From: Planctomycetaceae bacterium
GTDB lineage: Bacteria > Planctomycetota > Planctomycetia > Planctomycetales > Planctomycetaceae
NCBI GenBank assembly: GCA_020850695.1
Contig: JADZEF010000273.1
Coordinates: forward strand, 1 to 64,000
DNA: 64,000 nt
Direction: 5' to 3'
Part shown: one piece after another, positions 1 through 64,000 of the stretch
Position numbering within the stretch: position 1 is the stretch's first letter
How the letters are laid out: the number at the start of each line of letters is the position of its first letter
The notes under the pieces: model-generated
The model's input: the letters and a program-made list of their open reading frames with translations, nothing else
What the model was told of the DNA's origin: nothing
The model's database searches: none
Made by a program: the position numbers and the translations under genes

Positions 1-254
1 CGATTCCCATCCGCTCCCGCTGTCTGTCGTAGCCTGCCGCGACGTCATGTGTCGCCGACACGGCTCCCGGTTCGCATGGCCGCCCGGCCGTGTGACCTTC
101 TTTCCGGGCATCGCGACTTCGGGCCGCGATTGCTTCCGAGGCAGAGACTCGTCCCGGGACGGCCGACCCCGCCGCGGTTCCTCGGCGTCCTCTCCTTGCA
201 TGGTTCGAACACGAACATGCGAGAGACCGCGAAACGGCACTGATCCACGCCGGC

Positions 255-546
255 TGGACGGTGGCGTGGTCGTCGCCGAAGGTCCGGGGAAAGAGTTCAC
301 CCGAGTCGATCAGGGAATTCTTCCACGTCAGGAATTTGTTGCAGCCCTGGCGGACCGTGAACCCGCTGGCCTTCCGCGGCGTCCTCCCTGCTTGCAGGTC
401 ATCTCTCTGGTCGAGATACTTCGCGAGGGCCTAGTCGGCGTCCGAACCGAAGTAATACGGGCGCTTCCGATGCGCTTGCACCATTGCCCGGACGGATGCC
501 AGGAAAGCGGAAAGTCAGCGTACGGTTTCCGCGGCTTAGCCTTTGA
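255..546 (-). pseudogene. Degenerate N-terminal fragment of a tyrosine-type integrase
   Basis: Read on the minus strand, the first part (about 546-475) encodes a Lys-Pro-Arg-Lys-Pro...Asp-Phe-Pro-Leu...His-Pro-Ser-Gly-Gln-Trp stretch. After a frame change the next part encodes RPYYFGSDAD, a TAG stop (431-433), then ALAKYLDQRDDLQAGRTPR and a Phe-Thr-Val-Arg...Cys-Asn-Lys-Phe-Leu segment ending near PRTFGDD. These phrases resemble the N-terminal SAM-like, core-binding part of site-specific integrases common in planctomycete genomes. That resemblance is recalled, not searched. The frameshift, the stop and the missing catalytic domain (no Arg...His-x-x-Arg...Tyr) make it a dead remnant. It lies beside a tRNA gene, a usual integrase target, but I see no attachment-site duplication. 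Confidence 0.55.
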
Positions 547-647
547 AGTTGTCCTGTTGTCCGCACCCGACCAGTTGTGTTTTCTGTAGTGGCAACCTTC
601 CATGAGCCGGATACGAGGACGCGAGAGTGCTGGCTTTCACAGCGTAT

Positions 648-720
648 CCTCCCGTAGCTCAACGGTTAGAGCGCCGGTCTTATAAACCGGAAGTCGTGGG
701 TTCGACTCCCGCCGGGAGAA
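648..720 (+). tRNA. tRNA-Ile with UAU anticodon
   Basis: A full cloverleaf can be folded. The D-stem is GCTC/GAGC (657-660 with 669-672). The anticodon stem is CCGGT/ACCGG with loop CTTATAA and anticodon TAT at 681-683. The variable loop has five bases, and the T-arm is GTGGG-TTCGACT-CCCGC. The acceptor strands CCTCCCG and CGGGAGA pair at six of seven positions, leaving a C1-A72 mismatch. Discriminator A720 follows and CCA is not encoded. UAU would read the rare AUA isoleucine codon directly, whereas most bacteria use a CAU tRNA modified by TilS. The mismatch leaves some doubt about function. Confidence 0.78.
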
Positions 721-802
721 CTGGCGGATCCGACCACGCTTCGCACAGCCTCAGGGAAGTGCCACCCGACCTGGCTCTCCATTTGCTTTGAAGCGATCCT
801 GC

Positions 803-842
803 CTCTTCGCACCCTTTCGCACCTCTTCTCACCTCTTCGCAC
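803..842. repeat. Four tandem 10-nt units in the leuS leader
   Basis: Four consecutive copies of CTCTTCGCAC (one with CCTTTCGCAC, one with CTCTTCTCAC) end ten bases before the leuS ATG. The pyrimidine-rich array leaves no recognisable Shine-Dalgarno sequence in front of leuS. Confidence 0.8.
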
Positions 843-851
843 CCCCTTCCA

Positions 852-3800
852 ATGCCCCGTTACGACGCTCAGCGGATTGAACCCAAGTGGCAGGCCTACT
901 GGGACAAGCATCAGACGTTCCGCACGCCCGACGTCATGGGACTGAGCGATCTCGACCGCACCCGCAAGCTCTACGTCCTGGATATGTTCCCCTACCCGTC
1001 CGGGTCGGGGCTGCATGTGGGGCATCCCGAGGGGTACACGGCGACCGACATCGTCTGCCGCTTCGCGCGGATGCAGGGAAAGCACGTGCTGCATCCGATG
1101 GGGTGGGACGCCTTCGGGCTGCCGGCCGAAGAGCATGCGGTGAAGACGGGGACGCACCCGCGGATCACCACCGAGCAGAACATCAACACGTTTCGCCGGC
1201 AGTTGAAGAGTTTGGGTTTCAGTTATGACTGGAACCGTGAGATCTCAACGACCGACGTCGAGTATTACCGCTGGACGCAGTGGATCTTCCTGCAAGTTTT
1301 CGATACCTGGTACGACCCCGCCTTCGAGTGGACAGGGAAGGATGGACAGCGCCGCGTCGGAAAGGGGCGGCCGATCGCCGAGCTGCCGATTCCCGCGGAT
1401 GTGAAGGCACAGGGCGAGGAGGCGGTGCGGCGGTATCAGGACCGGCATCGCCTGGCGTATCAGCACGAAGCGCCGGTCAATTGGTGTCCGGCGCTGGGGA
1501 CGGTGCTGGCGAACGAGGAGGTGGTCGACGGCCGGAGCGAGCGTGGGAATCATCCGGTCGAGCGCGTTCCGTTGCGCCAGTGGATGCTGCGGATCACGGC
1601 CTACGCCGAGCGATTGATCGACGATCTGGAGCCGCTGGACTGGTCGGAGTCGATCAAGATCCTGCAGCGGAACTGGATCGGGCGGAGCGAGGGGGCGGAG
1701 GTCGATTTTTACGTGGGGGCGGGTGCGGGGAGCGTCGAGGGGGGGATGGGGCGAGGGGGCGAGGGGGGGACGGCTGCCGCCGGTGAGTCTTCGCCCTCAA
1801 CGCTCAACGCTCAACCCTCAACCTCGTTCGATGCCTGGAAATCTCATCGCGCGGCGAACGGGTTTCCGGCGGAGCCCGGCGAGGACGTGCTGCGGATCTA
1901 TACAACGCGGCCCGATACGTTGTACGGGGCGACGTATATGGTCATCGCGCCCGAGCATCCCTTTGTCGCGCGGTTGACGACGGCCGATCAGAAAGATGCG
2001 GTCGAAGCGTATTGCCGCAAGGCTTCGCAGAAGAGCGATCTGGATCGGACCGATCTGGCGAAGGATAAGACCGGCGTTTTCACGGGGTCGTATGCGATCA
2101 ATCCCGTGAATGGCGCGCGGGTGCCGGTGTGGATCGCCGACTATGTGCTGATCAGCTACGGAACGGGGGCCATCATGGCCGTCCCCGCCCACGATCTGCG
2201 CGACTGGGAATTCGCGGTGAAGTTCCAGCTGCCGATCATTCCGGTCGTCCAGCCGCCGGCGAAGCACGAACCTTCAAAAGAAGAGCGGGCGCTGACGGCG
2301 ACGATCAACGGCGAGGAACGCTGTCCGTTCGCGGGTGAGGGGACCGCGATCAACTCAGGTCGCTACGACGGCACAACGACGCTGGAGTTCAAGAAGCAGA
2401 TCACCGCCGAGCTGGCCAAGGCGGGGTTGGGGAAGAAAGCGGTCAACTATCGGCTGCGGGATTGGCTGTTCAGCCGGCAGCGGTATTGGGGTGAGCCGTT
2501 CCCGATCTGGCATGAGCTGGATGCCCAAGGTCAGCCGACGGGCTTGATGCGGCCTGACAAGGAAACAGAGTTGCCGGTGCTGCACCCGCACTTGGAGGAC
2601 TTCAAGCCGACGGGGAATCCCGAGCCGATGCTGTCGAAAGCGCCGGAAGATTGGCTTTACAAGACGGCTGCGGACGGCGTGCGGTTGAAGCGCGAGACGA
2701 ACAGCATGCCGCAATGGGCGGGATCGTGCTGGTACTACCTTCGGTTCTGCGATCCGAAGAACACGCAACACTTCATCGACCCGGCGGTCGAGAAGTATTG
2801 GTTGCCGGTTGACCTGTATGTCGGCGGGGCCGATCATGCTGTGCTACACCTGCTGTATGCGCGGTTCTGGCACAAGGTGCTGTTCGATCGCGGGCATGTC
2901 AGCACGGTCGAGCCGTTCCAGAAGCTGGTCAATCAGGGAATGATCCTCGGCGAGGTTGAGTTCACCGGATTCTGGCGCGGCCCGGGCTTGGAGACCAGTC
3001 CGGAAGGCCACCCGCAATGGTCGACCGCTTGCGGATTCGCGGGGTTCGTCTCCGCCCGCGACGTTGCAGAAAAAGAGATCGAAGGGAACTCCGTGCACGT
3101 GTTCCGGCGGTCGGGCGAGTCGGTCCAATCGGTGCGAGTTCCCGCCGATCAGATCGAGAAGAAGGGGGAAGGATTCATTCTCAAGGCAGAACCGGCCATC
3201 AGCATCGATGCGCGGGCCTTCAAAATGTCGAAGTCGCGCGGGAACGTGATCAACCCCGACAAAGTCGTCGAGCAGTACGGGGCCGACTCGCTGCGGCTCT
3301 ACGAAATGTTCATGGGGCCGCTGGAGCAGGTGAAGCCCTGGAGTATGAGCGGCGTCGAAGGAGTGTTCCGCTTCCTGGGCCGCGTGTGGCGGATGGTGGC
3401 GGATGATCGGGCCGATGATGTGAAGCTGAGCCCGGCGGTGCAGGATGTTCCGGCCAGCGAGGCCCAGCTGCGGACGCTGCACAAGACGATCAAGGCGGTC
3501 ACGGAAGACATCGAGAAGATGTCGTTCAACACCGCTATCAGCCGCATGATGGAGTTCACCAACGAGATCAGCGGGCAGGAGCCGCGGCCGAAGTCCATTC
3601 TGGAACCTTTCGTGCTGCTGCTCAGCCCCTTCGCCCCGCACCTGGCCGAAGAGTTGTGGGAACTGCTGGGGCACGGGGGCTCGCTGGCCTACACGCCCTG
3701 GCCCAGGGCGGAAGAGAAGTATCTCGTCGAGAACGAGGTGGAGATCCCCGTGCAGATCAACGGGAAGCTGCGTGCGGTGGTGCGGGTGCCGGCCGGGGCC

Positions 3801-3926
3801 GACCAGGCGGCCCTCAAGGCGGCGGCCGAGAGTCACGAAGCGATCGCCCCGCAACTGGCGGGGAAGACGATTGCCAAGTGCGTGGTCGTGCCGGGGCGGA
3901 TGGTGAACTTTGTGGTGAAGGGGTAA
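852..3926 (+). CDS. leuS: Leucyl-tRNA synthetase
   Basis: Cytoplasmic class I synthetase that charges tRNA-Leu with leucine. The HIGH-type motif is HVGHPEG at residues 55-61 after [10 protein letters not shown]. The KMSKS loop is at 791-795. The CP1 editing domain lies between, and an anticodon-binding and C-terminal region ends in an Ile-Asn-Gly-Lys-Leu segment near residue 980. At 1024 residues it is longer than the usual 860 or so. Part of the excess is a low-complexity insertion at about residues 290-325, rich in Gly and then Ser/Thr/Leu/Asn/Gln/Pro, whose DNA contains the genome's CCCTCAA heptamer. The ATG at 852 is the only sensible start but has no Shine-Dalgarno; a 10-nt repeat array occupies the leader. 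It stands alone, with no obvious operon partner. Confidence 0.97.
1794..1821 (+). repeat. CCCTCAA/CGCTCAA heptamer array inside leuS
   Basis: Four tandem 7-nt units in coding sequence: CCCTCAA, CGCTCAA, CGCTCAA, CCCTCAA. They encode part of the Ser-Thr-Leu-Asn-Ala-Gln-Pro insertion of LeuRS. The unit matches the reverse complement of the intergenic GGGTTGA array at 12756-12811 and the copies in the DUF1553 gene at 25607-25634. Confidence 0.85.
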
Positions 3927-3997
3927 CTCTCGCGAGATGAAGAGCAGGTAACGGTCGCTCCGCTGTCGGCCATTCCCGTGATTTCGCGCATCGTCGA

Positions 3998-4180
3998 TCA
4001 CTTGCCCATCGGCGTGATGCGGAACTCGGCCTTGCACTTCCGGCAGCGTGCAAGGATCGAGGGACGCTTCGCAGCCCTCTCGGTCGACGGCCCCGCGGGC
4101 TCGGCCCCGACTTCCAGGATCTCACAGGGTGAGTCCCCGCAAAGCGGGCACTTGACTTCCTGCGGCGGCGTGGCCGTCAT
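3998..4180 (-). CDS. Small zinc-ribbon protein of unknown function
   Basis: A 60-residue protein with two cysteine knuckles, CPLCGDSPC near the N-terminus and CRKCKAEF near the C-terminus, as in small zinc ribbons. No catalytic residues are visible. The ATG at 4180 is preferred because GGGAGG stands seven bases upstream; the longer GTG start at 4195 would place that ribosome-binding site inside the gene. It is convergent with leuS and 71 bases from its end. Its role is unknown; zinc binding is inferred from the paired cysteines only. Confidence 0.65.
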   Translation of the reverse strand: MTATPPQEVKCPLCGDSPCEILEVGAEPAGPSTERAAKRPSILARCRKCKAEFRITPMGK

Positions 4181-4450
4181 CACTGACCCTCCCACAAAGG
4201 CTTCGTGAAAAGGTACAGCGTCGCGACATCATCCACATGACGCAACTGTCAGAATGCGCATCAGCGCCACCCCCAATTCGGGAGTGACTGATCCTCCGGT
4301 CTGCGCCTCGGGATGTTACGATGAAAGGTGCCGGCGTGGCCGCGAGAGGTGGTTGTCGGGGCCGCCTTGTTGGCGGGACCGGCCGCTCCGGTTTCCAGAG
4401 AAGATTAGACTCCGAACGTGGTGCGGAGTCGGCTTTGCACCGTTCGTCGA

Positions 4451-5323
4451 TCAGCGAGTCGTCTGCTCGGGCGAATCGTGTTCCCCGCGCAGCCGCGCCG
4501 CGAACATCTCCAGCGCCCCTTCGACGGCCCGCGGCACGTCGGCCAGCCCGTCGCGCGACGTGAAGTCGACGCAATGCGTCGTCGCCACGTCCAAGGCTCG
4601 TTGCGGGGCGTTCCCGCGCATGACCAGCACATGGGCGGCGATCTCGCACGTCACCCCCGGCGCAGATCCGTGCGGCAATTCGGCGGGTGGTCCAAAATAG
4701 GCCCGCTGGAACTTCACCAGTTGATAGTCCCGCATGAACAGGGGCTCGACCGCGCGGTCCTCGCGCGGGGGCGGGTTCCCGCCCCCCAGCCGGCGATCAA
4801 CCCCTGAGCCGAACCCCGATCCAATCCCCGGTCCGACGCCGCCATTTGTAATGAAGAACCCGAAGTGGAACCGCCTGCTTTGTGCGGCGGCGGCCCGCTC
4901 CGCCGCTTCGTCGAGCTGCTCTTCGCGCTCCTGATGCCGGCGCTCGGTGTCGTTGAGCACGACCCGAAACGAATCGACCCGCACCATCACCGTTTCGCCC
5001 GCCTCCGTCGGCAGCTGCGTCTCGACCAGATGCCGGAGCGACTCGATCGGCGACGGCAGCAGGTTCTCGATCGGCACGATCCCGATCGCCTTCCGCCAGC
5101 CAGCCGGCGACTCCACCATCGCCCGATACGTCCGCTCCCACTCGGGCCGGCGATCGTCGACCGTCACCCGCACCGGGGCCTCGGTCGGAGCGTCGGTGCT
5201 GAAAGGGGGCGAATACCGCGCCTCGTAGGAAAACGTCGGCCCCGGCGCCACCGGAAGCCAGAGGCATCCGGAGAGCGTCAGCGCGCCCAGGCACGCCCCG
5301 ATCCACCCGTAGCGGCGGTTCAT
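4451..5323 (-). CDS. Putative lipoprotein
   Basis: I do not recognise a family. The start chosen is MNRRYGWIGACLGALTLSGC, which gives a short basic end, a hydrophobic core and a lipobox ending Leu-Ser-Gly-Cys, so signal peptidase II processing and a lipid anchor are likely. The mature part is about 270 residues, with a charged, Glu/Arg-rich helical stretch in the middle (possible coiled coil) followed by a Gly-rich segment. A longer reading frame begins at 5404, but its extra residues precede the signal peptide and look non-coding. The region 4209-4450 downstream holds nothing I can identify. Confidence 0.8.
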   Translation of the reverse strand: MNRRYGWIGACLGALTLSGCLWLPVAPGPTFSYEARYSPPFSTDAPTEAPVRVTVDDRRPEWERTYRAMVESPAGWRKAIGIVPIENLLPSPIESLRHLVETQLPTEAGETVMVRVDSFRVVLNDTERRHQEREEQLDEAAERAAAAQSRRFHFGFFITNGGVGPGIGSGFGSGVDRRLGGGNPPPREDRAVEPLFMRDYQLVKFQRAYFGPPAELPHGSAPGVTCEIAAHVLVMRGNAPQRALDVATTHCVDFTSRDGLADVPRAVEGALEMFAARLRGEHDSPEQTTR

Positions 5324-5529
5324 GGCGAGACGAAATTGACGAGGGGGAAAAAGAGAGCCGAAAGGAAGGGGCGGGAGTATCGGCCGTTTTCCGCATCGAG
5401 GCAAGACGAATCATGGTCGTCTTTTTGCTCCTACGCTCCCGCGTGCCCCCACGACCGAATGCGAGCGCGGACAAGGGCGACCCGCGTCTCCTCGATCCAA
5501 GGCGCACAAGTGACGGCGGCGAATCCCCA

Positions 5530-5964
5530 TCACTCGACTGCCACCAGCTCCGCCAGTCCTCCCACCTTCCCCCACACAATCGCATTCTGCTCAAACGCCC
5601 GCCCCAACGCCTTCCCCTCCTCGCGATTGATCCCGGCGACCAGCAGGCTCGCCTCGGGCACCCACGACGGATCCTCTCCCACTCCCTCCCCGGGCCAGCT
5701 CAACCAACCGCGTTCATCCACCATCCGCCGCAACGCCGCATGCCGCTCGCGATTCTCTTCTTCCCCCAACACTCGCGACCGAGGATTCCAGGCCGTCACG
5801 AACGCCCAACACCGGGTTCCCTGCGACGCCAGCCACGCGTCGAACTCCGGATGCCGCTCTCCCACGCGCAACGCATACGTCCGCTCCCCCGCCTTCACGC
5901 GGTACGTCGTCCGCCGGTACGCCTCCCACACCGCCGGAACAATCTCATGTGGCACGCCGCTCAT
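5530..5964 (-). CDS. DUF3293 family protein
   Basis: A 144-residue soluble protein with features of DUF3293: an N-terminal Tyr-Arg-x-Thr start of the domain, a central FVTAWNPRS motif, and a conserved Glu/Asn-Arg pair after it. The biochemical function of the family is unknown. It is the last gene of a close minus-strand series with the membrane protein at 5974 (9-base gap) and the ATP-grasp-like gene at 6402, so the three are probably co-transcribed. Confidence 0.82.
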   Translation of the reverse strand: MSGVPHEIVPAVWEAYRRTTYRVKAGERTYALRVGERHPEFDAWLASQGTRCWAFVTAWNPRSRVLGEEENRERHAALRRMVDERGWLSWPGEGVGEDPSWVPEASLLVAGINREEGKALGRAFEQNAIVWGKVGGLAELVAVE

Positions 5965-5973
5965 CCCATCCCC

Positions 5974-6390
5974 TCACCGCCGTTCCCGCGTCCACCACCA
6001 CGACGCCACGAACAACACGCCAAGCACGCTATCGAGGAGTCCGAACGCCAGCACCGCCGGGGGAATCCTCCCCTGCTGGAACAACACGACCGTCGCCACG
6101 CCGTACGAAAACTTCTCAACCCACGTCGCCGGCATCAACGGCCGATACCGTATCGGGTCTCGGCCGATCACCACAAAGGCGAACTGCCACGCGATCGCCA
6201 CGCCAAGGAAGCCGTAGAAGAACTCCGAATGAGTGATCGGAGGCGGCGTCTCGATCCCGATTCGCGTCTCGAGAAACAGCATCGGCGGCAGCACGAGCAA
6301 CCCATAGATCCCGGCCGCCGTGAAGACCCGCCGCGCAAACCGCACGCCCCTCTCGGAGACGACGTCTCCCGCCGACACATTCGCCGCCAT
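5974..6390 (-). CDS. Small integral membrane protein of unknown function
   Basis: A 138-residue protein with about four hydrophobic segments: GIYGLLVLPPMLFL, FYGFLGVAIAWQFAFVVIG, a segment around YGVATVVLF, and LDSVLGVLFVASWWW. It most likely lies in the inner membrane. A GTG at 6405 is in frame and overlaps the stop of the upstream gene; I prefer the ATG at 6390. No family is recognised. The tight spacing to 6402 and 5964 suggests one transcript with its neighbours. Confidence 0.75.
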   Translation of the reverse strand: MAANVSAGDVVSERGVRFARRVFTAAGIYGLLVLPPMLFLETRIGIETPPPITHSEFFYGFLGVAIAWQFAFVVIGRDPIRYRPLMPATWVEKFSYGVATVVLFQQGRIPPAVLAFGLLDSVLGVLFVASWWWTRERR

Positions 6391-6401
6391 GTCCGAAGCT
6401 C

Positions 6402-7559
6402 TCACGAAGATTCGCTAAGTGCCATGTCGCCCGGCAGAAACCGCAGCGCCGAAACACCAAGGGGCGCCCGACCCTCGATCTCCCATGGCGAAGTCCGCAC
6501 CAGACGCACCCCGGATGGCTGCCCCTCCGTGAGTGCCCAAAATTCCTCACGGGGTTCATGGGCCGTCCGCAATACATTCTGGATCCACTCGCCCCGCTCG
6601 CCCGACCGCAACCAGCGCCGCGCCCCGAGACTCAAACGCCCCATCGTCCATCGCCCATTGATGTCCTGCAACGCCCGCACCGCAATCGAGCCATCCTCCC
6701 GACGATACCGCATCGCATCGATCCCCATCGGACCGAAGTACCCCGCCGCTTGCGCTCGTTCGGCCGCTCGCAACCCATGCGACACCGCCTCGTCGAACCG
6801 CGACTCCAGCCCCGCATCTCGATCAAATCGCGTCCCCACGTAGGCACCGGACTCATCCGTCAGCAACCCCGTCACTCCCACGCATTGCGGCGGTCCAACT
6901 GAGGGGATATCGAACTGGATCCCTGCCTCTTCGATCCGTTCGACCCACGGCTCGAAGAAGACCACGCCATCCCGCGCCAATCGCTTTCGTATCCACCCTT
7001 CCGCAGGTGCGGAGAGAACCGGCCCGCGACCCAAGATCCGCTCGCGGGCCGACATCCCGACTTCCGCCTTGATCACCCACCCCGCCGCGGCAGGCAACCC
7101 GCGCAGGCAATCGGCCACCTCCTCCAGCGTCGTCGGCGCCGCCGCCCCCGGCAGACCGATTCCGGCATCCGCCTCGCACTGAAGCGAAAACCGCCGCGAG
7201 TTGACCCCCCTCACCGCGTCCAGGGGGGGCGCAGTCATCGCGAGCCCATACCGCCGCGCAAACTCCCGCGGTGCGTCCGACCATCCCCACGGCACGAGTT
7301 CCACCGCTCCGGCAAGCCGCAACCCGGCGACCTTCGACCACGGAATGATCCGCGGCAGTCCCGCGTGCCTCAATCGCGCCAGAAACCCGGCCTCAAACCG
7401 CTCCGGCAGCACAACGATATCGCCCGGCTCCGCCACGAGAATCCAGGCAAACGCCAGCCGGTGCGACAACTCGGACAGCCGCTCATTCGCCGTCGCGGCA
7501 TGACCGGCGAGTTCATGCTCAAACTGAAAGTTCCCAAGGAAAACCCGCCGCAAGTCCAC
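6402..7559 (-). CDS. ATP-grasp-like protein
   Basis: About 385 residues. The middle reads like an ATP-grasp fold: Gly-Trp-Val-Ile-Lys-Ala-Glu for a nucleotide-binding lysine strand, FFEPWVE, and a late DINGRWTMGRLSLG resembling the Mg-binding Asp/Glu-x-Asn-x-Arg of ATP-grasp ligases. The substrate is unknown. The frame extends to a TTG at 7589, but the GTG at 7559 follows a GAGGAAG and leaves a natural N-terminus (DLRRVFLGNF). It is probably first in a three-gene unit with 5974 and 5530. The family call rests on motif likeness only. Confidence 0.7.
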   Translation of the reverse strand: MDLRRVFLGNFQFEHELAGHAATANERLSELSHRLAFAWILVAEPGDIVVLPERFEAGFLARLRHAGLPRIIPWSKVAGLRLAGAVELVPWGWSDAPREFARRYGLAMTAPPLDAVRGVNSRRFSLQCEADAGIGLPGAAAPTTLEEVADCLRGLPAAAGWVIKAEVGMSARERILGRGPVLSAPAEGWIRKRLARDGVVFFEPWVERIEEAGIQFDIPSVGPPQCVGVTGLLTDESGAYVGTRFDRDAGLESRFDEAVSHGLRAAERAQAAGYFGPMGIDAMRYRREDGSIAVRALQDINGRWTMGRLSLGARRWLRSGERGEWIQNVLRTAHEPREEFWALTEGQPSGVRLVRTSPWEIEGRAPLGVSALRFLPGDMALSESS

Positions 7560-7598
7560 CTCGCCGTGCTTCCTCAACGGACTGTGCAACTCCGTCCT

Positions 7599-7617
7599 AT
7601 CCGTCGTTTCCGTGGCC
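7599..7617. repeat. Single copy of the ATCCGTCGTTTCCGTGGCC repeat
   Basis: This 19-base word is identical to the right arm of the hairpin at 57990-58090 and matches the reverse complement of the copy at 37364. It sits between the ATP-grasp-like gene and cysE. Confidence 0.7.
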
Positions 7618-7683
7618 CCTGGTCATCACCTTGCGCACGAGATTCGATGACTCGAACCTGCACATCGGACGAACCATCGCGGC

Positions 7684-8508
7684 TCAAATTCCGCCCCCCT
7701 CGTGATGCAGATGCGGGAATCCCTGGTCCATCGACAGCGCCGGCGACGCCACCGACGGCTGACCGACATTCCGAGCCGGCACCCCCGCGAATGTCGAATG
7801 CGCCGGAACCGGATCCAGCACCAGGCTCCCCGCCCCCACCTTCGCCCCTTCGCCAATCTCCACATTCCCCAGCACAATCGCCCCCGCCCCCAGCAGCACG
7901 CCACGCCGGACCTTCGGATGACGGTCCCCCGTCTCTTTGCCGGTCCCCCCCAGCGTCACGTCATGCAGCAGCGATACGTCATCATCGATGACGCACGTCT
8001 CGCCGATCACCACGCCCGTCGCATGGTCGATCAGAATCCCCGAGCCGATCCGGGCGGCAGGATGAATGTCGACGCCGAAGACTTCCGACGATCGGTTCTG
8101 AAAATGAATCGCGAGCAGGTTCCGTCCCTGCGACCACAGCCAGTGGGCCACGCGATAGGTCTGCAGCGCATGGAAGCCCTTGAAGAACAGGAACGGCGTC
8201 AAGAACCCGCGGGCCGCCGGGTCGCGGTCATTGACCGCATTGAGGTCGCGCCGGATCGCCGCACGGATCTCGGACGTCGCGAACGCCTGGTCGATCAATG
8301 ATTGCAGCAGCGCCGGGTTCACGCACGCGGTTGCCAGCTTGGTCGCCAGCAGATGGCCGAGCGCCTCTTCCAGCCGCTTCTTCTTGAGGATCGACTCTTT
8401 GAGAAAGACGCGCAGAAAAGGCTCGCGTTCTTCTTCGGACCAGGCCTCGACGCGGATCGCCGTCCACACCGGATCGGACATCTGAGCTTGCGCGGACGCT
8501 TCCACCAC
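7684..8508 (-). CDS. cysE: Serine O-acetyltransferase
   Basis: Transfers acetyl from acetyl-CoA to L-serine to give O-acetylserine, the first committed step of cysteine synthesis; cytoplasmic. The N-terminal half is the alpha-helical serine acetyltransferase domain. The C-terminal half is a left-handed beta-helix of hexapeptide repeats with the family signature IHPAARIGSGILIDHATG, followed by Gly-Glu-Thr and the catalytic-type HDVTLGGTG. At about 275 residues it is normal length. An AAGAAGG about nine bases before the GTG at 8508 suggests that start; a TTG at 8517 and an ATG at 8481 are also possible. It is monocistronic as far as can be seen. Confidence 0.93.
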   Translation of the reverse strand: MVEASAQAQMSDPVWTAIRVEAWSEEEREPFLRVFLKESILKKKRLEEALGHLLATKLATACVNPALLQSLIDQAFATSEIRAAIRRDLNAVNDRDPAARGFLTPFLFFKGFHALQTYRVAHWLWSQGRNLLAIHFQNRSSEVFGVDIHPAARIGSGILIDHATGVVIGETCVIDDDVSLLHDVTLGGTGKETGDRHPKVRRGVLLGAGAIVLGNVEIGEGAKVGAGSLVLDPVPAHSTFAGVPARNVGQPSVASPALSMDQGFPHLHHEGGGI

Positions 8509-8752
8509 GACAGTCAACCTTCTTCAAAGTGCGATCAGACAACGAGATCGTCGCGGCCGGCCGCGGCGCCACAATCTCCCCACCCGCTCCCTATCAAGGA
8601 ACGCGACGGAAAGCATAGCTCGAAAAACGTGCGAACGCCGCGCCATGGCCGTCTTTCGATCCGCGAAAGAATGCTGCGTTCGGCGATGTGGACCACTCAT
8701 GCCTTCGAGGTCGTTGCCATGTTCGCGTCCGTTCACCGAGCGAAGACGACCC

Positions 8753-10576
8753 TCACCACGGCAATGCCGTCTTCGGCCGCAGCGCGTAGGACTTCTGCGA
8801 AATCACCAATCGCTCCCCGCACCCCGGCGCCAAACGCACCGTCAGCTGCGGGCCGTTGACCGCAAACGTCGCGTCCCCCATCTTCACCGACGTCATCTCG
8901 TGCTCCGCATACGCCCCAGACTGCACGACGACCGTCCGCGCCTCCACCGGGTTCACGTTCACCAGCGTCACGGTCGTTGAGTCGGCCGTCATCCCGTCGA
9001 TCAGCGCCGCCACGTCATCCGGCAGTCCCGCACGCCGCTCGGTCGGATCGAAGTACCGCAACCGCGCCCGCATCACGAGGCCATTCTTGCTCGGCAACAG
9101 CGACCCCGTCGTCAGCTCGAGCAGCGATCCGATCGAGCACGGATTGAGCTGCATCGAATCATCCGCCAGCCGCGTGTCGGGCGTCGTCTCATCCTTCCGG
9201 ATCAGCTCGACCATCCCGCGCAGCTTCCCGAAATCGTTCTGCAGCGCCGTCTCGGCATATTTCGGATTCTTTCCTGCCAACCACTCGGCCCAGCCTGTCT
9301 TCCCCGCCCGCTCCAGGTCTTTCGGGTCAAGCGTCGACAGCCAGATGTCGCGCGCGCCGATGTCGTACTTCAAGGCCGAGTAGGCGTACCACCCGTCGTC
9401 CCCATACATGTGCGGATACTGCATCTTTCCGTCCACCATCTTGCCGTTCGCGTTGATAGCGTCGATCTGCCGCCGCCACACGTCGAGATACTTCGCGTCG
9501 CCCGTCAGCAGGTGGGCATTGAGGAAGCCTTGAATGCCGAGGTTGGTGGTGTTCCGGTGCGCGACCTTCCCCGTCTGCGGGACCGTCGGACTGAAGGCCC
9601 AGCCGTACGTCCCGCCGTACCATTTTCCGCCGGCCGCCCCGCCGATCGTCCCATCCAGGCCGATGTTCGACGGCAGGATGTCCTTGTTCTGCTTCGCCCG
9701 CTCGGCCCACGCGTCGACATACTCCAGCACCCACTTGCGGTACTTCTCGTCGCCCGTCAGGCAGTAGGCGTGAAACGCGAGCGACGTCGCCGCCATGTTC
9801 CCGGGGTGGTCCCCCACAATGTCCGTGTAGTCGCGGAAGTGGTCGAGCATCTCCTGGTACGTCCGCTCGCCATGCCCGAGCGAGAACCGTCCTTCGACTT
9901 CAATGGGATCCCCCGCCCAGTCGAGCGCCGTCGCCTTCCGCAAGAGCGGTCCGCGGCTGCCATTGAACAGGCTCTTGATAATCCGGTGCTTCGGATCGTA
10001 GTTCGGAGCGGTCGGATCCTCGCCGGTATAAAACTTCGCGAACCGCACCATCCGGGTCCGGAAGGCCGCGTCGTACGGATCTGACAATCCCTGGTGGCAG
10101 AAGACGGTCAGCCCCTCGCTGTTGTGCAGCCAGTCGAACATCACCGGGAACTCGCGGTAATACATCCCGTCCCGAGCGAACGGCACCTCGGTGGTCTTCG
10201 CCAGCGTGTATTGCCGCAGATGCCCCTCCCACGCCTTCTTGTAAAGCTCGAGAATCCGGTTCGAGCCCCCCAGAGCGTGCAGCATCGGCCAGTAAATCAG
10301 ATTCTCGATCGCATCATCGGGCCCGTCGTCGCCCCCCCAGCGTTCCACGCACAGCAGCCAACCGCGGTCGTCGAAGTAACGCTTGAAGAACAGCTCGCAC
10401 GCTTCGTCGTTCGCCTTCAGCAGCTGCCGTTCGAGCACCGCCCATGCGGGGGGAAGCATCGGCTTGTCCACCCGCACCGTCGGCCCCGCAGCAAGCGACA
10501 CCTCCGCACAAGCCGCGGCGGTCACAAATGACGTTCCAGCGACACAGACAACGAGAGCCTGTCGAAGGGAGAGCAT
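8753..10576 (-). CDS. Secreted protein, possible helical-barrel carbohydrate-active fold
   Basis: About 607 residues. The start MLSLRQALVVCVAGTSFVTA gives a Sec signal peptide, and a GGAG sits eight bases upstream; the frame extends to 10663 without good start signals. The mature protein is rich in Trp, Tyr, Gly and His, with repeated helical segments (HAYCLTGDEKYRKWVLEYVD, then LNAHLLTGDAKYLDVW). These resemble alpha/alpha-barrel enzymes such as polysaccharide lyases or glycosidases. The C-terminal 130 residues look like a beta-sandwich. I cannot name a family. It lies downstream of the SecA-like gene with a 106-base gap, so it could be a substrate of the neighbouring export genes. Confidence 0.78.
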   Translation of the reverse strand: MLSLRQALVVCVAGTSFVTAAACAEVSLAAGPTVRVDKPMLPPAWAVLERQLLKANDEACELFFKRYFDDRGWLLCVERWGGDDGPDDAIENLIYWPMLHALGGSNRILELYKKAWEGHLRQYTLAKTTEVPFARDGMYYREFPVMFDWLHNSEGLTVFCHQGLSDPYDAAFRTRMVRFAKFYTGEDPTAPNYDPKHRIIKSLFNGSRGPLLRKATALDWAGDPIEVEGRFSLGHGERTYQEMLDHFRDYTDIVGDHPGNMAATSLAFHAYCLTGDEKYRKWVLEYVDAWAERAKQNKDILPSNIGLDGTIGGAAGGKWYGGTYGWAFSPTVPQTGKVAHRNTTNLGIQGFLNAHLLTGDAKYLDVWRRQIDAINANGKMVDGKMQYPHMYGDDGWYAYSALKYDIGARDIWLSTLDPKDLERAGKTGWAEWLAGKNPKYAETALQNDFGKLRGMVELIRKDETTPDTRLADDSMQLNPCSIGSLLELTTGSLLPSKNGLVMRARLRYFDPTERRAGLPDDVAALIDGMTADSTTVTLVNVNPVEARTVVVQSGAYAEHEMTSVKMGDATFAVNGPQLTVRLAPGCGERLVISQKSYALRPKTALPW

Positions 10577-10682
10577 GGCGGGGCTCCAGAGGGCGGGGAT
10601 GCAGGGCGGGAAGCGCAGGCGTCTGCGGACAACGAGCTTGTCCCGCCGCAACGCGCCTGTCAATTCGGCGGAGGAGCGGCCT

Positions 10683-12743
10683 CTACTCCGGAAACTCCAG
10701 GCAGGGATCGAGACCCATGCGGCGATGGGCGGCCTGCCGGACCTGTTCCGACTGCAACTGATGGCGGCGATGCTTCGCGTGCTGCTTCTCGATCCGCCGC
10801 TGCGTCCGCTCGAACAGCCTCAACCACGAGGCCGCCAGCTCACCGTTCGCATCAGGCCGCGCAGCAGACTGGTGTGCGATCAATTCCTCATGCGGAAGCG
10901 ACCGCAGCAACTCGTCCTCGAGCGACAGCAGGAACTGGTAGGACCCTGGATCCCCTTGTCGCGCCGCACGCCCAATGAGCTGGCGATCGATGCGGGCCGA
11001 CGTGTGCATCTCGGTCGCAATGACGTGCAGCCCCCCCGCATCGCTCACCAGCTTCCGCTCGGCCTTGAGGTCGGGATGGTCATGAGCTTCGCGAACCGCC
11101 GCTTCCCATTCCTCGGCCGGCACCTCGACGCGGCTCGGGTACTTCCCCCGCAACCGCCGCCACGCGATCGACTCCGGGCTTCCCCCCAGCAGGATGTCGG
11201 TCCCGCGCCCGGCCATGTTCGTGGCGATCGTCACCTGCCCGCGACGCCCCGCCTCAGCCACAATCTCCGCCTCGGTCGCGTGAAATCGAGCATTCAGAAT
11301 CGTGCTGGGAATCTGCAACCGCTCCAGCACCAGCGCCAGCGTCTCGGACGCCGCCACCGACGGCGTCCCCACAAGAATCGCACGCCCCTGCTCGCGCAGC
11401 CGCACGATCTCCAGCGCCACCGCCTGATGCTTCGCCGCCAGCGTCGCGAAGATCCGCGGCGGCATCCCCTTCCGGATACATGGCCGGTTCGTCGGAATGA
11501 CCGTGACCTTCAGCCCGAAGCACTTCTTGAGTTCGCGAGCGGCGGGACGGGCGGTCCCCGTCATTCCTGCCAGATGATGGTACAGCCGATAGAAAGACTG
11601 GAGCGTGATGCGCGCGGCGGCCCCGGTCCCCGCCGTGATCGTGACCCGTTCCTTCGCCTCGACCGCCTGGTGCAGCCCCTGTTCCCACTTGCGGCCATCC
11701 ATCATGCGGCCGGTCGACTCGTCGACGATCGTCACCTCATCGTCGGCGATGATGTAGTCCTTTTCGTTCCGATAGACGAGCCGTGCGGTCAGCGCCTGCT
11801 CGACCGCGTCATACAGCCGGTCCGATTCCACATCGTCGATGAGCGACGGCTTCTTACACAGGACGACCCGCCGCCCCCCCTTCTGCGTCAGATGCACGCG
11901 CTTCTGCTCGCGATCCCACTCGAAGTCATCCTCGTTGAGGCGATCGGCGACGAACCCGCTCCACTTCAACAGGCTCGTCGTCTCGGGCGTATTGGGAACC
12001 GGCATCGAGATGATCAGCGGCGTCCGCGCATCGTCAATCAGCACGCTGTCCGCCTCGTCGATCAGGGCGAACTCGAACCCGCGATGCACGGGCGGGCTCA
12101 CCCCTTCATCGCGGGTCAGCCAGTCGGCCTGCCGCCGCGGAAGGTGCGGGTTGCGAGCCTCCGACTTCAACCGGTCGCGCAGGTAGTCGAACCCCAGTTC
12201 GTTCGCGGTGCTATAGGTCACATCCTTCGAGTACGCCTCACGCCGCTCGTCCTCTTCCATCTCCGACTGAATGCACGACAGCGACATCCCCAGCCGCTCG
12301 AACACCGGGCGATTGTTCTCCGCATCGCGGCGCGCCAGGTAGTCATTGACCGTGACCACATGGCATCCCGTGCCCGGCAGCGCACGGAGAAACGTCGGCA
12401 GCGTCGCGGTCAGCGTCTTCCCTTCGCCGGTCTGCATTTCGGCGATGTGTCCGTGGAAGATCGCAATGCCCCCCAGGATCTGCACCTCGAAGTGCCGCTT
12501 CCGCAGCGACCGCCACGCCGACTCGCGCACCAGGGCGAACGCTTCCGGCAGCAGCTTCTCCAGCGACTCTCCCGCCGTGGCCCGCCACCGCAACTCCCGC
12601 GCACGCTTCAGCAGATCCTCTTCCGACGCATGCTCCAGCCGAGCATGCTCGGCCAGCACGCGCTCGACAAGCGGCCGCCACCGCGTGATCTGCCGTGGTG
12701 ACACGCGCCGCGCCAGGTTGTGGAGGGTGTCAGAGAAGGTCAC
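10683..12743 (-). CDS. SecA-like preprotein translocase ATPase, short form
   Basis: A DEAD-type motor that drives proteins through a membrane channel. Visible motifs are RHFEVQ (for RPFDVQ), Walker A MQTGEGKT at residues 103-110, TVNDYLARRDA, the DEADSVLIDDARTPLIIS box and MAGRGTDILLGG of the second motor domain. At 686 residues it is much shorter than housekeeping SecA (about 850-1200). It ends soon after the helical scaffold, without the C-terminal zinc motif that binds SecB or lipids. That makes it an accessory, SecA2-like paralogue. The frame begins at a GTG (12743) directly abutting a heptamer repeat array, with no Shine-Dalgarno. It lies 213 bases downstream of the GAF-HlyD gene on the same strand. 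Confidence 0.88.
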   Translation of the reverse strand: MTFSDTLHNLARRVSPRQITRWRPLVERVLAEHARLEHASEEDLLKRARELRWRATAGESLEKLLPEAFALVRESAWRSLRKRHFEVQILGGIAIFHGHIAEMQTGEGKTLTATLPTFLRALPGTGCHVVTVNDYLARRDAENNRPVFERLGMSLSCIQSEMEEDERREAYSKDVTYSTANELGFDYLRDRLKSEARNPHLPRRQADWLTRDEGVSPPVHRGFEFALIDEADSVLIDDARTPLIISMPVPNTPETTSLLKWSGFVADRLNEDDFEWDREQKRVHLTQKGGRRVVLCKKPSLIDDVESDRLYDAVEQALTARLVYRNEKDYIIADDEVTIVDESTGRMMDGRKWEQGLHQAVEAKERVTITAGTGAAARITLQSFYRLYHHLAGMTGTARPAARELKKCFGLKVTVIPTNRPCIRKGMPPRIFATLAAKHQAVALEIVRLREQGRAILVGTPSVAASETLALVLERLQIPSTILNARFHATEAEIVAEAGRRGQVTIATNMAGRGTDILLGGSPESIAWRRLRGKYPSRVEVPAEEWEAAVREAHDHPDLKAERKLVSDAGGLHVIATEMHTSARIDRQLIGRAARQGDPGSYQFLLSLEDELLRSLPHEELIAHQSAARPDANGELAASWLRLFERTQRRIEKQHAKHRRHQLQSEQVRQAAHRRMGLDPCLEFPE

Positions 12744-12755
12744 GGCTGGGGTGGG

Positions 12756-12812
<57 letters not shown>

Positions 12813-12893
12813 GGCGTGGCTCGTTGCTTCGCTTGCGGGTTCCCAATGCCTTCAAGTCTCCAATTGATGGTTCGATTCCTCTGCGGCTTTTGG

Positions 12894-12942
12894 CTACCCA
12901 CTACCCACTACCCACTACCCACTACCAACTACCAACTGCCCA
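12894..12942. repeat. Seven tandem copies of CTACCCA-type heptamer
   Basis: Four CTACCCA, two CTACCAA and one CTGCCCA in a row, a second and unrelated heptamer in the same 213-base gap as the GGGTTGA array. Its end is about 14 bases from the stop of the GAF-HlyD gene. Confidence 0.92.
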
Positions 12943-12956
12943 CTTCCCTTCCCCCC

Positions 12957-15143
12957 CTACCACCAGAACCGCCGCTGCAAGAACTCCAGCACATCGCCGA
13001 ACATCACGTAGGCCAGACTCCGTTTCCCACAGTTGATCCGGCAGCGGACGTCGGCGCCGATACGTCGCACGGACGGCGTCCCTTCCGGTATTTCGACGAA
13101 CGCTTCAACCACCCGCTCCTGCTGCTCGGTGCTGTCGGCCCGCGTCGCCACCTCGCCCAGCGTCCCCGTCCACGTCGTCTCCGGATTGGTCGCCAGCACG
13201 AACGTCACCGGCAACGCGGGGTCGCTCCGCTTCTCCCTCGCCCGCAACAGATGCCCCTGCCGATGCTCGGGCACTCGCAACTCGAGCCGCCACGGTCCCG
13301 TGTCATCCATCACTTCGAGCAGCGCCTCGCCTCGCTTCACCGGTCGATTCATCAACAACTGCTCGACCTGGAATGTCGCAATCACCCCCGGCCGCGGCGA
13401 ATGCACCGACAGCGCTTCCTCGCGCTCGTTCAGAATCTTCGCCTGCTCATACAGCCCGATGATCTCCACCCGCGTCTGTTCGAGCTGGCCCTCCAGCTTG
13501 ATCCGCTCGTCGCGATTCGCCGCCCCGAGAGTGTCCAGCCGCGACTGCAGCGAGCGCTCAAGCTGCCGCTTCTCCAGAAGCTGCGTTTCCGCCGTGATCC
13601 GCTGCGAATGCAACTCGTTGTTCCGCAGCTTGAGCAGCGGGTCGCCCACTGCCACACGCTCGCCCCCGTGCACGCTCAGTTCGACGATATCCCCATCCCA
13701 CGGAGCGAACACCCGCTGCTGCACCGTCGGCATCAGCTTCCCTTCCCCCTCCACCCGGTACTCCCACGGCACGAACACCATCAGCAGCAGCGCGATGAAC
13801 GCCGCGCCCGCGAACAGCCCCGCCTTCTGCGCCCGCCGGCCATGGAACCATTCCCACGCCCGCCCGATCCGGATCCACAGCGGAAGCAGAAAGACCTGCT
13901 CGCGAAGCAGCCCGTTCGAGATGGCCGCCCCGACATGGTCCGCCAGTAGCAGGGTCCGGTTCGTCAGCATGTCGTTCGCTGCATCCTCGCGCATCTGCTC
14001 GACGACCAGCCCGCCGATCACCTTGCGGGGCTTCTCGACAACCTTGTCCTTGCGCGTCTCGTCCGGAGGCTCCGGGCGCTGGTTGGCGAACAGCGGCACG
14101 ATCAACAATCGCCGGGCGTTCGCTTTCTCCAGGAAGTCCGTCAGCTTCTCTTCAATCGTGGGAGGGAAGGTCGCGTTGCGGCTGGAGAAGTCGAGCGGCT
14201 CCCCCGTCGGCAGCACCACCTTCGCCAACTCGACCAGCGAGCGGATGAGGTCCCCCTTGTGGTTGACCGTCTTCTGCCCGCTGACCGCTTCGACGTTCGT
14301 CGCCTCCCCGCGCTTCACCACCACGCTCAGCCGGTCGGCATCGAGCATCAGCCGCGCATCGGCCGCCGCGGTCGCTGCAATCTCAGTGACCGTCTCGGCC
14401 CGCTCCAGCACCAGCAGGAACTGCTCCAACTCCTGCCAGAAGTTGTTCGACGCGGCCGGAGCAGGCGCCGACATCACATTCCCCAGAGTGATCGGCCCGC
14501 CGGCATTGGGAGCCGCGGATGTACCGCCGCCTCCGGCGGGAGCCACCGTCACCACGGGCCCGCGCGGACCGGCCGCACCAGGACTCGCCGTCGGCCCGGC
14601 CGCTCCCTTCGCAGGTCCGGGCGGACGTCCATTCGCAGCGGCCCCTGGTCCCTGCGACAGCGCCCGCGACGCCAGCCCGCACAACTGCTCGACGAATTCC
14701 AACAACCCGTTCCGCGTCTCTGGCGGAGTCTCCGGCCGGATCACCAGCTCCACCGCCCCGACGGGCCGTTTCCCTTCAAAGAACGGGATAAACAGGAGCA
14801 CCGCCGCGCCCCCCGCCCCTTTCCATTTCTCGTCGTCGGCCAGGACCACGCGCGACTCGCCCGTGCCGACCACGTTCGGCACCCACTCCCCATGGGCCGA
14901 CCAGACGTGCGGAAACGTCTGCAGCTTCGCCGCCGTCCCTCCCGCATCGCAGATCGGGGCCACGCCGCCCCCCGTCTGCATCCACATCATCCCCCCGACG
15001 GCGTTCGTCGCCCGCGCGAGCACTTCCAGCAGCTCGCCAAAAAACGTCTCGCGCGGAATCGGCTGCCGCGCCAGCCCCTCGATGTGAGTGCGCACCGCTT
15101 GGAAGAACTCCTGCGGGCTCATCTGGGGTTCAGGGACGCTCAT
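12957..15143 (-). CDS. GAF domain-HlyD membrane-fusion protein
   Basis: A 728-residue fusion. Residues about 20-165 and 230-400 look like two GAF-type sensory domains joined by a Pro/Ala/Gly linker. A single membrane segment (GLFAGAAFIALLLMVFVPW) follows near residue 460. The rest is HlyD/MacA-like: a lipoyl half (APWDGDIVELSVHGGERV), a long coiled coil (QLLEKRQLERSLQSRLDTLG and on), the second lipoyl half (SPRPGVIATF) and a beta-barrel. The N-terminal part should be cytoplasmic and the adaptor part periplasmic. It may couple a small-molecule or redox signal to an export machine. It is upstream of the SecA-like gene and divergent from a second adaptor at 15759. Confidence 0.85.
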   Translation of the reverse strand: MSVPEPQMSPQEFFQAVRTHIEGLARQPIPRETFFGELLEVLARATNAVGGMMWMQTGGGVAPICDAGGTAAKLQTFPHVWSAHGEWVPNVVGTGESRVVLADDEKWKGAGGAAVLLFIPFFEGKRPVGAVELVIRPETPPETRNGLLEFVEQLCGLASRALSQGPGAAANGRPPGPAKGAAGPTASPGAAGPRGPVVTVAPAGGGGTSAAPNAGGPITLGNVMSAPAPAASNNFWQELEQFLLVLERAETVTEIAATAAADARLMLDADRLSVVVKRGEATNVEAVSGQKTVNHKGDLIRSLVELAKVVLPTGEPLDFSSRNATFPPTIEEKLTDFLEKANARRLLIVPLFANQRPEPPDETRKDKVVEKPRKVIGGLVVEQMREDAANDMLTNRTLLLADHVGAAISNGLLREQVFLLPLWIRIGRAWEWFHGRRAQKAGLFAGAAFIALLLMVFVPWEYRVEGEGKLMPTVQQRVFAPWDGDIVELSVHGGERVAVGDPLLKLRNNELHSQRITAETQLLEKRQLERSLQSRLDTLGAANRDERIKLEGQLEQTRVEIIGLYEQAKILNEREEALSVHSPRPGVIATFQVEQLLMNRPVKRGEALLEVMDDTGPWRLELRVPEHRQGHLLRAREKRSDPALPVTFVLATNPETTWTGTLGEVATRADSTEQQERVVEAFVEIPEGTPSVRRIGADVRCRINCGKRSLAYVMFGDVLEFLQRRFWW

Positions 15144-15235
15144 TCGATCTCCTGCTCGCCGTGGGATCGCCTTCCAGGCTGTCAGTTCAACTCAAGCTGA
15201 CACAAAACTGCCGCTTGCGGCGACCGGCAGGCGGA

Positions 15236-15305
15236 TTGGTCGTTGGACATTGGCCGTTCGGTGTCATCTTCAGAAATGACTACTGACCAATGATCAACGA
15301 CAATT
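15236..15305. repeat. Facing arrays of TTGGTCG-type heptamers
   Basis: Left arm TTGGTCG, TTGGACA, TTGGCCG (15236-15256). Right arm TGACCAA, TGATCAA, CGACAAT (15284-15304), complementary in type, so the two can form an imperfect hairpin. The same units occur at 37431 and 44265. Confidence 0.75.
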
Positions 15306-15357
15306 CTCCTCGAATCGCCTTCCCGTCTCGCAATTCATGACAGAGAAACCCTGACAG

Positions 15358-15500
15358 CTGTCAGTGTGGCACGAGACTCCGTCTCGTGAAACGGCGTGGC
15401 GAAACGCAAGATGCAGCCAATGCGAGTTGACTCGCAAGCGGACGGTCTATGGAACGCTCCACACGAATTCACGACATGGAATGTCGTGCCACGCTGACAG
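15358..15500. repeat. Inverted pair of TGGCACGA-type palindromes
   Basis: CTGTCAGTGTGGCACGAGAC at 15358, itself continuing as a palindrome (ACGAGACTCCGTCTCGT), faces GACATGGAATGTCGTGCCAC near 15473-15492 followed by GCTGACAG. Both arms share the GTGGCACG core. The remaining gap 15501-15758 before the HlyD gene shows no other structure I can name beyond the ribosome-binding site. Confidence 0.7.
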
Positions 15501-15758
15501 CCTGCAAGGCTATCCCACGGCAGAAGGCTATCTCCCGGCCGACATTCCTCTAGAATCGGATTGTATCGGTTGTATCAGCCTCGCAGGGAACGGAAAGGCT
15601 TCGCCAACCGGCGGGCATCGATTCCCAGTCGCGAGGAAGCCGCCCCGATGACAGGCGCGACGAATCCTCCTCATTCTTCGGCTGGAAGCGCCGCGATACA
15701 ACAACAGGACGCCCGTGCGGCGAACATCCGGATGTCGAAGCAGAGCAGGAGTCGGAAA

Positions 15759-16772
15759 ATGACACATCCGTGGCGAAAGATGTTGGGAGCGACGGCACTC
15801 GCCCTGCTGGCGACCGCGGGGCTGCTCCCCTCGGGAACGGCCCAGGAGAAGCCGAAGCCAGGGACTGTCAAGGACAAAGCGCCGGCGGCGCCCCCGTCGG
15901 CCGATGTCGAACTCGACGACTGCCGCATCCTGCTCATGGACGCGGTCACGCTCGCCTCGGACCGCAACGGCGTCCTCGCCAGGGTCGTCCCCGAGGAAGG
16001 GGACGCCGTGAAGGCCGAGTCGGTCATCGTCACATTGCGGGACGATGTCCCCGCCGCCGCCCTCGCCGTCGCCACGGCCAAGGCCGAGAACGATGTCGAG
16101 GTGCGGTATTCGATTGCGGCGGCCGACGTCGCCCAGGCCGAGCATGAGAAAGCCGAGCAGGCCAATGTCCGATTGAAGGGGACGGTCCCTGAGGTCGAAG
16201 TCGGTCGGCTCCTTCTCGCCGCAAAGCGGTCACGGCTTCAGATCGAGCAGGCCGACCTTCAGATGAAGGTCCACGCCCTCGAACGCGATCAGGCGAAGGC
16301 CGAACTCGATTCCTACCGCGTCGTCGCGCCATTCGACGGAACCGTCACCAAGGTCTACCGCCATCGCGGCGAGGCCGTCCGTCAGGGTGATCCCATCGTC
16401 GACGTCACCAGCACGCGCCGCGTGCGGGTGGAGGGGGATGTCCCGCTCAACCAGAGCTGGAACCTGAAGCCGGGCCAGGAAGTCTCGGTGAGGCTCTCGG
16501 CCCCCGGCCTGCCAAAGGACATCGCCGACCAGACGTTCTCGGGCAAGCTCGTCTTTGTCGATGTCACGTCGCAGCCCGTCTCGGGCAAGACGCGCGTCTG
16601 GGCCGTGGTGCAGAACCACGACAACATCCTGCGGGCCGGCCTCTCGGCGCGGATGCGGATCCTCAAGGACCCGCCGAAGACCGCCGAACCCCCGCGAACC
16701 TCGGCCCGGGCGGATGACGCCGCACTCCCGAGACCAGCACTCACGGCGGTCGGACCTTCCCTCACGCGCTGA
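15759..16772 (+). CDS. HlyD/RND-type periplasmic adaptor protein
   Basis: About 337 residues with a Sec signal peptide (MTHPWRKMLGATALALLATA). Next come a lipoyl half (DRNGVLARVVPEEGDAVKAE), an alpha-helical hairpin of about 100 residues rich in Ala/Glu/Lys, the second lipoyl half (YRVVAPFDGTVTKVYRHRGE) and a beta-barrel. AGGAG lies seven bases before the ATG at 15759; upstream in-frame starts at 15732 and 15561 lack this support. Such proteins bridge inner-membrane exporters to the outer membrane. No inner-membrane RND or ABC partner is adjacent. It is divergent from the GAF-HlyD gene, suggesting a shared export theme. Confidence 0.87.
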   Translation: MTHPWRKMLGATALALLATAGLLPSGTAQEKPKPGTVKDKAPAAPPSADVELDDCRILLMDAVTLASDRNGVLARVVPEEGDAVKAESVIVTLRDDVPAAALAVATAKAENDVEVRYSIAAADVAQAEHEKAEQANVRLKGTVPEVEVGRLLLAAKRSRLQIEQADLQMKVHALERDQAKAELDSYRVVAPFDGTVTKVYRHRGEAVRQGDPIVDVTSTRRVRVEGDVPLNQSWNLKPGQEVSVRLSAPGLPKDIADQTFSGKLVFVDVTSQPVSGKTRVWAVVQNHDNILRAGLSARMRILKDPPKTAEPPRTSARADDAALPRPALTAVGPSLTR

Positions 16773-16890
16773 CAGGCTGTGAGGACGACTCGCTGTTCCG
16801 GAGGACACGCCGCGCCTCGGGCTTGTCAGGCCATGAGTTCGCCGGAGTCTCATCGACGAACGCGCAAGTCCCTGTTCCGGAGTAGCGACC

Positions 16891-17406
16891 ATGGCCACTC
16901 GTCCCTCCCGCATGCCGGAAATCGGCTGGCTGGAGCCACCGCTTTTCCGTATGCGAACAGTGACACGCCGCGGCTGGTACGCGCGGCTCTCGGCGTTCCT
17001 CGGCGTGCTTCTTTATTTCTTCGCAACGTGGCTCTTTCTGCCGGTCGACATGGGAGACATCACCTGGGTTGACGTTCTCATTCGTGGGACAGCCGCCGGA
17101 CTCGCGACCGCATTTGTTGTCGATGCCTTCTGGATCATTCGCTGTGTCTGGATCGACCACCGCGGCATTGGATACTGTGCGATCCCGGCCTGGACTCTTT
17201 CCATGCAAAGCCTCAATCGATTCGCCGTCGAGTCCGTCACCCTTCTCGACGCTCAAGATGCCGCCAACCATTGGAAGCGTCCCGTCATGGTAGTCCGGAT
17301 GAAGCGCGGCGCGGACGTCGTGTTTGCCCTGAACGAGCAATTTGACACGGTCGAGCAGCGCTTGAAGGACGTTGGTTATCGTGTTGAGAACCGTCCTGCG
17401 TCCTGA
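16891..17406 (+). CDS. Membrane protein of unknown function
   Basis: A 171-residue protein with two hydrophobic helices (FLGVLLYFFATWLFLPV and VLIRGTAAGLATAFVVDAFW) followed by a basic, mostly soluble C-terminal domain of about 90 residues predicted to be cytoplasmic. A GGAG about 16 bases upstream is a poor ribosome-binding site. No family is recognised. It is convergent with the rhomboid fusion gene, 40 bases away. Confidence 0.75.
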   Translation: MATRPSRMPEIGWLEPPLFRMRTVTRRGWYARLSAFLGVLLYFFATWLFLPVDMGDITWVDVLIRGTAAGLATAFVVDAFWIIRCVWIDHRGIGYCAIPAWTLSMQSLNRFAVESVTLLDAQDAANHWKRPVMVVRMKRGADVVFALNEQFDTVEQRLKDVGYRVENRPAS

Positions 17407-17446
17407 CGCCGATTGCAGTGACAGCGACAAGGCTCAGAACTCGCGC

Positions 17447-19900
17447 CTACTCCATCGGCAAACCCGATTCCAGCGCCTCGCCAATCCTCCGGTCGGTCTC
17501 CGCTTCGTGCGTGTTCCCCAGGCTCGCATGCACGTTGCTCCGCTCCAGGTACGCCGGCGCACACCGCGGGTTCAACTGAACCGCCCGGTTGAGGTCCTCC
17601 AGTGCCGCATTCTTGCGACCCCTCTCGAACCGCGTCGCCGCCCGCCCCCGCAGCGCCATCACGCACCGCGGATTGATCTCGACCGCCCGCTGAAACGCCT
17701 TCTCCGCTTCATCAACGCGCTCCAGGTCGAGCAGCACCAGGCCACGCACGCAATGCGCGAACACGAACCGCGGATTGGCCTCCAGGGCGGCCTCCGCATC
17801 CACCAGCGCATCGGCATTCTTCCCCAGCTGCATCCGCACATGCGCCCGCCGCGCCAGCATGTCCCAGTCGTGCGGGACGTGGCCGAGGGCCTGCGTCGCA
17901 TACGTCTCGGCGGCCCCGGGGGACTCGAGATCATCCGAAGCGGTCGCCAGCTCGACCAGTTCCTCGTACTTCAACAGATGATCTTTTCCCGGCTGACGCA
18001 GCGACGCGACCACACGCTCCAGGTCATCGCGCCCCGCCAGCGGCTCGGCCCGATCGACGAGGATCCCGCCGCGAATCCGCAGCGCCGTGGCGTCGTTCGG
18101 CGCGATCGTCAGCGCCGCAGACAGATCATCCAGGGCGTCCGAATGACGTGACAGGTCCCACCGCACCATCGCCCGCTTGATGTGTGCAAAGGCCCCGTCG
18201 TTGGAGATGAGAATCGCTCGCGTGAGGTCGCCTTCGGCATCCGCATACTGCCCCATCGCGTGAAAAACCCGCCCGCGCGTCAGAAACGACAGCCCCGTCA
18301 CTTTGGACGGATGCGTCCCCGGCTCGGGCGAAGGGTCGGGGGGGGGAGCGTCTTCCGCGCCCGGGGCAGCGGTCTTTTCGATCGTCTTCTTGTGCGGGCG
18401 ATCAACCGTTGAATCGGCCGATTTGTCGGCAGGTTTCTCCGTCGGCTGGCGCGCCTCATCGCCGCGCGAAGTTTCCGCTGTGGCAACCCCTTCGTCGTCG
18501 TGCCTTTCATTCGCTGTCGCCGCCGAATGAATGAGGGCCTCTTCAATCGAGACGGCCGTGTTGGCGTCGGCGAGCGCCTGCGTGAAGCGATTGGCCTGGA
18601 GATGCAGCTCGGCCCGGTCGATCCACCCGCGGGCGTCATCCGGCTTCAGTTGAATCGCCCGGTCGTACCAGGCAAGAGCATCCTCGCTCTCCTGGTGATC
18701 CTTCGCCAGCTTCGCCCGGTCGAGGCACCAGTCGTACGACCACGGCGCCCACATCAATGGCAGCACCGCCAGCACGGTCATCGTGCCGAAGCCGAGGGCA
18801 CAGATCCGCGGCTTCCAGCGCTCGATGAACGCCAGCCCGGTCAACGCGCCGAACGCCAGCCCCGTCAGATGGCAGACGTTCGCCACGGGGTCGGCCACTT
18901 CCTGCCCCGCCATCTCCTGCACGATGTCCGCGATGTCGTAGAGCGTCCCCTCGGCGAAATACAGGCAGAGGGGAATGTAGTACCACATCGGCATCAGGCG
19001 GTACGTCGTGCCGGCCACCACGAACAGCCCGTAGACGGCACTCAGCATGCCCGAGGCCCCGAAGCTGTGTTCTCCCAGCCACGCCTGGTCGACCGCCCCG
19101 CTGAGGATCGCACTGGCCACCAGGAACACCAGAAATCGTCCCGTCCCCAGCGCCTGCTCCAGACGCAGCCCGAACACCCACAACCACAGAATATTTCCTT
19201 CGAGGTGATCCCACTCGGCATGCACGAAGGACGACGTGAGGAGCGACCACCACGCCCCGCCCCACACATCGTGAGCGCTCCGCCATCCCCAGTGTTCCAT
19301 CGCCGGATCGGCGAGCGGGTTGGGCTCGGATGAGAGGCCGTGCCACACCAGCACGCAGATCGTCGTGACGAGCGTCAGTCCCCACGGAAACGTCCAGGGA
19401 ACAGGAAGCCGCGTCCACGGCTCGCCCGGCTCTTCCGCCTTCGGCACGCGCTCGGGGAGGACTTCCCGTGAAGGCTCCTGCTCAGAACCCTCGGGGGTGA
19501 CACCCTCGCCGGAGACCGACGCAATCTGCACGTCGGGAAGACGATCGGCCGGTTTCTCGGTCAACGAGGAATCGACCGCTGGGGTAGTCCCCGGCACCGC
19601 CCCGCAATTCCAGCATTCATCGAACGGCGCTGGGTTCGCCTCGCCGCAGCACACACAGCTCCAGTCCGTCGCATCGGAATTCGCGACCCGCAAGGCATGC
19701 TCGTTCGCCAGCTCGACGCCGCGTTCGGCATCCCCCTCCGACACCCAGACCGTCGTGACGGGCAGTCGCGGCGACAGCCGAGGCTCCTCGCTTACCCACA
19801 TCGGCTCGCCGCGCAGTTCCGCCGTAATCCCCTGATCCGCCAGAAGCGCCGCGAACAGGTGAGCATCGGTCGTGGTGCGGCCGGTATAAATCAGCTTCAT
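17447..19900 (-). CDS. DUF2007-zinc ribbon-rhomboid protease-TPR fusion
   Basis: An 817-residue multidomain protein. Residues 1-70 resemble DUF2007 (MKLIYTGRTTTDAHLFAALL). A zinc ribbon follows with Cys82, Cys85, Cys96 and Cys99, then an acidic linker. Residues about 170-365 form a rhomboid intramembrane serine protease with His227, His232 and Asn236 in the HAEWDHLEGN helix, catalytic GASG with Ser283, and partner His344 in CHLTG. From about 385 to the end are tetratricopeptide repeats interrupted by a low-complexity linker, for instance AWYDRAIQLKPDDARGWIDR. Rhomboids cleave membrane proteins within the bilayer; the TPR part may hold substrates or partners. The catalytic dyad looks intact. 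The domain combination is unusual. Confidence 0.9.
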   Translation of the reverse strand: MKLIYTGRTTTDAHLFAALLADQGITAELRGEPMWVSEEPRLSPRLPVTTVWVSEGDAERGVELANEHALRVANSDATDWSCVCCGEANPAPFDECWNCGAVPGTTPAVDSSLTEKPADRLPDVQIASVSGEGVTPEGSEQEPSREVLPERVPKAEEPGEPWTRLPVPWTFPWGLTLVTTICVLVWHGLSSEPNPLADPAMEHWGWRSAHDVWGGAWWSLLTSSFVHAEWDHLEGNILWLWVFGLRLEQALGTGRFLVFLVASAILSGAVDQAWLGEHSFGASGMLSAVYGLFVVAGTTYRLMPMWYYIPLCLYFAEGTLYDIADIVQEMAGQEVADPVANVCHLTGLAFGALTGLAFIERWKPRICALGFGTMTVLAVLPLMWAPWSYDWCLDRAKLAKDHQESEDALAWYDRAIQLKPDDARGWIDRAELHLQANRFTQALADANTAVSIEEALIHSAATANERHDDEGVATAETSRGDEARQPTEKPADKSADSTVDRPHKKTIEKTAAPGAEDAPPPDPSPEPGTHPSKVTGLSFLTRGRVFHAMGQYADAEGDLTRAILISNDGAFAHIKRAMVRWDLSRHSDALDDLSAALTIAPNDATALRIRGGILVDRAEPLAGRDDLERVVASLRQPGKDHLLKYEELVELATASDDLESPGAAETYATQALGHVPHDWDMLARRAHVRMQLGKNADALVDAEAALEANPRFVFAHCVRGLVLLDLERVDEAEKAFQRAVEINPRCVMALRGRAATRFERGRKNAALEDLNRAVQLNPRCAPAYLERSNVHASLGNTHEAETDRRIGEALESGLPME

Positions 19901-20107
19901 GAGCGATCGAACAGAACCCGGAACAGCGGCGCAAGACCAGCCGGCGATGAGGTCCCGACCTCCGCACGGCTCTCTCTTTTCCCGATTATCGCTGCCGAAG
20001 GTCTGAGAGGACAGGCATCCGAAGTGATGCCCCCTGCGTCATGCGCGGGAAGACACCGGGGGCTCGCAGAGCCTCGCCCCCGGCACCCTTCCGGAGATGT
20101 TGTCGCC

Positions 20108-22372
20108 TCAGGCCAGTTGTTTGCGGAACCGTGCCACGCTCAGCGTGAAGATCACGGCCGCGCACAGCGTCAGCCCGGCGATCTGCGGGAGCAGGTCGAT
20201 GACGTCGGCGTCCCGCAATACCACGCCGCGGAGGATCTCCACGAAGTACGTTGCGGGAATGGCGAACGTCATGACGTAGATTGGAAAAGGCATCTGCGCC
20301 CGCGGGAACATGAAACCCGACAGGAGCACCGACGGAAGCATGATCAGGAAGGCGAACTGCATCGCCTGAAGCTGCGTTTTGGCGAGCGTGCTGACGAGCA
20401 TTCCCAGCCCCAGCGCACAAAGCAGGAAGAGCGTGCTCAACGCCAGCAGCAGCGGGACGCTCCCGCGGATGGGAACGCCGAACAGGAAGACCATCACGGT
20501 CAGGACGATCAGCGTTTCGAGGAAACCGACGAGCGAATAGGGAATCAGCTTTCCGAGTAGCAGCCCCGCCTTGCCGACCGGCGTCACGAAGAGCTGCTCG
20601 AGCGTCCCCTGTTCTCGCTCGCGGACGATCGAGAAAGCCGTGAGAAAGAGCGTCACCAGCTGCAGGATGATGCCGACGAGGCCCGGCACGAAGAAGTGCG
20701 AGCTTTCGAGGTTGGGGTTGAAGAGGAGCCGCGGCCGCATCTCGACGGGCATGGCGATGCGCCCCTCGGCGTTTCGCGAGGGAACCTGCTGGAGCGTCTC
20801 GCCGAAGGCGAAGCCGATGCGTTGCGAGAGCTTCACGCCGAGCAGGTTCGTCGCGTTGAGGGCGGTGGTGGCGACCTGCGAATCGCTTCCGTCGATGAGC
20901 ACCTGGACCTGGGCCTGCTCGCCGAGGAGCAGGCGGTCGCTGTAGTCGGGCGGAATGACGAGACCGACCCTCGCTCGGCCGGAGGTCATGGCGCGGCGGA
21001 ATGATTCCTCGTCCGTCACTCGGTCGACGATCTGGAACGTGCGGGCATTGCGGAAGGCTTCGCGAAGCTCGCGGGCGTGCACGCGGCCGTCGAGGTCGAG
21101 GACGATCGTCGGGATGTTCTCGATCTGGGTGTCGATCGCGAAGCCGAAGATCATCGTCTGGACGATCGGCACCACGAACATGAAAAAAAGCGTCGAAGGC
21201 TCGCGGCGAATGTGCGAGAACTCTTTGAGCAGGATGGCCCAGAAGCCCCACAGGGGCTCGGCCCGCGTCGGTGTCGGGGTGGGGGACGGCGGAGTGGAGG
21301 CAGCCGCCGACTGCAAGGGGGTGACAACCGTGGGGGTGACCGGCTCGGGCGGAGGGGTGAGGTTATTGTCAGGTGGCGGGGTGGGAGTGGTCGACGCGGG
21401 GTTCGCCGCCTCGCGCACCGCCTGCTGGCGACGTTCCTCCGCAGCGCGGCTCAGCGTCACGAAGACGTCTTCGAGCGTGGGATGGATCGGGCGGGCGGGG
21501 ACTTCTTCGGCGGGGAGCGCCAGCTTGCGGGCGAAGTCTCCCTCGGTCCACGACTCAGCCGCCAGGACGTGCAGAGTCTGACCGAAAAGAGTCGCGTCAC
21601 GGATCCCTGCCATCGTCCGCAGTCGCGAGAGCGCTTCGGTCGGATGGGGCGGCTCGACTTCCCACCGCCGCGTCCCCGGCGGCGTGATCTCGGGCAGCTC
21701 CTTCAACTCGTCCGGCTTCCCGCACACAATGAGCTTCGACATCGAAATGTAACCGACGTCGCTGCACCGCTCCGCCTCATCCATGTAGTGGGTGGTGACG
21801 AACAGCGTCACGCCGCGTCCGGCCAGTTCGAACAGCAGGTCCCACAGGTCGCGGCGGGCGACGGGGTCGATGCCGGCTGTCGGCTCGTCGAGAAAGATCA
21901 ACTCCGGCTCGTGAATCAGAGCGCAGCCAAGGGCCAGCCGCTGCTTCCATCCGCCCGAGAGCGTTCCCGCCAGCTGGTCAAGCCGGTTGCCGAGCGCCGT
22001 CAATTCGAGAACCGCCCGCTTCCGCTCTTCGAGCCGGTCCCCTTCAAGCCCGTAGATCCGCCCCGAGAATTCGAGGTTCTCGCGGACGCTGAGATCGGAA
22101 TAGAGGCTGAACTTCTGCGACATGTACCCGATGCGGCGCTTCACGCCTTCGGCATCGGACACGACGTCGTGCCCCAGGACGGTTGCCCCGCCGGACGTTG
22201 GCTCGAGCACCCCGCACAGCATGCGGATGATGGTCGACTTGCCGCTGCCGTTCGGCCCGAGCAGACCGAAGATGGTCCCGCGCTGAACCTGGAATGAGAC
22301 GTCATCAACCGCCAGCAGCGAACCGAATCGCCGCGAGAGGTGATTGACATCGATGACGATGGGGGCAGTCAT
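20108..22372 (-). CDS. ABC-2 type exporter, ATPase and permease fused
   Basis: A 754-residue protein. Residues 1-310 form the ATPase, with Walker A GPNGSGKST (39-47), signature LSGGWKQR, Walker B LIFLDEPTAG and the switch His in TTHYMDEAE. A Pro/Thr-rich linker (about 325-375) joins an ABC-2 permease domain with a first membrane helix (FFMFVVPIVQTMIFGFAI), a large outside domain and five more helices ending near the C-terminus. It resembles the YbhF/YhhJ-type drug and lipid exporters, in which the two parts are normally separate genes. The substrate is unknown. It begins 190 bases from the divergent cytochrome gene. Confidence 0.92.
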   Translation of the reverse strand: MTAPIVIDVNHLSRRFGSLLAVDDVSFQVQRGTIFGLLGPNGSGKSTIIRMLCGVLEPTSGGATVLGHDVVSDAEGVKRRIGYMSQKFSLYSDLSVRENLEFSGRIYGLEGDRLEERKRAVLELTALGNRLDQLAGTLSGGWKQRLALGCALIHEPELIFLDEPTAGIDPVARRDLWDLLFELAGRGVTLFVTTHYMDEAERCSDVGYISMSKLIVCGKPDELKELPEITPPGTRRWEVEPPHPTEALSRLRTMAGIRDATLFGQTLHVLAAESWTEGDFARKLALPAEEVPARPIHPTLEDVFVTLSRAAEERRQQAVREAANPASTTPTPPPDNNLTPPPEPVTPTVVTPLQSAAASTPPSPTPTPTRAEPLWGFWAILLKEFSHIRREPSTLFFMFVVPIVQTMIFGFAIDTQIENIPTIVLDLDGRVHARELREAFRNARTFQIVDRVTDEESFRRAMTSGRARVGLVIPPDYSDRLLLGEQAQVQVLIDGSDSQVATTALNATNLLGVKLSQRIGFAFGETLQQVPSRNAEGRIAMPVEMRPRLLFNPNLESSHFFVPGLVGIILQLVTLFLTAFSIVREREQGTLEQLFVTPVGKAGLLLGKLIPYSLVGFLETLIVLTVMVFLFGVPIRGSVPLLLALSTLFLLCALGLGMLVSTLAKTQLQAMQFAFLIMLPSVLLSGFMFPRAQMPFPIYVMTFAIPATYFVEILRGVVLRDADVIDLLPQIAGLTLCAAVIFTLSVARFRKQLA

Positions 22373-22562
22373 GCGGGGGCGACCGAAGACTCAAAGAGAA
22401 ACCGCGGCAGGAGACTCGGATGGTATTGGGAGACGGGGCGACGGGCCAGCATTCGACTTTCGGGAGGCCGGGACGGATGGCTACACTGGATCGGGTCGCC
22501 GCGCTGGGGCGATCAACCCGCCGATCATTCTCCCGCCGCGTTCTTTCCCCGCGAGTCCACCG

Positions 22563-25500
22563 ATGACACGCGTTCGTCGACGAGCTTCCTCCATTCGCCG
22601 TTGGACGATGCGAGTTCCGACGGCGAGGCTGTTCGGTCTGGCCGTGCTGGCGTTTGCGATGGGTGCGGACGGACGCGCCGCGGATGAGAAGCCTGCGGCT
22701 GTCGATTATTCGAAGCAGGTCAAACCGCTGTTGCGCGAACGGTGCTGGTCGTGCCATGGGGTGTTGAAGCAGGAAGCGGGGTTGCGGCTCGACACGGCCG
22801 CCTTCGCCGCCAAGGGAGGAGACTCGGGAGCGGCGGTCGTCGCGGGGAAGGTCGAGACGAGCCTGCTGATCGAGCGTGTGACGTCGAAGGACGATGCCAC
22901 GCGGATGCCTCCCGAGGGAAAGCCGCTGACGGCCGAGCAAGTCGAGTTGCTGTCGGCGTGGATTCGCTCCGGGGCTTCCGCGCCGTCAGACGAAGCCCCC
23001 GAGACCGATCCACGTCAGCACTGGTCATTCCAGGTGGTGAAGCGTCCGGCGGTGCCGAAGGTGAAGAACGAGGCGTGGGTCCGAACCCCGATCGATGCCT
23101 TCATTGCGGCGGGACAAGAAGCGCACGGCGTGACGCCGACGGCCGCGGCGCCGCTCCACCGGCTGTTGCGTCGCGTGACGCTCGACCTGACGGGGCTGCC
23201 GCCGACGCGCGAGGACCTGCATGCCTTCGACGCCGACGTGGCGCAGCGCGGAGCCGATGCCGCGTATGAAGCGGTCGTCGATCGGTTGCTCAGCTCCCCG
23301 CAATACGGCGAGCGATGGGGACGCCATTGGATGGACGTCTGGCGTTACAGCGACTGGTACGGACGCCGGCTGAATAACGACGTCCGCAACAGTTACGGCC
23401 AGATCTGGCGGTGGCGCGACTGGATCGTGCGGTCGTTGAACGAGGACGAGGGCTACGACCGGATGGTGATCGAGATGCTGGCGGCGGACGAGGTGGCGCC
23501 CGAGGACGACGAGGCGATCGTCGCGACCGGGTACATCGTCCGGAACTGGTATTCGCTCAACTACCACACGTGGATGAAGGACCTTGTCGAGCACACCGGA
23601 AAGGCGTTCCTCGGCCTGCGGATCAACTGTGCCCACTGCCACGACCACAAGTACGACCCCATCACGCAGGAAGAGTACTTCAAGTTCCGGGCGTTCTTCG
23701 AACCGATCGAGCTGCGGCACGACCGCGTTGCGGGGGATGCCGATCCGGGGCCATTCAAGAAGTATGTCTATGCGGGTTCGACCGCTCCGCTGAAGAGCGG
23801 GATGATCCGCGTCTTCGATGAGAAGCTCGACGCGAAGACCGAGTTCTACACGCAGGGGGATTCTCGGAACGTCGTGAAGGACCGTATCATTCCGCCGGGC
23901 GTGCCGAAGATCCTCGGCGGCAAACCGCTCGACATTCAGCCGGTCTCGCTCCCCCCGGTCGCGTGGAATCCCGCCCGCAAGTCGTTCATCCAGACTGAAG
24001 AGCGAGCGAAGCGGACCGCCGCCATTGCGACGGCTGAAAGCGAAGTCACCGCCGCCCGCACAGGCTTCGAAGCAGGACGGCCGGCGGCCGAAGCCGCGCT
24101 GAAGAAAGCCGAGGACGCTCTCGCCGAGGTGAAACGGCTTGAGGGAGAGAACAAGACGTCGGCGGCGCTGGCGGGGACGCAGTCGCTGCACCTCGATGCC
24201 ACGACGGGGCGTCGCGTGCTGTCGAACCTGCTGCCGGGTCTGCCCGAGGTGCAGCAGCCGGCCGTGGCGTCGTTCCTGGTTCGCATCCTGAAAGACGCCC
24301 ACTTCAACGTGCAGTTTGCCCTCGATGTTTCGGGAGGCGCGACGGGGGGTTGGGTCGGATTCGAGAAGGGAAAGATCCTCACCTATAAGCCGGGAGGCTT
24401 CGAGCAGATCGAGGCGGGGAAGTACGACCTTGCCGCGGGTCCGCCGACGTTCGCCATCACCTGCCAGCTCGATGTCGAGAAGAATCAGTTCCTGTTGACG
24501 GTCGTCGACCGCAACAGCGGGGCGAAAGTCGTCGACGCGATGCCTGCGGCGCTCAATGGTTGGAAAGGCCTGCGGAACGGCAAGCAGGGAATATTCGTCG
24601 ATGCCCGGACCGGAGCGGAGGTGCTGCTGGATGATGTCGTGTTGCGGCCGGTCGAAGGGAAGCCGTGGTATGTGTCCGACTTCGAGCCGCCGAAGTTCGG
24701 TCTCGGTCGCGATGCGGTCGGTATCGAGGGATGGATGGCCCACGCGCAGGCCCTGGCTCCAGCGACTTCGCAGGTCGTGCAATCCCTCTCGGGTTCGCCG
24801 GCCATCAAGGCGGCTGAGCAGCAGGTCGTTGCCGCCCGCGGTGCGGTGGAAGCATTGCGCGTCGGACTGACGGCCGCCGAGGCTCGCCTCGCCGCCGCAC
24901 GGGCCGATTTCGCGTCTCTCGAAGCTCGCATTGCCGCCGACGCCGCTCAGGGGGAACCGGCGGCCGCGACCGCTACGGACCTCGCCAGGACTGCCGCAGC
25001 GGCCGAGCGGCAGCATGCTCTCCTCCAGGCTCAGGCCGCCGTCGCTGCCGCAGAGAAAGCGGCGGCGGAAGCGGACGCCAAGCCAGCGGCCGATCCAAAG
25101 CGAGGCGAAGCCATCCAGGCAGCGGCAAAGCAAAAGACGACGGCTCAGGCCGCTCTCGCCAACGCTCAAAAGAATGCCGGGCTGACCGACGGCAACTACA
25201 CGCCCCTTTCGCCGCAATACCCGAAGCAGAGCACCGGCCGGCGGACGGCGCTCGCCCGGTGGATCGCCGATCGCGACAACCCGCTGACGGCCCGCGTGGC
25301 GGTCAACCACATCTGGATGCGGCACTTCGGCCGGCCGCTGGTCGAGTCGGTGGTCGACTTCGGCCGCTCCGGCAAGACTCCGACTCACCCCGAGTTGCTC
25401 GATTGGCTGGCGAGTGAGCTGATGGAAAGCGTTGGGGGTCATGCGTTGAGGGTTGAGGGTCCGAGCCAGGACAAGAGGTCCCAGCCCGCGGCTCACTCGA

Positions 25501-26237
25501 CTCGCGGCACCTGGCGCATGAAGCCGTTGCACCGCCTGATCGTCCTCAGCAATACGTATCGACTTGGTTCCTCACCTGCGGCTCCCAACGAGTCAATCGC
25601 CTCTGCCCCTCAACCCTCAACCCTCGACCCTCAACCATCCGCCTCCCCCGACCCCGACAACCACTGGTACTGGCGGTTCGATCCGCGGCGCGTCGAAGGA
25701 GAGGTTCTCCGCGACAGCGTGCTGGCGGCGAGCGGCCAGCTCGACCCGACGATGGGCGGCCCGCAGATCGACGCCGGCCAGGCCGACGCGTCGCGACGCC
25801 GCAGCCTGTACCTTGAGACGCACGCGGAGGGAGGCGGGCACGCGGTGTTCCTGTCGATCTTCGATGCGCCCGACGTCTGCGACTGCTATCGCCGCTCGGC
25901 CAGCATCATGCCGCAACAGGCTTTGGCCCTCACCAACAGTGGAGCCCCGGTCACGCACGCCAAGCCTCTCGCACAACGTCTCTGGGATGAGGTGAAAGCC
26001 GTCGCGACGAAGGAGTCGGCGGAAGCGGCAGCGAACGAAAGCCGACTCACGACCGATTTCGTGGCGGCGGTGTTCGAGCAGTTGCTGACACGGGTCCCGA
26101 CCGAGAAGGAATCGGCCGCGTGCGTGGCATTCCTCAAGCGGCAGGCCGCCCTCTCACCGATGGACGGCGCGGTACGGGCCCGCGAAAGCCTCGTGCGGAC
26201 GATGTTCAACCACACCGAGTTCCAGACGCTGCCGTAA
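22563..26237 (+). CDS. Planctomycete cytochrome-type protein PSCyt1-DUF1549-DUF1553
   Basis: About 1224 residues with a signal peptide near MRVPTARLFGLAVLAFAMGA. The PSCyt1 haem site is CWSCH at 61-65. A DUF1549 (PSCyt2) domain carries a second haem site CAHCH at 356-360 followed by DHKYDP. A beta-sandwich, lectin-like stretch (about 610-720) and an Ala/Glu-rich coiled coil (about 745-870) precede the DUF1553 domain, which opens QSTGRRTALARWIADRDNPL. Such proteins are secreted and abundant in planctomycetes; roles in polysaccharide breakdown or electron transfer are suspected, not proven. The ATG at 22563 is chosen because the extra upstream frame precedes the signal peptide. Within DUF1553, two low-complexity insertions coincide with heptamer repeats. 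Confidence 0.9.
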   Translation: MTRVRRRASSIRRWTMRVPTARLFGLAVLAFAMGADGRAADEKPAAVDYSKQVKPLLRERCWSCHGVLKQEAGLRLDTAAFAAKGGDSGAAVVAGKVETSLLIERVTSKDDATRMPPEGKPLTAEQVELLSAWIRSGASAPSDEAPETDPRQHWSFQVVKRPAVPKVKNEAWVRTPIDAFIAAGQEAHGVTPTAAAPLHRLLRRVTLDLTGLPPTREDLHAFDADVAQRGADAAYEAVVDRLLSSPQYGERWGRHWMDVWRYSDWYGRRLNNDVRNSYGQIWRWRDWIVRSLNEDEGYDRMVIEMLAADEVAPEDDEAIVATGYIVRNWYSLNYHTWMKDLVEHTGKAFLGLRINCAHCHDHKYDPITQEEYFKFRAFFEPIELRHDRVAGDADPGPFKKYVYAGSTAPLKSGMIRVFDEKLDAKTEFYTQGDSRNVVKDRIIPPGVPKILGGKPLDIQPVSLPPVAWNPARKSFIQTEERAKRTAAIATAESEVTAARTGFEAGRPAAEAALKKAEDALAEVKRLEGENKTSAALAGTQSLHLDATTGRRVLSNLLPGLPEVQQPAVASFLVRILKDAHFNVQFALDVSGGATGGWVGFEKGKILTYKPGGFEQIEAGKYDLAAGPPTFAITCQLDVEKNQFLLTVVDRNSGAKVVDAMPAALNGWKGLRNGKQGIFVDARTGAEVLLDDVVLRPVEGKPWYVSDFEPPKFGLGRDAVGIEGWMAHAQALAPATSQVVQSLSGSPAIKAAEQQVVAARGAVEALRVGLTAAEARLAAARADFASLEARIAADAAQGEPAAATATDLARTAAAAERQHALLQAQAAVAAAEKAAAEADAKPAADPKRGEAIQAAAKQKTTAQAALANAQKNAGLTDGNYTPLSPQYPKQSTGRRTALARWIADRDNPLTARVAVNHIWMRHFGRPLVESVVDFGRSGKTPTHPELLDWLASELMESVGGHALRVEGPSQDKRSQPAAHSTRGTWRMKPLHRLIVLSNTYRLGSSPAAPNESIASAPQPSTLDPQPSASPDPDNHWYWRFDPRRVEGEVLRDSVLAASGQLDPTMGGPQIDAGQADASRRRSLYLETHAEGGGHAVFLSIFDAPDVCDCYRRSASIMPQQALALTNSGAPVTHAKPLAQRLWDEVKAVATKESAEAAANESRLTTDFVAAVFEQLLTRVPTEKESAACVAFLKRQAALSPMDGAVRARESLVRTMFNHTEFQTLP
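25445..25634 (+). repeat. Heptamer copies inside the DUF1553 coding region
   Basis: Two GTTGAGG units lie at about 25445-25458. Four units CCCTCAA, CCCTCAA, CCCTCGA, CCCTCAA lie at 25607-25634, in inverted orientation to the first pair. They encode PQPSTLDPQPS. The reading frame stays open across both. Confidence 0.85.
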
Positions 26238-26365
26238 GTGGACGACGGTCGGCCAATGCGGCCCTTGAAGGGTCCGGTCGTCCCTTCCTACCATTCCTTT
26301 GGGAAGTCCGTCGGCCCGGCGGTCCTTTCGACGATTCACCTTCTGATTCTCACCCGGAGACCCCG

Positions 26366-26773
26366 ATGTTCCGCGTCACGCAGGAAATCGATTTCTGCTA
26401 TGGGCATCGGTTGCTCAACTACGCAGGGAAGTGCCGCCAGCTCCACGGACACAATGGAACGGCCGTCATCACGCTGGAATCCGAGACCCTCGATGACCGG
26501 GGAATGCTGGTCGATTTCTCGGACATCAAGGCGAAGCTGCGAACGTGGATCGACGACAATCTCGATCACCGCATGATCCTCTGCGATCGCGACCCCGCGC
26601 TCCCCTTCCTGCAACAGCTCCAAGAGCCGTTGTATGTCCTCGACGAGAACCCGACGGCGGAGACGATTGCGCGTCTGATCTATCGCCAGGCGGTCAAGTT
26701 CGGATTCCCGGTGAAGGAAGTGTCGTTGTGGGAGACGCCGAAGGCGTTCGCGACCTATCGCGAGGACGCGTGA
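26366..26773 (+). CDS. 6-pyruvoyl-tetrahydropterin synthase / QueD family protein
   Basis: A 135-residue pterin enzyme of the family that acts on dihydroneopterin triphosphate (sepiapterin/6-carboxy-tetrahydropterin type). Zinc ligands are His14, His27 and His29, the catalytic cysteine is Cys23 (GKCRQLHGH), Asp67-His68 follow, and Glu123 lies in WETPKA. GGAG sits eight bases before the ATG at 26366. Members make the queuosine precursor, biopterin or, in some C1-using bacteria, are associated with methanopterin; which applies here cannot be told from sequence. The tetrahydromethanopterin-type C1 genes in this window make a pterin-cofactor role plausible. Confidence 0.9.
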   Translation: MFRVTQEIDFCYGHRLLNYAGKCRQLHGHNGTAVITLESETLDDRGMLVDFSDIKAKLRTWIDDNLDHRMILCDRDPALPFLQQLQEPLYVLDENPTAETIARLIYRQAVKFGFPVKEVSLWETPKAFATYREDA

Positions 26774-26792
26774 AACGAATCGGTGGTCATCA

Positions 26793-27854
26793 CTACACCG
26801 TCGACATGGTCCCCGAGTTCCGTGCGTCGTAACCCGGAAGTGCGGCGATGGCGCCGGTGAAGGCCGGATTCCGCAGGACGCTCACCAGCGCTTTCAGCCG
26901 CGGATCGTCCTCCAGCTCCGCCCGGTAGCAGAGGTCGTAGCTCTCCCACTGCAGCGAAAGGAACTCGAGCCCGGCCTCCTCGGCCGCCAGCCGGAGGCAG
27001 ATGCCCGCATCACCCCAGCCCAGTCGCACCGCATCGGCGACGCCGCGGTGATCGCCCGCCAGCCGGCGGAGCGTTCGCGGCTTGCCGAAAAGCTCGTCGA
27101 GACAGCGCCGCGCCCCCGAACCGGGCTCGCGGCCGATCCAGCGGACTTTCGACCGCAGCAACGCGCGGATCGATTTCTGTCCGAGCCCCGGGGCGACCGT
27201 GACTCCTTCCTCCCATTCGGCCAGCCGCACCATCCGCCACCCCGTTCCCAACTCTTCCCGCAGAATGTCGCGATGGCGGTCGGGAGAGTCGGTGGGCGCC
27301 AAGTGCACGCCCGCCACGTGGACGAGCCCTTCCTTCATCAGTTGCAGGGCCTGCCGGCTTGACCGCAGCAGAGGGATCAGGCGGAAGCGTCCTTCCCGCT
27401 CGAAGTGGGACGCCAGCAATCCCGCCGCGGGGTCGCATCCGGCCATGACCAGCGTGGTCTTCGGATCGCCCGACTCCACGAAGGGGGCATCGCTCGCGGA
27501 CGCCACGCCGTCATGCTCGCGTTCCCCGCACGCCGTCGGCTCTGCAGGGAATGCCAGGCGCCGCCCGTTGACTTCGGCCAGCCAGTAGCGGGTGGGAAAG
27601 TGCCGCGGCGGCCAGGCCCACGAGGGTCCTTCCGAGCCGGAGCGCTCGCCGAAGATCTCTTCGACGGTGACTTCCAGCACGCGCGCCAGAGCTATTGCCG
27701 CGGTGACCGAGGGAACGAGCCGGTCCCCCTCAATGGCGCTGACCCCGGTTCGCGAAATGCCCGCCCGCGCCGCCAGTTCCCCCTGCGACCAGTGGCGGGA
27801 CTCCCTCAACAGCTTCAACCGGACGCCCGCCCTGTCCGACGGCTCGATCGTCAT
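26793..27854 (-). CDS. XRE-family regulator with a periplasmic-binding-protein-like domain
   Basis: A 353-residue protein. Residues 8-65 are a Cro/CI helix-turn-helix (LKLLRESRHWSQGELAARAG...GVSAIEGDRLVPS). Residues about 140-345 resemble the PBP-like domain found fused to molybdopterin-synthesis proteins and to some regulators: AGCDPAAGLLASHFE, GVHLAPTD, and a GDHRGVADAVRLGWGDAGI segment. It is probably a cytoplasmic ligand-responsive repressor or activator. In known relatives the ligand is often molybdate or a molybdenum-cofactor signal; here that is only an inference. It lies convergent to the pterin enzyme, 19 bases away. Confidence 0.82.
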   Translation of the reverse strand: MTIEPSDRAGVRLKLLRESRHWSQGELAARAGISRTGVSAIEGDRLVPSVTAAIALARVLEVTVEEIFGERSGSEGPSWAWPPRHFPTRYWLAEVNGRRLAFPAEPTACGEREHDGVASASDAPFVESGDPKTTLVMAGCDPAAGLLASHFEREGRFRLIPLLRSSRQALQLMKEGLVHVAGVHLAPTDSPDRHRDILREELGTGWRMVRLAEWEEGVTVAPGLGQKSIRALLRSKVRWIGREPGSGARRCLDELFGKPRTLRRLAGDHRGVADAVRLGWGDAGICLRLAAEEAGLEFLSLQWESYDLCYRAELEDDPRLKALVSVLRNPAFTGAIAALPGYDARNSGTMSTV

Positions 27855-28053
27855 TCGCCATCCCCTGACACGATTCCGTCAACAGTCCGCCAGAATTGTG
27901 TCTGGCCAGGGTTCATCGTTATCGTCGGATCATCCGCTGTCAATCGCTTGCGGACGATGCGGACGTGAATGGCCTTCCGTCTCGTCGTGACGGATGACTC
28001 GCCAAAGAGCTGAGAACGAAGGGTGGGGCCGACGGCCCGGGACGGCCACGAAG

Positions 28054-29592
28054 CTAAGCCGGTTGTCGAGTCTGGGGTTTGACGGCGGCGTGTATTCTGC
28101 CGAACAGGATCCAGCCAACAAAGCCCGTTTCGACGAGCAGCGTCGCATAGATGACGAGCGGCCAGTACGGACGGATCGGTCGGGCCTCCTCGATCACCCG
28201 CATCGTTTCCGAGAGTTCCCCTCTCACGAGCGGGCTTTCCTCTTCGTTGAACATCCTCTTGAGCTGCGGGACCAGCGGCGCGGCGGCCGCGCCGGCCCGC
28301 CGCAAGGCGATGACGGCGGCGCGGCGGGCCATGGGGGTCGGATCCTGCAATCCCTGTTTCAGCGTGTCCATCGCCCGGGCGGAATTCGGTGCGATCCGGC
28401 CCAGCATTTCCGCGCCATGCAGCTGCCGCACCGCTTCCGCCTGACGATATTCTGCGATGAATTCTTCCTCGAACGTCGTGACCCACGCTCCCCGGTCGCG
28501 CAGGGCGACCATCAACGCGAGGATCACTCCGAGAGCGGCCGTCACAACGACCGGCGTCCACTCGGACGATTTCGAGATGACGGGAGCCGACTTCGGCGGC
28601 GGCGTTTCTTCGGGATCCGAGCCGCGTCGCGGGACCGTCGTGGGACGATTGGTCACGCCGACGGCCGGCGCCGCGGACGCGACGACGATCGAGGGGGTGA
28701 TGTTCTTGAGCGCCAGTCCCACGTCGATCGCGCTGGCGGGACGGTCCGCCGGATTCTTCTGCAGCAGGTCGCAGATCAGCCGGTCGAGCGCCGCGGGGCA
28801 TTCGGGAAGCTCGGCGGCGACGCGCGGCGGGGGAGATTTCAGATGAGCGTGCAGTATTTCGGCCGAAGCCCCGCCGATGAAGGGGGGGCGACCGGTCAGG
28901 AGCTCGAACAGCACGCAGCCCAACGCGTAGAGATCGGTCCGGGCGCTCAGTTCCTTCCCGGTGATCTGCTCGGGGGCCATGTATTCATAGGTGCCCGCCG
29001 TGCGTCCCGCCGCGGTCACTCTTCGGCCCGCCACCAGCGTCGCGAGACCGAAGTCGCTCAACTTGAGCTTGCCGTCCGTCGTCAGCAGGAAGTTGCCGGG
29101 CTTGACGTCCCGATGCACGACGCCGCGCTCATGGGCGTAGGCCAGTGCCGCGCACATCTGCTTCGCGTACTCGACGACGAGTTCCCAGGGGAGCCGGCCG
29201 CGCCGCTTCAACAGGTCATCGAGGGTTCCCCCTTCGACCAGTTCCATGGCGTAATAACGGCGCTTGTTTTCGCACGACCCGCCGAAGCAGTAGACGATGT
29301 TCGGATGCCGGAGCGTCTTAAGAATCTCGACCTCGCGCTCGAAGCGTCCGAGCAGCGTCTCGTCGGTGACGTCGGCCGGAAGGATTTTCACGGCGACGGT
29401 CTTGTCGTTCACGACATAGCGCGCGCGATAGACGACCCCCATCCCTCCCTCGCCGATCTTCTCGGTGAGTTCGAAGGGCCAGAGCCAGCGATCCTGTTGC
29501 TGCAGCATGACGTAGGCCCGGGCGCGTCGGATGCCGCGAGGTGCTTTGTCCACTCGACCTCGCGCTGAAACCCGACGTACGCCGCGGCGCAT
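28054..29592 (-). CDS. Membrane Ser/Thr protein kinase with C-terminal HEAT-like region
   Basis: Eukaryote-type kinase: glycine loop GEGGMG (47-52), Lys69, Glu88, catalytic HRDVKPGN (160-167), DFGLA (180-184) and MAPEQ (205-209), all intact. A membrane helix near residue 360 (VVVTAALGVILALMVAL) is followed by about 90 residues of HEAT-like helices (ARAMDTLKQGLQDPTPMARR) and a final membrane helix. The kinase should face the cytoplasm; its targets are unknown. The start is uncertain: ATG 29592 and ATG 29508 are both possible and neither has a clear ribosome-binding site; the frame continues to 29763 without likely starts. Confidence 0.9.
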   Translation of the reverse strand: MRRGVRRVSARGRVDKAPRGIRRARAYVMLQQQDRWLWPFELTEKIGEGGMGVVYRARYVVNDKTVAVKILPADVTDETLLGRFEREVEILKTLRHPNIVYCFGGSCENKRRYYAMELVEGGTLDDLLKRRGRLPWELVVEYAKQMCAALAYAHERGVVHRDVKPGNFLLTTDGKLKLSDFGLATLVAGRRVTAAGRTAGTYEYMAPEQITGKELSARTDLYALGCVLFELLTGRPPFIGGASAEILHAHLKSPPPRVAAELPECPAALDRLICDLLQKNPADRPASAIDVGLALKNITPSIVVASAAPAVGVTNRPTTVPRRGSDPEETPPPKSAPVISKSSEWTPVVVTAALGVILALMVALRDRGAWVTTFEEEFIAEYRQAEAVRQLHGAEMLGRIAPNSARAMDTLKQGLQDPTPMARRAAVIALRRAGAAAAPLVPQLKRMFNEEESPLVRGELSETMRVIEEARPIRPYWPLVIYATLLVETGFVGWILFGRIHAAVKPQTRQPA

Positions 29593-29897
29593 GGTCGGAT
29601 CTTCAGTACGGAAAGTCTTCCGCGTATCGTAGGACACCCCTCGCAATTGGACCAGACCCCGGATCGCCCGGAGGATTCCAGTCGGAGCAAATCCACCCCG
29701 CAGCGCTGAATAATCGGGACGCAACGGACTGATCGACTCGCTACGACACATAAATGGGGTCACTGGTCAATAAGTCCGAATGCCGGCGGTCGAGACAGCG
29801 GGTGATGACCAAACCGCGTTGTGGAAAGTTTTTGCAATTCCTCTACGATCAGTCACTTCGCCCGAGTCGTCCGCCCGGGCGATGGTTCGTCTGATGG

Positions 29898-30677
29898 ATG
29901 CCTGCTGTGCCGCATGAACCTTTGATCGCCGCCGAGGGGATCGGCATGACGTTCGAGGGGGCGGTCCCGACGCTCGAAGGCGTGGGGCTGACGATCGGGG
30001 CGGGGGAGTTCGTGTCGCTGGTCGGGCCGTCGGGGTGTGGCAAGTCGACACTCCTGCGGATCCTCGCCGGCCTGATGCCGCCGACCCGTGGACGCGTGAT
30101 GCTGGCGGGCGAGCCCCCGGCGTTCGCTCGGAAGGCGGGCCAGCGGGTCGCGTTCGTCTTTCAGGAACCGCGGCTGCTTCCCTGGCGGACGGTTGTCGAC
30201 AACATCCGGCTGCCGCTCGAGTTCGACGGCGTCGCGCCGGCCGAGCAGAAAGCGGCGGTCGCACGAAGCCTCGATCTGATTGGGCTGAGCGCGAAAGACG
30301 GCGCGAAGTTTCCGGCGATGCTGTCGGGCGGAATGCGGATGCGGGTGTCGCTGGCGCGGGCGCTCGTGACTCAGCCGAGCGTTCTGCTGCTGGATGAACC
30401 CTTTGGCGCGTTGGACGACGTGCTGCGTCAGCAGCTCAACGAGGAATTGCTGCGGATCTGGGCGATGCAGCGGTGGACGGCGGTGTTCATCACGCACAAC
30501 GTGTCGGAAGCGGTGTTTCTCGGTCAGCGGGTGCTGGTGATGAGCCGCGGGCCGGGGCGGATCGTCGAGGACATCCGCGTGCCGTTCACGGCTCGCGAGC
30601 CGGCGCTGCGGGCCGAGCCCGAGTTCGCCCGGCTGACCGGCGTGGTGTCGAAGCGGTTGCGGGGAGAGGCCGCATGA
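29898..30677 (+). CDS. ABC transporter ATP-binding protein, nitrate/sulfonate/pyrimidine type
   Basis: A 259-residue ATPase of the SsuB/TauB/NrtD group with Walker A GPSGCGKST, Q-loop FVFQEPRLLPW (the EPRLLPW form typical of this group), signature LSGGMRMR, Walker B LLLDEPFGALD and switch His in FITHN. It energises import of small anions or pyrimidine precursors through the permease encoded next, with which it overlaps by four bases (ATGA). The substrate cannot be assigned because no binding protein is adjacent. Confidence 0.93.
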   Translation: MPAVPHEPLIAAEGIGMTFEGAVPTLEGVGLTIGAGEFVSLVGPSGCGKSTLLRILAGLMPPTRGRVMLAGEPPAFARKAGQRVAFVFQEPRLLPWRTVVDNIRLPLEFDGVAPAEQKAAVARSLDLIGLSAKDGAKFPAMLSGGMRMRVSLARALVTQPSVLLLDEPFGALDDVLRQQLNEELLRIWAMQRWTAVFITHNVSEAVFLGQRVLVMSRGPGRIVEDIRVPFTAREPALRAEPEFARLTGVVSKRLRGEAA

Positions 30678-31468
30678 CGCCGCACGGCTCTCTTGGTCGC
30701 CGTATCGTCCGCGACATCTTTCCGCCGCTCGTGTTCCTCGTCGCGGTGATTGCTGCATGGCATGCGGCGACGGTCGCGTTCCGGCTTCCGCCGTATCTGG
30801 TGCCGAAGCCCGCGGCCGTCTGGAGCGTGGCGGTCGAGCGATTCGATCGCCTCGCGTCGGCAACCGGTCTCACGGCCGCCGCAGCGCTGGCCGGATTCGT
30901 AATGAGTCTGGTGGCGGGGACGGTGATTGCGTTCGCGTTCTCGCAGTCGCGATTGTTGCGGAGCAGTTGTCAGCCGTATGCGGTGTTCCTGCAGACGGTC
31001 CCCATCGTGGCGATCGCTCCGATCATCATCACGTGGTTCGGATATGGCTTCCGGAGCGTGGTGCTGGTCTCGTTCGTGATCAGCCTTTTTCCGATCATCA
31101 CGAATGCCACGACCGGGTTGCTGGCGGTCGACCGCGAATTGAGCGAACTGTTCCAGCTGCTGAACGCGACGCGGTGGCAGACGTTCTCGCGGCTGCGGCT
31201 GCCGAATGCGGTGCCCTGGGTGGTGGCCGGCGCGAGGACGTCGAGCGGCCTGGCGGTGATTGGAGCGATCGTGGGAGAGTTTTTTGCGGGTTATGGAAGC
31301 AACCGGTACGGGCTGGGCTACCTCATCCGTCAGACGTCCGAGCAGGCGCGGACCGACGAACTGTTTGCGGCGGTGATCGCCTCGACATTGCTGGGAATTG
31401 CAATCTTCAGCAGCGTGAACCTGGTGAGTTCGACGGTGCTGGCGCGGTGGAACGTGCGGGAGACGTGA
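30674..31468 (+). CDS. ABC transporter permease, SsuC/TauC type
   Basis: A 264-residue inner-membrane permease with about six hydrophobic helices and the ATPase-contacting EAA-like loop near ELFQLLNATRWQTFSRLRLP. It starts with ATG inside the overlap ATGA with the ATPase gene; the same frame is open further upstream but lies within that gene. A solute-binding protein, normally third in such operons, is missing; the next gene is a DUF1552 protein. Confidence 0.93.
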   Translation: MTPHGSLGRRIVRDIFPPLVFLVAVIAAWHAATVAFRLPPYLVPKPAAVWSVAVERFDRLASATGLTAAAALAGFVMSLVAGTVIAFAFSQSRLLRSSCQPYAVFLQTVPIVAIAPIIITWFGYGFRSVVLVSFVISLFPIITNATTGLLAVDRELSELFQLLNATRWQTFSRLRLPNAVPWVVAGARTSSGLAVIGAIVGEFFAGYGSNRYGLGYLIRQTSEQARTDELFAAVIASTLLGIAIFSSVNLVSSTVLARWNVRET

Positions 31469-31683
31469 GCGGCGAGCGGACTTTGGCGGAAGCGGCGTGG
31501 CGCGCGTGATCGACGGGCGGTATGGACGGGAGTTCGCGGAAGTTTTCTGTCGGTGGAATGAGGCAGGACGATTTGCTCGACCGGCGGTTCCTCGTTTCCA
31601 GCGTAATCACACTTGCAATCGATGGATCAATCCGCACCAATAGGTGGTCTGTCGCTCCGTCCTTCCAATGCGTGGAGTTGCCG

Positions 31684-33024
<1,341 letters not shown>

Positions 33025-33117
33025 AAGCGGGCCGACTGTTCGGCAGAAGGCCAGGGTTTCGGACCCGGTTGGGGTCGCGTTCGAGTTCCCGGATTTTTCG
33101 GAAGGCTGCGTTGAAAC

Positions 33118-33144
33118 GTAGTACGGGCACCCCTGCCCGTGCGC
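33118..33144. repeat. GTAGTACGGGCA palindrome
   Basis: Palindromic unit ACGGGCACCCCTGCCCGT with flanks, a diverged member of the CACGGGCA family also seen at 34674-34745 and 59095-59225. It lies in the 184-base gap between two convergent genes. Confidence 0.7.
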
Positions 33145-33208
33145 CCCTCAAGAAGAGGTTTCGCGCCCGCGCATGAGCACCGTGCGACAAGTCGCGTCAT
33201 CGCCCCGT

Positions 33209-34639
33209 TCACTTTTTCTTCTTAGGGGCCGGTTGCGACAGCTTCGCATCGGGGGGCTTCGGCCCGAAGTCGTACAGGCGGGTCTGCTGGTCATAAAACG
33301 CTACCGCCAGCCGCAAACCGTCCGGATGCCACGAGAGGTCGTACGCCACGCTCGGCAACTTCACGAAGTGGAACGACTTGTCCTCGGTCGGCTTCCAGAA
33401 CCACATCCCGCCCGATCCGCCGCCCCCGACTCCCACCAGAAACTCGCCCGACGGATCGAACCGCACTCCCCAGCACGTCCCGTCGAAGTTCTCCTTCGGC
33501 ACCATCACCTTGAGCCGGTTGCCGGTGGCCAGGTCGAACGTCACGACCGTCGGCTTGCCGATCCCGGCGAACGCGTTCGACACTTCGCTGATCCCGGAAA
33601 CCGCCAGCGTCTTGCCGTCCGGGCTGAAGTCGATCCCCCGGATCCCCCCGCAATCGGCCACGAACGTCGGGTCGAACTTCGTCAGCACTTTGCAGTCGAG
33701 GTCGCGGACGAGGTTCCACGTTCCGACTTCCCAGTGCTTCACGACTCCCATCAAATCGCCCGAAATCAGCGCCTTGCCGGTCGGATCGAACATCACGTTG
33801 TAGACGTGCCGCTCGTGCCCGGGCAGTTCCTTGATGAGCTGCCCGTCGGCGGCCGACCAGATGCGGACCATGTTGTCGTTCCCGCACGTCGCGACCAGCG
33901 ACTTGTCGGGGCTGATGGCCACGGCCCGGCAATATCCTTTGTGCGCCTGAATCTCGCGCTGCGGCTTCGGCTCCGACTCGGTCGGATTCCACCAGATCAC
34001 CTTCCCGGTGTAGTCGGCGGAGAGCATCAGCTGCCCGTCGGCATGAAAGTTCATCCCCCGGATCCACGTCCGATGCCCGGGAACGATCTGCTTCGTGCCG
34101 AGGGCGAGGTCCCATTTCTGCAGCAGATTGTCGTGAGCGCCCGCGAAGAAGAACTGCCCCGTGGGATCGACGCGCACCGAGATCACCGGCCGGTCGTGCT
34201 TAAACGAACCGAGTTCGTGGATGGCCATCGGATCGGCTTTCGGGATCGCCGCACCGATCCGGGCGAGTCGTTCTGCGGCCTTCTTCGCCAGCGCGTCGAC
34301 CGCCGCGACTTCCTTTTCGGCGGCCGTCTTCGCTTCGTTCGCCGCCTTCACCCCCTCGGCGTTGTTTTTGTCGACCGCGGCGAGCTTCTCTTCCGCCTGC
34401 TTGACCGCGTCCCGCAACACGACCGCCCGCGCCTCGATTCGGGCCAGGTCGGCCCGCGCGAACTCCAGCGCCCGCGATTCGACGAGGACTGGCCGCGTTT
34501 CGGGAATCTCAGCGACGGCCGGTTCGTCGTCGGCACGCGCCGAAGTCATTACACCGTGACAGAAAGCAAGGGCGATGGCGACCGTACGCAGCGCAGTCGA
34601 CACAACGCGGCTCGACACGTGATTCCTCATCATCGACAT
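33209..34639 (-). CDS. Secreted WD40-repeat protein
   Basis: A 476-residue protein with a probable signal peptide (VVSTALRTVAIALAFCHGVM region). An Ala/Glu/Lys coiled coil follows at about residues 60-125, then a seven-bladed WD40 propeller with recognisable blade ends such as LLQKWDLALG, GKVIWWNPT, NMVRIWSAADG and VKHWEVGTW. The C-terminus is a lysine run. Propellers of this kind are scaffolds. It follows the DUF1549 cytochrome gene on the same strand after 129 bases, and this pairing recurs in planctomycetes; co-transcription is possible, though a palindromic repeat lies between. Confidence 0.9.
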   Translation of the reverse strand: MSMMRNHVSSRVVSTALRTVAIALAFCHGVMTSARADDEPAVAEIPETRPVLVESRALEFARADLARIEARAVVLRDAVKQAEEKLAAVDKNNAEGVKAANEAKTAAEKEVAAVDALAKKAAERLARIGAAIPKADPMAIHELGSFKHDRPVISVRVDPTGQFFFAGAHDNLLQKWDLALGTKQIVPGHRTWIRGMNFHADGQLMLSADYTGKVIWWNPTESEPKPQREIQAHKGYCRAVAISPDKSLVATCGNDNMVRIWSAADGQLIKELPGHERHVYNVMFDPTGKALISGDLMGVVKHWEVGTWNLVRDLDCKVLTKFDPTFVADCGGIRGIDFSPDGKTLAVSGISEVSNAFAGIGKPTVVTFDLATGNRLKVMVPKENFDGTCWGVRFDPSGEFLVGVGGGGSGGMWFWKPTEDKSFHFVKLPSVAYDLSWHPDGLRLAVAFYDQQTRLYDFGPKPPDAKLSQPAPKKKK

Positions 34640-34673
34640 GACCTCGCTGATCGCTCAATGTGAGTCAGGCTTC

Positions 34674-34745
34674 GCAGCACGGGCATTCCTGCCTGTGTGA
34701 GACCTGAATCCTGCTTTCACGCACGGGCAGGAGTGCCCGTGCTAC
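34674..34745. repeat. Inverted pair of CACGGGCA palindromes
   Basis: GCAGCACGGGCATTCCTGCC on the left faces GGCAGGAGTGCCCGTGCTAC on the right, each itself palindromic. It lies between the DUF1549 gene and the WD40 gene and could terminate or stabilise transcripts. Confidence 0.78.
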
Positions 34746-34768
34746 GGTCGAACGTTTGAACGTTATCG

Positions 34769-37231
34769 TCAATGGTTGAACAAGAACTCGCGGCTGTTGA
34801 CCAGCGACCACAGGACGTCTTCCAGGCCTTCGCGACGGTTGGGGGCTTTCTCGATGATCGTGTGGCAGCTCTGGATCTCGGCATCGACCGGCGGGCGGCT
34901 GAGCGTCACGAGATACAATTCGCGGATCGCTGTGTCGATCGCAACCTTCTCCTCGCTGAGCGCGGTCAGTCGTCCCGCCTTGTCGGTCAACTTCCGCTGC
35001 AGGAGTTCGCCATTGGCCACCTGCAACACCTGGGCGAGGTTCGGATCGGCCGTGCGCTCGCATTCGCACGCGATGACCCGCTTCGGCCGGCCGAGAGTAT
35101 CGAGAAAGTAGGACGCGTAGTTCGGATCGGGGAGTTCGATCGCCCGTGTCCCTTCCGGCACGCCAGCGAACTTCTCGCGCGTGAGCGTGGCGTAGTCGAT
35201 CGCATCGAGCAGCACTTCGGCCGGCAGACGTTTCACGTTGTAGTGCGGGTAGAAACGGGTGTCGGCGACGTTCTCGGGACGCGGGGCCGAGCTGAGCTGG
35301 TAGACCCGCGACGTCATGATGGCCCGCATCAGTTTCCGCAGGTCGAAGCCGTTGGCGACGAAGTCGGCCGCGAGGGCATCGAGCAGGTCGGGGTTCGACG
35401 CGGGATTGGTGGCCCGCATGTCGTCCACCGACTCGACGATGCCGGTTCCCATGAAGTAGCTCCAGGTCCGGTTGACGACGTTTCGGGCGAAATACGGGTT
35501 GTCCTTCGCCGTCAACCACGCGGCGAGAGGCCGGCGCAGGTCGCGCACGCCTTTCACATCGACCGGCGGCGCCTTCAGAGGCGTCGGCGCCATGACCTGG
35601 CCGGTGCGCGGATGGCTGATCGACCCCGTGCTCTTCACCAGAACCACGGTGTCGCTGCCGAGGGCTCCGAAGTCGGGGCTCCCCTTCGTCCCCACCCGCG
35701 TGAAGAAAGCCGCCAGCGAGTAGTAGTCCTTCTGGCTGTACGCTTCGAAGGGATGGTTGTGACACTTGGCGCATTGGAGCCGGACGCCGAGGAACACCTG
35801 GGCCGTCGTCTCGGCGAGGTCGTCCGGCGTCGAAGCGATGCTGTAATAGTTCGCCGGGCCGTTGTTCTGGATGGAGCCCTGGGCGGCGATGATCTCGGCG
35901 ACGAACCGGTCCATCGGCATGCCCTCGCGGAACGACTGCCGGATCCAGTTCGACAGCGACCACATCCCGCCGTCCCCCACCTTGTTGCGGTTGTTCCGCA
36001 AAAGGTCGCCCCACTTCAGGGCCCAGTAGGCGCTCCACTCGTTGACGTAGATATCGCGCTTCGGATCGCCCGTCAGCCCGAGCAGTTCGTCGACGACAGC
36101 CGCCCGCTTGTTGGGATCGGTCGAGGCGGCGAACGCTTCGACGCGCTCCTTCGTCGGCAGCGTGCCGATCGAATCGAGATACGCCCGCCGCAGGAACTCC
36201 GCATCGCTGCACAGCGGGGACGGGACGATTCCGAGTTGCTGCCAGCGGGCCTTCACCTTTTCGTCGACGAAGTTATTGGGAACGAACGCCGTCAGGTCGA
36301 CGTTTTCCGCATACGGCGAAAGGACGTGCGAGACCTTCGCCTGGAACTGGTAGCGGATCATGATGGCCGCCTGCCCCCTGCCGATGACGCTGACATAGCC
36401 GGAGTCATCGACGCGGGCCACGCCGTCGCCGAGGCTGTCGTAGCGGGCGCGGTTGGTGACGTCCCGCGTCGTGCCGTCGCTGTAGGTCGCCACCACCCGC
36501 AATTGCCGATGATCGTCGACGCGGTAAGTCTGCTGGGCCGGTGTCACCGTCAGGTCGACGACTTCGGGCTCATCCTTTTTCAGGCCCGCCACGCCGGCCG
36601 CGATCCACTCGCGAAGCACCATCGCCTCGTAGGAATCGGTTTCGAACCGCTTCCCCCCGCCATGACCCACCTGCATCGTTCCCTTGCGCAGGATCAGGCT
36701 GTCGTCCGGATTGACGAGCGAAATGCGGCGCTGCGAAAGATCTCGCACCAGCGAAGGATGATCTTTCTCCGGAGCGAATCCGAAGAGCGACAACAGGAAA
36801 CCACCTTGTCCGAACTGGGCTCCGTGGCAGGACCCGCCGTTGCAGCCGGAACGGGTGAGGATGGGAATGACGTCTTCGCGAAAGCTGACCGCCGGGACTG
36901 GCGTGATGTTGCGAACCGTCACGGCGACTTCGATCGACGTCTCGCCCGCCGACACCCGCACCCGTCCCGCTCCATCTCCTTTCGGGGCGAGGAGTCCGCG
37001 CGGCGACACGGTGACGATTTCCGGCGTGAGGCTTTCGAATCGCGCGTCGCGCGTCACGTCGACGTCGCGGTCCCCGCGTGTGGCCGTCGCCGCCAGTTGA
37101 ATGCGGGCGAGGTTGCCGACCAGCTCCGACTGTGCAGGCTCGACGCGCAACGAGCCGCCGTCTGCAGCGGCCAACGGGGGAAGGAGCGATGCAATGCAGG
37201 CCAGCACAAGGAGGGAGCGGGAAACGGTCAT
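34769..37231 (-). CDS. Secreted DUF1549/DUF1553 cytochrome-type protein with Ig-like domains
   Basis: About 820 residues with a signal peptide (MTVSRSLLVLACIASLLPPL). A first Ig-like (BIG2) domain precedes a haem-like site with wider spacing, Cys130...Cys135-His136 (SGCNGGSCHG), typical of this subfamily. A second BIG2 domain (about residues 240-310) leads into DUF1549 with CAKCH at 487-491 followed by NHPFEAYSQKDYY. DUF1553 closes the protein (NPYFARNVVNRTWSYFMGTG). The frame extends to 37303, but the ATG at 37231 begins the signal peptide. It is probably exported and membrane-associated or periplasmic; the function is unproven. The WD40 gene follows downstream. Confidence 0.9.
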   Translation of the reverse strand: MTVSRSLLVLACIASLLPPLAAADGGSLRVEPAQSELVGNLARIQLAATATRGDRDVDVTRDARFESLTPEIVTVSPRGLLAPKGDGAGRVRVSAGETSIEVAVTVRNITPVPAVSFREDVIPILTRSGCNGGSCHGAQFGQGGFLLSLFGFAPEKDHPSLVRDLSQRRISLVNPDDSLILRKGTMQVGHGGGKRFETDSYEAMVLREWIAAGVAGLKKDEPEVVDLTVTPAQQTYRVDDHRQLRVVATYSDGTTRDVTNRARYDSLGDGVARVDDSGYVSVIGRGQAAIMIRYQFQAKVSHVLSPYAENVDLTAFVPNNFVDEKVKARWQQLGIVPSPLCSDAEFLRRAYLDSIGTLPTKERVEAFAASTDPNKRAAVVDELLGLTGDPKRDIYVNEWSAYWALKWGDLLRNNRNKVGDGGMWSLSNWIRQSFREGMPMDRFVAEIIAAQGSIQNNGPANYYSIASTPDDLAETTAQVFLGVRLQCAKCHNHPFEAYSQKDYYSLAAFFTRVGTKGSPDFGALGSDTVVLVKSTGSISHPRTGQVMAPTPLKAPPVDVKGVRDLRRPLAAWLTAKDNPYFARNVVNRTWSYFMGTGIVESVDDMRATNPASNPDLLDALAADFVANGFDLRKLMRAIMTSRVYQLSSAPRPENVADTRFYPHYNVKRLPAEVLLDAIDYATLTREKFAGVPEGTRAIELPDPNYASYFLDTLGRPKRVIACECERTADPNLAQVLQVANGELLQRKLTDKAGRLTALSEEKVAIDTAIRELYLVTLSRPPVDAEIQSCHTIIEKAPNRREGLEDVLWSLVNSREFLFNH

Positions 37232-37363
37232 CCGCAGCCTTTCCGACGAAGAAGGGGGTCCGAAGAGTGGACCACCCGGAGGGAGGAAGCAAGTTCCATT
37301 CACTCCAGCTTATCTGTTGCGGTGACGCCCGGCAATTCGACGATGCCCCACGCAGGGGAGATC

Positions 37364-37465
37364 GGCCACGGAAACGACGGACGTGACGGAGAGTCACGGA
37401 AAGACCTGCGGCGATCGCCATTCGGGCCGCTGACCATTGATCAATGACCAACGACCAATGAACAA
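37364..37465. repeat. GGCCACGGAAACGACGGA repeat followed by five TTGGTCA-type heptamers
   Basis: GGCCACGGAAACGACGGA at 37364-37381 is a copy of the hairpin arm at 57990. TGACCAT, TGATCAA, TGACCAA, CGACCAA, TGAACAA run in tandem at 37431-37465. They fill most of the 368-base gap between the divergent genes at 37231 and 37600; no promoter is obvious there. Confidence 0.82.
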
Positions 37466-37599
37466 TCTCTTCATTCGGTTCGTTCCACGCGGGCCATCGG
37501 CGGCGTGGTGCTGACTGCGTGTCAGATGAAGCAGCGGTGGCCGCCGGACATTCGCCTCGCTGCCGGTTGCCATAATCTCGCCGGGAAAGTGTCTCTCTC

Positions 37600-38325
37600 T
37601 TGTCTGAATCGCTTCCGCCTCTGGAGATCCTGAGCGAGGACGGCCCGCTCCTGGCGGTCAACAAGCCGGCGGGGCTTCCCACCCAGGCGCCGGCGGCCTT
37701 CCCGTCGCTCGAGGCCCGCGTCAAGCAGTGGCTCAAGGAGCGATTCGACAAGCCGGGGAACGTCTACCTCGGCATCCCGCACCGCCTCGATCGGCCCGTG
37801 TCGGGAGTCGTCGTTTTCGGGCGGAACTCCAAGGTCGCGGCCCGTCTCTCCGAGCAATTCCAGCAACGCGAGGTCCGCAAGACCTATTGGGCGATCCTGG
37901 AATTTCCGCCGCCTCAGCCCGAGGGAGAGCTTCGCGACTGGCTGCGAAAGATTCCCGACGTCGCCCAGGGAGAAGTGGTCGCGGAGGGGCATCCGGAAGG
38001 ACGCGAGGCGGTGCTGAGGTATCGAACGCTCGGCCCTTCCCAACGACCGACATCATTGGAAGGGAGATGGCCGGAACTTGCGACGCTCGTGGAGATCGAA
38101 CTGATGACCGGCCGCATGCATCAGATCCGGCTGCAGTTCGCAAGTCGCGGTTGTCCGATCGTCGGGGATGTCCGCTACGGATCGACGACGGGAGTCTCGA
38201 TGCCGTCTGAAACGCGCTCCGAGGAACGAATCTGGCTCCACGCGCGCGAACTCGTGCTGAAGCATCCCATTCGCTACGACACGGTGACGATTTCCGCGCC
38301 CGTTCCCGCGGGCTGGCCGGCTTGA
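37600..38325 (+). CDS. RluA-family pseudouridine synthase
   Basis: A 241-residue enzyme that isomerises uridine to pseudouridine in RNA. The catalytic motif HRLDRPVSG carries the Asp, the N-terminal strand is LAVNKPAGLPTQ, and a late GRMHQIRLQFA motif is intact. There is no S4 domain, and the target site (rRNA or tRNA) cannot be assigned. The start is taken as TTG at 37600, the only start-like codon before the conserved region. The gene is isolated, convergent with the zinc-ribbon protein gene. Confidence 0.9.
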   Translation: MSESLPPLEILSEDGPLLAVNKPAGLPTQAPAAFPSLEARVKQWLKERFDKPGNVYLGIPHRLDRPVSGVVVFGRNSKVAARLSEQFQQREVRKTYWAILEFPPPQPEGELRDWLRKIPDVAQGEVVAEGHPEGREAVLRYRTLGPSQRPTSLEGRWPELATLVEIELMTGRMHQIRLQFASRGCPIVGDVRYGSTTGVSMPSETRSEERIWLHARELVLKHPIRYDTVTISAPVPAGWPA

Positions 38326-38436
38326 TGGTCGTCGTTCGCTCCGAGAATGAACGCGAACGGAGAACCCTGCTTCGAGCTCTTCAAGCCAAACGGTCGTCAA
38401 CACAACGTTCTCCTGCGGAACGAAAGTTGACCATGG

Positions 38437-39702
38437 CTACTTCCGCAGGAAGTACCACAGCGTGACGACCGCAGCAACCGCCAGCAGCGAGGCCAGCGTG
38501 ATCTTCAGCCAGCTCCACGGGCGCTCGCCTTGCACTTCGCCGGTGGCGGCGTTGATGAGCACCTGGTAGGCCTTGTCGTGGTAGCGGTACGCCATCAGCC
38601 ACACCGGCAACAGCAGGTGTTTGAACGTGACCGCGTTGTACTGCGAGTTGATCGAGTTGATCCGCTGCTCGTCGCCGCCGATCCGACTTCTCACCTCCGC
38701 CGCAATGGCTTCATCCATGCGTCCCCTGGCGCCGGTAAAGCCCTCTTCCAGCTCGGTTTCGTAGGTGCGGGCGAGGTATCCAGCCAGCATCTGCTGATTG
38801 AATGGCGTGCACTTCTCGAGCGGCCAGGGCTCCAGTTCCTGCACCAGTTTTTCGGGAAGCCCCTTCGCGGCCACGACCAACACGTCGTCGAAGAACCGTT
38901 CGAAAGCCCCGCTCACCGGATACCAGTTGGTCCGTCGCTCGCGTTTCGTTTCATTCCCGTCCCGCACCTCGACGTAGTAGTGCTCGCCGCGCTGGCCGGT
39001 GTAGCGGCTGAAAGTCATCGAGTCGAACGTCCAATACGGCAGATAAACGCCGGTGAACTTCCCATCGACACCGCGTTGCCGATACTCGTTCGGAGCGAAC
39101 CATCGCGACCGCACCCACGCGACGAGCTCTTCCTTCGCCTTCTTCCGATCGATCAGGAACGGGAGCACGCCGTCGGCCGGAATGCGGTCCTCGGCGTCAT
39201 GAACGTTCTCTCGCTGCAGCGGCGTCGCGCAGTAGGGGCACTCGGTGCTGGTGAGCGATCCCAGGAACTCGACCGTTCCCCCGCACCCCCCACAACGGAT
39301 TTCGTGCAGAGCGTTCGGATCGTCGGGCCTGGCGGGCGGGGCCATGTCGGCGGGAAGGTCCGCGTGCTTCTGGCGGATCGCCTCTTCGTCTTCCTTTTTC
39401 TTGAGGCGGATCTTTCGCAGCTTCTGCATCATCAGCGAAAAATCCTGCTCGACGATGGCCGCTTCCGGGGCAATCTGGATCTCTTTCTCATGGCCGCAGA
39501 AAGGACACTTCAACCGCTGCTGGCCGATGTGGAACGTGAGGTCCGACCCGCACCCCTCGCACGGAAAGGTTCGGCCTTTTCCCTCGTCCACGACCGTCCC
39601 CGCTGATTTCGACGATCCACGGACGTGCCCTGCCTCAGGAGCTGGGCGAGGCGGTACGGGGAGCGGAGGAGGGAATGGCGGAGGGTTGGCGGAAGTGGAC
39701 AT
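38437..39702 (-). CDS. Zinc-ribbon membrane protein of unknown function
   Basis: About 421 residues. A Pro-rich N-terminus is followed by two zinc ribbons, one with CEGCG...CPFCG and one with CGGCGG...CPYC, like the paired ribbons of small DNA- or RNA-binding and sorting proteins. A large mixed domain with repeated Tyr/Trp (YLPYWTFDSMTFSRYTGQRG) follows. A final membrane helix (LASLLAVAAVVTLWYFL) ends in Arg-Lys, so it is probably tail-anchored with the ribbons in the cytoplasm. Relatives are sometimes mis-named primosomal or helicase proteins; I see no helicase motifs. ATG 39702 starts the natural N-terminus. Confidence 0.82.
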   Translation of the reverse strand: MSTSANPPPFPPPLPVPPRPAPEAGHVRGSSKSAGTVVDEGKGRTFPCEGCGSDLTFHIGQQRLKCPFCGHEKEIQIAPEAAIVEQDFSLMMQKLRKIRLKKKEDEEAIRQKHADLPADMAPPARPDDPNALHEIRCGGCGGTVEFLGSLTSTECPYCATPLQRENVHDAEDRIPADGVLPFLIDRKKAKEELVAWVRSRWFAPNEYRQRGVDGKFTGVYLPYWTFDSMTFSRYTGQRGEHYYVEVRDGNETKRERRTNWYPVSGAFERFFDDVLVVAAKGLPEKLVQELEPWPLEKCTPFNQQMLAGYLARTYETELEEGFTGARGRMDEAIAAEVRSRIGGDEQRINSINSQYNAVTFKHLLLPVWLMAYRYHDKAYQVLINAATGEVQGERPWSWLKITLASLLAVAAVVTLWYFLRK

Positions 39703-39920
39703 CGCGTCGGATTCGGAAGAAAGGGATCGACCGATTGCAGAAGGCTGCCTGCTGGCGACGAGACTATACACGCCCCCTTTACTCGCTGCATCTGTTCAGT
39801 CGAGTGACGGCACGAACAGTAGCGCAGGTCGAAAACTGGCCGTGACGCGGGAGAGGCGTTCTCCTATGTTTCCAGAAGGATGTGATCGAATCGGCAAGTG
39901 AATTCGCAGGGCGGCGGGCC

Positions 39921-41666
39921 ATGGCGTGCAGAGAATCGGGCGCTCCGCGCGTCATTATTCTGGGGGCCGGCGTCAACGGGTGCTCGGTCGCCCGCGAGCT
40001 GGTGCTCAACGGCGTCTCGACGTGGGTGATCGATGCGAATGACATCGGCTTCGGGGCGTCATCCAAGTCGTCTCGGCTGATTCATGGCGGTTTGCGATAC
40101 CTTGAGTACGGCGAGTTCCGGCTGGTCCAGGAATCGCTGGAAGAACGAGGACGGTTGCGGCGGTTGGCGCCGCACTTTGTCCGTCCGTTGCGACTGTTCA
40201 TTCCCGTGAAGAGCCGGCTGAGCGGTCTCGCGGCGTCGGCGCTGCGGTTCATGGGAGCGACACGCCTCGGTTTCATGAAGAACCTGACGCGGAAGTTTCG
40301 GCGTGCCCGGGGGTTGTGGCTGGTCGACCTCGGGCTGGCATTCTACGACTGGTTCGCCGCCGGTCCCGAGTTTCCGAAGCACACCGTGCATGAACTGGGA
40401 GCGCCCGGGACGCCGGAGATCGACTCTCACCGGTGTCGCTGGCTGGCGGCATACAGCGATGCGCAGATGTGGGGAACCGAGCGGTTCTGCGTTGCGCTCC
40501 TCGACGACGCCCGCAGCGTGGCTCGCGAGCGGTCGCTCGACTTCCGCGTGGTGACGCACGCCGATGTCTCCTGGGATGCCGGGACGCTGGTCATCACCGC
40601 CGGCCAGGCGACGGGAAGCACGGACTCGATGACAGCGTTCCGCGTTCGTCCCGAGCTGCTGGTGAATGCCACCGGAGCCTGGGGGGACCGCACGCTCGCC
40701 GGTTTGAACATTCCCAGCCCGCCGCTTTTTGGCGGAACGAAAGGGAGCCATTTTCTGACATGGAACCGGCGGCTCGCTTCCGCGTTGCGCGGGCAGGGTG
40801 TGTATGCCGAGGCGAACGACGGGCGCCTGGTCTTCCTGCTCCCCCACGGGGAGGCGGTTCTGGTGGGAACCACCGATGAGAGATTCGATGGTCCTCCGGA
40901 GGAAGCGGTGGCGTCGGACGCAGAGATCGATTATCTGATCGGGATGGTCAATCGGCTGATGCCGCAGGTCGCGTTGACTCGGGATGACATCGCCATGCAT
41001 TACAGCGGCGTGCGGCCGTTGCCGCGGGCGGAAGGGACGACGGCTTCGGTCTCGCGCGACCATGCGGTGGTTCCGGCGCGGGAGGACGGCACGACGGTGT
41101 TGACGCTGGTGGGAGGCAAGCTGACGACAAGCCGTGCATTCGGTGAGTCCGTGGCCGATGAGGTGCTGAGGCGGTTGGGGGCGGTCCGCACCGCCGACAC
41201 GCGGGAGCGCGTCGTTCCAGGCAATGCGGACTATCCGCGGGACGTCGGGACGCTGGAGCGGCGAATCGCGACGCTCGTCGAACGGTCGGGGCTGACGCTC
41301 CAATCGGCTCGCGAAGTCTGGACGTTGTTCGGAACGGAATCGGAACGCGTCTTGTCCGAATGCGGCCTGGATGACTGCACGGCAGAGCGTGCGGAGGTCA
41401 TCGAAGGAACCGCGATCCCGACAAGCGTCGTGCGGTGGATCGTCCGCAACGAATGGGTTGCGACGCTGGAGGATCTGGTCGAGCGCCGGCTGATGCTGGT
41501 CTTCGGTCGTCAGTTGTCTCAGGAGACGCTGGAGAGCGTCGCGCGGTGCCTTGTCGCGGAAGAGAAGCTGGCCGACGACGACGTGGAGCGGGCCATCGCG
41601 GCGACGAACGCGCGGCTGCTTGCCTACTATGGGCGGCACGTCACGACGGCGCTCGCGGAAGTGTGA
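39921..41666 (+). CDS. glpD: FAD-dependent glycerol-3-phosphate dehydrogenase
   Basis: Oxidises sn-glycerol 3-phosphate to dihydroxyacetone phosphate and passes electrons to quinones at the inner membrane. The FAD-binding GAGVNGCSVAREL motif is near the N-terminus, then SSKSSRLIHGGLRYLE, the hallmark of GlpD, and later LVGGKLTT. The C-terminal cap domain is present. At 581 residues it is of normal length. ATG 39921 is preferred; an in-frame GTG at 39882 would add 13 residues before the Rossmann strand. No glpK or glpF is adjacent. Confidence 0.93.
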   Translation: MACRESGAPRVIILGAGVNGCSVARELVLNGVSTWVIDANDIGFGASSKSSRLIHGGLRYLEYGEFRLVQESLEERGRLRRLAPHFVRPLRLFIPVKSRLSGLAASALRFMGATRLGFMKNLTRKFRRARGLWLVDLGLAFYDWFAAGPEFPKHTVHELGAPGTPEIDSHRCRWLAAYSDAQMWGTERFCVALLDDARSVARERSLDFRVVTHADVSWDAGTLVITAGQATGSTDSMTAFRVRPELLVNATGAWGDRTLAGLNIPSPPLFGGTKGSHFLTWNRRLASALRGQGVYAEANDGRLVFLLPHGEAVLVGTTDERFDGPPEEAVASDAEIDYLIGMVNRLMPQVALTRDDIAMHYSGVRPLPRAEGTTASVSRDHAVVPAREDGTTVLTLVGGKLTTSRAFGESVADEVLRRLGAVRTADTRERVVPGNADYPRDVGTLERRIATLVERSGLTLQSAREVWTLFGTESERVLSECGLDDCTAERAEVIEGTAIPTSVVRWIVRNEWVATLEDLVERRLMLVFGRQLSQETLESVARCLVAEEKLADDDVERAIAATNARLLAYYGRHVTTALAEV

Positions 41667-41831
41667 TGGTCGAATGGAAGGCGGGGCGAAGTGGCGGAAA
41701 TGCTCACGACGGTCGGGTGGTGAGCGTTCTCACGCCAGTGCGGGTTGTCCCGATACCCGACGCGTCCGTGAGCGTTACACTCGCTTTCGAATCGGATCGC
41801 CGGAATTCAAGGATTCTGCCGGGAGCATTTC

Positions 41832-42278
41832 GTGAGGGGCATCGTCTATGTCAGCAGGGCGGCGGCGACGTTCGATGATTCCGCTTTGACGGAACTCGCC
41901 GCACAGGCCTCAGAGCGAAATGCCGAACTGGGAGTGACCGGATACCTATATTTCGAGCGGGACCGCTTCGTTCAATACATCGAAGGGAACGCCGAGCAGG
42001 TGACTGACCTGATGTCGCGGATCGAGAAGGATTCACGGCACGAGGTGCTGCACCAGATCCGCACAGATGATGTCGAGAAGCGGCGGTTTCCGTCGTGGGG
42101 GATGAAGAAGCTCGTGCGGAGCGACCTCGTGGAGATTCGCCTGGAGCATCTGCTGACCGACCACCTCCTGTTTCTCCATAAGCTTCCCGGCAAGAAGGAC
42201 GACTGGGGGCAGTGTGTGTGGCGGATGGTTGAGCGGATCGCGGAGTTTCAGACGCGCTTGGGCCGTGCCCCGGCGTGA
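41832..42278 (+). CDS. BLUF-domain blue-light photoreceptor
   Basis: A 148-residue stand-alone BLUF protein that should bind FAD and sense blue light. The key photocycle residues can all be placed: Tyr6, Asn30, Gln48 (RFVQYIEG), Trp89 and Met91 (PSWGMKK), keeping the spacing of AppA Tyr21/Asn45/Gln63/Trp104/Met106. About 50 residues of helices follow, with no output domain, so it must act through a partner. The start is GTG at 41832. It has no obvious operon partner; the glpD gene ends 165 bases upstream. Confidence 0.92.
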   Translation: MRGIVYVSRAAATFDDSALTELAAQASERNAELGVTGYLYFERDRFVQYIEGNAEQVTDLMSRIEKDSRHEVLHQIRTDDVEKRRFPSWGMKKLVRSDLVEIRLEHLLTDHLLFLHKLPGKKDDWGQCVWRMVERIAEFQTRLGRAPA

Positions 42279-42489
42279 GAAGCGGGAGCGCGTCACGCCG
42301 CGTATCGGGCCATGATGGGGCGGTAGTCCATCGCTCGCGGCGTGGTGTCTCGCGCGTTGAGCACGACGAAGTTTGAATCGTGCTCACGCGACACTTGATT
42401 GCCGGCCGTGGAGCGGCGACGATGGTGAGGGCGTCGGCGAAGGTGGTCGTCGGCGCGGCTCCGCCTGAGTTCGTTCCGTGAGACATCCG

Positions 42490-43173
42490 ATGCGCCGCAT
42501 TCATCTCCTCGTCCCGCTGCTGATGGCAGCGCTGATTGTGACCCAGGCGAAGGGCCAGGTGGGCTGGTATCGTGCGGCGACTGCGGGATCCCTGGCACGG
42601 TATGGCTACCCCTATGGGTACGGTTATGGCGGAACCTACGGCTGGGGCCCCGGCTACAACTACGGCGCAGTGATCCGCGCCCAGGGGCAGTACAACAAAG
42701 ACACGACCGAGGCGATGATCAACTACGAGGACGCCCGGACGAAGTGGATCGACAACAAGAACAAGTGGACTCAGGCGTATCACGAGCGCGTCCGGATGGG
42801 ACGGGCAGCCCAGGCGGAAAAGACTCAGGCCCGCATCGCGTCGCGCGACCGCTACCTGCGTAATCGGGAGAGTGGCGCTCCTCCGCGGCTCGGCCCACAA
42901 CAGCTCGATCCATCGACGGGGAAGATTTACTGGCCGGCCGCGCTGCTCAATCCGGTCTACGAGGAACCCCGGAAGCAGCTTGACGAACTGTTCGTTCTGA
43001 GGTCGCACACCGGAGTTTCGCCGGAGGTGTCGAACACGATTCGCGAACTGTCGCGTTCGATGCTGGACGACCTCAAGGAGCAGATCCGCTCGATTCCGCC
43101 GAACGCGTACCTCGAGGCCCGCAAGTTCCTGGAAAGCCTTTCGTGGGAAGGGCAGCTGCCGCCGGCGGCGTGA
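42490..43173 (+). CDS. Secreted Gly/Tyr-rich protein of unknown function
   Basis: About 227 residues. The start MRRIHLLVPLLMAALIVTQA is a signal peptide; a GTG at 42478 would add four residues. A Gly/Tyr-rich stretch (YGYPYGYGYGGTYGWGPGYN) is followed by a charged helical region (YEDARTKWIDNKNKWTQAYH) and a conserved-looking C-terminal helix (IPPNAYLEARKFLESL). It is probably an envelope or surface protein. No family is recognised. Confidence 0.75.
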   Translation: MRRIHLLVPLLMAALIVTQAKGQVGWYRAATAGSLARYGYPYGYGYGGTYGWGPGYNYGAVIRAQGQYNKDTTEAMINYEDARTKWIDNKNKWTQAYHERVRMGRAAQAEKTQARIASRDRYLRNRESGAPPRLGPQQLDPSTGKIYWPAALLNPVYEEPRKQLDELFVLRSHTGVSPEVSNTIRELSRSMLDDLKEQIRSIPPNAYLEARKFLESLSWEGQLPPAA

Positions 43174-43181
43174 GGGAAGAA

Positions 43182-43324
<143 letters not shown>

Positions 43325-43329
43325 CCCCC

Positions 43330-44136
43330 ATGTCCGATTCGCTCTTTTCGCTGTCCGGCAAGATCACGCTCGTTTCGGGAGGGAGTCGCGGGATCGGCCG
43401 GGAACTCGCCAAGGGATTCGCCGAACGGGGTGCGAAGGTCGTTATCACGGGGCGGAAGGAAGAGACGCTCCGCGAGACGGCGCAACAGCTGTCGACGGCC
43501 GAAAACGAAGTGACGTACATCGTCTGCGACGTCGCGAAACCGGACGACATTCCGCCGCTGGTCGAGACGATGGTCTCCCGGCACGGGCGGATCGACGTCC
43601 TGCTGAACGTGGCAGGAGTCAACCAGCGGAAAAAGCTGGAGAACTTCACCGAAGCCGAGTTTGACGCGATCCTCGACATCAACCTCAAGGGGGCGTTCCT
43701 GCTGGCCCAGGCGGTGGGTCGGCAGATGATCGCGCAGAAGAGCGGGGCGATGGTCCACATCGATTCGCTCAACACTTACGCTCCGTTGAAGGGGGTCGTC
43801 CCCTACGCCATGAGCAAGGCGGGGGTCAGCATGATGACCCGCGGGATGGCGATGGAATGGGGCCCGCACAACGTCCGCGTGAACGCCATCGCTCCCGGCT
43901 TCATCCTGACCGACCTCAACCGCAAGCTCTGGTCGCAGCCGACCATGCAGACCTGGGGCCACGCCAACACGCCGCTCGGCCGGCTCGGCAGCGTGCAGGA
44001 CCTCGTCGGCACGGCGGTGTTCCTGGCGTCAGACGCCTCAGCCTTCATGACGGGGCAGGTGCTGTACGTCGATGGAGGGATCTCGGCCGGGATCATCTGG
44101 CCGATTGATCTCGAGAATCCGCCTCCGACGAAGTGA
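43330..44136 (+). CDS. Short-chain dehydrogenase/reductase
   Basis: A 268-residue classical SDR with the NAD(P) motif SGGSRGIG, NVAGVN (for NNAG), catalytic Ser in HIDSLN and the Tyr-x-x-x-Lys pair in YAMSK, then APGFILTDLN. It resembles gluconate 5-dehydrogenase and 3-oxoacyl reductases; the substrate is probably a sugar acid or polyol but not provable here. The neighbouring MFS transporter gene could supply the substrate, though 351 bases of repeats separate them. Confidence 0.9.
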   Translation: MSDSLFSLSGKITLVSGGSRGIGRELAKGFAERGAKVVITGRKEETLRETAQQLSTAENEVTYIVCDVAKPDDIPPLVETMVSRHGRIDVLLNVAGVNQRKKLENFTEAEFDAILDINLKGAFLLAQAVGRQMIAQKSGAMVHIDSLNTYAPLKGVVPYAMSKAGVSMMTRGMAMEWGPHNVRVNAIAPGFILTDLNRKLWSQPTMQTWGHANTPLGRLGSVQDLVGTAVFLASDASAFMTGQVLYVDGGISAGIIWPIDLENPPPTK

Positions 44137-44264
44137 ACCGTCGCATTCCCGCACCCCGGCTGCGGATTTGCGCATCCGGGGCGCCGTATCAATCGACTCG
44201 CGATCAGCGCATCGCAGCGTCGAGACTCGCTGTGCCGGGATGCGCTCGAGGTGCGAAAAGAGAT

Positions 44265-44353
44265 TTGTCGTTGGTCATTGATCGTTGGTCAGTGGTAAAG
44301 GCCACATGCCCATGCGATGACAACGGACCGATGGCCAACGACCAATGATCAAT
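44265..44353. repeat. Facing arrays of TTGGTCA heptamers
   Basis: Left units TTGTCG, TTGGTCA, TTGATCG, TTGGTCA (44265-44291). Right units ATGGCCA, ACGACCA, ATGATCA (44331-44351) are complementary. Together with a GC-rich palindrome at about 44151-44186 (CCCCGG...CCGGGG) they occupy most of the 351-base gap 44137-44487; I see no other feature in it. Confidence 0.8.
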
Positions 44354-44487
44354 CGGCGGATCTCCCCCGGTTCCGCGTCGTGGATTTCGGTTCACGCGGC
44401 GAGTAGCATCTGAAACTTCCGCTGCGATCTCACCGTTCCGTCGCCGCACCGCACTTCGTTTGACCCGCTTCCGGGGAGTCCATCCGT

Positions 44488-46161
44488 ATGTCGAGCGCCA
44501 GCACCGCGCCTGCCGAGCGCCACGATCCGGTCCTGTTCTGGGGCTGCTTCATTGCCCTCATCACCACGTCGTTCGCCTTCACCGGCCGTATGTTTCTGCT
44601 CGGAACGTGGGAGAAGCTGTTCGACCTCGACAAAGTGGAAGTCGGTCGGCTGGCCGGCATCGGCATCTGGCCCTTCGCGGTCAGCATCATTGGCTTCAGC
44701 CTGATCATCGACAAGATCGGCTACAAGGCGGCAATGGTCTTCGCCTTCCTCGGCCACCTGGCGTGGACCGCAATGGCGGTCGCGGCCTACTACGTCGGAC
44801 AGACCGATAAAGACACCGCTTACCAGTTGCTCTACTGGGGAAGCTTGGTCTGCGCCCTCGCGAACGGGACCGTCGAGGCCTTCATCAATCCCGTGGTCGC
44901 GACGATGTTCAGCCGGGAAAAGACCAAGTGGCTGAACATCCTGCATGCGGGCTGGCCGGGCGGTCTGGTCATCACCGGTTTGTTGCTGATCGGCATCGAT
45001 ACCTTTGCCAAGGACACTCCCTGGTCAGTGAAGGTGGGCCTGATCGGGGCACCGGCGGTGATCTACTTCCTGATGCTGATCGGACGGAAGTTTCCGCAAA
45101 GCGAGCGCGTCACCGCGGGCGTCAGCGATCGCGAGATGCTGCAGGAGTTCGGTTTCGCCGGCGCGCTGATCGTGGGCTTCCTGCTGGTGCTGCAGTTGAT
45201 GAACTTCTTCTCGAACGATGACACCATCGCATTGAGCACGGCGCAGAAGGGGACCTTCATCGGAATTGGTGCGGCGCTCGTGCTGGCGTTCAGCATCTTC
45301 ACGCGATCGTTCGGCCGACCGCTGATGTTCTTCCTCGTCGTGATCATGATGCCGCTGGCGGTGACCGAGATCGGCACCGACGGCTGGATCACTTCCATGA
45401 TGGAAGGAATCGCGAAGGAGCAGGGATTCCACGCCGGCTGGATCCTCGTTTACACCTCGGCCATCATGCTGGTGTTGCGGTTCTTCGCCGGACCCATCGT
45501 CCATACATTCTCGCCGTTGGGTCTGTTGGCGACCAGCGCGGTCCTGGCGATCGCCGGACTGTCGTACCTCAGCACCGCCGCCGGCGCGGCGATCTTCATC
45601 GCGGCCACGCTCTACGGATTCGGCAAGACATTCTTCTGGCCAACGATGCTCGGGGTTGTCGCGGAGCAGTGCCCGAAGGGTGGAGCTTTCACGCTCAACG
45701 CCATCAGCGGCATCGGGATGCTGGCGGTGGGGACGCTCGGCTTCCCTGGCATCGGCATTCTGCAGGAGAACGCCCAGCAGGCCGCGATCGCGAAGAATGA
45801 GACCCTCGCGAAGGAGATCCCGGGTCTGGTGGAAAATGGGCAGGTGCAGCCGCTCGTCAAGAAGACCAAGTACGAGTTGCTGAGCTACTCGGCCATCGAC
45901 GACGCGGGCGTCAAGGCCTTGGTCGAGAAGCTGCCCGAAAGCGAACGGGAGCCCGCGCAGAAGCACTTCACTCAGGTGCGGGAACGCAGCACGCAGGGAG
46001 CGCTCCTCTACATGGCGTTCTTCCCGGCATTCATGCTCGTCTGCTACGTGATCCTGATCGCTTACTTCAAGGCGAAGGGTGGATACAAGGCCGAGGTGCT
46101 GGCCGGGCATGCGGCGGAGGATGCGAAGTTCACCGGCGGCGTGGCGGCTGCGGTGGAGTGA
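44488..46161 (+). CDS. MFS transporter
   Basis: A 557-residue inner-membrane transporter with about 12-14 hydrophobic helices, for example [18 protein letters not shown] at the start and [13 protein letters not shown] at the end. The loop between helices 2 and 3 carries a GYKAA-type remnant of the MFS motif. An inserted hydrophilic region of about 90 residues (about 435-505) before the last helix, rich in Lys and Glu, is unusual. The substrate is unknown; the neighbouring SDR hints at a sugar or polyol. The gene ends 51 bases before a strong terminator. Confidence 0.88.
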
Positions 46162-46212
46162 TTGCACGCGAGAACGTTGCGACGCAACGTTCATCGTGAA
46201 GTGACGATTGAG

Positions 46213-46249
46213 GAGCCCACTGGATGTGATCCAGTGGGCTCTTTTTTTT
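46213..46249 (+). terminator. Rho-independent terminator
   Basis: A 13-bp perfect stem (GAGCCCACTGGAT with ATCCAGTGGGCTC) with a three-base loop GTG, followed by eight T. It acts on the plus strand for the MFS gene. On the minus strand no T-run follows, so it is one-directional. Confidence 0.96.
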
Positions 46250-46408
46250 CTGATTGCCCGCACCAGTGCGCTGAAATCGCGCCAGCCTCTTGTGAGGTGG
46301 TCGTCATGCCTGGCGGAATCGGCGAATGGATGAGCCGGGTCGTTGTGAAACCGTGGCGAACACACCCGACATCAAATGCAACGCACCGCTGTCTGCCTCG
46401 CGTCGCAT

Positions 46409-46909
46409 TCACCAGGCGTCCCAGCCCCATTCTTTGGCCTTCTCGACCCCCACCCACTCTTCGACTTGTTTCCTGCCACGTGCTTTCACAAGTCGCTCAA
46501 TCTCCGGGAACACAGAAAAATCTCCACGTAGCACGTCCGGCCCATACAGGATCAGGAAATCCAGCTGATCTTGGATCTGCTGCGTCACGGACGGGCGCGG
46601 ACGATAGCAACTGACAAGATACGGAGCACGCAATTCCAGAAGGTTGTCGACTCGATGCGTCTCCATCGGTTGATCGGGAACCACGCCTCTGAACTGGTAT
46701 CGGGGCCGGCCTTCGGTCAACGGCCCCACCTCCAGCGTCACCAACTGGTCCTTCGTCTCAAAATGAAAAATGACCGCGGTTCGCTCCGTCTGAAAGAGAC
46801 TTTTCGGACTCCAGAAATCCCCCGCCTTCGAGTCGAACCGTAGTACGACGTAGTCCTCCCGTCGGGCGACCACTTCCCGGCAGAGCAGCGAAAAATCGGA
46901 CGGGGTCAT
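46409..46909 (-). CDS. Hypothetical protein
   Basis: A 166-residue soluble protein with normal-looking amino acid use but lower GC than its neighbours. It has alternating beta strands (YVVLRFDSKAGDFWSP, VIFHFETKDQLVTLEVGPL) and a C-terminal Lys/Glu/Trp-rich helix. There is no signal peptide or membrane helix. No family is recognised; the size and stand-alone setting recall immunity-type proteins, but nothing in the sequence proves this. Confidence 0.72.
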   Translation of the reverse strand: MTPSDFSLLCREVVARREDYVVLRFDSKAGDFWSPKSLFQTERTAVIFHFETKDQLVTLEVGPLTEGRPRYQFRGVVPDQPMETHRVDNLLELRAPYLVSCYRPRPSVTQQIQDQLDFLILYGPDVLRGDFSVFPEIERLVKARGRKQVEEWVGVEKAKEWGWDAW

Positions 46910-47114
46910 GTTCGAGGCAATCCAGAACCGGATTCAGGTATGAAGGGTAGAAAGGCAGGGTGCTGGTCCTTGGGAATTCGCGGGACTGGGGCTCAGTTGG
47001 ATTCAAACTCGTCGCGAGGATGTATTCCGTCGAGAAGGTTGATCGTCGAAAGCTCCCTATCCATGCTTCGTCCATTGCCTCGCGCTGTGAGCGCTGCGGC
47101 CGCGTTCTGATGCG

Positions 47115-47148
47115 GCACCCAGGCTGCTCAGAGCCGCAGCCTGGGTGC
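47115..47148. repeat. Perfect 13-bp inverted repeat
   Basis: GCACCCAGGCTGC and GCAGCCTGGGTGC separated by eight bases. It lies in the 347-base gap between the hypothetical gene and uvrB, which otherwise holds only the palindrome at 47232. Confidence 0.85.
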
Positions 47149-47231
47149 TGGCGTGCGGATGCAAGCGACGTGAGGTTCGCAATGCGGTGAGTCGGCGAGT
47201 GTGGCGACGATTCGTGGCTCGCCGCGCGGAT

Positions 47232-47256
47232 TCACGCGACGGAGTCGCGTGCCACA

Positions 47257-47264
<8 letters not shown>
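47232..47264. repeat. TGGCACGCGACT palindrome overlapping the uvrB stop
   Basis: TTCACGCGACGGAGTCGCGT followed by GCCACACTAGCTG. The inner ACGCGACggAGTCGCGT is palindromic and the outer GTGTGGCACG core matches the element at 15358. The uvrB stop codon (TAG at 47259-47257) lies inside it, so it forms the immediate 3' end of the uvrB message. Confidence 0.75.
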
Positions 47265-49374
<2,110 letters not shown>

Positions 49375-49566
49375 GCGGATATTGTAGCAGCCGCGGGCTC
49401 GTCTTCTTCATGCCACACGGCAGAAACGGTCCTTCAGGGGGGGCGGCAATCTCTCCGCGAACATTCAGGCTCGACACAAGCCGGAGAGGCGATCCGTCCC
49501 GCCTCCGGCGGAAGGCCGTGCGGCAAGAAGAGCGGGCCGATTCGCTCGACTCCACAACGCCGAAGC

Positions 49567-50382
49567 TTACGCTCCGGGCTGCCAGACGAGGATTTCCCCC
49601 TTGCCGGGAATCGAGCGATCGCCGCTATAGAGTGCGTAGGCTCCCTCCGACTCCTCATTTGGCAGCCGGATGCCGAACGGGGCCAGAGTCCGGGCGAGGA
49701 TGTTGATGAAGACGGGGTTCAAGTGGGCGGCGTAGGCGAACGTGGGCATCATCTGCAGCGGCTTCAAGGAGATGATGGTGCCGCGCTTCATCCAGGCGCC
49801 GGTGCGGATCTCGGCCCCGCTCATCAGGATGATCGTTCCCCCCTTCATCTGCAGGCCGGTGAAATCGCGCGTCGGGCCACCCACGACGATCGTCCCCCGG
49901 CGCATCCGCATGCCGACTTCGAGACCGGCCGAGCCGTCGATGATGATCGTTCCGTTGCGCATCCCCTGGAGGGCTCCGCGGTACGCCGCGCCGACCTGCC
50001 CGCCCGCGTTGCCGTGGATGTGGATGAAGCCGTTCTTCATCTCCGCGCCAATCCAGTCCCCGGCGTTGCCATGAACGTTGATCAGTCCGCCCGTCATGTA
50101 GGCGCCGAGGTGCATGCCGATCGAACCGTGGATCGTGATGGTCCCCTTCGACATGGCGCGGCCGACCCAGCGGACCTTGGGCATTGTCCCGTGAAGCACA
50201 AGGTCTTCGCACTTCTCTCCCTCGACGTCGAAGAACTCGCCCAGCGGGAGCTGCCGCTTGCCATGATAGACGGTGAGCGCCCGGATCTCGGCGTTCGAAA
50301 GTCCGCCGATGACGTCCGGCGTGAGGACTTCGGCCTCGAGGGGGACGGTCGGCGTGCGCTTGAGATGGAAGGTGACAGGCAT
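49567..50382 (-). CDS. fhcC: Formylmethanofuran dehydrogenase subunit C
   Basis: A 271-residue subunit of the complex linking C1 units on methanofuran (or methylofuran) to formate/CO2. Its body is the right-handed beta-helix shared with the C-terminal part of glutamate synthase: successive Gly-x-Ile-x-Ile-x-Gly turns such as KGTITIHGSIG, GLINVHGNAGDWIG, NGFIHIHGNAGGQVG and NGTIIIDGSAG. It is structural, packing the FwdA and FwdB subunits. ATG at 50382 is 14 bases after the fhcA stop, so the two are co-transcribed. Upstream in-frame codons to 50487 lie inside fhcA. Confidence 0.94.
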   Translation of the reverse strand: MPVTFHLKRTPTVPLEAEVLTPDVIGGLSNAEIRALTVYHGKRQLPLGEFFDVEGEKCEDLVLHGTMPKVRWVGRAMSKGTITIHGSIGMHLGAYMTGGLINVHGNAGDWIGAEMKNGFIHIHGNAGGQVGAAYRGALQGMRNGTIIIDGSAGLEVGMRMRRGTIVVGGPTRDFTGLQMKGGTIILMSGAEIRTGAWMKRGTIISLKPLQMMPTFAYAAHLNPVFINILARTLAPFGIRLPNEESEGAYALYSGDRSIPGKGEILVWQPGA

Positions 50383-50396
50383 CGATCCAGTCCACG

Positions 50397-52037
50397 TCAG
50401 CCGGGGATCGGGACACAGTCGCGCAGATGGGGATGCTCGATGCGTTCGAGCTCGACCGGATAGTTCTCGAACTGCATCGTGTAGCACTCTTCGAACAGCG
50501 GCCGCATGAAGTCGTCGATGTCGGGCTCGCAGTGGGGGCGGACGAGGAACTCGTGTCCCTGAGGAGCTTCGCGGATCTCTCCCTCTTCGATCACGATTTC
50601 ACCCGCTTTGATGACATACCGCGGATGGCCGAACATGCGGACGACGTCATGGTCTTCTTCGTAGATCACGAGGTCGGCGTCACAGCCGATGCCGAGGTTC
50701 CCCTTGTGTGTCAGTCCGAGCGCCCGTGCGGGACCGGCCGACATCGAGATGGCCACCTCGTACAGCGAATACTCGCGGGTCACTTCGGGGAGCCGGATCT
50801 TTCCCTTGATCTTGTCGGGGAGCTGCGCAATGCATTCCTTCCGGAAGTCTGCCCGCATCAGCAACTGGAGGATTTCCGGATATCGCCAGAAGCATCCGCC
50901 GTTGGGGTGGTCGGTCGAAAGGAAGACCTGCCACGGGTCTTCGATGAGGAGCAGCAGCTCGAGGCCGGCCGCCCACTGGACGGCATTGACCAGGTTGCTG
51001 GGGCGATAGGTGTAGGGAACGATCCCGCAACCGGTTTCGTTCTCGACGTCGAGGTTGCCCCACTTGCGGCCGGTGAGCTTGTGGAGCAGGTGCTGCCACG
51101 GGCCGTCGGCGGTGATCGTCACCGTGTCGCCGAAAAGAACCGCTCCCGCGTCTGTTGTCAGGTTCTTGTGACTGTTGAAATGCTCGGCCAGTTCGGCGGT
51201 GCTGGAGCACATCGTGTCCCAGCCGTCGCCGCCGTAGGCGTGGTATTGCGAGTGGGCGATGTGAGCGCGGCGGCCTTCGAGGCGGTGGAGCGTGTCGAGC
51301 GTCGTCGAGATGTTGCCGGGTGCGCCGAGGTTATTGCAGTGGAGGTGCATCGGGTGCGGGAGGCCCAGCTCGTCGCAGATCCGTGCCAGTTGGGTGACGA
51401 TCGAACCGGGGGTGAGGTTCCGGTAGCCCTCGATCGGCGAGTCGAGCTGCTTGGCGTCCTTCCCCCACTTCCAGGCGGTGACCCCCCCGGGGTTAACGGC
51501 TTTGATCCCGTACGACTTGGCAGCCCACAAGTACCATGCGACGACCTGCTTGGCCCGCTCATACTCTCCCTTTTCAAGCTGGTCGAGCATGATCTCGTTG
51601 TTCGCCATGAGCGTCAGCGACGCCTTGTCGACGATCGGGATGTCAGCGAGTTCCTCGTGCGTGTGTCGGGCTGACAGGACCGGAACGGCGGCTTCATTGA
51701 CCGTCGTCCAACCCATCCCCGCATAGAGGTAGCCGGTGGCGAACGTCGTGGGGGCCATGCCTCCGAGCCCGCTGCGTCGCGACTTGGTGCGGATGAACGC
51801 CTGGGTGCGGCGATGGTCTTCGGGCGTCATCGCGCGGGCGAAGTTGATCGCTCCGCCGGCGACATGCGTGTGCACGTCGACCCCGCCCGGGAAGACGATC
51901 ATCCCTGTAGCGTCGATCGTGCGGCCGCCATCGACCGAGGCGACGAAGCGGCCCTTGTCGTCGATGCACAAGTCCTTGACCTGGCCGTTGATGCCGTTGG
52001 CCGGATCGTAAACCTTTCCGCCGGTGATGCGAAGCAT
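50397..52037 (-). CDS. fhcA: Formylmethanofuran dehydrogenase subunit A, amidohydrolase
   Basis: A 546-residue metal-dependent amidohydrolase that interconverts formylmethanofuran and formate plus methanofuran. The expected dinuclear-metal ligands are visible: His56 and His58 (DVHTHVAGG), Lys179 (YGIKAVNPGG, the lysine normally carboxylated), His231 (HLHCNN), His259/His262 (HIAHSQYH) and Asp376 (STDHPNGG). At 546 residues it is normal length. It is upstream of and coupled to fhcC. A 356-base gap containing a large inverted repeat separates it from fhcB, so it may have its own promoter. Confidence 0.96.
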   Translation of the reverse strand: MLRITGGKVYDPANGINGQVKDLCIDDKGRFVASVDGGRTIDATGMIVFPGGVDVHTHVAGGAINFARAMTPEDHRRTQAFIRTKSRRSGLGGMAPTTFATGYLYAGMGWTTVNEAAVPVLSARHTHEELADIPIVDKASLTLMANNEIMLDQLEKGEYERAKQVVAWYLWAAKSYGIKAVNPGGVTAWKWGKDAKQLDSPIEGYRNLTPGSIVTQLARICDELGLPHPMHLHCNNLGAPGNISTTLDTLHRLEGRRAHIAHSQYHAYGGDGWDTMCSSTAELAEHFNSHKNLTTDAGAVLFGDTVTITADGPWQHLLHKLTGRKWGNLDVENETGCGIVPYTYRPSNLVNAVQWAAGLELLLLIEDPWQVFLSTDHPNGGCFWRYPEILQLLMRADFRKECIAQLPDKIKGKIRLPEVTREYSLYEVAISMSAGPARALGLTHKGNLGIGCDADLVIYEEDHDVVRMFGHPRYVIKAGEIVIEEGEIREAPQGHEFLVRPHCEPDIDDFMRPLFEECYTMQFENYPVELERIEHPHLRDCVPIPG

Positions 52038-52132
52038 GGTGGAGATCGGAGCGCGACGGTCAGGATGACATCATATTCAACGCATACACTCATCTTGGCT
52101 GAGTGAATTCAGCAAACGACCGACGAAGTCAG

Positions 52133-52272
52133 AGGTTTGAATAAGGAACCCAGGAAGGCAGGAAAAAGACAGGAAGCAGAGAAAAGCCAAATCCAGATCT
52201 GGACGACGGCTCGGCCTCTGATTCTGGATTCCTTGCCTTTTTCCTGCTTTCCTGGGTTCCTTATTCAAACCT
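52133..52272. repeat. Large inverted-repeat element between fhcB and fhcA
   Basis: Arms of about 36 bases, one mismatch in the compared part, beginning AGGTTTGAATAAGGAACCCA and ending with its complement (TGGGTTCCTTATTCAAACCT). The 68-base centre is itself partly palindromic around CCAGATCTGG. No coding frame is evident. It looks like a small non-autonomous mobile or hairpin element. The rest of the gap (52038-52132 and 52273-52393) shows nothing recognisable, though it is more AT-rich than its surroundings. Confidence 0.9.
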
Positions 52273-52393
52273 TCCCATAAGACGTCGACCGATCCATTAA
52301 AGAGGGTCGTCTGAAACCTTCTTACCCTACTTTTCTTTTGGCAAACCTTGTTGCGGTCTCGGCACCTTGGCCTGAGATGCCTCTTGAACGGCG

Positions 52394-53734
52394 TTAGACC
52401 TGTCGGGTCAACATCTGCGGCTGGCTGCCGTCCGGGAGCCAGAAGGGCTTTCGGGCGATGGCCTCGTTGATGCGGCGGACGACTTCTTCATCGGACGGAT
52501 ACGGCGACTTGAGGGCCGGCTTCAGCGGCATCGGAAGCTCGTCCATGCGATAGGCCGTCCCCGGTGCGGCGATCCCTTGCGGGGCCGTCGTGATGTGCAC
52601 GCGGGCCAGCGCGCTGGTGTGCGTGATGTGGGGATCGAGCACGATCGTCGGAATGCGCTTCAGATGATCGATCGCCGGTTGCGGCATCGTCCCGCCAGGG
52701 TCGGCCCCGATGATGAACGCCGCATCGCAATCGCCGCGGACGAGAACGTCGACCGTCGAGAACTCGCCCGGGTTGTAGCGGGGATAGCCTCGGTTGAACG
52801 AGATGCCGAACGGGTAGCCCGTCTGCCATCGCATGATGACGTCGGCCCCGGTGACGTTTCCGTGGCCGCGCATGGGCATGGCGACGAACTTGGTGAAGGC
52901 GTTCATCTCAGCGGCCAGCATGAGAAGCGCCGCGCTGTTCATGTGCTTGCCGCGGGTCATCGAGAGGCCCATGCCGAAGAACATGCAGCCGAACTTCGCG
53001 GCCTTCATCCGGCGGATGAGGTCGTCGAGCGTTTCGCGCGTCAGGCCGGTGGCGTTGATCTGCTCGTCGGCGACGTATTCATCCTTGATCATCGCCCGCA
53101 GGATCGTGATCAGCTCGAAGTCTTTCCCGGGCTTGATCTGCAGGAAGATGTCCGCCGCGTTGGCGCTCTTCGTTTCGCGGATGTCGACGAGCACCATCGT
53201 GCGGTCCTTACGGCCCCGCGGCAGAAACTTGCTCTTCTGCATGATGGTGTATTTCGTGAAATGGCGGGGATGGCACTCGGCCGGGTTTCCCCCCCAGTAC
53301 ACGATGAAATCGGCTCGTTGCTTGACTTCGCCGAGCGTGCAAGTGACTTTGCCACCCAACTGGGCGGCGATTTCGGTTGGGCCGTGTCAAAGCGACGTGT
53401 GACTGTCGAGCAGCCCTCCGAGCTGGTCGGCCAGGGCGACGCACTCCTTCTGCGCTTCGCAGGTGGTATTGCTCATGCCGTACACGAGCGGCATGTCGGC
53501 TTCGTGCAGCAGCGTGGCCGCCATTTCGATGGCGTCGTCGAGCGAGGCCTCGCGGCCGTCGATGAGGGCCATCGGATACTTCTTCTCGGCGGTGTGGTTC
53601 AGGAACCACGCCGTCCCGAGGACGCACGCCTTGTTCGCCTTATGGATCCGCATCTCGTCGTGATGCAGCTGGATATCGTCGCAGACGCATCCGCAGAACG
53701 TGCAGGTGGCGTTATTGATGACCGAAAGGCTCAT
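52394..53734 (-). CDS. fhcB: Formylmethanofuran dehydrogenase subunit B, predicted selenoprotein
   Basis: The catalytic molybdopterin subunit, 446 residues if TGA at 53389-53387 is read as selenocysteine. Start MSLSVINNATCTFCGCVCDD; Cys11, Cys14, Cys18 and Cys37 are placed to hold a [4Fe-4S] cluster. The in-frame TGA is codon 116, followed by His-Gly-Pro-Thr, matching the Sec/Cys-His-Gly-Pro active site of the formate dehydrogenase/FwdB family (Cys118 in Methanothermobacter FwdB, Sec in Methanopyrus). The frame is uninterrupted on both sides, both halves are well conserved, and a SECIS-like hairpin follows. So this is not a broken gene. Ordinary gene calling gives two pieces, 53734-53387 and 53359-52394. 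It lies downstream of the fwdD-like gene after 298 bases. Confidence 0.9.
53351..53368 (-). promoter_or_regulatory. Predicted bacterial SECIS hairpin
   Basis: Minus strand, 18 nt after the TGA: GCCGCCC-AGTT-GGGTGGC, seven pairs (one G-U) closed by a four-base loop containing GU. Twenty-five bases separate TGA and loop, within the range accepted for SelB-dependent elements. It lies inside coding sequence, as bacterial SECIS elements do. A competing helix, CCCAAC (53381-53376) with GTTGGG (53360-53355), is possible and would place the structure closer to the TGA. Confidence 0.75.
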
Positions 53735-54032
53735 GGTGCGCTTCCCGAGGACCTTCTGGATCGATCTACTTGCTTTCACACGGGGTGTCGTCCGAACCGG
53801 ACGACGGGACCGTGAACGTTCAACCCAAGGCCCGGCCGAGGCAGCTGCCGCGGACGCGGCGGGGCATGAACCGCCCCTCTTCGATCTCGGTCCAGGGAGC
53901 GAGACCGGCCGTGTCCCCCTCCACTGTAAAGTGAGGACCGTCAATCCCAGAACGTTGCGGGTCGAGTGGTTGTTCCGACATGACTCTCACCTGTGTTCGC
54001 CAACTCGGCTCGATGCGATCTGCCGCACACCG

Positions 54033-54368
54033 TCATTGCGGGATGACGTCGACCTCCCACCCTTTCGAGGTCGGCATCCCTGTCCCGTCCGTGTCTCCCC
54101 CCATCAATCGGCAGGTGGGTGGACCGTAGGGGACGAAAATCATTCCGAGCGGCACTTTCCCCGCCTGACACTTGAACGCCGACTCGCCGAACTCGGTGCG
54201 AATCAACGCCATCTGCCCCTCGGCGAGGCCGATTTCCGCCATATCCTCTGCTGCCATCGTCATCGAATTGGTCAGGGCTTGATACTCGGGAGAGTTTTTC
54301 CCCACGTTGATCAACGACCCCTGCTTCGACGAGCGGGACGAGTTCAGGATAAACCGTTTCGCTGCCAT
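54033..54368 (-). CDS. fwdD: Formylmethanofuran dehydrogenase subunit D-like, dinucleotide-binding domain
   Basis: A 111-residue stand-alone molybdopterin-dinucleotide-binding domain (FwdD/FmdD type). Signs are the N-terminal LNSSRSSKQGSLINVGK, the AAEDMAEIGLAEGQ turn, PLGMIFVPYGPP and a C-terminal GMPTSKGWEVDV. In archaeal Fwd this subunit completes the pterin pocket of FwdB. Methylotrophic proteobacteria, whose FhcB is metal-free, do not use it, so its presence supports a metal-containing enzyme here. It is upstream of fhcB on the same strand. The 298 bases between hold only a small hairpin (53787-53805, GTCGTCC/GGACGAC) and may include a second promoter. Confidence 0.9.
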   Translation of the reverse strand: MAAKRFILNSSRSSKQGSLINVGKNSPEYQALTNSMTMAAEDMAEIGLAEGQMALIRTEFGESAFKCQAGKVPLGMIFVPYGPPTCRLMGGDTDGTGMPTSKGWEVDVIPQ

Positions 54369-54547
54369 CCGTTACGAATCCCGCCGGTGATGGACGTCTG
54401 ATTCGATTCTAACGGGGGCTGGTACAGGCGACAACAGCACAGGGAGAGCAGGATGGACGGGCTTAGATGTTCGGCACCGAACGGGGAGGGTCGAGATTTA
54501 CAAGAGTTCGCGGAAGGGTGCTCCATTCACAGGAATGACAGAAGGCT

Positions 54548-54976
54548 ATGAGATTCTCACTGATCGACTTGCTCATTGCGATTGCGTGTCTCGTCATCGG
54601 ATTCGCGACGGTGCTCTTCGGGCTTCGATGGTTGGGATTTGCCCGTCCTGTTCCATCCTTGATTCTCATTGCGGGGTTTGCGGCCGGCGTTCTGGTTTAT
54701 TTGATACTGACTCCGCCTCTTTACCGTCGAGTAGGCTTGCTCCCGCTCTTCTTACCCGTTTGTCCGCACTGTCGACGCCTTCCGCCAGGTTATCACGTCC
54801 TGGAACTTCAGTGGCCCCGCGCCCTCGTGGCATGCCCGCTTTGTGAACAGCGGTCCGAGCTTTGGTGGAAGCAACCCGATCGGTCGGCCTTCTCCCGAGA
54901 AGTGCCGAGCCTCGTTCTGGCGTGGCCACATTCGATCGGGATCTGGCGTCGAATTTCACGAGATGAAGCGAATTGA
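54548..54976 (+). CDS. Small membrane protein with C-terminal zinc ribbon
   Basis: A 142-residue protein: two membrane helices (LIDLLIAIACLVIGFATVLF and LILIAGFAAGVLVYLIL), then a cytoplasmic-type zinc ribbon CPHC...CPLC and a basic tail. AGAAGG just upstream of the ATG is very close (two to three bases). No family is recognised. It is divergent from the fwdD-like gene; the 179 bases between must hold both promoters, but no consensus boxes are evident. Confidence 0.7.
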   Translation: MRFSLIDLLIAIACLVIGFATVLFGLRWLGFARPVPSLILIAGFAAGVLVYLILTPPLYRRVGLLPLFLPVCPHCRRLPPGYHVLELQWPRALVACPLCEQRSELWWKQPDRSAFSREVPSLVLAWPHSIGIWRRISRDEAN

Positions 54977-55317
54977 GCATGCGAGCGCTTGATTGACGTT
55001 CGTACCGCGCGGGCTTACAGTAACCGCGCCCTGAGGGAGTTGGTGATGCTCGAATCCCCGCTCGGTGCGGTGCGACGCGCCCAACCAGTCTTCTCCGCAT
55101 TCCGGCCCGCGACTGCCGCCTGGCCGGGCTTTACCTGAATGCGCGACACCCCCTGACTGCGTGCCAGTTGACCCGCTTCCGTTCCGAAAGGGCGCTGCTC
55201 TGAACCGCTGATGGTTCGCGCGTCCCCTCGGAAGACCGCCCGTCCGACTTCGTGACGGCTGTGCGCGAGCGCCGCGCCCGGCCTCCGAATGTCATCGCCA
55301 TTCCTCAGGGAGAACTC
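54977..55317. other. Gap with no recognisable feature
   Basis: No credible coding frame, repeat array or terminator is seen in these 341 bases. It presumably contains the promoter of the DUF1559 gene, whose ribosome-binding site AGGGAG lies at its end. Confidence 0.5.
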
Positions 55318-56265
55318 ATGAAATCTCACCGCATTGCCACGCGGCGTGAATGCCCCTCGTCGCGCGCCGCTTTCACGCTGATTGAACTGCTCGTCGTCAT
55401 TGCCATCATCGGAGTGCTTGTCTCGCTGCTGCTGCCCGCCGTGCAGCAGGCGCGGGAAGCGGCCCGCCGCAGCCAGTGCAGCAACAACCTCAAGCAGATC
55501 GGCCTTGCGATCCATAACTTCGAAGAGACCAAGGGACGGCTCCCCTCCAGCCGCCTCGGGCCTCAGCACGCCACGTGGATGGTCCAGATCCTGCCGTACG
55601 TCGAGCAGAAGAACCTCTACGACCTGTGGGATGTTTCGAAGACATACTACGAACAGAAGCCCGAGGCCCGGACCACCTGGGTTGCGGTCTTCTCGTGTCC
55701 CACACGACGCGACTCGATGTTCAGCACGCAATTCGAGATCTCCAGCACCGGACTGCCCGACACCCAGGCGTACCCGGGCGTCCTCGGCGATTACGCCGGC
55801 AACGGAGGACAGTTTTCCGGCTCGATCGTCGACGCCCCACTCTGCCGCGGCGCGATGTGCCAGGCCGATTCGACGCTCAGCGGCAGCCAGATTCTCAGCA
55901 CGACTTCGAAGACGAAGTTCCGCGATATGTCGGACGGCATGAGCAACACGTTCCTTGTCGGCGAGAAGCACGTGCCGAAAGAGAAGTACGGGCAGAGCGG
56001 TCCGTCGTTCGGCGACGGGGCGATTTACAACGGGGACTTCCCCCGGAACTACTCGCGCATCGCGGGGCTGCCGAAGTTCAACCTCGGGACGGGACCGTAC
56101 GATCTCAGCGGGCCGTGGCACTGCAAGTTCGGCAGCGATCACGCGGGGGTCTGCCAGTTCCTGTTCTCGGACGGCCGCGTGGTCAACATCAACAATTCGA
56201 CCGACATGGACGTCCTGAATCGTCTGGCCGTCCGCGACGACGGACTGCCCGTGGAAACGAATTGA
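55318..56265 (+). CDS. DUF1559 prepilin-type secreted protein
   Basis: A 315-residue member of the very large planctomycete DUF1559 family. The N-terminus has a type IV prepilin-like signal with [20 protein letters not shown], then [22 protein letters not shown]. The C-terminus ends with [18 protein letters not shown]. It would be processed by a prepilin peptidase and assembled or held in the envelope; the true role is unknown. AGGGAG seven bases before ATG 55318 fixes the start. Confidence 0.95.
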
Positions 56266-56428
56266 GGCGGACACGCACGCCTCGAACGGAACGGCGGTGC
56301 GGGAAGCGCTCCCGCACTGCCGCCGGATCGCATTGGACAGGCTCCGACCTATTCGAGAATCGCCGTCCGGATACAATCCCCGGGTTGGATTCTCCCTGCC
56401 GCATTTCCTCCCTCCCCCCGCCCGTCGG

Positions 56429-57385
56429 ATGTCCCCCTACCTCTGGATGTTGTGCGGTGCGGTGGCGTTCTCCGTCATGGCGACGCTCGCGTCGTCGCTG
56501 GGGGGGACGTTCCCGTGGCAATGGATCGCCGTTGGGCGTTCGACCGTTCCGTTCCTTGCCTTCTGGGCGCTGGCGTGGTTCGGACGGGTGCCCCTTCCGC
56601 TCTGGAAGCCGTGGACGCTGTGGATCCGCAGTCTTGCGGGAAGCTTCAGCCTGGTTCTGACGTTCTTCGCTTTGACGCGGCTCCCCTCGTCCGACGTCCT
56701 CACGCTGACCAATATTTTTCCGGTCTGGGTGGTGGTGCTCTCGTGGCCGCTCCTCGGGCAACGGCCGACGTGGAGCATGGCTTTCAGCGCGCTGATCGCG
56801 ATTGCGGGGTGTGCCCTCATTCTTCAACCCCACTTTGCCGAGGGGAACCTCGCGACGTTCGCCGCTCTCGCGGCCTCGCTGACGACCTCGGTGGCCATGA
56901 TGGGCCTGCACCGGCTCCATCGCTTTCCGACTCTGGCGATCGTGTGGCACTTCTCGGGCGTCTCGCTCCTCTTCTGCTTTGCCGCGATTCAGCTTTTCGA
57001 GGTCGCTCCGCGCGGTTCCGAACCCGTAACCCTGGCGAGTTGGATCACGCTCGCCGGAGTTGGCATCGCCGCGATGCTCGGACAGTTCTGCCTGACGAAG
57101 GCCTTCACGCTGGGAGTCCCCGCACGCGTCTCCGTCATCGGCCTGACCCAGGTGGGATTCGTCGTTGTGTTCGAGATGCTGTTCCGCGGTCGAACGGTCG
57201 GCCCGCACACGTTTGCCGGAATGGCCCTCGTCCTGGCTCCGACCGCATGGCTGCTCACGCGTCCGACGCATCTCCACCCTGCGAACAATTCGCCTCCAGA
57301 CACTGCGAATGGGCATGCGGAAGCCGGCTCATCGCCCGAAATGGACGATCTCGTTCCCGACTCGTTCGTGGGAACGGAACTGTAG
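56429..57385 (+). CDS. EamA-family (DMT) transporter
   Basis: A 318-residue inner-membrane permease with about ten helices in two EamA halves, from YLWMLCGAVAFSVMATLASS to TFAGMALVLAPTAWLLT, plus a hydrophilic tail of about 45 residues. The conserved SLVLTFFALTRLPSSDVLTL and the matching MLGQFCLTKAFTLG segments are present. Substrates of this family are metabolites such as amino acids or purines; none can be assigned here. ATG 56429 begins the first helix; the upstream frame to 56297 is not credible. Confidence 0.9.
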   Translation: MSPYLWMLCGAVAFSVMATLASSLGGTFPWQWIAVGRSTVPFLAFWALAWFGRVPLPLWKPWTLWIRSLAGSFSLVLTFFALTRLPSSDVLTLTNIFPVWVVVLSWPLLGQRPTWSMAFSALIAIAGCALILQPHFAEGNLATFAALAASLTTSVAMMGLHRLHRFPTLAIVWHFSGVSLLFCFAAIQLFEVAPRGSEPVTLASWITLAGVGIAAMLGQFCLTKAFTLGVPARVSVIGLTQVGFVVVFEMLFRGRTVGPHTFAGMALVLAPTAWLLTRPTHLHPANNSPPDTANGHAEAGSSPEMDDLVPDSFVGTEL

Positions 57386-57481
57386 AACGGAAACCATTCC
57401 ATTGCTCCCACTCATGCTCTGAGCGACGCGCCGGAATGACTTCCTCCCGCCGCACTTCAAGGACGTGATGCAGGATTCTCC

Positions 57482-57928
57482 ATGTTGAAAACGTCGTTGC
57501 TTCATCCCGACATCCTGCGGTGCCTCGCCCGCGGCGGACATCACGCAAAAATCCTGATCGCCGACGGCAACTACCCCGCCGCCACCAAGCGCGGCCCGCA
57601 CGCCGAGCTCGTCTGCCTGCAGCTCATGCCGGGCGTTCCCACGGTGGCCCAGGTGCTCAAAGCCCTGCTCGCAACGGCTCCCATCGACCACGTCATGACG
57701 ATGGGGATTCCGGCGGATGATCCGTATGCCCAGTCCGGAGACCCCCCCGTCTGGAGCGAGTTCCGGCGGATCGTCGCCGAGACCGCCCCCGGCCTCAAAC
57801 TCGAACCGATCCTCAAGTGGGACTTCTACAAGGAAGTTGAATCGCCCGACCACATCCTCACCATTCAAACCGCCGACCAGGCCTTGTGGGCCAACGTGCT
57901 CCTCAGCATGGGTTGCCGCACCGAGTGA
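57482..57928 (+). CDS. fucU: RbsD/FucU family sugar mutarotase
   Basis: A 148-residue cytoplasmic enzyme interconverting sugar anomers, most like fucose mutarotase. Visible are LLHPDILRCLARGGHHAKIL, the conserved IADGNYPA (Asp of the active site) and a C-terminal half typical of the family. It stands 97 bases after the EamA gene. Downstream is an aldo/keto reductase that could use L-fucose or a related 6-deoxy sugar, fitting a mutarotase supplying the right anomer. Confidence 0.9.
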   Translation: MLKTSLLHPDILRCLARGGHHAKILIADGNYPAATKRGPHAELVCLQLMPGVPTVAQVLKALLATAPIDHVMTMGIPADDPYAQSGDPPVWSEFRRIVAETAPGLKLEPILKWDFYKEVESPDHILTIQTADQALWANVLLSMGCRTE

Positions 57929-57989
57929 CTTCGACTCCTTCCTTGCTCCGGCCATCGCAGTTGCAGATCATTCGATCGTCCCTTCCAGG

Positions 57990-58090
57990 GGCCACGGAAA
58001 CGACGGATGGGACGGAGACCACGGAAAGGACGAGGACAAGGTCCGACGGAGCCATCCGTCCTCTCTGTCCGATCCGTCGTTTCCGTGGCC
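57990..58090. repeat. Hairpin element with 19-bp perfect arms
   Basis: GGCCACGGAAACGACGGAT (57990-58008) and its exact complement ATCCGTCGTTTCCGTGGCC (58072-58090), with further imperfect pairing inside. Copies of one arm occur at 7599-7617 and 37364-37381. It fills most of the gap between fucU and the aldo/keto reductase. Confidence 0.9.
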
Positions 58091-58154
58091 TCTCTGCGGG
58101 CCGGAATGTCCCAGTTCGAGTCTCCATTGGCCGTCTCCCTCGACGGATGATTCG

Positions 58155-59087
58155 ATGATCCGCACCCGCCGTCTGGGCAAGACCGACCTTCATCTCCCCA
58201 TCCTCAGTTTTGGCGCGTCGTCGCTGGGGCAGGAGTTCCGCCCCGTCGCGCTCGACGACGCACTGGAGAGCGTGCGAGTCGCGCTGGATGGCGGACTCAA
58301 TTTCATCGACACGTCTCCTTTTTACGGGCGCGGAGCGAGCGAGGTGCTGCTGGGAATCGCGCTCCGCGGCGTGCCGCGATCGAGTTACACCCTCTGCACG
58401 AAGCTCGGGCGATACGACCTCGCCCACTTCGACTTCTCAGCGAAGCGCGTCGCCGAGAGCGTCGATGTGTCGCTCCATCGGCTCGGCACCGACCATCTCG
58501 ACATCATCCTCTGCCACGACATCGAATTCGTTCCGATGCAGCAGATCGTCGATGAAACCATCCCCGCCATGCGCCGCATCCAGCAGCAGGGCAAGGTGCG
58601 GTACATCGGCTTCAGCGGGTATCCACAAAAGATCTTCCCGTTCATCTGCGACCAGATCGACGTCGACTGCGTGCTGAGCTACAACCAGTACACGCTCCAG
58701 AACACGCGGTTTGCCGACACGATCCCGTACCTTAAGAAAAAGGGAGTCGGCGTGATGAACGCGGGACCGTTCAGCGCCCGGCTGCTGACCAACGCCCCGC
58801 TGCCGAAGTGGCTGAAGGAGCCCGAAGAGGTGAAGGCGGCCGCCCGCCGCGCCGCGGAGCACTGTGCGTCCCGCGGGGTTGATATCGCGAAGCTCGCGCT
58901 CCAGTTCTGCCTCGATAACGAGGACATCACGACGACGGTGAGCGGAAGCGCTAACCCCGCCAACATCCGCAACTGGATCCAATGGGCGAGCGAACCGCTC
59001 GACCGGCAACTTCTGGCCGAGGTCCAGGCGATCTTCGCCCCGGTGCGGAACATTGGCCACATGGAAGGGCTGTCGGAGAACAATTGA
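58155..59087 (+). CDS. Aldo/keto reductase, L-fucose/L-galactose dehydrogenase-like
   Basis: A 310-residue NAD(P)-dependent oxidoreductase of the AKR fold: GLNFIDTSPFYG with catalytic Asp and Tyr, the Lys in LCTKLG, HDIEF with the His, and a nucleotide-binding C-terminal part with TTTVSGSANPANI. Its shape and neighbours recall D-threo-aldose 1-dehydrogenase (L-fucose dehydrogenase) and L-galactose dehydrogenase. fucU lies just upstream, which supports an L-fucose route. The ATG at 58155 is chosen; the frame to 57717 runs through fucU and is spurious. Confidence 0.88.
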   Translation: MIRTRRLGKTDLHLPILSFGASSLGQEFRPVALDDALESVRVALDGGLNFIDTSPFYGRGASEVLLGIALRGVPRSSYTLCTKLGRYDLAHFDFSAKRVAESVDVSLHRLGTDHLDIILCHDIEFVPMQQIVDETIPAMRRIQQQGKVRYIGFSGYPQKIFPFICDQIDVDCVLSYNQYTLQNTRFADTIPYLKKKGVGVMNAGPFSARLLTNAPLPKWLKEPEEVKAAARRAAEHCASRGVDIAKLALQFCLDNEDITTTVSGSANPANIRNWIQWASEPLDRQLLAEVQAIFAPVRNIGHMEGLSENN

Positions 59088-59094
59088 CGTCGTC

Positions 59095-59225
59095 GTAGCA
59101 CGGGCACTCATGCCCGTGCGATAAGCGGGACGGTTCGCCCTGACGCCTCGAAGCGTGCGGTTTGATGCAGCACTTCCACTTCGAGTTGCCAATCGGTTTC
59201 GCACGGGCATGAGTGCCCGTGCTAC
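59095..59225. repeat. Perfect 26-bp inverted pair of CACGGGCA palindromes
   Basis: GTAGCACGGGCACTCATGCC plus CGTGCG on the left (59095-59120) and the exact complement on the right (59200-59225). Each arm is itself palindromic. It is the best-preserved member of the family at 33118 and 34674. It lies in the 248-base gap between the aldo/keto reductase and the epimerase. Confidence 0.9.
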
Positions 59226-59335
59226 GGATCCCGCAATCGTCCGTCGCTGTCGAGCGATCTGCGCACAACATACACTGCGGTTCGACGTGCGGCCGACGTC
59301 GCGCAACGGAGATCGAGTTCGCAAAGGATACATGG

Positions 59336-60337
59336 ATGTCAGACCTGATGCTGGTGACGGGGGCGACCGGTCTGGTCGGCAGTCATGTGGTCGAAGAGGC
59401 GCGGCGCCGCGGGCGGAACGTTCGCGTGCTGGTGCGGCGTTCGAGCGACACGCGGCTGCTCGATTCGTGGGGGGTCGAGAAAGCCTATGGCGACCTGGGG
59501 GACACCGCCTCGCTGCCGGCGGCCGTGACCGGCGTCACGCACATCGTCCACTGTGCGGCGAAGGTGGGAGACTGGGGACCGATCGAGGGCTATCGCGACA
59601 TCAATGTGCGGGCGCTCGAGGTCCTGTTGAAGTCGGCCGAAACGACGGGCGTGCTCAAGCGGTTCATCCACATCAGCTCGCTGGGGGTGTATCCCGCCCG
59701 CGACCATCACGGGACCGACGAGTCGGAGCCGGTCAGCGCCACAGGGATCGATGGCTACACGCTGACGAAGGTCGAGGCCGAACAGCTTGTGCTGAAGCAT
59801 GTGGCCGACCATCAGCTGCCGGCCACGGTGCTGCGTCCGGGGTTCATCTACGGCCCGCGCGATCGGACGGTGCTTCCGCGGATCATCGACCGGCTCAAGT
59901 CGAAGGGCTTCGCCTATCTTGGCTCCGGCCAGAAGCTGATGAACAACACGTTCGTGGGCAACCTGGTCGATGCGATCTTCCTGGCGCTCGACAAGCCCGA
60001 GACGATCGGCCGCGTCTACAACATCACGGATGGCCGGCTGGTGACGAAGAAGGAGTTCGTCGGATCGATTGCGCGGCTCGCCGGGTTGCCCGAGCCGACG
60101 AAGCATGTTCCGCTTCCCGTGGCCCGGGCGCTGGCGACCTTGATGGAAGGGACATGGCGATTGCTTCGCAGGAAGGAGGCGCCGCTCCTGTCCGGGGCGC
60201 GGATCAAGTTCCTCGGGCTGAACCTCGACTACTCGATCGACCGCGCCCGCCGCGAGCTGGGCTACGAGCCGCGCGTCCTGTTCGAGGAGGCCATCACGCG
60301 CACGATGGAATGGTTTCGCGCGGAAGGAATGATCTGA
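59336..60337 (+). CDS. NAD-dependent epimerase / 3-beta-hydroxysteroid dehydrogenase-like protein
   Basis: A 333-residue extended SDR: the Rossmann motif VTGATGLVGSHVVEEA opens the protein, then the Ser in HISSLGVYP and the catalytic Tyr-x-x-x-Lys in YTLTK. A GFIYGPRDR segment and a substrate-domain end with ELGYEPR complete it. It is close to dihydroflavonol reductase and hydroxysteroid dehydrogenase types; the substrate is unknown. AAGGA lies about eight bases before the ATG at 59336. Upstream in-frame codons to 59213 overlap the palindrome and are not used. Confidence 0.92.
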   Translation: MSDLMLVTGATGLVGSHVVEEARRRGRNVRVLVRRSSDTRLLDSWGVEKAYGDLGDTASLPAAVTGVTHIVHCAAKVGDWGPIEGYRDINVRALEVLLKSAETTGVLKRFIHISSLGVYPARDHHGTDESEPVSATGIDGYTLTKVEAEQLVLKHVADHQLPATVLRPGFIYGPRDRTVLPRIIDRLKSKGFAYLGSGQKLMNNTFVGNLVDAIFLALDKPETIGRVYNITDGRLVTKKEFVGSIARLAGLPEPTKHVPLPVARALATLMEGTWRLLRRKEAPLLSGARIKFLGLNLDYSIDRARRELGYEPRVLFEEAITRTMEWFRAEGMI

Positions 60338-60373
60338 TGTGCGTTTTTCGCGTGGCGGAGCGAAAGACGGTCA

Positions 60374-63205
60374 TCACCATTCGTAGCGTGTCGTCACCAC
60401 GGCCTTGCCCCCCTCGAACGTCAGCGGCACGATCAGCTCGCTGAGGTTTTCCACCTTGCGGATGCTGGGGACGCCGCCCGCCGCCTTCACCGTCAGCTTC
60501 AGCAGCTTGTCGACCAGGAATGACCCGTCGTCCTGCGGCTCGATCCGCTCGGCCGTCATCACCCGGTGCCACATTGGCTCGATCGGCTTGTCTCCCGCCT
60601 TTTCGGTCGACAGCGAAATCGTCCGCGCAAGAGACGGGTAGGGCTTCGCCGCCACCGGCCGGATCGCATCCTCGACACTCACCACCGCTCCGCCGGCCTG
60701 CGTGATGTCGTAGCGGAAGACGGGCCGACGATTGTCGTCGAGCCGATAGCCGCGGAAGTGATAGCCCTGCTCCTTCGGCGAGCTCCCCGGCCAGGCGGCC
60801 GATCCGCTCGGCAGCGCCGCAAACGGAGCCCCCTTCGGCAGCGCCACGATGTTGTCTCCCAGCGGGGTCTGGAACCCCGGGCCGCGGCCCACCCAGTGCT
60901 TCGACGCATCGATGAACTGGTTCTGCCAGATCAGACCGAGGCTGAAGCCGTCCGCATCCCACGCGTAGTGGACCTTCTCTGGAAAGCCGACCGCGATCCC
61001 GCGCGGGCTCAGTCCCTGGATGAAGTTGCGATACACGATCGGATCTTTCTCAGGGATCAACTCGATCGGATCGGGAATGATCCCCGCGGGCACGGCCGCT
61101 CGCGTCCCATCGGTCAAGTACTGCCACACGGTCGAAAGCTGCACATTGGGCTTGCCGCCGTAGATTGTCGGCTGAATGCTCACTCCATTGGGGAAGGCCG
61201 ACGGCATGCGGGTGCCGGGGCGATACTTCTGCGGGTTGATCATGTACCGCAGGAACCAGTCCTCGCGCAGGCGGCTGGTCATCGTCGTCAGGTCGACCGC
61301 CTGGATGCCGGTCGCTTTGTGCGGGTTGAAGTTGTGACACTTCACGCACGCCAGCCCCTTTTCGCCCACCAGCAGTCGGCCCGTCAGCTTCACCCGCTGG
61401 ATCGGCTCGTCGGGAAGTTCTTCCGTCGATTCGGTCCGCTGGTCGGCCTTCTCGAATGCCGCCGTCAGGTGCCCCACGTTGTTGCCGCCGAACCGCGGCA
61501 TCCGCGTGAGCATGTAAGGGCGGTCTTTCGCCCCGTTATTGAGGACGTTGTTGAGATAACCCGTCTGGAGCTTGTCGCCGATGCCGGTGAGGTGCGGGGG
61601 GATGCGTCCTTCGTCCCCCATCTCCTTGATCGTTCCCTGGAACAGCTCATCGATGGCGACCGCAGGACCGCCGAACTTCTCGCGCTCGTGGCAGGCCAGG
61701 CAGTTGAACGCGGCCATTGTGCGTGCGATGGATTCCTTCGGCTCGAGCGGCTTGGGGGCCGGAGCCGACAGCGCCGCCCGAATGGCCTCGCGTTGCGGGG
61801 CGGTCAGCTTGTAGTCGGGAACATTCCCCGGAATCGTCTCGGCGAGGCAGCCCTTCGCCAGGTCGAGCTTCGCGATGGCCGGCGCTTCAAGGATCGAATC
61901 CCCGTCCTTGCGGTCATCCTTCAACTGGTGGCATTTCACGCAGCCGGCCGAAACGAACTGCCGCTTCCCCTGCTTCGCCAGCTCGGGATCGAACGAAAAC
62001 GTCGGATCGTTCTTCGCCGGTTGAGCAGGTTCCTTCGTCAGCGTGATTGACCCCGCGACCGGTTGCCGTGACAGGCCGGACCCTTCGATCTCCACCGTCA
62101 GCTCGGCACCGCCACCCGCTTGAGTGAAATCGACCGCGATGGGATGCGCTCCCGCGGAAAGCTTCGTGCGACCCGACACCACGCTGTAAGGATGCACGCC
62201 GTCGTTGAGCGCGACCTGTTTCCCATCAATCGTCAGGCGGCTCCCGTCGTCCGATCCGAGATGGAACTGATAGTCTCCTTCCTTCGCGATCTGCAGGAAG
62301 CCCTCGAACCGCAAGCCATATTCGCCGGGCCGTGGGGAGACGCCGAGATCGAAGCCCGATGCGGTGCCGGTCGCCTTCGGCTTCATGCTGGTGAAGTCGG
62401 GGACCGTCGGGAAGTTTCCTTCGTAGTAGGCGTACTTGGTGTTCGGTTCGACTTTGATCCCCCGCAGCAGGTAGTTCGCGAGGTCGCGGGCGTCCTTGTC
62501 TTCGAGGTTGAGGTGGGGCATGCGGCCCGAGGGACGCGTCTTGAGCGGGTCCCGCAGGAAGTCGGTCAGGCTGGCGATGCTGTACTTGAGAGTCAACTCA
62601 CCCAGCGGGACCGCAGTGGCGAACGGCTTCGCCCCTTCGCGGCGCGAGCCGTGGCAGGCCACGCACCCCACCTTGTGGAACGTCTCGGCCCCGCGCGTGG
62701 CGGCCCCTGTATCGGGCGCGGTGTGCCGCAGCGCCCCCGTCGCCGCGAGGTAGTGCACCAGCGGCTCGGTCGCCTTGGCTCGCTCGGCTTCCGAGCCGTG
62801 GTAGATCTCGGGCATGGTCGTCCCAGACTTCACGCCGTGCGGGTCGGCCAGAAACTTCCTGAGGAAATCGACCGTCACCCGCGATCCGATGCCGTCCAGC
62901 ACCGGCGCCTGCTTGAGGAACAGGACGCTCTTCAGCTCCTTCGACGGCTCATGACACGACAGGCAGTTCAGCTCCCCCAGCAGCACATAGCCCGATTCCC
63001 GCTGCGCGGTCTTCGGATCGGGCTTCGGCGTGTCGTCCTCTTCGTCGTCGAACGTTGGCTTCTTCGCCGGATCTTTCAGAAGGCGTTCAAAGCCGGGAAC
63101 GACCGGTCCGGCGGAAAGGCTTTCGACGAGGCCGAGAAGTGCGAGCGATCCGATTACGGAAACCAGGAACGGACGAAGCACCCGGACGAAGACAGACAGC
63201 GGCAT
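60374..63205 (-). CDS. Secreted penta-haem cytochrome with PA14 domain
   Basis: About 943 residues with an N-terminal signal helix (LRPFLVSVIGSLALLG). Five CxxCH haem sites lie at Cys81, Cys181, Cys422, Cys502 and Cys620. Between the second and third is a PA14-like beta-barrel (about 255-395: YEGNFPTVPDF...GDYQFHLGSDDGSRLTIDG), a carbohydrate-binding fold. The C-terminal 300 residues form a large beta-rich domain. The layout suggests electron transfer linked to glycan binding outside the inner membrane; that is inference. ATG 63205 begins the signal peptide; the frame to 63304 has no support. Confidence 0.9.
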   Translation of the reverse strand: MPLSVFVRVLRPFLVSVIGSLALLGLVESLSAGPVVPGFERLLKDPAKKPTFDDEEDDTPKPDPKTAQRESGYVLLGELNCLSCHEPSKELKSVLFLKQAPVLDGIGSRVTVDFLRKFLADPHGVKSGTTMPEIYHGSEAERAKATEPLVHYLAATGALRHTAPDTGAATRGAETFHKVGCVACHGSRREGAKPFATAVPLGELTLKYSIASLTDFLRDPLKTRPSGRMPHLNLEDKDARDLANYLLRGIKVEPNTKYAYYEGNFPTVPDFTSMKPKATGTASGFDLGVSPRPGEYGLRFEGFLQIAKEGDYQFHLGSDDGSRLTIDGKQVALNDGVHPYSVVSGRTKLSAGAHPIAVDFTQAGGGAELTVEIEGSGLSRQPVAGSITLTKEPAQPAKNDPTFSFDPELAKQGKRQFVSAGCVKCHQLKDDRKDGDSILEAPAIAKLDLAKGCLAETIPGNVPDYKLTAPQREAIRAALSAPAPKPLEPKESIARTMAAFNCLACHEREKFGGPAVAIDELFQGTIKEMGDEGRIPPHLTGIGDKLQTGYLNNVLNNGAKDRPYMLTRMPRFGGNNVGHLTAAFEKADQRTESTEELPDEPIQRVKLTGRLLVGEKGLACVKCHNFNPHKATGIQAVDLTTMTSRLREDWFLRYMINPQKYRPGTRMPSAFPNGVSIQPTIYGGKPNVQLSTVWQYLTDGTRAAVPAGIIPDPIELIPEKDPIVYRNFIQGLSPRGIAVGFPEKVHYAWDADGFSLGLIWQNQFIDASKHWVGRGPGFQTPLGDNIVALPKGAPFAALPSGSAAWPGSSPKEQGYHFRGYRLDDNRRPVFRYDITQAGGAVVSVEDAIRPVAAKPYPSLARTISLSTEKAGDKPIEPMWHRVMTAERIEPQDDGSFLVDKLLKLTVKAAGGVPSIRKVENLSELIVPLTFEGGKAVVTTRYEW

Positions 63206-63380
63206 CGGCGACCTCAATGCGACGGCGGGAGCACAGCGAGGCGTGACAGAGCGAAACCAGCAGACGGACCGCGGAGTGTACTGGCATTTCGCGAGACGCG
63301 GCAACCCGCCGACCGTGGGGCAGGCGCCCCGGTTGCTCTGCGCCGCAGCTGGGGAGAGGCATTTCGGAGTGCGTCGTCGT

Positions 63381-64000
63381 CTACGGCTGCACCGAGAAGT
63401 GGCACGACAGCCCGCCCGCCGCCGGGATGTACGTGTTGCGCACGTAGTCCATCACCATGCGGTCGGCGTTGAACCGCCAGCCGAGCGTGCGGATGGCCCG
63501 CCGCATCCGCTGGATCCACTCCTGCGGCAGGCCGTCCGCATCGTGCCGGTAGTAGATGGGGATGACTTCGTTCTTCAGGACTTCGTAGAGTGACTTCATA
63601 TCGCGCTCGTCCTGCACGTCGGTGTTGACGTGCGTGCGGCCGTTGCCGATCGCGAAGCCGTTGAGGCCGTCGTAGGCTTCGGCCCACCAGCCGTCGAGGA
63701 TCGAGCAGTTGAGCCCGCCGTTGAGAACCACCTTCTGGCCGCTGGTCCCCGAGGCTTCGAGCGGGCGGCGCGGGTTATTGAGCCACACGTCGACCCCCTG
63801 CACCAGGTGCCGGGCGAGATTGATGTCGTAGTCTTCGAGCACCACGACGCGGTTCTTGAACTCGGGCTGCTGCGAGACGCGATAGACGCGCTGGATGAGC
63901 TGCTTGCCCGGCTGGTCGGCCGGGTGGGCCTTGCCTGCGAAGATGAACTGCACCGGGCGGTCGACGTCGTTGATCAGCTTCAGGATCATGTCGAGATCAC
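63381..64000 (-). CDS. Alpha-glucan phosphorylase, C-terminal part (cut by window edge)
   Basis: Phosphorolyses glycogen or maltodextrin to glucose 1-phosphate. Only about the last 205 residues are in the window. FIFAGKAHPADQPGKQLIQR, WLNNPRRPLEASGTSGQK, then VVLNGGLNCSILDGWWAEAYDG and FAIGNG are the hallmarks of the short-type alpha-glucan phosphorylases of this family, including the pyridoxal-phosphate and substrate-binding stretch. The gene ends at 63381; its start lies beyond 64000. It is on the same strand as the penta-haem cytochrome gene, 176 bases upstream of it. Confidence 0.93.
   Translation of the reverse strand, partial: DLDMILKLINDVDRPVQFIFAGKAHPADQPGKQLIQRVYRVSQQPEFKNRVVVLEDYDINLARHLVQGVDVWLNNPRRPLEASGTSGQKVVLNGGLNCSILDGWWAEAYDGLNGFAIGNGRTHVNTDVQDERDMKSLYEVLKNEVIPIYYRHDADGLPQEWIQRMRRAIRTLGWRFNADRMVMDYVRNTYIPAAGGLSCHFSVQP

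Follow-up and report, generated by a model that had tools for sequence, protein, structure and literature searches.

A probable selenocysteine-containing formylmethanofuran dehydrogenase and an associated 53-residue protein encoded on a planctomycete genome

Four fwd genes and a small conserved ORF from a Planctomycetaceae bacterium (assembly GCA_020850695.1, contig JADZEF010000273.1; the window analyzed comprises positions 1 to 64,000 of the forward strand, 64,000 nucleotides in all) probably encode a redox formylmethanofuran dehydrogenase (FMD) containing selenocysteine (Sec), FwdDBAC, with an extra small protein, and the predicted complex would oxidize formyl-methanofuran (formyl-MFR) to CO2. 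This reaction most likely takes place within formaldehyde metabolism. Bacterial formaldehyde oxidation via methanofuran is usually described as hydrolytic, with an Fhc complex yielding formate. If our reading is correct, a planctomycete clade with a redox FwdB beside an Fhc set could take formyl-MFR directly to CO2, capturing the electrons, and a bacterial FMD with no neighboring polyferredoxin is accessible in culturable Pirellulales. The planctomycete clade that keeps Sec is widespread, and the new small protein is tied almost one-to-one to the Sec-FMD.

A Sec-encoding fmdD-fmdB-fmdA-fmdC operon was published in 2016 for the Rhodopirellula-type planctomycete P2 (PMC4807772). As described there, its gene order is that of the window operon, its host is likewise a planctomycete, and besides the Sec-containing FmdB the genome encodes, as here, a further FmdB that lacks Sec. 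The operon section of that account names no small gene, Ftr linkage or fmdB SECIS, and it treats one genome and a fosmid, compared with 68 loci (clade I) here (PMC4807772). The Sec enzyme itself is therefore known; relative to that section, what is new is the spread of the Sec operon, its SECIS signal and its 53-aa partner.

The fwdD, fwdB, fwdA and fwdC genes are co-directional on the minus strand (Table 1), and HMM matches identify the A, B, C and D subunits of a redox Fwd/Fmd. FwdB, FwdA and FwdC score above the curated NCBIfam cut-offs (TIGR03129, 493 bits, cut-off 327.8; TIGR03121, 669 bits, cut-off 392.75; TIGR03122, 263 bits, cut-off 130.65), and FwdA also matches PDB FwdA chains from E 5e-145. 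The FwdC match starts at residue 38 of the ORF, so the ATG at 50382 is the likely start codon. FwdD matches the NCBIfam FwdD model (E 1.3e-18, below the model's exception cut-off), Pfam Molydop_binding (E 3.8e-8) and the PDB FwdD chains 2ki8, 9sfi, 5t5i, 8rja and 7bkb. These coordinates and matches bear out a sequence-only reading of the window, in which A, B, C and a separate D-like gene were placed together.

Table 1. Features of the Sec-FMD operon (window coordinates)
Feature	Position	Strand	Description
fwdC	49567..50382	-	beta-helical subunit; ORF opens at 50487 (GTG)
fwdA	50397..52037	-	amidohydrolase subunit, 546 aa
fwdB	52394..53734	-	catalytic subunit, predicted to bind Mo/W-bisPGD and [4Fe-4S]; 446 aa, residue 116 being Sec
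Bacterial SECIS hairpin	53351..53368	-	GCCGCCC-AGUU-GGGUGGC; loop 25 nt past UGA
In-frame UGA (TGA)	53387..53389	-	FwdB residue 116, context HTSL-U-HGPTEIAAQL; only one in fwdB
Conserved small ORF	53820..53981	-	53 aa, between fwdD and fwdB; tail W...GR(F/Y)xP.R..GS..G..LG invariant
fwdD	54033..54368	-	small pterin-dinucleotide-binding subunit, 111 aa

The small ORF is present in 63 of 65 clade-I loci (58 recognized by pattern, 5 by eye), and a pattern search of clade II, the nearest relatives, found none. Searched against 392 planctomycete genomes, the protein gave 10 strong matches, in all and only the genomes with a Sec-FwdB. The sequence-only reading had missed this ORF. Because Pfam, NCBIfam and PHROGs hold no matching family, we rejected its assignment to a known one, and LuxO chains, which head the PDB matches to the profile with E 0.8 to 1.2, were taken as chance. 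The AlphaFold model is weak (pLDDT 64.7, pTM 0.31), with a better-scored hairpin at residues 30-40. The position just ahead of fwdB might suggest a leader peptide, and archaeal FwdD (5t5i_D) carries a C-terminal tail where the window FwdD ends, as if the ORF were a split-off part of it; both possibilities are fairly unlikely, given that the distance to fwdB varies from 47 to 1,530 nt and that conservation acts at the amino-acid level (dN/dS ~0.13 for the final 16 codons in 59 sequences). A split FwdD tail was rejected, since no FwdD chain appears among the profile matches up to E 10. Within the Sec complex, the small protein probably serves as a subunit with a structural or docking role. More tentatively, it could be a subunit specific to the Sec-FMD whose beta-hairpin and arginine-rich tail, lying on FwdB/FwdD, replace archaeal FwdFG and provide the docking site for either an electron acceptor or the C1 carrier's polyglutamate chain; bacterial Sec-FMD would in that case possibly be a separate enzyme type with no polyferredoxin of its own.

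In the proposed pathway, formaldehyde would enter via Fae, MtdB and Mch would make formyl-H4MPT, and Ftr would transfer the formyl group to methanofuran or methylofuran. FwdA would then hydrolyze formyl-MFR and pass formate through a FwdA/FwdB cavity to a Se-ligated W/Mo-bisPGD site on FwdB, where it would be oxidized to CO2. The one [4Fe-4S] cluster of FwdB would carry the electrons out, to an acceptor of which the surroundings of the operon show no sign. Both the oxidative direction and the W/Mo metal are plausible; a MobA search of the genome returned 96.7 bits, short of the 151.85-bit cut-off. The same redox complex could instead reduce CO2 and feed formyl-MFR into biosynthesis or a pool of C1 units. 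The reaction is reversible, and structurally the complex is closest to the FMDs of archaea, enzymes that methanogens use to reduce CO2. CO2 reduction requires a very low-potential electron donor, however, and no ferredoxin-type donating module is seen in or near the operon, which together with Fae makes this direction unlikely; formaldehyde oxidation is favored because the genome carries Fae. Across the six frames of the window, CxxCxxCxxxC is matched just once, in a 55-codon frame at 47298, so that no fwdF or fwdG is visible there, as the sequence-only reading had also stated. Nor did the 68 clade-I loci contain a ferredoxin-motif ORF of at least 90 aa, a cut that a shorter FwdG would escape. 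With no FwdF/FwdG-like ORF in the window and none of that size in the clade-I loci, there is no sign of the archaeal electron path.

It is very unlikely that the complex is instead a hydrolytic formyltransferase/hydrolase (Fhc) in which FwdB is merely structural. Fhc is the known bacterial form and its ftr gene lies next to other fhc genes, an arrangement resembled by the 23 of 54 relatives in which ftr adjoins the Sec operon. The Methylorubrum Fhc is such a formyltransferase/hydrolase, with an FhcB that has no metal center, whereas archaeal Fwd is a Mo/W redox enzyme with FwdD. The window FwdB keeps the ligands of both the metal and the cluster: the [4Fe-4S] cysteines C11, C14, C18 and C37 are invariant in 12- and 18-sequence alignments, as are residue 116, H117 and R289, and His117 and His291 are both kept. 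U116-H117 aligns with C118-H119 of 5t5i_B, a Cys/Sec ligand followed by His. Sec is retained in 66/66 loci, FwdD is present, and the genome has a separate Fhc-type set. In the FwdB tree (SH-aLRT support only; archaea contribute four rows, and one FhcB row is very long), the protein joins the Cys forms at 98 and planctomycete FhcB is separate at 99. Since FwdB falls among the metal-ligated forms and not with planctomycete FhcB, the redox reading stands. A model of FwdB resembles archaeal FwdB (8rja_B/5t5m_B, TM-score 0.90) more than it does Methylorubrum FhcB (6s6y_B, TM-score 0.65, 20% identity). All plasmid-borne matches fall below 60% identity; the five best are 24-25% identical, and two of these are annotated as formate dehydrogenase. 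The sequence-only reading had called FwdB redox-type from the Sec site, the retained Fe-S cysteines and FwdD, and had proposed a tree as the test; the redox call is supported by Sec at the metal-ligand position, all four cysteines, His117 and His291, FwdD and the position outside the hydrolytic FhcB group.

Subunits A, B, C and D are common to the window operon and the archaeal tungsten FMD FwdABCDFG (5t5i) and F420-reducing FMD (8rja), as are, in FwdB, the Fe-S cysteines, the Cys/Sec ligand and the equivalents of His119 and His290. The archaeal enzymes have FwdF/FwdG or a reductase module, none of which is seen at the window operon, whereas the window FwdD has no archaeal tail and the operon adds the small protein and a bacterial SECIS within the coding region. 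With Methylorubrum Fhc (6s6y) the complex shares A, B and C as well as its assignment to the H4MPT pathway of formaldehyde; unlike it, the window complex keeps Sec and the Fe-S ligands and has FwdD. The nearest relatives are the Cys FwdB of clade II (Chloroflexota, Pseudomonadota and other planctomycetes; 54-61% identity), which also occur with FwdD, in the order D-B-A-Ftr-C in loci L150 (where D is inverted), L152 and L153; among the planctomycete members, many lack neighboring A/C genes.

The operon contig carries no ftr. The genome encodes two ftr elsewhere, together with two fae, mch and one mtdB-type gene, all of which the sequence-only reading had suggested looking for. Its observation that the window has no ftr thus holds for window and contig and fails for the genome, and its description of the system as being without the formyltransferase is rejected: ftr (fhcD) is unlinked here, and is adjacent to the Sec operon in the 23 relatives (of 54 able to show it) noted above. 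A second FwdA, FwdB and FwdC set, of the Fhc kind, is dispersed in the same genome and probably makes an ordinary formate-releasing Fhc complex. The contrast drawn earlier with Methylorubrum is incomplete, because an Fhc-kind set co-exists with the redox one.

The UGA in fwdB almost certainly encodes Sec. Homologues have Cys at this position (12/12 clade-II loci), and all 66 clade-I loci with a readable site have UGA. Although standard annotation splits the fwdB ORF, the identical UGA in 66/66 loci, the SECIS hairpin and conservation on either side of the codon leave practically no room for the view that the codon is a stop, an error of sequencing or the lesion of a pseudogene and that FwdB is not made.

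The hairpin (AGUU loop on a 7-bp stem, 25-nt spacing, -13.1 kcal/mol) satisfies the bSECIS model, which specifies a loop of 3-9 nt with G in the first two positions, a spacing of 16-37 nt and MFE <= -7.5 (PMC13188914). An AGUU loop with MFE <= -7.5 occurs in 66/66 clade-I sequences, and the full model is satisfied by 63 of these 66 vs. 5 of 24 Cys controls. By plain MFE z-score (-1.42) the 55-nt UGA region does not stand out, so the case for the SECIS rests on conservation. The element coincides with the minimum of synonymous variation in fwdB: the lowest 6-codon synonymous ratio, 0.355 compared with a column median of 0.95, falls at codons +7 to +12, and the codons CAG and TTG in this stretch are each kept in 63/63 sequences. 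At gathering score, Rfam gave nothing but one tRNA in the window.

Sec machinery is encoded on the genome (tRNA-Sec, 73 bits; SelB, 350 bits; SelD, 382 bits). Within the window's family, tRNA-Sec was found in 4/4 genomes with a Sec-FwdB vs. 1/24 others (p = 2.4e-4); over all 392 planctomycete genomes no significant association emerges (p = 0.10), and one of the 10 Sec-FwdB genomes, in which tRNA-Sec was not found, is 62% complete (G343). The bacterial SECIS within the gene, on a branch related to Cys forms, suggests that Cys may have been replaced by Sec independently here, and that the gene was probably not acquired from Sec-containing archaea.

The genes for subunits A, B and C of formylmethanofuran dehydrogenase (FMD) and the D-like gene, which a sequence-only reading had placed together, are confirmed as a minus-strand group by HMM matches for all four subunits. 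The window is one contig (C277) of a genome comprising 440 contigs and 8.6 Mb. The named closest relatives among the best 80 loci are for the most part Planctomycetota MAGs, with one complete genome, that of strain K23_9.

FMD genes and the small ORF lying among them in the window
Feature	Coordinates	Strand	Evidence or position
fwdD	54033-54368	minus	NCBIfam FwdD model, E 1.3e-18, under the model's exception cut-off
53-aa ORF	53820-53981	minus	between fwdD and fwdB
fwdB	52394-53734	minus	NCBIfam, 493 bits, above cut-off
fwdA	50397-52037	minus	NCBIfam, 669 bits, above cut-off
fwdC	49567 to about 50382	minus	NCBIfam, 263 bits, above cut-off

FwdB residues C11, C14, C18, C37, H117 and R289 are invariant across alignments of 12 and 18 sequences, and the single in-frame UGA of fwdB lies at the metal-ligand position (HTSL-U-HGPT), aligned with C118 of the archaeal FwdB chain 5t5i_B; the proposed retention of the Fe-S cysteines and of a selenocysteine (Sec) site thus holds. 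His291 aligns with His290 of 5t5i_B, a residue located around the metal in archaeal FwdB according to an excerpt of PMC11656701, and its equivalent is missing from all three planctomycete sequences of the hydrolytic FhcB type in the alignment, unlike the window's FwdB. In a 60-row tree FwdB could have nested with hydrolytic FhcB; instead, the Sec clade (clade I, 21 rows), 18 rows with Cys at the ligand site and two copies with Thr are united at SH-aLRT 98, while the FhcB-type rows from planctomycetes, in which the ligand position is occupied by Cys, Gly or Ser or is deleted, form a separate group (SH-aLRT 99). The four archaeal chains fall together (SH-aLRT 95). The AlphaFold model of FwdB (pLDDT 85) has a TM score of 0.90 to archaeal FwdB versus 0.65 to Methylorubrum FhcB. 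The tree, the conserved ligands and this structural match therefore favor a redox-type over a hydrolytic FwdB, and the sequence gives good support to a redox-type Sec-FMD in the window, an enzyme that was in part known already.

The two Thr copies, which fall with the Sec clade, are extra fwdB genes flanked on one side by the small gene and on the other by the Sec fwdB (L131:4619-5872 and L133:4547-5833; ETSLTHGTMELAAQL); these tandem copies look to have lost the metal ligand. Graded loss of the metal site is seen in planctomycete FhcB-type loci (L026-L038, L049, L067, L068), from CHGN or CHAP through GHAP and SHTA to deletion of the loop. Loci L050-L054, L156, L157, L159 and L161 carry a Cys-type fwdB, most with an adjoining fwdD, and fwdA and fwdC were undetected within the fetched neighborhoods.

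FwdB was above cut-off in 25 of the 392 planctomycete genomes covered by a family search; in 10 of these 25, fwdB has one UGA, always at the metal-ligand site. The best 80 loci from a scan of named genomes comprise 68 from the Sec clade and 12 from the Cys clade (clade II); UGA is present in all 66 Sec-clade loci with the site aligned, the site being uncovered in L146 and L155. Downstream of the UGA is a hairpin, GCCGCCC-AGUU-GGGYGGC, with the AGUU loop and an MFE of ≤ -7.5 kcal/mol for the 18 nt in 66/66 sequences (65 loci and the window). An automatic bSECIS-model test, with constraints from an excerpt of PMC13188914, is passed by 63 of 66 Sec sequences and by 5 of the 24 Cys controls, a set in which one genome is represented more than once. 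Across 63 aligned genes, synonymous variation measured over 6 codons at a time reaches its minimum at codons +7 to +12 past the UGA (0.355 of expected; fwdB column median, 0.95), and a Gln codon (CAG) and a Leu codon (TTG) downstream of the UGA are fixed (63/63 each), as predicted by an in-gene SECIS.

The window's genome encodes tRNA-Sec adjoining SelB (contig C238) and SelD (C241). tRNA-Sec occurs in 9 of the 10 surveyed Sec-FwdB genomes, the tenth (G343) being 62% complete. Within the window's family it is found in 4/4 Sec-FwdB genomes vs. 1/24 others (p = 2.4e-4); no significant association is seen across the full set of 392 (p = 0.10). Weaker survey matches in other planctomycete lineages include many frames of ~900 aa, the size of formate dehydrogenases, with one in-frame TGA; these are probably Sec formate dehydrogenases.

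The tail of the 53-aa ORF, W..(I/V)..GR(F/Y).PRR.RGS..GR.LG, recurs across the Sec clade: of 65 loci, 58 match its pattern and a further 5 were recognized by eye (L145, L146 and L155, with too little sequence at that place, are outside this count). The tail was not found in L104 and L106, neither of which shows fwdD or fwdC nearby; in these Sec-clade loci (one from Pirellulaceae bacterium, KatS3mg111) fwdB-fwdA alone was detected. Codon position 3 varies far more than positions 1 and 2, and 16 codons give a dN/dS of about 0.13 (59 sequences; 405 of 600 pairs usable), which together indicate that the ORF encodes a protein. A profile searched against the 392 genomes gave 10 strong matches, precisely the 10 Sec-FwdB genomes, at least two of which (the window's own and probably G344, locus L093) also supplied profile rows. 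With the one weak match (G105, 6e-4) included, co-occurrence with Sec-FwdB has a Fisher p of 5e-19. The protein matches no family in Pfam, NCBIfam or PHROGs, and AlphaFold gives better confidence at a short hairpin (residues 30-40) alone. We infer that it is a subunit.

The sequence-only reading described the complex as lacking the formyltransferase, which is wrong at the genome level: a search of the full genome for the C1 genes it listed recovered two ftr (C19 and C241), mch, two fae and, some 190 bases away from one of these, an mtdB-type gene. A second, dispersed set of subunits comprises FwdA (C253), FwdB with Cys (C8) and FwdC (C365). Among 65 Sec-clade loci examined, 11 are too short to show ftr linkage; 23 of the other 54 have ftr upstream of fwdB, sharing its strand in 13 and divergent in 10. 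These linked ftr are closer to the C19 copy (55-64%) than to the C241 copy (39-46%). In L150, L152 and L153 of the Cys clade, ftr lies between fwdA and fwdC. The C241 ftr (L065) shares a 16-kb stretch with selD and adjoins an ORF resembling, by eye, 5-formyltetrahydrofolate cyclo-ligase.

Among ORFs of ≥90 aa, a cut that a shorter FwdG-like ORF would escape, a ferredoxin-type motif is absent from the 68 Sec-clade loci; the sole match in the 80 loci is in L152. With every frame of the window read, one match appears, in a 55-codon frame, and is taken as chance, in agreement with the proposed absence of fwdF and fwdG from the window.

The core of the finding is already in print, since excerpts of PMC4807772 report a Sec fmdB within fmdD-fmdB-fmdA-fmdC in planctomycete P2, which holds both Sec and Cys forms, and a related Lake Washington fosmid. 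According to PMC5020050, Planctomycetes have no fwdD, a statement that the window and its relatives contradict. In its excerpted text, a 2026 review (PMC13188914) treats FwdB for methanogenic archaea only. The additions here are the SECIS evidence, the survey and the small co-conserved protein, which has no name that the literature searches could target.

Elsewhere in the window, the fwdB-fwdA gap contains a 39-nt inverted repeat (52133-52272; arms separated by 62 nt and 95% complementary), possibly a small mobile element. A tRNA-Ile with anticodon TAT lies at 648-721; a horizontally acquired tRNA-UAU is noted for several planctomycetes in an excerpt of PMC4807772.

Follow-up and report, generated by a model that had tools for sequence, protein, structure and literature searches.

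We analysed a window of 64,000 nucleotides from a Planctomycetaceae bacterium (positions 1 to 64,000 of contig JADZEF010000273.1, in the 8.6 Mb, 99.98% complete assembly GCA_020850695.1), and found on its minus strand what is very likely a bacterial fwdD-(small selenoprotein)-fwdB-fwdA-fwdC operon. Its genes and features, listed in the direction of transcription (Sec, selenocysteine), are as follows:

54033..54368, minus strand: fwdD, first gene of the operon, molybdopterin-dinucleotide-binding subunit, 111 aa (Pfam Molydop_binding over cut-off)
53766..53981, minus strand: small ORF, candidate new selenoprotein gene, 71 aa, MSEQPLDPQRSGIDGPHFTVEGDTAGLAPWTEIEEGRFMPRRVRGSCLGRALG-U-TFTVPSSGSDDTPCESK, stop TAG (conserved TGA, constraint)
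53820..53822, minus strand: in-frame TGA of the small ORF, codon 54, predicted Sec (TGA in 73/73 loci)
53787..53805, minus strand: SECIS-like hairpin of the small ORF, GTCGTCCG-GTT-CGGACGAC (fold, covariation; loop 22 nt past the UGA)
52394..53734, minus strand: fwdB, formylmethanofuran dehydrogenase subunit B, 446 aa on readthrough (TIGR03129, PDB alignment)
53387..53389, minus strand: in-frame TGA of fwdB, codon 116, predicted Sec, putative Mo/W ligand
53351..53368, minus strand: SECIS hairpin of fwdB, GCCGCCC-AGTT-GGGTGGC (fold, synonymous constraint; loop 25 nt past the UGA)
50397..52037, minus strand: fwdA, formylmethanofuran dehydrogenase subunit A, amidohydrolase-type (TIGR03121, 669 bits)
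49567..50382, minus strand: fwdC, formylmethanofuran dehydrogenase subunit C (TIGR03122, 263 bits; preferred start ATG 50382)

The fwdB frame, from 53734 to 52394, is open except for the single TGA at codon 116. The initial annotation, made from sequence alone, had described this frame together with N-terminal cysteines 11, 14, 18 and 37 fitting a [4Fe-4S] cluster, and both held in the details that were checked. The alignment it had suggested for the 446-residue product confirmed that the protein belongs to FwdB: the NCBIfam model TIGR03129 matches residues 8-425, spanning the TGA, with 493 bits (curated cut-off, 327.8 bits), and in the PDB alignment the four cysteine columns match those of 5t5i_B and 9sfi_Q. 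The TGA itself, preceded by DSHTSL and followed by HGPTEIAAQLGG, falls in the column of the tungsten ligand Cys118 in the solved FwdB 5t5i_B and of an "X" (non-standard residue) in 9sfi_Q. Judged against these two proteins, the window's FwdB satisfies the criterion of the FwdB/FmdB family, namely N-terminal [4Fe-4S] cysteines and a Sec or Cys ligand position followed by His-Gly-Pro.

As for the other subunits, fwdA shares conserved H-x-H, Lys and Asp motifs with relatives in the PDB; the TIGR03122 match of fwdC begins at residue 38 of the longer ORF; and fwdD, which was found in 74 of the 82 loci with a TGA at the fwdB ligand codon (hereafter Sec loci), scores 67 bits (E 1e-18) with the NCBIfam FwdD model NF042908, under the 175-bit cut-off of that model. 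No polyferredoxin gene occurs in the operon of the window. Elsewhere the genome has a second FwdA, two Ftr genes and one Mch. An inverted repeat (52133-52272; 39-nt arms, 95% complementary) lies between fwdB and fwdA; it is likely to be of the MITE type, since the genome contains dozens of related copies (~70-95% identity), and it is the source of spurious Rfam miRNA matches.

The TGA at the fwdB ligand codon is present in 82 of 103 aligned FwdB/FhcB loci, most of them from metagenome assemblies. A sequencing error or a chance nonsense mutation is ruled out, because this same TGA recurs in 82 loci, among them those of G307 (L038), a genome in a single contig, and of strain K23_9, whose chromosome is complete (CP036526, L102). 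The Sec-type proteins of other genomes are 69-92% identical to the query and share the context DSHTSL-U-HGP, followed nearly always by TE(I/V)AAQLGG. A check of this column in homologues had also been advised at the outset: the close relatives all read TGA, and Cys (TGC or TGT), in the context TTTSV-C-HGP, stands there in the closest clade without Sec (L023-L029; 53-60% identity). In more distant B subunits the column holds Cys, Gly, Ser or a deletion, the Gly forms having already been reported in three planctomycetes by a 2016 study (PMC4807772). A tree of 47 sequences groups the Sec proteins as one side of a branch supported at 100/100, and leaves the deeper branching unresolved.

Three further observations concern these relatives. 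First, the B subunits of one genus of the same planctomycete family (L048-L052) have the metal-ligand loop deleted, and this deletion, along with Gly or Ser in other relatives, raises the possibility that the metal site was lost repeatedly. Second, the genome of the window also carries a Cys-type FhcB/FwdB as a lone gene (C8:10783-12243; G000, L134), which adjoins neither fwdA nor fwdC and could conceivably encode a selenium-independent isozyme. Third, a metagenome-assembled genome labelled Acidobacteria has fwdD and the small ORF alongside Sec-FwdB (L121), and either horizontal transfer or a misbinned contig may account for it.

The hairpin that the initial annotation had seen downstream of the fwdB TGA also held (53368-53351, GCCGCCC-AGUU-GGGUGGC). 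In the bacterial SECIS model (PMC13188914), the apical loop lies 16-37 nt from the UGA and has a G within its first two positions, usually followed by G or U, and the fwdB hairpin (loop AGUU, 25 nt from the UGA) satisfies it. The hairpin is under selection at synonymous sites: codons 121-128, which encode it, have the lowest synonymous variation of any fwdB window; CAG-TTG stands at the loop in 74 of 74 sequences, though roughly one Leu in four in these genes is encoded by TTG; and the AGUU loop is kept in 81 of 81, the changes in the stem mostly retaining pairing via G-U. An Rfam search returned no SECIS match, its weak matches being due to chance or to miRNA models set off by the inverted repeat.

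The genes for selenocysteine insertion are present. All four that the initial annotation had proposed to look for, selA, selB, selC (tRNA-Sec) and selD, were found in the genome of the window, with the UCA-anticodon tRNA-Sec (C238:2-95) adjoining selB (C238:303-2171). Among 30 planctomycetes, SelB scored above its curated cut-off in 10/10 genomes with the fwdB TGA versus 2/20 without it (Fisher p 2e-6), and tRNA-Sec was found in 9/10 versus 3/20 (Fisher p 1e-4), the sole Sec genome without a tRNA-Sec match, G343, being only 62% complete. Separately, selD and one of the two Ftr genes lie ~6 kb apart on one contig (G000:C241:47653-54745), which may be chance. The initial claim that the fwdB TGA encodes selenocysteine is therefore supported by the homologues, the Sec machinery and the selected hairpin, and we consider this decoding very likely, although insertion remains inferred, with no protein or 75Se data; its further claim of an active Mo/W enzyme is likewise inferred and not shown, there being no metal data.

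What the initial annotation overlooked is a second gene with a TGA and a SECIS-like hairpin directly upstream of fwdB. In Sec-type operons, fwdD and fwdB are separated by 198-878 nt (median 358), and in those Cys-type loci where the gap could be measured by 6-76 nt; ~110 nt of the Sec-type gap, conserved in nearly all Sec loci, contain the end of a small ORF, its TGA and the hairpin. In the window this ORF, preceded by AGGTGA, runs from the ATG at 53981 through the TGA at 53822-53820 to the TAG at 53768-53766. The internal codon is TGA in 73 of 73 loci, which fall into 34 clusters at 80% identity and are thus not near-copies. It is worth noting that these loci were collected by a motif that itself includes the TGA; the only locus with gap sequence that was left out (L034, which contains N) reads TGA as well. 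The ordinary stops vary: the small ORF ends in 36 TGA, 21 TAA and 16 TAG, fwdD of the Sec loci in 36 TGA, 25 TAG and 13 TAA, and fwdB in 29 TGA, 24 TAA and 23 TAG.

Selection acts on the small frame on both sides of its UGA, and the reading frame around the fwdB UGA is constrained too. The pN/pS ratio is 0.21 for the 16 codons before the TGA and 0.41 for the five codons after it, versus 1.4-2.0 in the other frames, and the codons of Gly -1, Leu -2 and Phe +2 vary at the third position although the residues themselves never change. The invariant residues W30, G36, R37, P40, R42, G45, S46, G49, L52, G53 and F56 belong to a conserved core, WxExxxGRFMPRRxRGSxxGRxLG-U-xF, which precedes a variable tail of 11-54 residues. 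AlphaFold yields a model of low confidence (mean pLDDT 63), mostly unstructured, with one beta hairpin at residues 30-40.

The RNA hairpin of this gene (8 bp, loop GUU, 22 nt from the UGA) satisfies the criterion of a bacterial SECIS element with covariation. It shows 26 two-sided pair changes (counted as cells), a number reached in 0 of 500 shuffles, a control that does not correct for relatedness, and 94% of the cells are paired versus 22-50% in slid controls. In some pairs both substitutions are synonymous, as where one Ser codon goes from TCC to TCT and its partner, also Ser, from TCG to TCA. The hairpin is not followed by a run of T.

The small ORF accompanies 78 of the 82 Sec-type loci versus none of the 21 other FwdB/FhcB loci. 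Two of the four exceptions are truncated; the remaining pair, L094 and L097, have no detectable fwdD or small ORF in the 3 kb upstream of their Sec-FwdB gene, so the small protein is not strictly required. Two genomes, G130 and G315 (L023 and L028), combine a Cys-type FwdB with SelB and tRNA-Sec, and have no small ORF in the stretch examined, so that the ORF seems to follow Sec-FwdB rather than the Sec trait. No homologue with Cys at the Sec position was found in the 21 non-Sec loci or in larger regions around Cys-type operons. The small protein had no match in Pfam or NCBIfam at E 10, and nothing significant in PDB, profile and fold searches; in its GRALG-U-TF motif and neighbourhood it corresponds to none of the 119 prokaryotic selenoprotein families in a 2026 table (PMC13188914), and PMC4807772 in its main text describes no further gene with an in-frame UGA between D and B. 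The ORF is thus probably new, although an earlier mention is not excluded, our coverage of the literature being incomplete (the PMC4807772 supplement; Haft & Tolstoy 2025). It likely represents a genuine and novel selenoprotein family linked to the Sec-type enzyme, the insertion of Sec being again inferred.

The explanation that best accounts for these data, and which we regard as very likely, is a fwd operon in which both UGAs are read as Sec. We propose that SelB and tRNA-Sec decode UGA 116 of fwdB, guided by the SECIS hairpin just downstream, and that the resulting Sec would ligate Mo or W on a bis-pyranopterin cofactor close to the [4Fe-4S] cluster of the N-terminus. Formate and CO2 would be interconverted by FwdB; FwdA would join formate to methanofuran or split formyl-methanofuran into the two, and FwdD would complete the cofactor site. 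These roles are inferred by analogy with characterised Fwd enzymes and from the motifs that are conserved. The presence of Ftr and Mch in the genome makes oxidation of C1 units to CO2 the likely net role, the direction and the electron acceptor being inferred. The UGA of the small ORF would be decoded likewise, through its own hairpin, to give a second selenoprotein of ~71 aa. Its function can only be inferred, and is most likely that of a small, largely extended accessory subunit, or of a maturation or protection factor, specific to the selenium-form complex: the conserved core, the variable tail and the mostly unstructured low-confidence model are suggestive of an extended peptide, either docked on the complex or serving in its assembly. 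A redox role finds no support from any Cys homologue.

Four other explanations deserve consideration. In the first, which is unlikely though it remains possible, the small ORF is a selenium-sensing leader peptide, functionless in itself, in which UGA readthrough by charged tRNA-Sec tunes fwdB. This proposal is favoured by the position of the small ORF directly upstream of a Sec gene, its occurrence with the Sec form only and its SECIS-like hairpin; a SECIS-like element is known to regulate selAB in E. coli. Against it, amino-acid constraint extends over ~25 residues on both sides of the UGA, many of them invariant, which fits a leader less well than a subunit, and the distance from the small-ORF stop to the fwdB start varies widely, a poor fit to coupling.

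In the second, the small ORF normally stops at its TGA, and the hairpin is a transcription terminator or an mRNA-stability element, as a G+C-rich hairpin immediately after a stop codon might suggest. This is very improbable: the codon is TGA in every locus whereas the stops of neighbouring genes are mixed, purifying selection continues in frame past the TGA, with an invariant Phe +2, the T run of a terminator is absent, and termination there would cut off fwdBAC. In the third, FwdB would carry no metal, like the Fhc-type subunit of methylotrophs, and its TGA would reflect decay of a site no longer needed, or a pseudogene. Some planctomycete B subunits do have Gly, Ser or a deletion at the ligand column, but the TGA is invariant in the 82 loci with the remaining frame open, the hairpin is selected, fwdD is present and the Sec machinery co-occurs, making this reading scarcely tenable as well. 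Lastly, reassignment of UGA to a sense codon (such as Trp), which two in-frame UGAs in neighbouring genes might evoke, is all but excluded and was rejected, given that UGA is an ordinary stop of fwdD (36/74, and in the window's own fwdD) and of fwdB (29/76), and that SelB and a UCA-anticodon tRNA-Sec are present.

The reading of both UGAs as Sec can be set against known systems. A 2016 study (PMC4807772) reported selenocysteine fmdB in Rhodopirellula P2 and in a Lake Washington fosmid, in an fmdD-fmdB-fmdA-fmdC operon; like the gene of the window, these encode a bacterial FwdB with Sec at the same site of a D-B-A-C operon, and in Rhodopirellula P2, as in our genome, Sec and Cys forms co-exist. 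The Sec-FwdB of the window is a new example of something already known, so that the selenoprotein idea of the initial annotation was right yet not the first such prediction for these relatives. In archaea, Sec-FwdB is known from Methanopyrus and Methanococcales. With the archaeal Sec-FwdB and the W/Mo Fwd structures (5t5i, 9sfi), the FwdB of the window has in common the fold family, the ligand column and the cluster cysteines; however, archaeal SECIS elements sit in the 3' untranslated region (PMC1088965) whereas our hairpin lies inside the coding sequence, the operon lacks the FwdF/G polyferredoxin of archaeal Fwd, and archaeal Sec-FwdB is, to our knowledge, not accompanied by a reported small selenoprotein. 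Similarly to methylotrophs with Fhc (the formyltransferase/hydrolase complex), the genome has FhcA/B/C homologues, Ftr and Mch, but the criterion of that complex (ligand residue lost, no FwdD) is not met, the window having the TGA/Sec and fwdD. With the 119 catalogued families (PMC13188914), the small ORF shares an in-frame UGA and a downstream bacterial-type hairpin.

One study (PMC7331816) made the case that the metal ligand of the DMSO-reductase family was ancestrally Sec, and stated that bacterial FwdB representatives are absent; the data presented here comprise ~80 bacterial Sec-FwdB loci, most of them in a D-B-A-C operon. As a bolder reading, which we consider likely, the ~70 aa proteins (motif GRALG-U-TF, no Cys counterpart being known) form a new family that serves as a dedicated part of selenium-type Fwd, probably as an accessory subunit on inference only, so that a single operon encodes two selenoproteins, each with its own SECIS. 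If confirmed, the small ORF would be a selenoprotein invisible to searches based on Sec/Cys pairs, since no Cys homologue was found, and would suggest that further selenoproteins are hidden as intergenic sequence. A conserved partner exclusive to the Sec form would offer a concrete handle on what selenium contributes to the chemistry of Fwd and formate dehydrogenases.

Follow-up and report, generated by a model that had tools for sequence, protein, structure and literature searches.

The window, a 64,000-nucleotide stretch of a Planctomycetaceae bacterium genome (assembly GCA_020850695.1, contig JADZEF010000273.1, positions 1 to 64,000), carries on its minus strand a gene of the fmdB/fwdB type (52394–53734) that starts with ATG, ends with TAA and contains an internal in-frame UGA at 53387–53389. 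The minus-strand reading across this codon is ...CTT TGA CAC GGC CCA ACC GAA ATC GCC GCC CAG TTG GGT GGC AAA..., and decoding the UGA as selenocysteine (Sec) yields an intact 446-residue protein with U116 (53734–52394, minus). This product matches TIGR03129 (formylmethanofuran dehydrogenase subunit B) over its full length with 492.5 bits against a cut-off of 327.8. The UGA falls at the U position of the U/C-H-x-P motif, here UHGP, which is the metal-binding Cys/Sec position in the active site of FmdB; when the readthrough product was aligned with solved FwdB chains, the residue preceding HGP in the UGA column was Cys or non-standard (X). In FwdB, Sec/Cys is tabulated as the ligand of Mo/W (PMC10100899). 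Neighboring genes terminate with TGA; the codon is thus a normal stop here, with no reassignment of the code. With the TIGR03129 cut-off passed and the UGA located at the motif, the gene is predicted to encode formylmethanofuran dehydrogenase subunit B as a selenoprotein.

The gene is flanked on the same strand by fmdD (54033–54368; molybdopterin dinucleotide-binding subunit), which scores above the cut-off of PF01568 and under the curated cut-off of NF042908 (E = 1.3e-18), by fmdA (50397–52037; amidohydrolase subunit; TIGR03121, E = 4e-201) and by fmdC (49567–50487; TIGR03122, E = 1.8e-78). The fmdC match begins at residue 38, and the real start of this gene probably lies downstream of the mechanical ORF start. 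The operon order is thus fmdD-B-A-C, with a pterin-binding D subunit, and among relatives with enough flanking sequence D precedes in 71 of 74, A follows in 60 of 66 and C follows in 51 of 64. The preliminary description had named the gene fhcB; because the flanking genes are fmdD, fmdA and fmdC, fmdB/fwdB is the better name. FhcB of the methylotroph formyltransferase/hydrolase complex is a homologous subunit B that serves as a scaffold without a Mo/W cofactor (PMC10100899), whereas the window gene retains this ligand position in the form of Sec and is partnered by FmdD. Identity with FhcB, in which the metal-ligand residue is lost and which stands beside FhcD in an Fhc operon, was rejected on the same grounds, and the FhcD/Ftr-type genes of this genome lie on other contigs.

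Between fmdB and fmdA, at 52125–52285, is a near-perfect palindrome of about 150 bases (RNA fold of −103 kcal/mol for 201 nt, z −10.8) that belongs to a family with dozens of copies genome-wide, mostly 70–78% identical (93 matches counting both strands), and is a MITE-like or other dispersed repeat within the operon. Rfam microRNA matches at this site merely reflect the palindrome hairpin.

Downstream of the UGA, at 53351–53368 on the minus strand, lies a hairpin GCCGCCC-AGUU-GGGUGGC, whose seven pairs comprise six Watson-Crick pairs and one G-U and whose apical AGUU loop occupies 53358–53361. The position, the seven pairs, the loop and the spacing are as first described: the stem begins 18 nt, and the loop 25 nt, after the UGA. 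The hairpin alone has a fold energy of −13.1 kcal/mol, a stability reached by none of 200 shuffles, and it is the minimum-energy fold of a 50-nt stretch (−18.4 kcal/mol). A competing CCCAAC/GTTGGG helix does exist, as had been pointed out, but the view that it is open which fold forms does not hold: forcing this helix gives −13.0 instead of −18.4 kcal/mol, 5.4 kcal/mol worse, with a pairing probability of about 0, and it is kept in just 30 of 83 orthologues, so that energy and conservation both rule it out as the fold formed. A basal UGAC/GUCA helix also seen in the fold was left out of the element because it is full in only 39 of 83. The published model of bacterial SECIS elements (bSECIS) describes an in-frame stem-loop directly 3' of the UGA with the loop 16–37 nt away and carrying G followed by U at its first positions, a stem of 4–16 bp and an MFE of −7.5 kcal/mol or lower (PMC13188914). 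The window hairpin lies within all of these limits (25 nt, AGUU, 7 bp, −13.1 kcal/mol). An Rfam search gave no SECIS family match, the matches at the site being no more than chance ones, and a model search of the genome for the same element elsewhere found no hit beyond chance level (the next had an E of about 1).

To compare orthologues, we fetched 90 Sec loci from Planctomycetota and three Acidobacteriota MAGs: 10 came from a sampling of the phylum, and 80 were the best loci in a peptide-pattern scan whose patterns were placed well away from the UGA site. A few of these are the same gene, leaving 83 non-redundant genes with 69–88% DNA identity to the window. Among cultured relatives, Planctomycetes bacterium K23_9 has the gene (L093). 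The codon is TGA in all 90 loci and never Cys, with a single UGA per locus and a conserved downstream frame, and the loop stands at an identical distance in 90/90. TGA orthologues with no stem at this distance, the finding that was to count against a SECIS, are therefore not the pattern observed. As a null, synonymous codons were resampled from each gene: all seven pairs are kept in 73/83 (9.7% expected), the AGUU loop in 83/83 (14.5% expected), and the bSECIS constraints are passed by 75/83 (10% expected); because a single supported clade, with the Acidobacteriota MAGs inside it, unites the Sec genes, the 83 sequences do not count as independent, and p-values drawn from them overstate the case. 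The remaining 10 genes have one broken pair. Changes in the stem are one-sided (G-C/G-U, C-G/U-G) and mostly retain G-U pairing. Compensatory changes, proposed earlier as a check, did not appear as double changes in the stems of the 83 orthologues, where coding constraint leaves little room for them, and a column-shuffle control for covariation, with one member of every pair fixed, could give no information.

Such a hairpin could arise as a by-product of a conserved peptide, since Ala-Ala and Gly-Gly codons are naturally complementary: GCN GCN can pair with GGN GGN at most positions, and AAQLGGK is near-invariant among the Sec forms. The synonymous positions, however, are frozen. Synonymous constraint is greatest at codons +7 to +10; codons +9 (CAG) and +10 (TTG) are invariant in 83/83, the latter despite a usual preference for CTG and with an entropy of 0 against a median of 1.87 bits in other invariant Leu columns (mostly CTG/CTC), and codons +7 and +8 (GCC GCC) occupy the top two ranks for constraint among 16 Ala columns. 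The stem, moreover, is kept far above the synonymous null. We also compared 21 non-Sec homologues (10 with Cys, 5 with Gly, 1 with Ser and 5 with the motif lost), and both the AAQLGG peptide and such a stem were absent from all 21. A peptide by-product is accordingly very improbable, and the synonymous-codon tests in the 83 orthologues exclude chance or coding as the source of the preservation, bearing out the earlier statement that the hairpin persists despite its coding context. The one Cys paralogue in the window's own genome (L039; G000:C8:10990-12231) is on another contig, has the motif SLCHSPS and no SECIS, and lies near a ccsB-like gene with no fmdA, fmdC or fmdD within the 15 kb read. 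In FmdB of other planctomycetes (L027, L030–L038), the metal-ligand position is Gly at 5 loci and the motif is lost at 5, which suggests that the metal-ligand residue has been lost repeatedly among planctomycete FmdB homologues.

The genome of the window encodes a tRNA-Sec with anticodon UCA that adjoins selB, as well as selA and selD, and its SelB carries the winged-helix domain SelB-wing_3. SelA scored above cut-off in all 10 genomes that have the UGA gene versus 2/22 with non-Sec copies only (Fisher p = 1e-6). Those two genomes (G315 and G130) have selA with no UGA fmdB in the search, and therefore probably hold other selenoproteins. A search of the window's genome for an FDH-type selenoprotein found no gene with an in-frame TGA besides fmdB. 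Stem-loops 3' of stop codons can stimulate readthrough in other systems, and the UGA might accordingly be read by near-cognate suppression, or be a stop followed by reinitiation to give a split protein, with the hairpin aiding readthrough independently of SelB. The location of the UGA at the Sec/Cys site, the full Sec machinery and the distribution of SelA all argue against this, and we regard it as highly unlikely. A sequencing error or pseudogene lesion, with the hairpin irrelevant, has next to no probability: the genome is a draft of 440 contigs, but orthologues with the same single UGA and a conserved downstream frame at 90 loci refute it.

The hairpin is thus very probably a bacterial SECIS, as originally proposed, its conservation in TGA orthologues and its fold energy both supporting this assignment. 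The UGA, the hairpin, the conservation of both and the machinery genes are established by sequence, and from them we infer, with near certainty for the overall scheme, that the in-frame SECIS would direct SelB to deliver Sec-tRNA to the UGA, giving FmdB with Sec116. SelB with GTP and Sec-tRNA(Sec) would use its C-terminal winged-helix domains to bind the stem with its AGUU cap and would deliver the Sec-tRNA to the UGA 18 nt upstream of the stem, so that full-length FmdB would be made in place of a 115-residue fragment. Sec116 would then be a ligand of the pterin-bound Mo/W, and FmdDBAC would be expected to have redox enzyme activity.

The SECIS stem of E. coli fdhF has a bulged U. The window element resembles this type as an in-frame stem-loop directly 3' of the UGA, and differs from it in a four-base AGUU loop with no bulged U; with the bacterial SECIS consensus (PMC13188914), it shares the G-then-U loop start, the spacing and the MFE limits. 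Sec-fmdB itself was reported in 2016 (PMC4807772) from planctomycete P2 (Rhodopirellula), a host with Sec machinery like that of the window's genome, and from a Lake Washington fosmid, with the same gene, the same Sec subunit and the same fmdD-B-A-C operon. The window gene is therefore a further member of an already reported group. Sec use was predicted there from single genomes, in contrast to the multi-locus comparison made here, and the SECIS sequence, its invariance, its loop and Acidobacteriota members were not found in the passages of PMC4807772 that were consulted. What is added here is how widely the group is spread, what exactly its element is and how strongly that element is constrained.

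Archaeal Sec formylmethanofuran dehydrogenases (Methanopyrus and other methanogens) share TIGR03129 and the same Sec position, but their SECIS lies in the 3' UTR (PMC1088965) and not in frame as in the window gene, and the archaeal peptide after Sec is therefore free. In 9sfi, a solved structure whose chain contains the non-standard residue, this peptide is SVXHGPSLLAVQDVG, compared with HGPTE(I/V)AAQLGGKV in the bacterial form; the lack of AAQLGG in 9sfi fits the 3' UTR location. The SECIS may have shaped the peptide that follows Sec in the bacterial proteins.

Annotation programs take this UGA as a stop, and in many genomes they consequently break up what is likely a catalytic subunit of one-carbon metabolism in bacteria. 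The SECIS set described here is unusually clean, and since its loop is invariant and its peptide exclusive to the Sec form, it lends itself to testing what limits an RNA signal within the reading frame sets on the active site of an enzyme, for which the archaeal Sec homologues with a 3' UTR SECIS provide a natural control. Our broader proposal, which we advance tentatively and rate below even chances, is that a single bacterial FmdB clade, in Planctomycetota and reaching into Acidobacteriota, became fixed as a selenoprotein; its in-frame SECIS would have rewritten the active-site peptide from AFQxVGEV to AAQLGGKV, freezing RNA and protein together and making reversion to Cys hard, and the resulting redox-active Sec formylmethanofuran dehydrogenase may be one of the main users of Sec machinery in these genomes.
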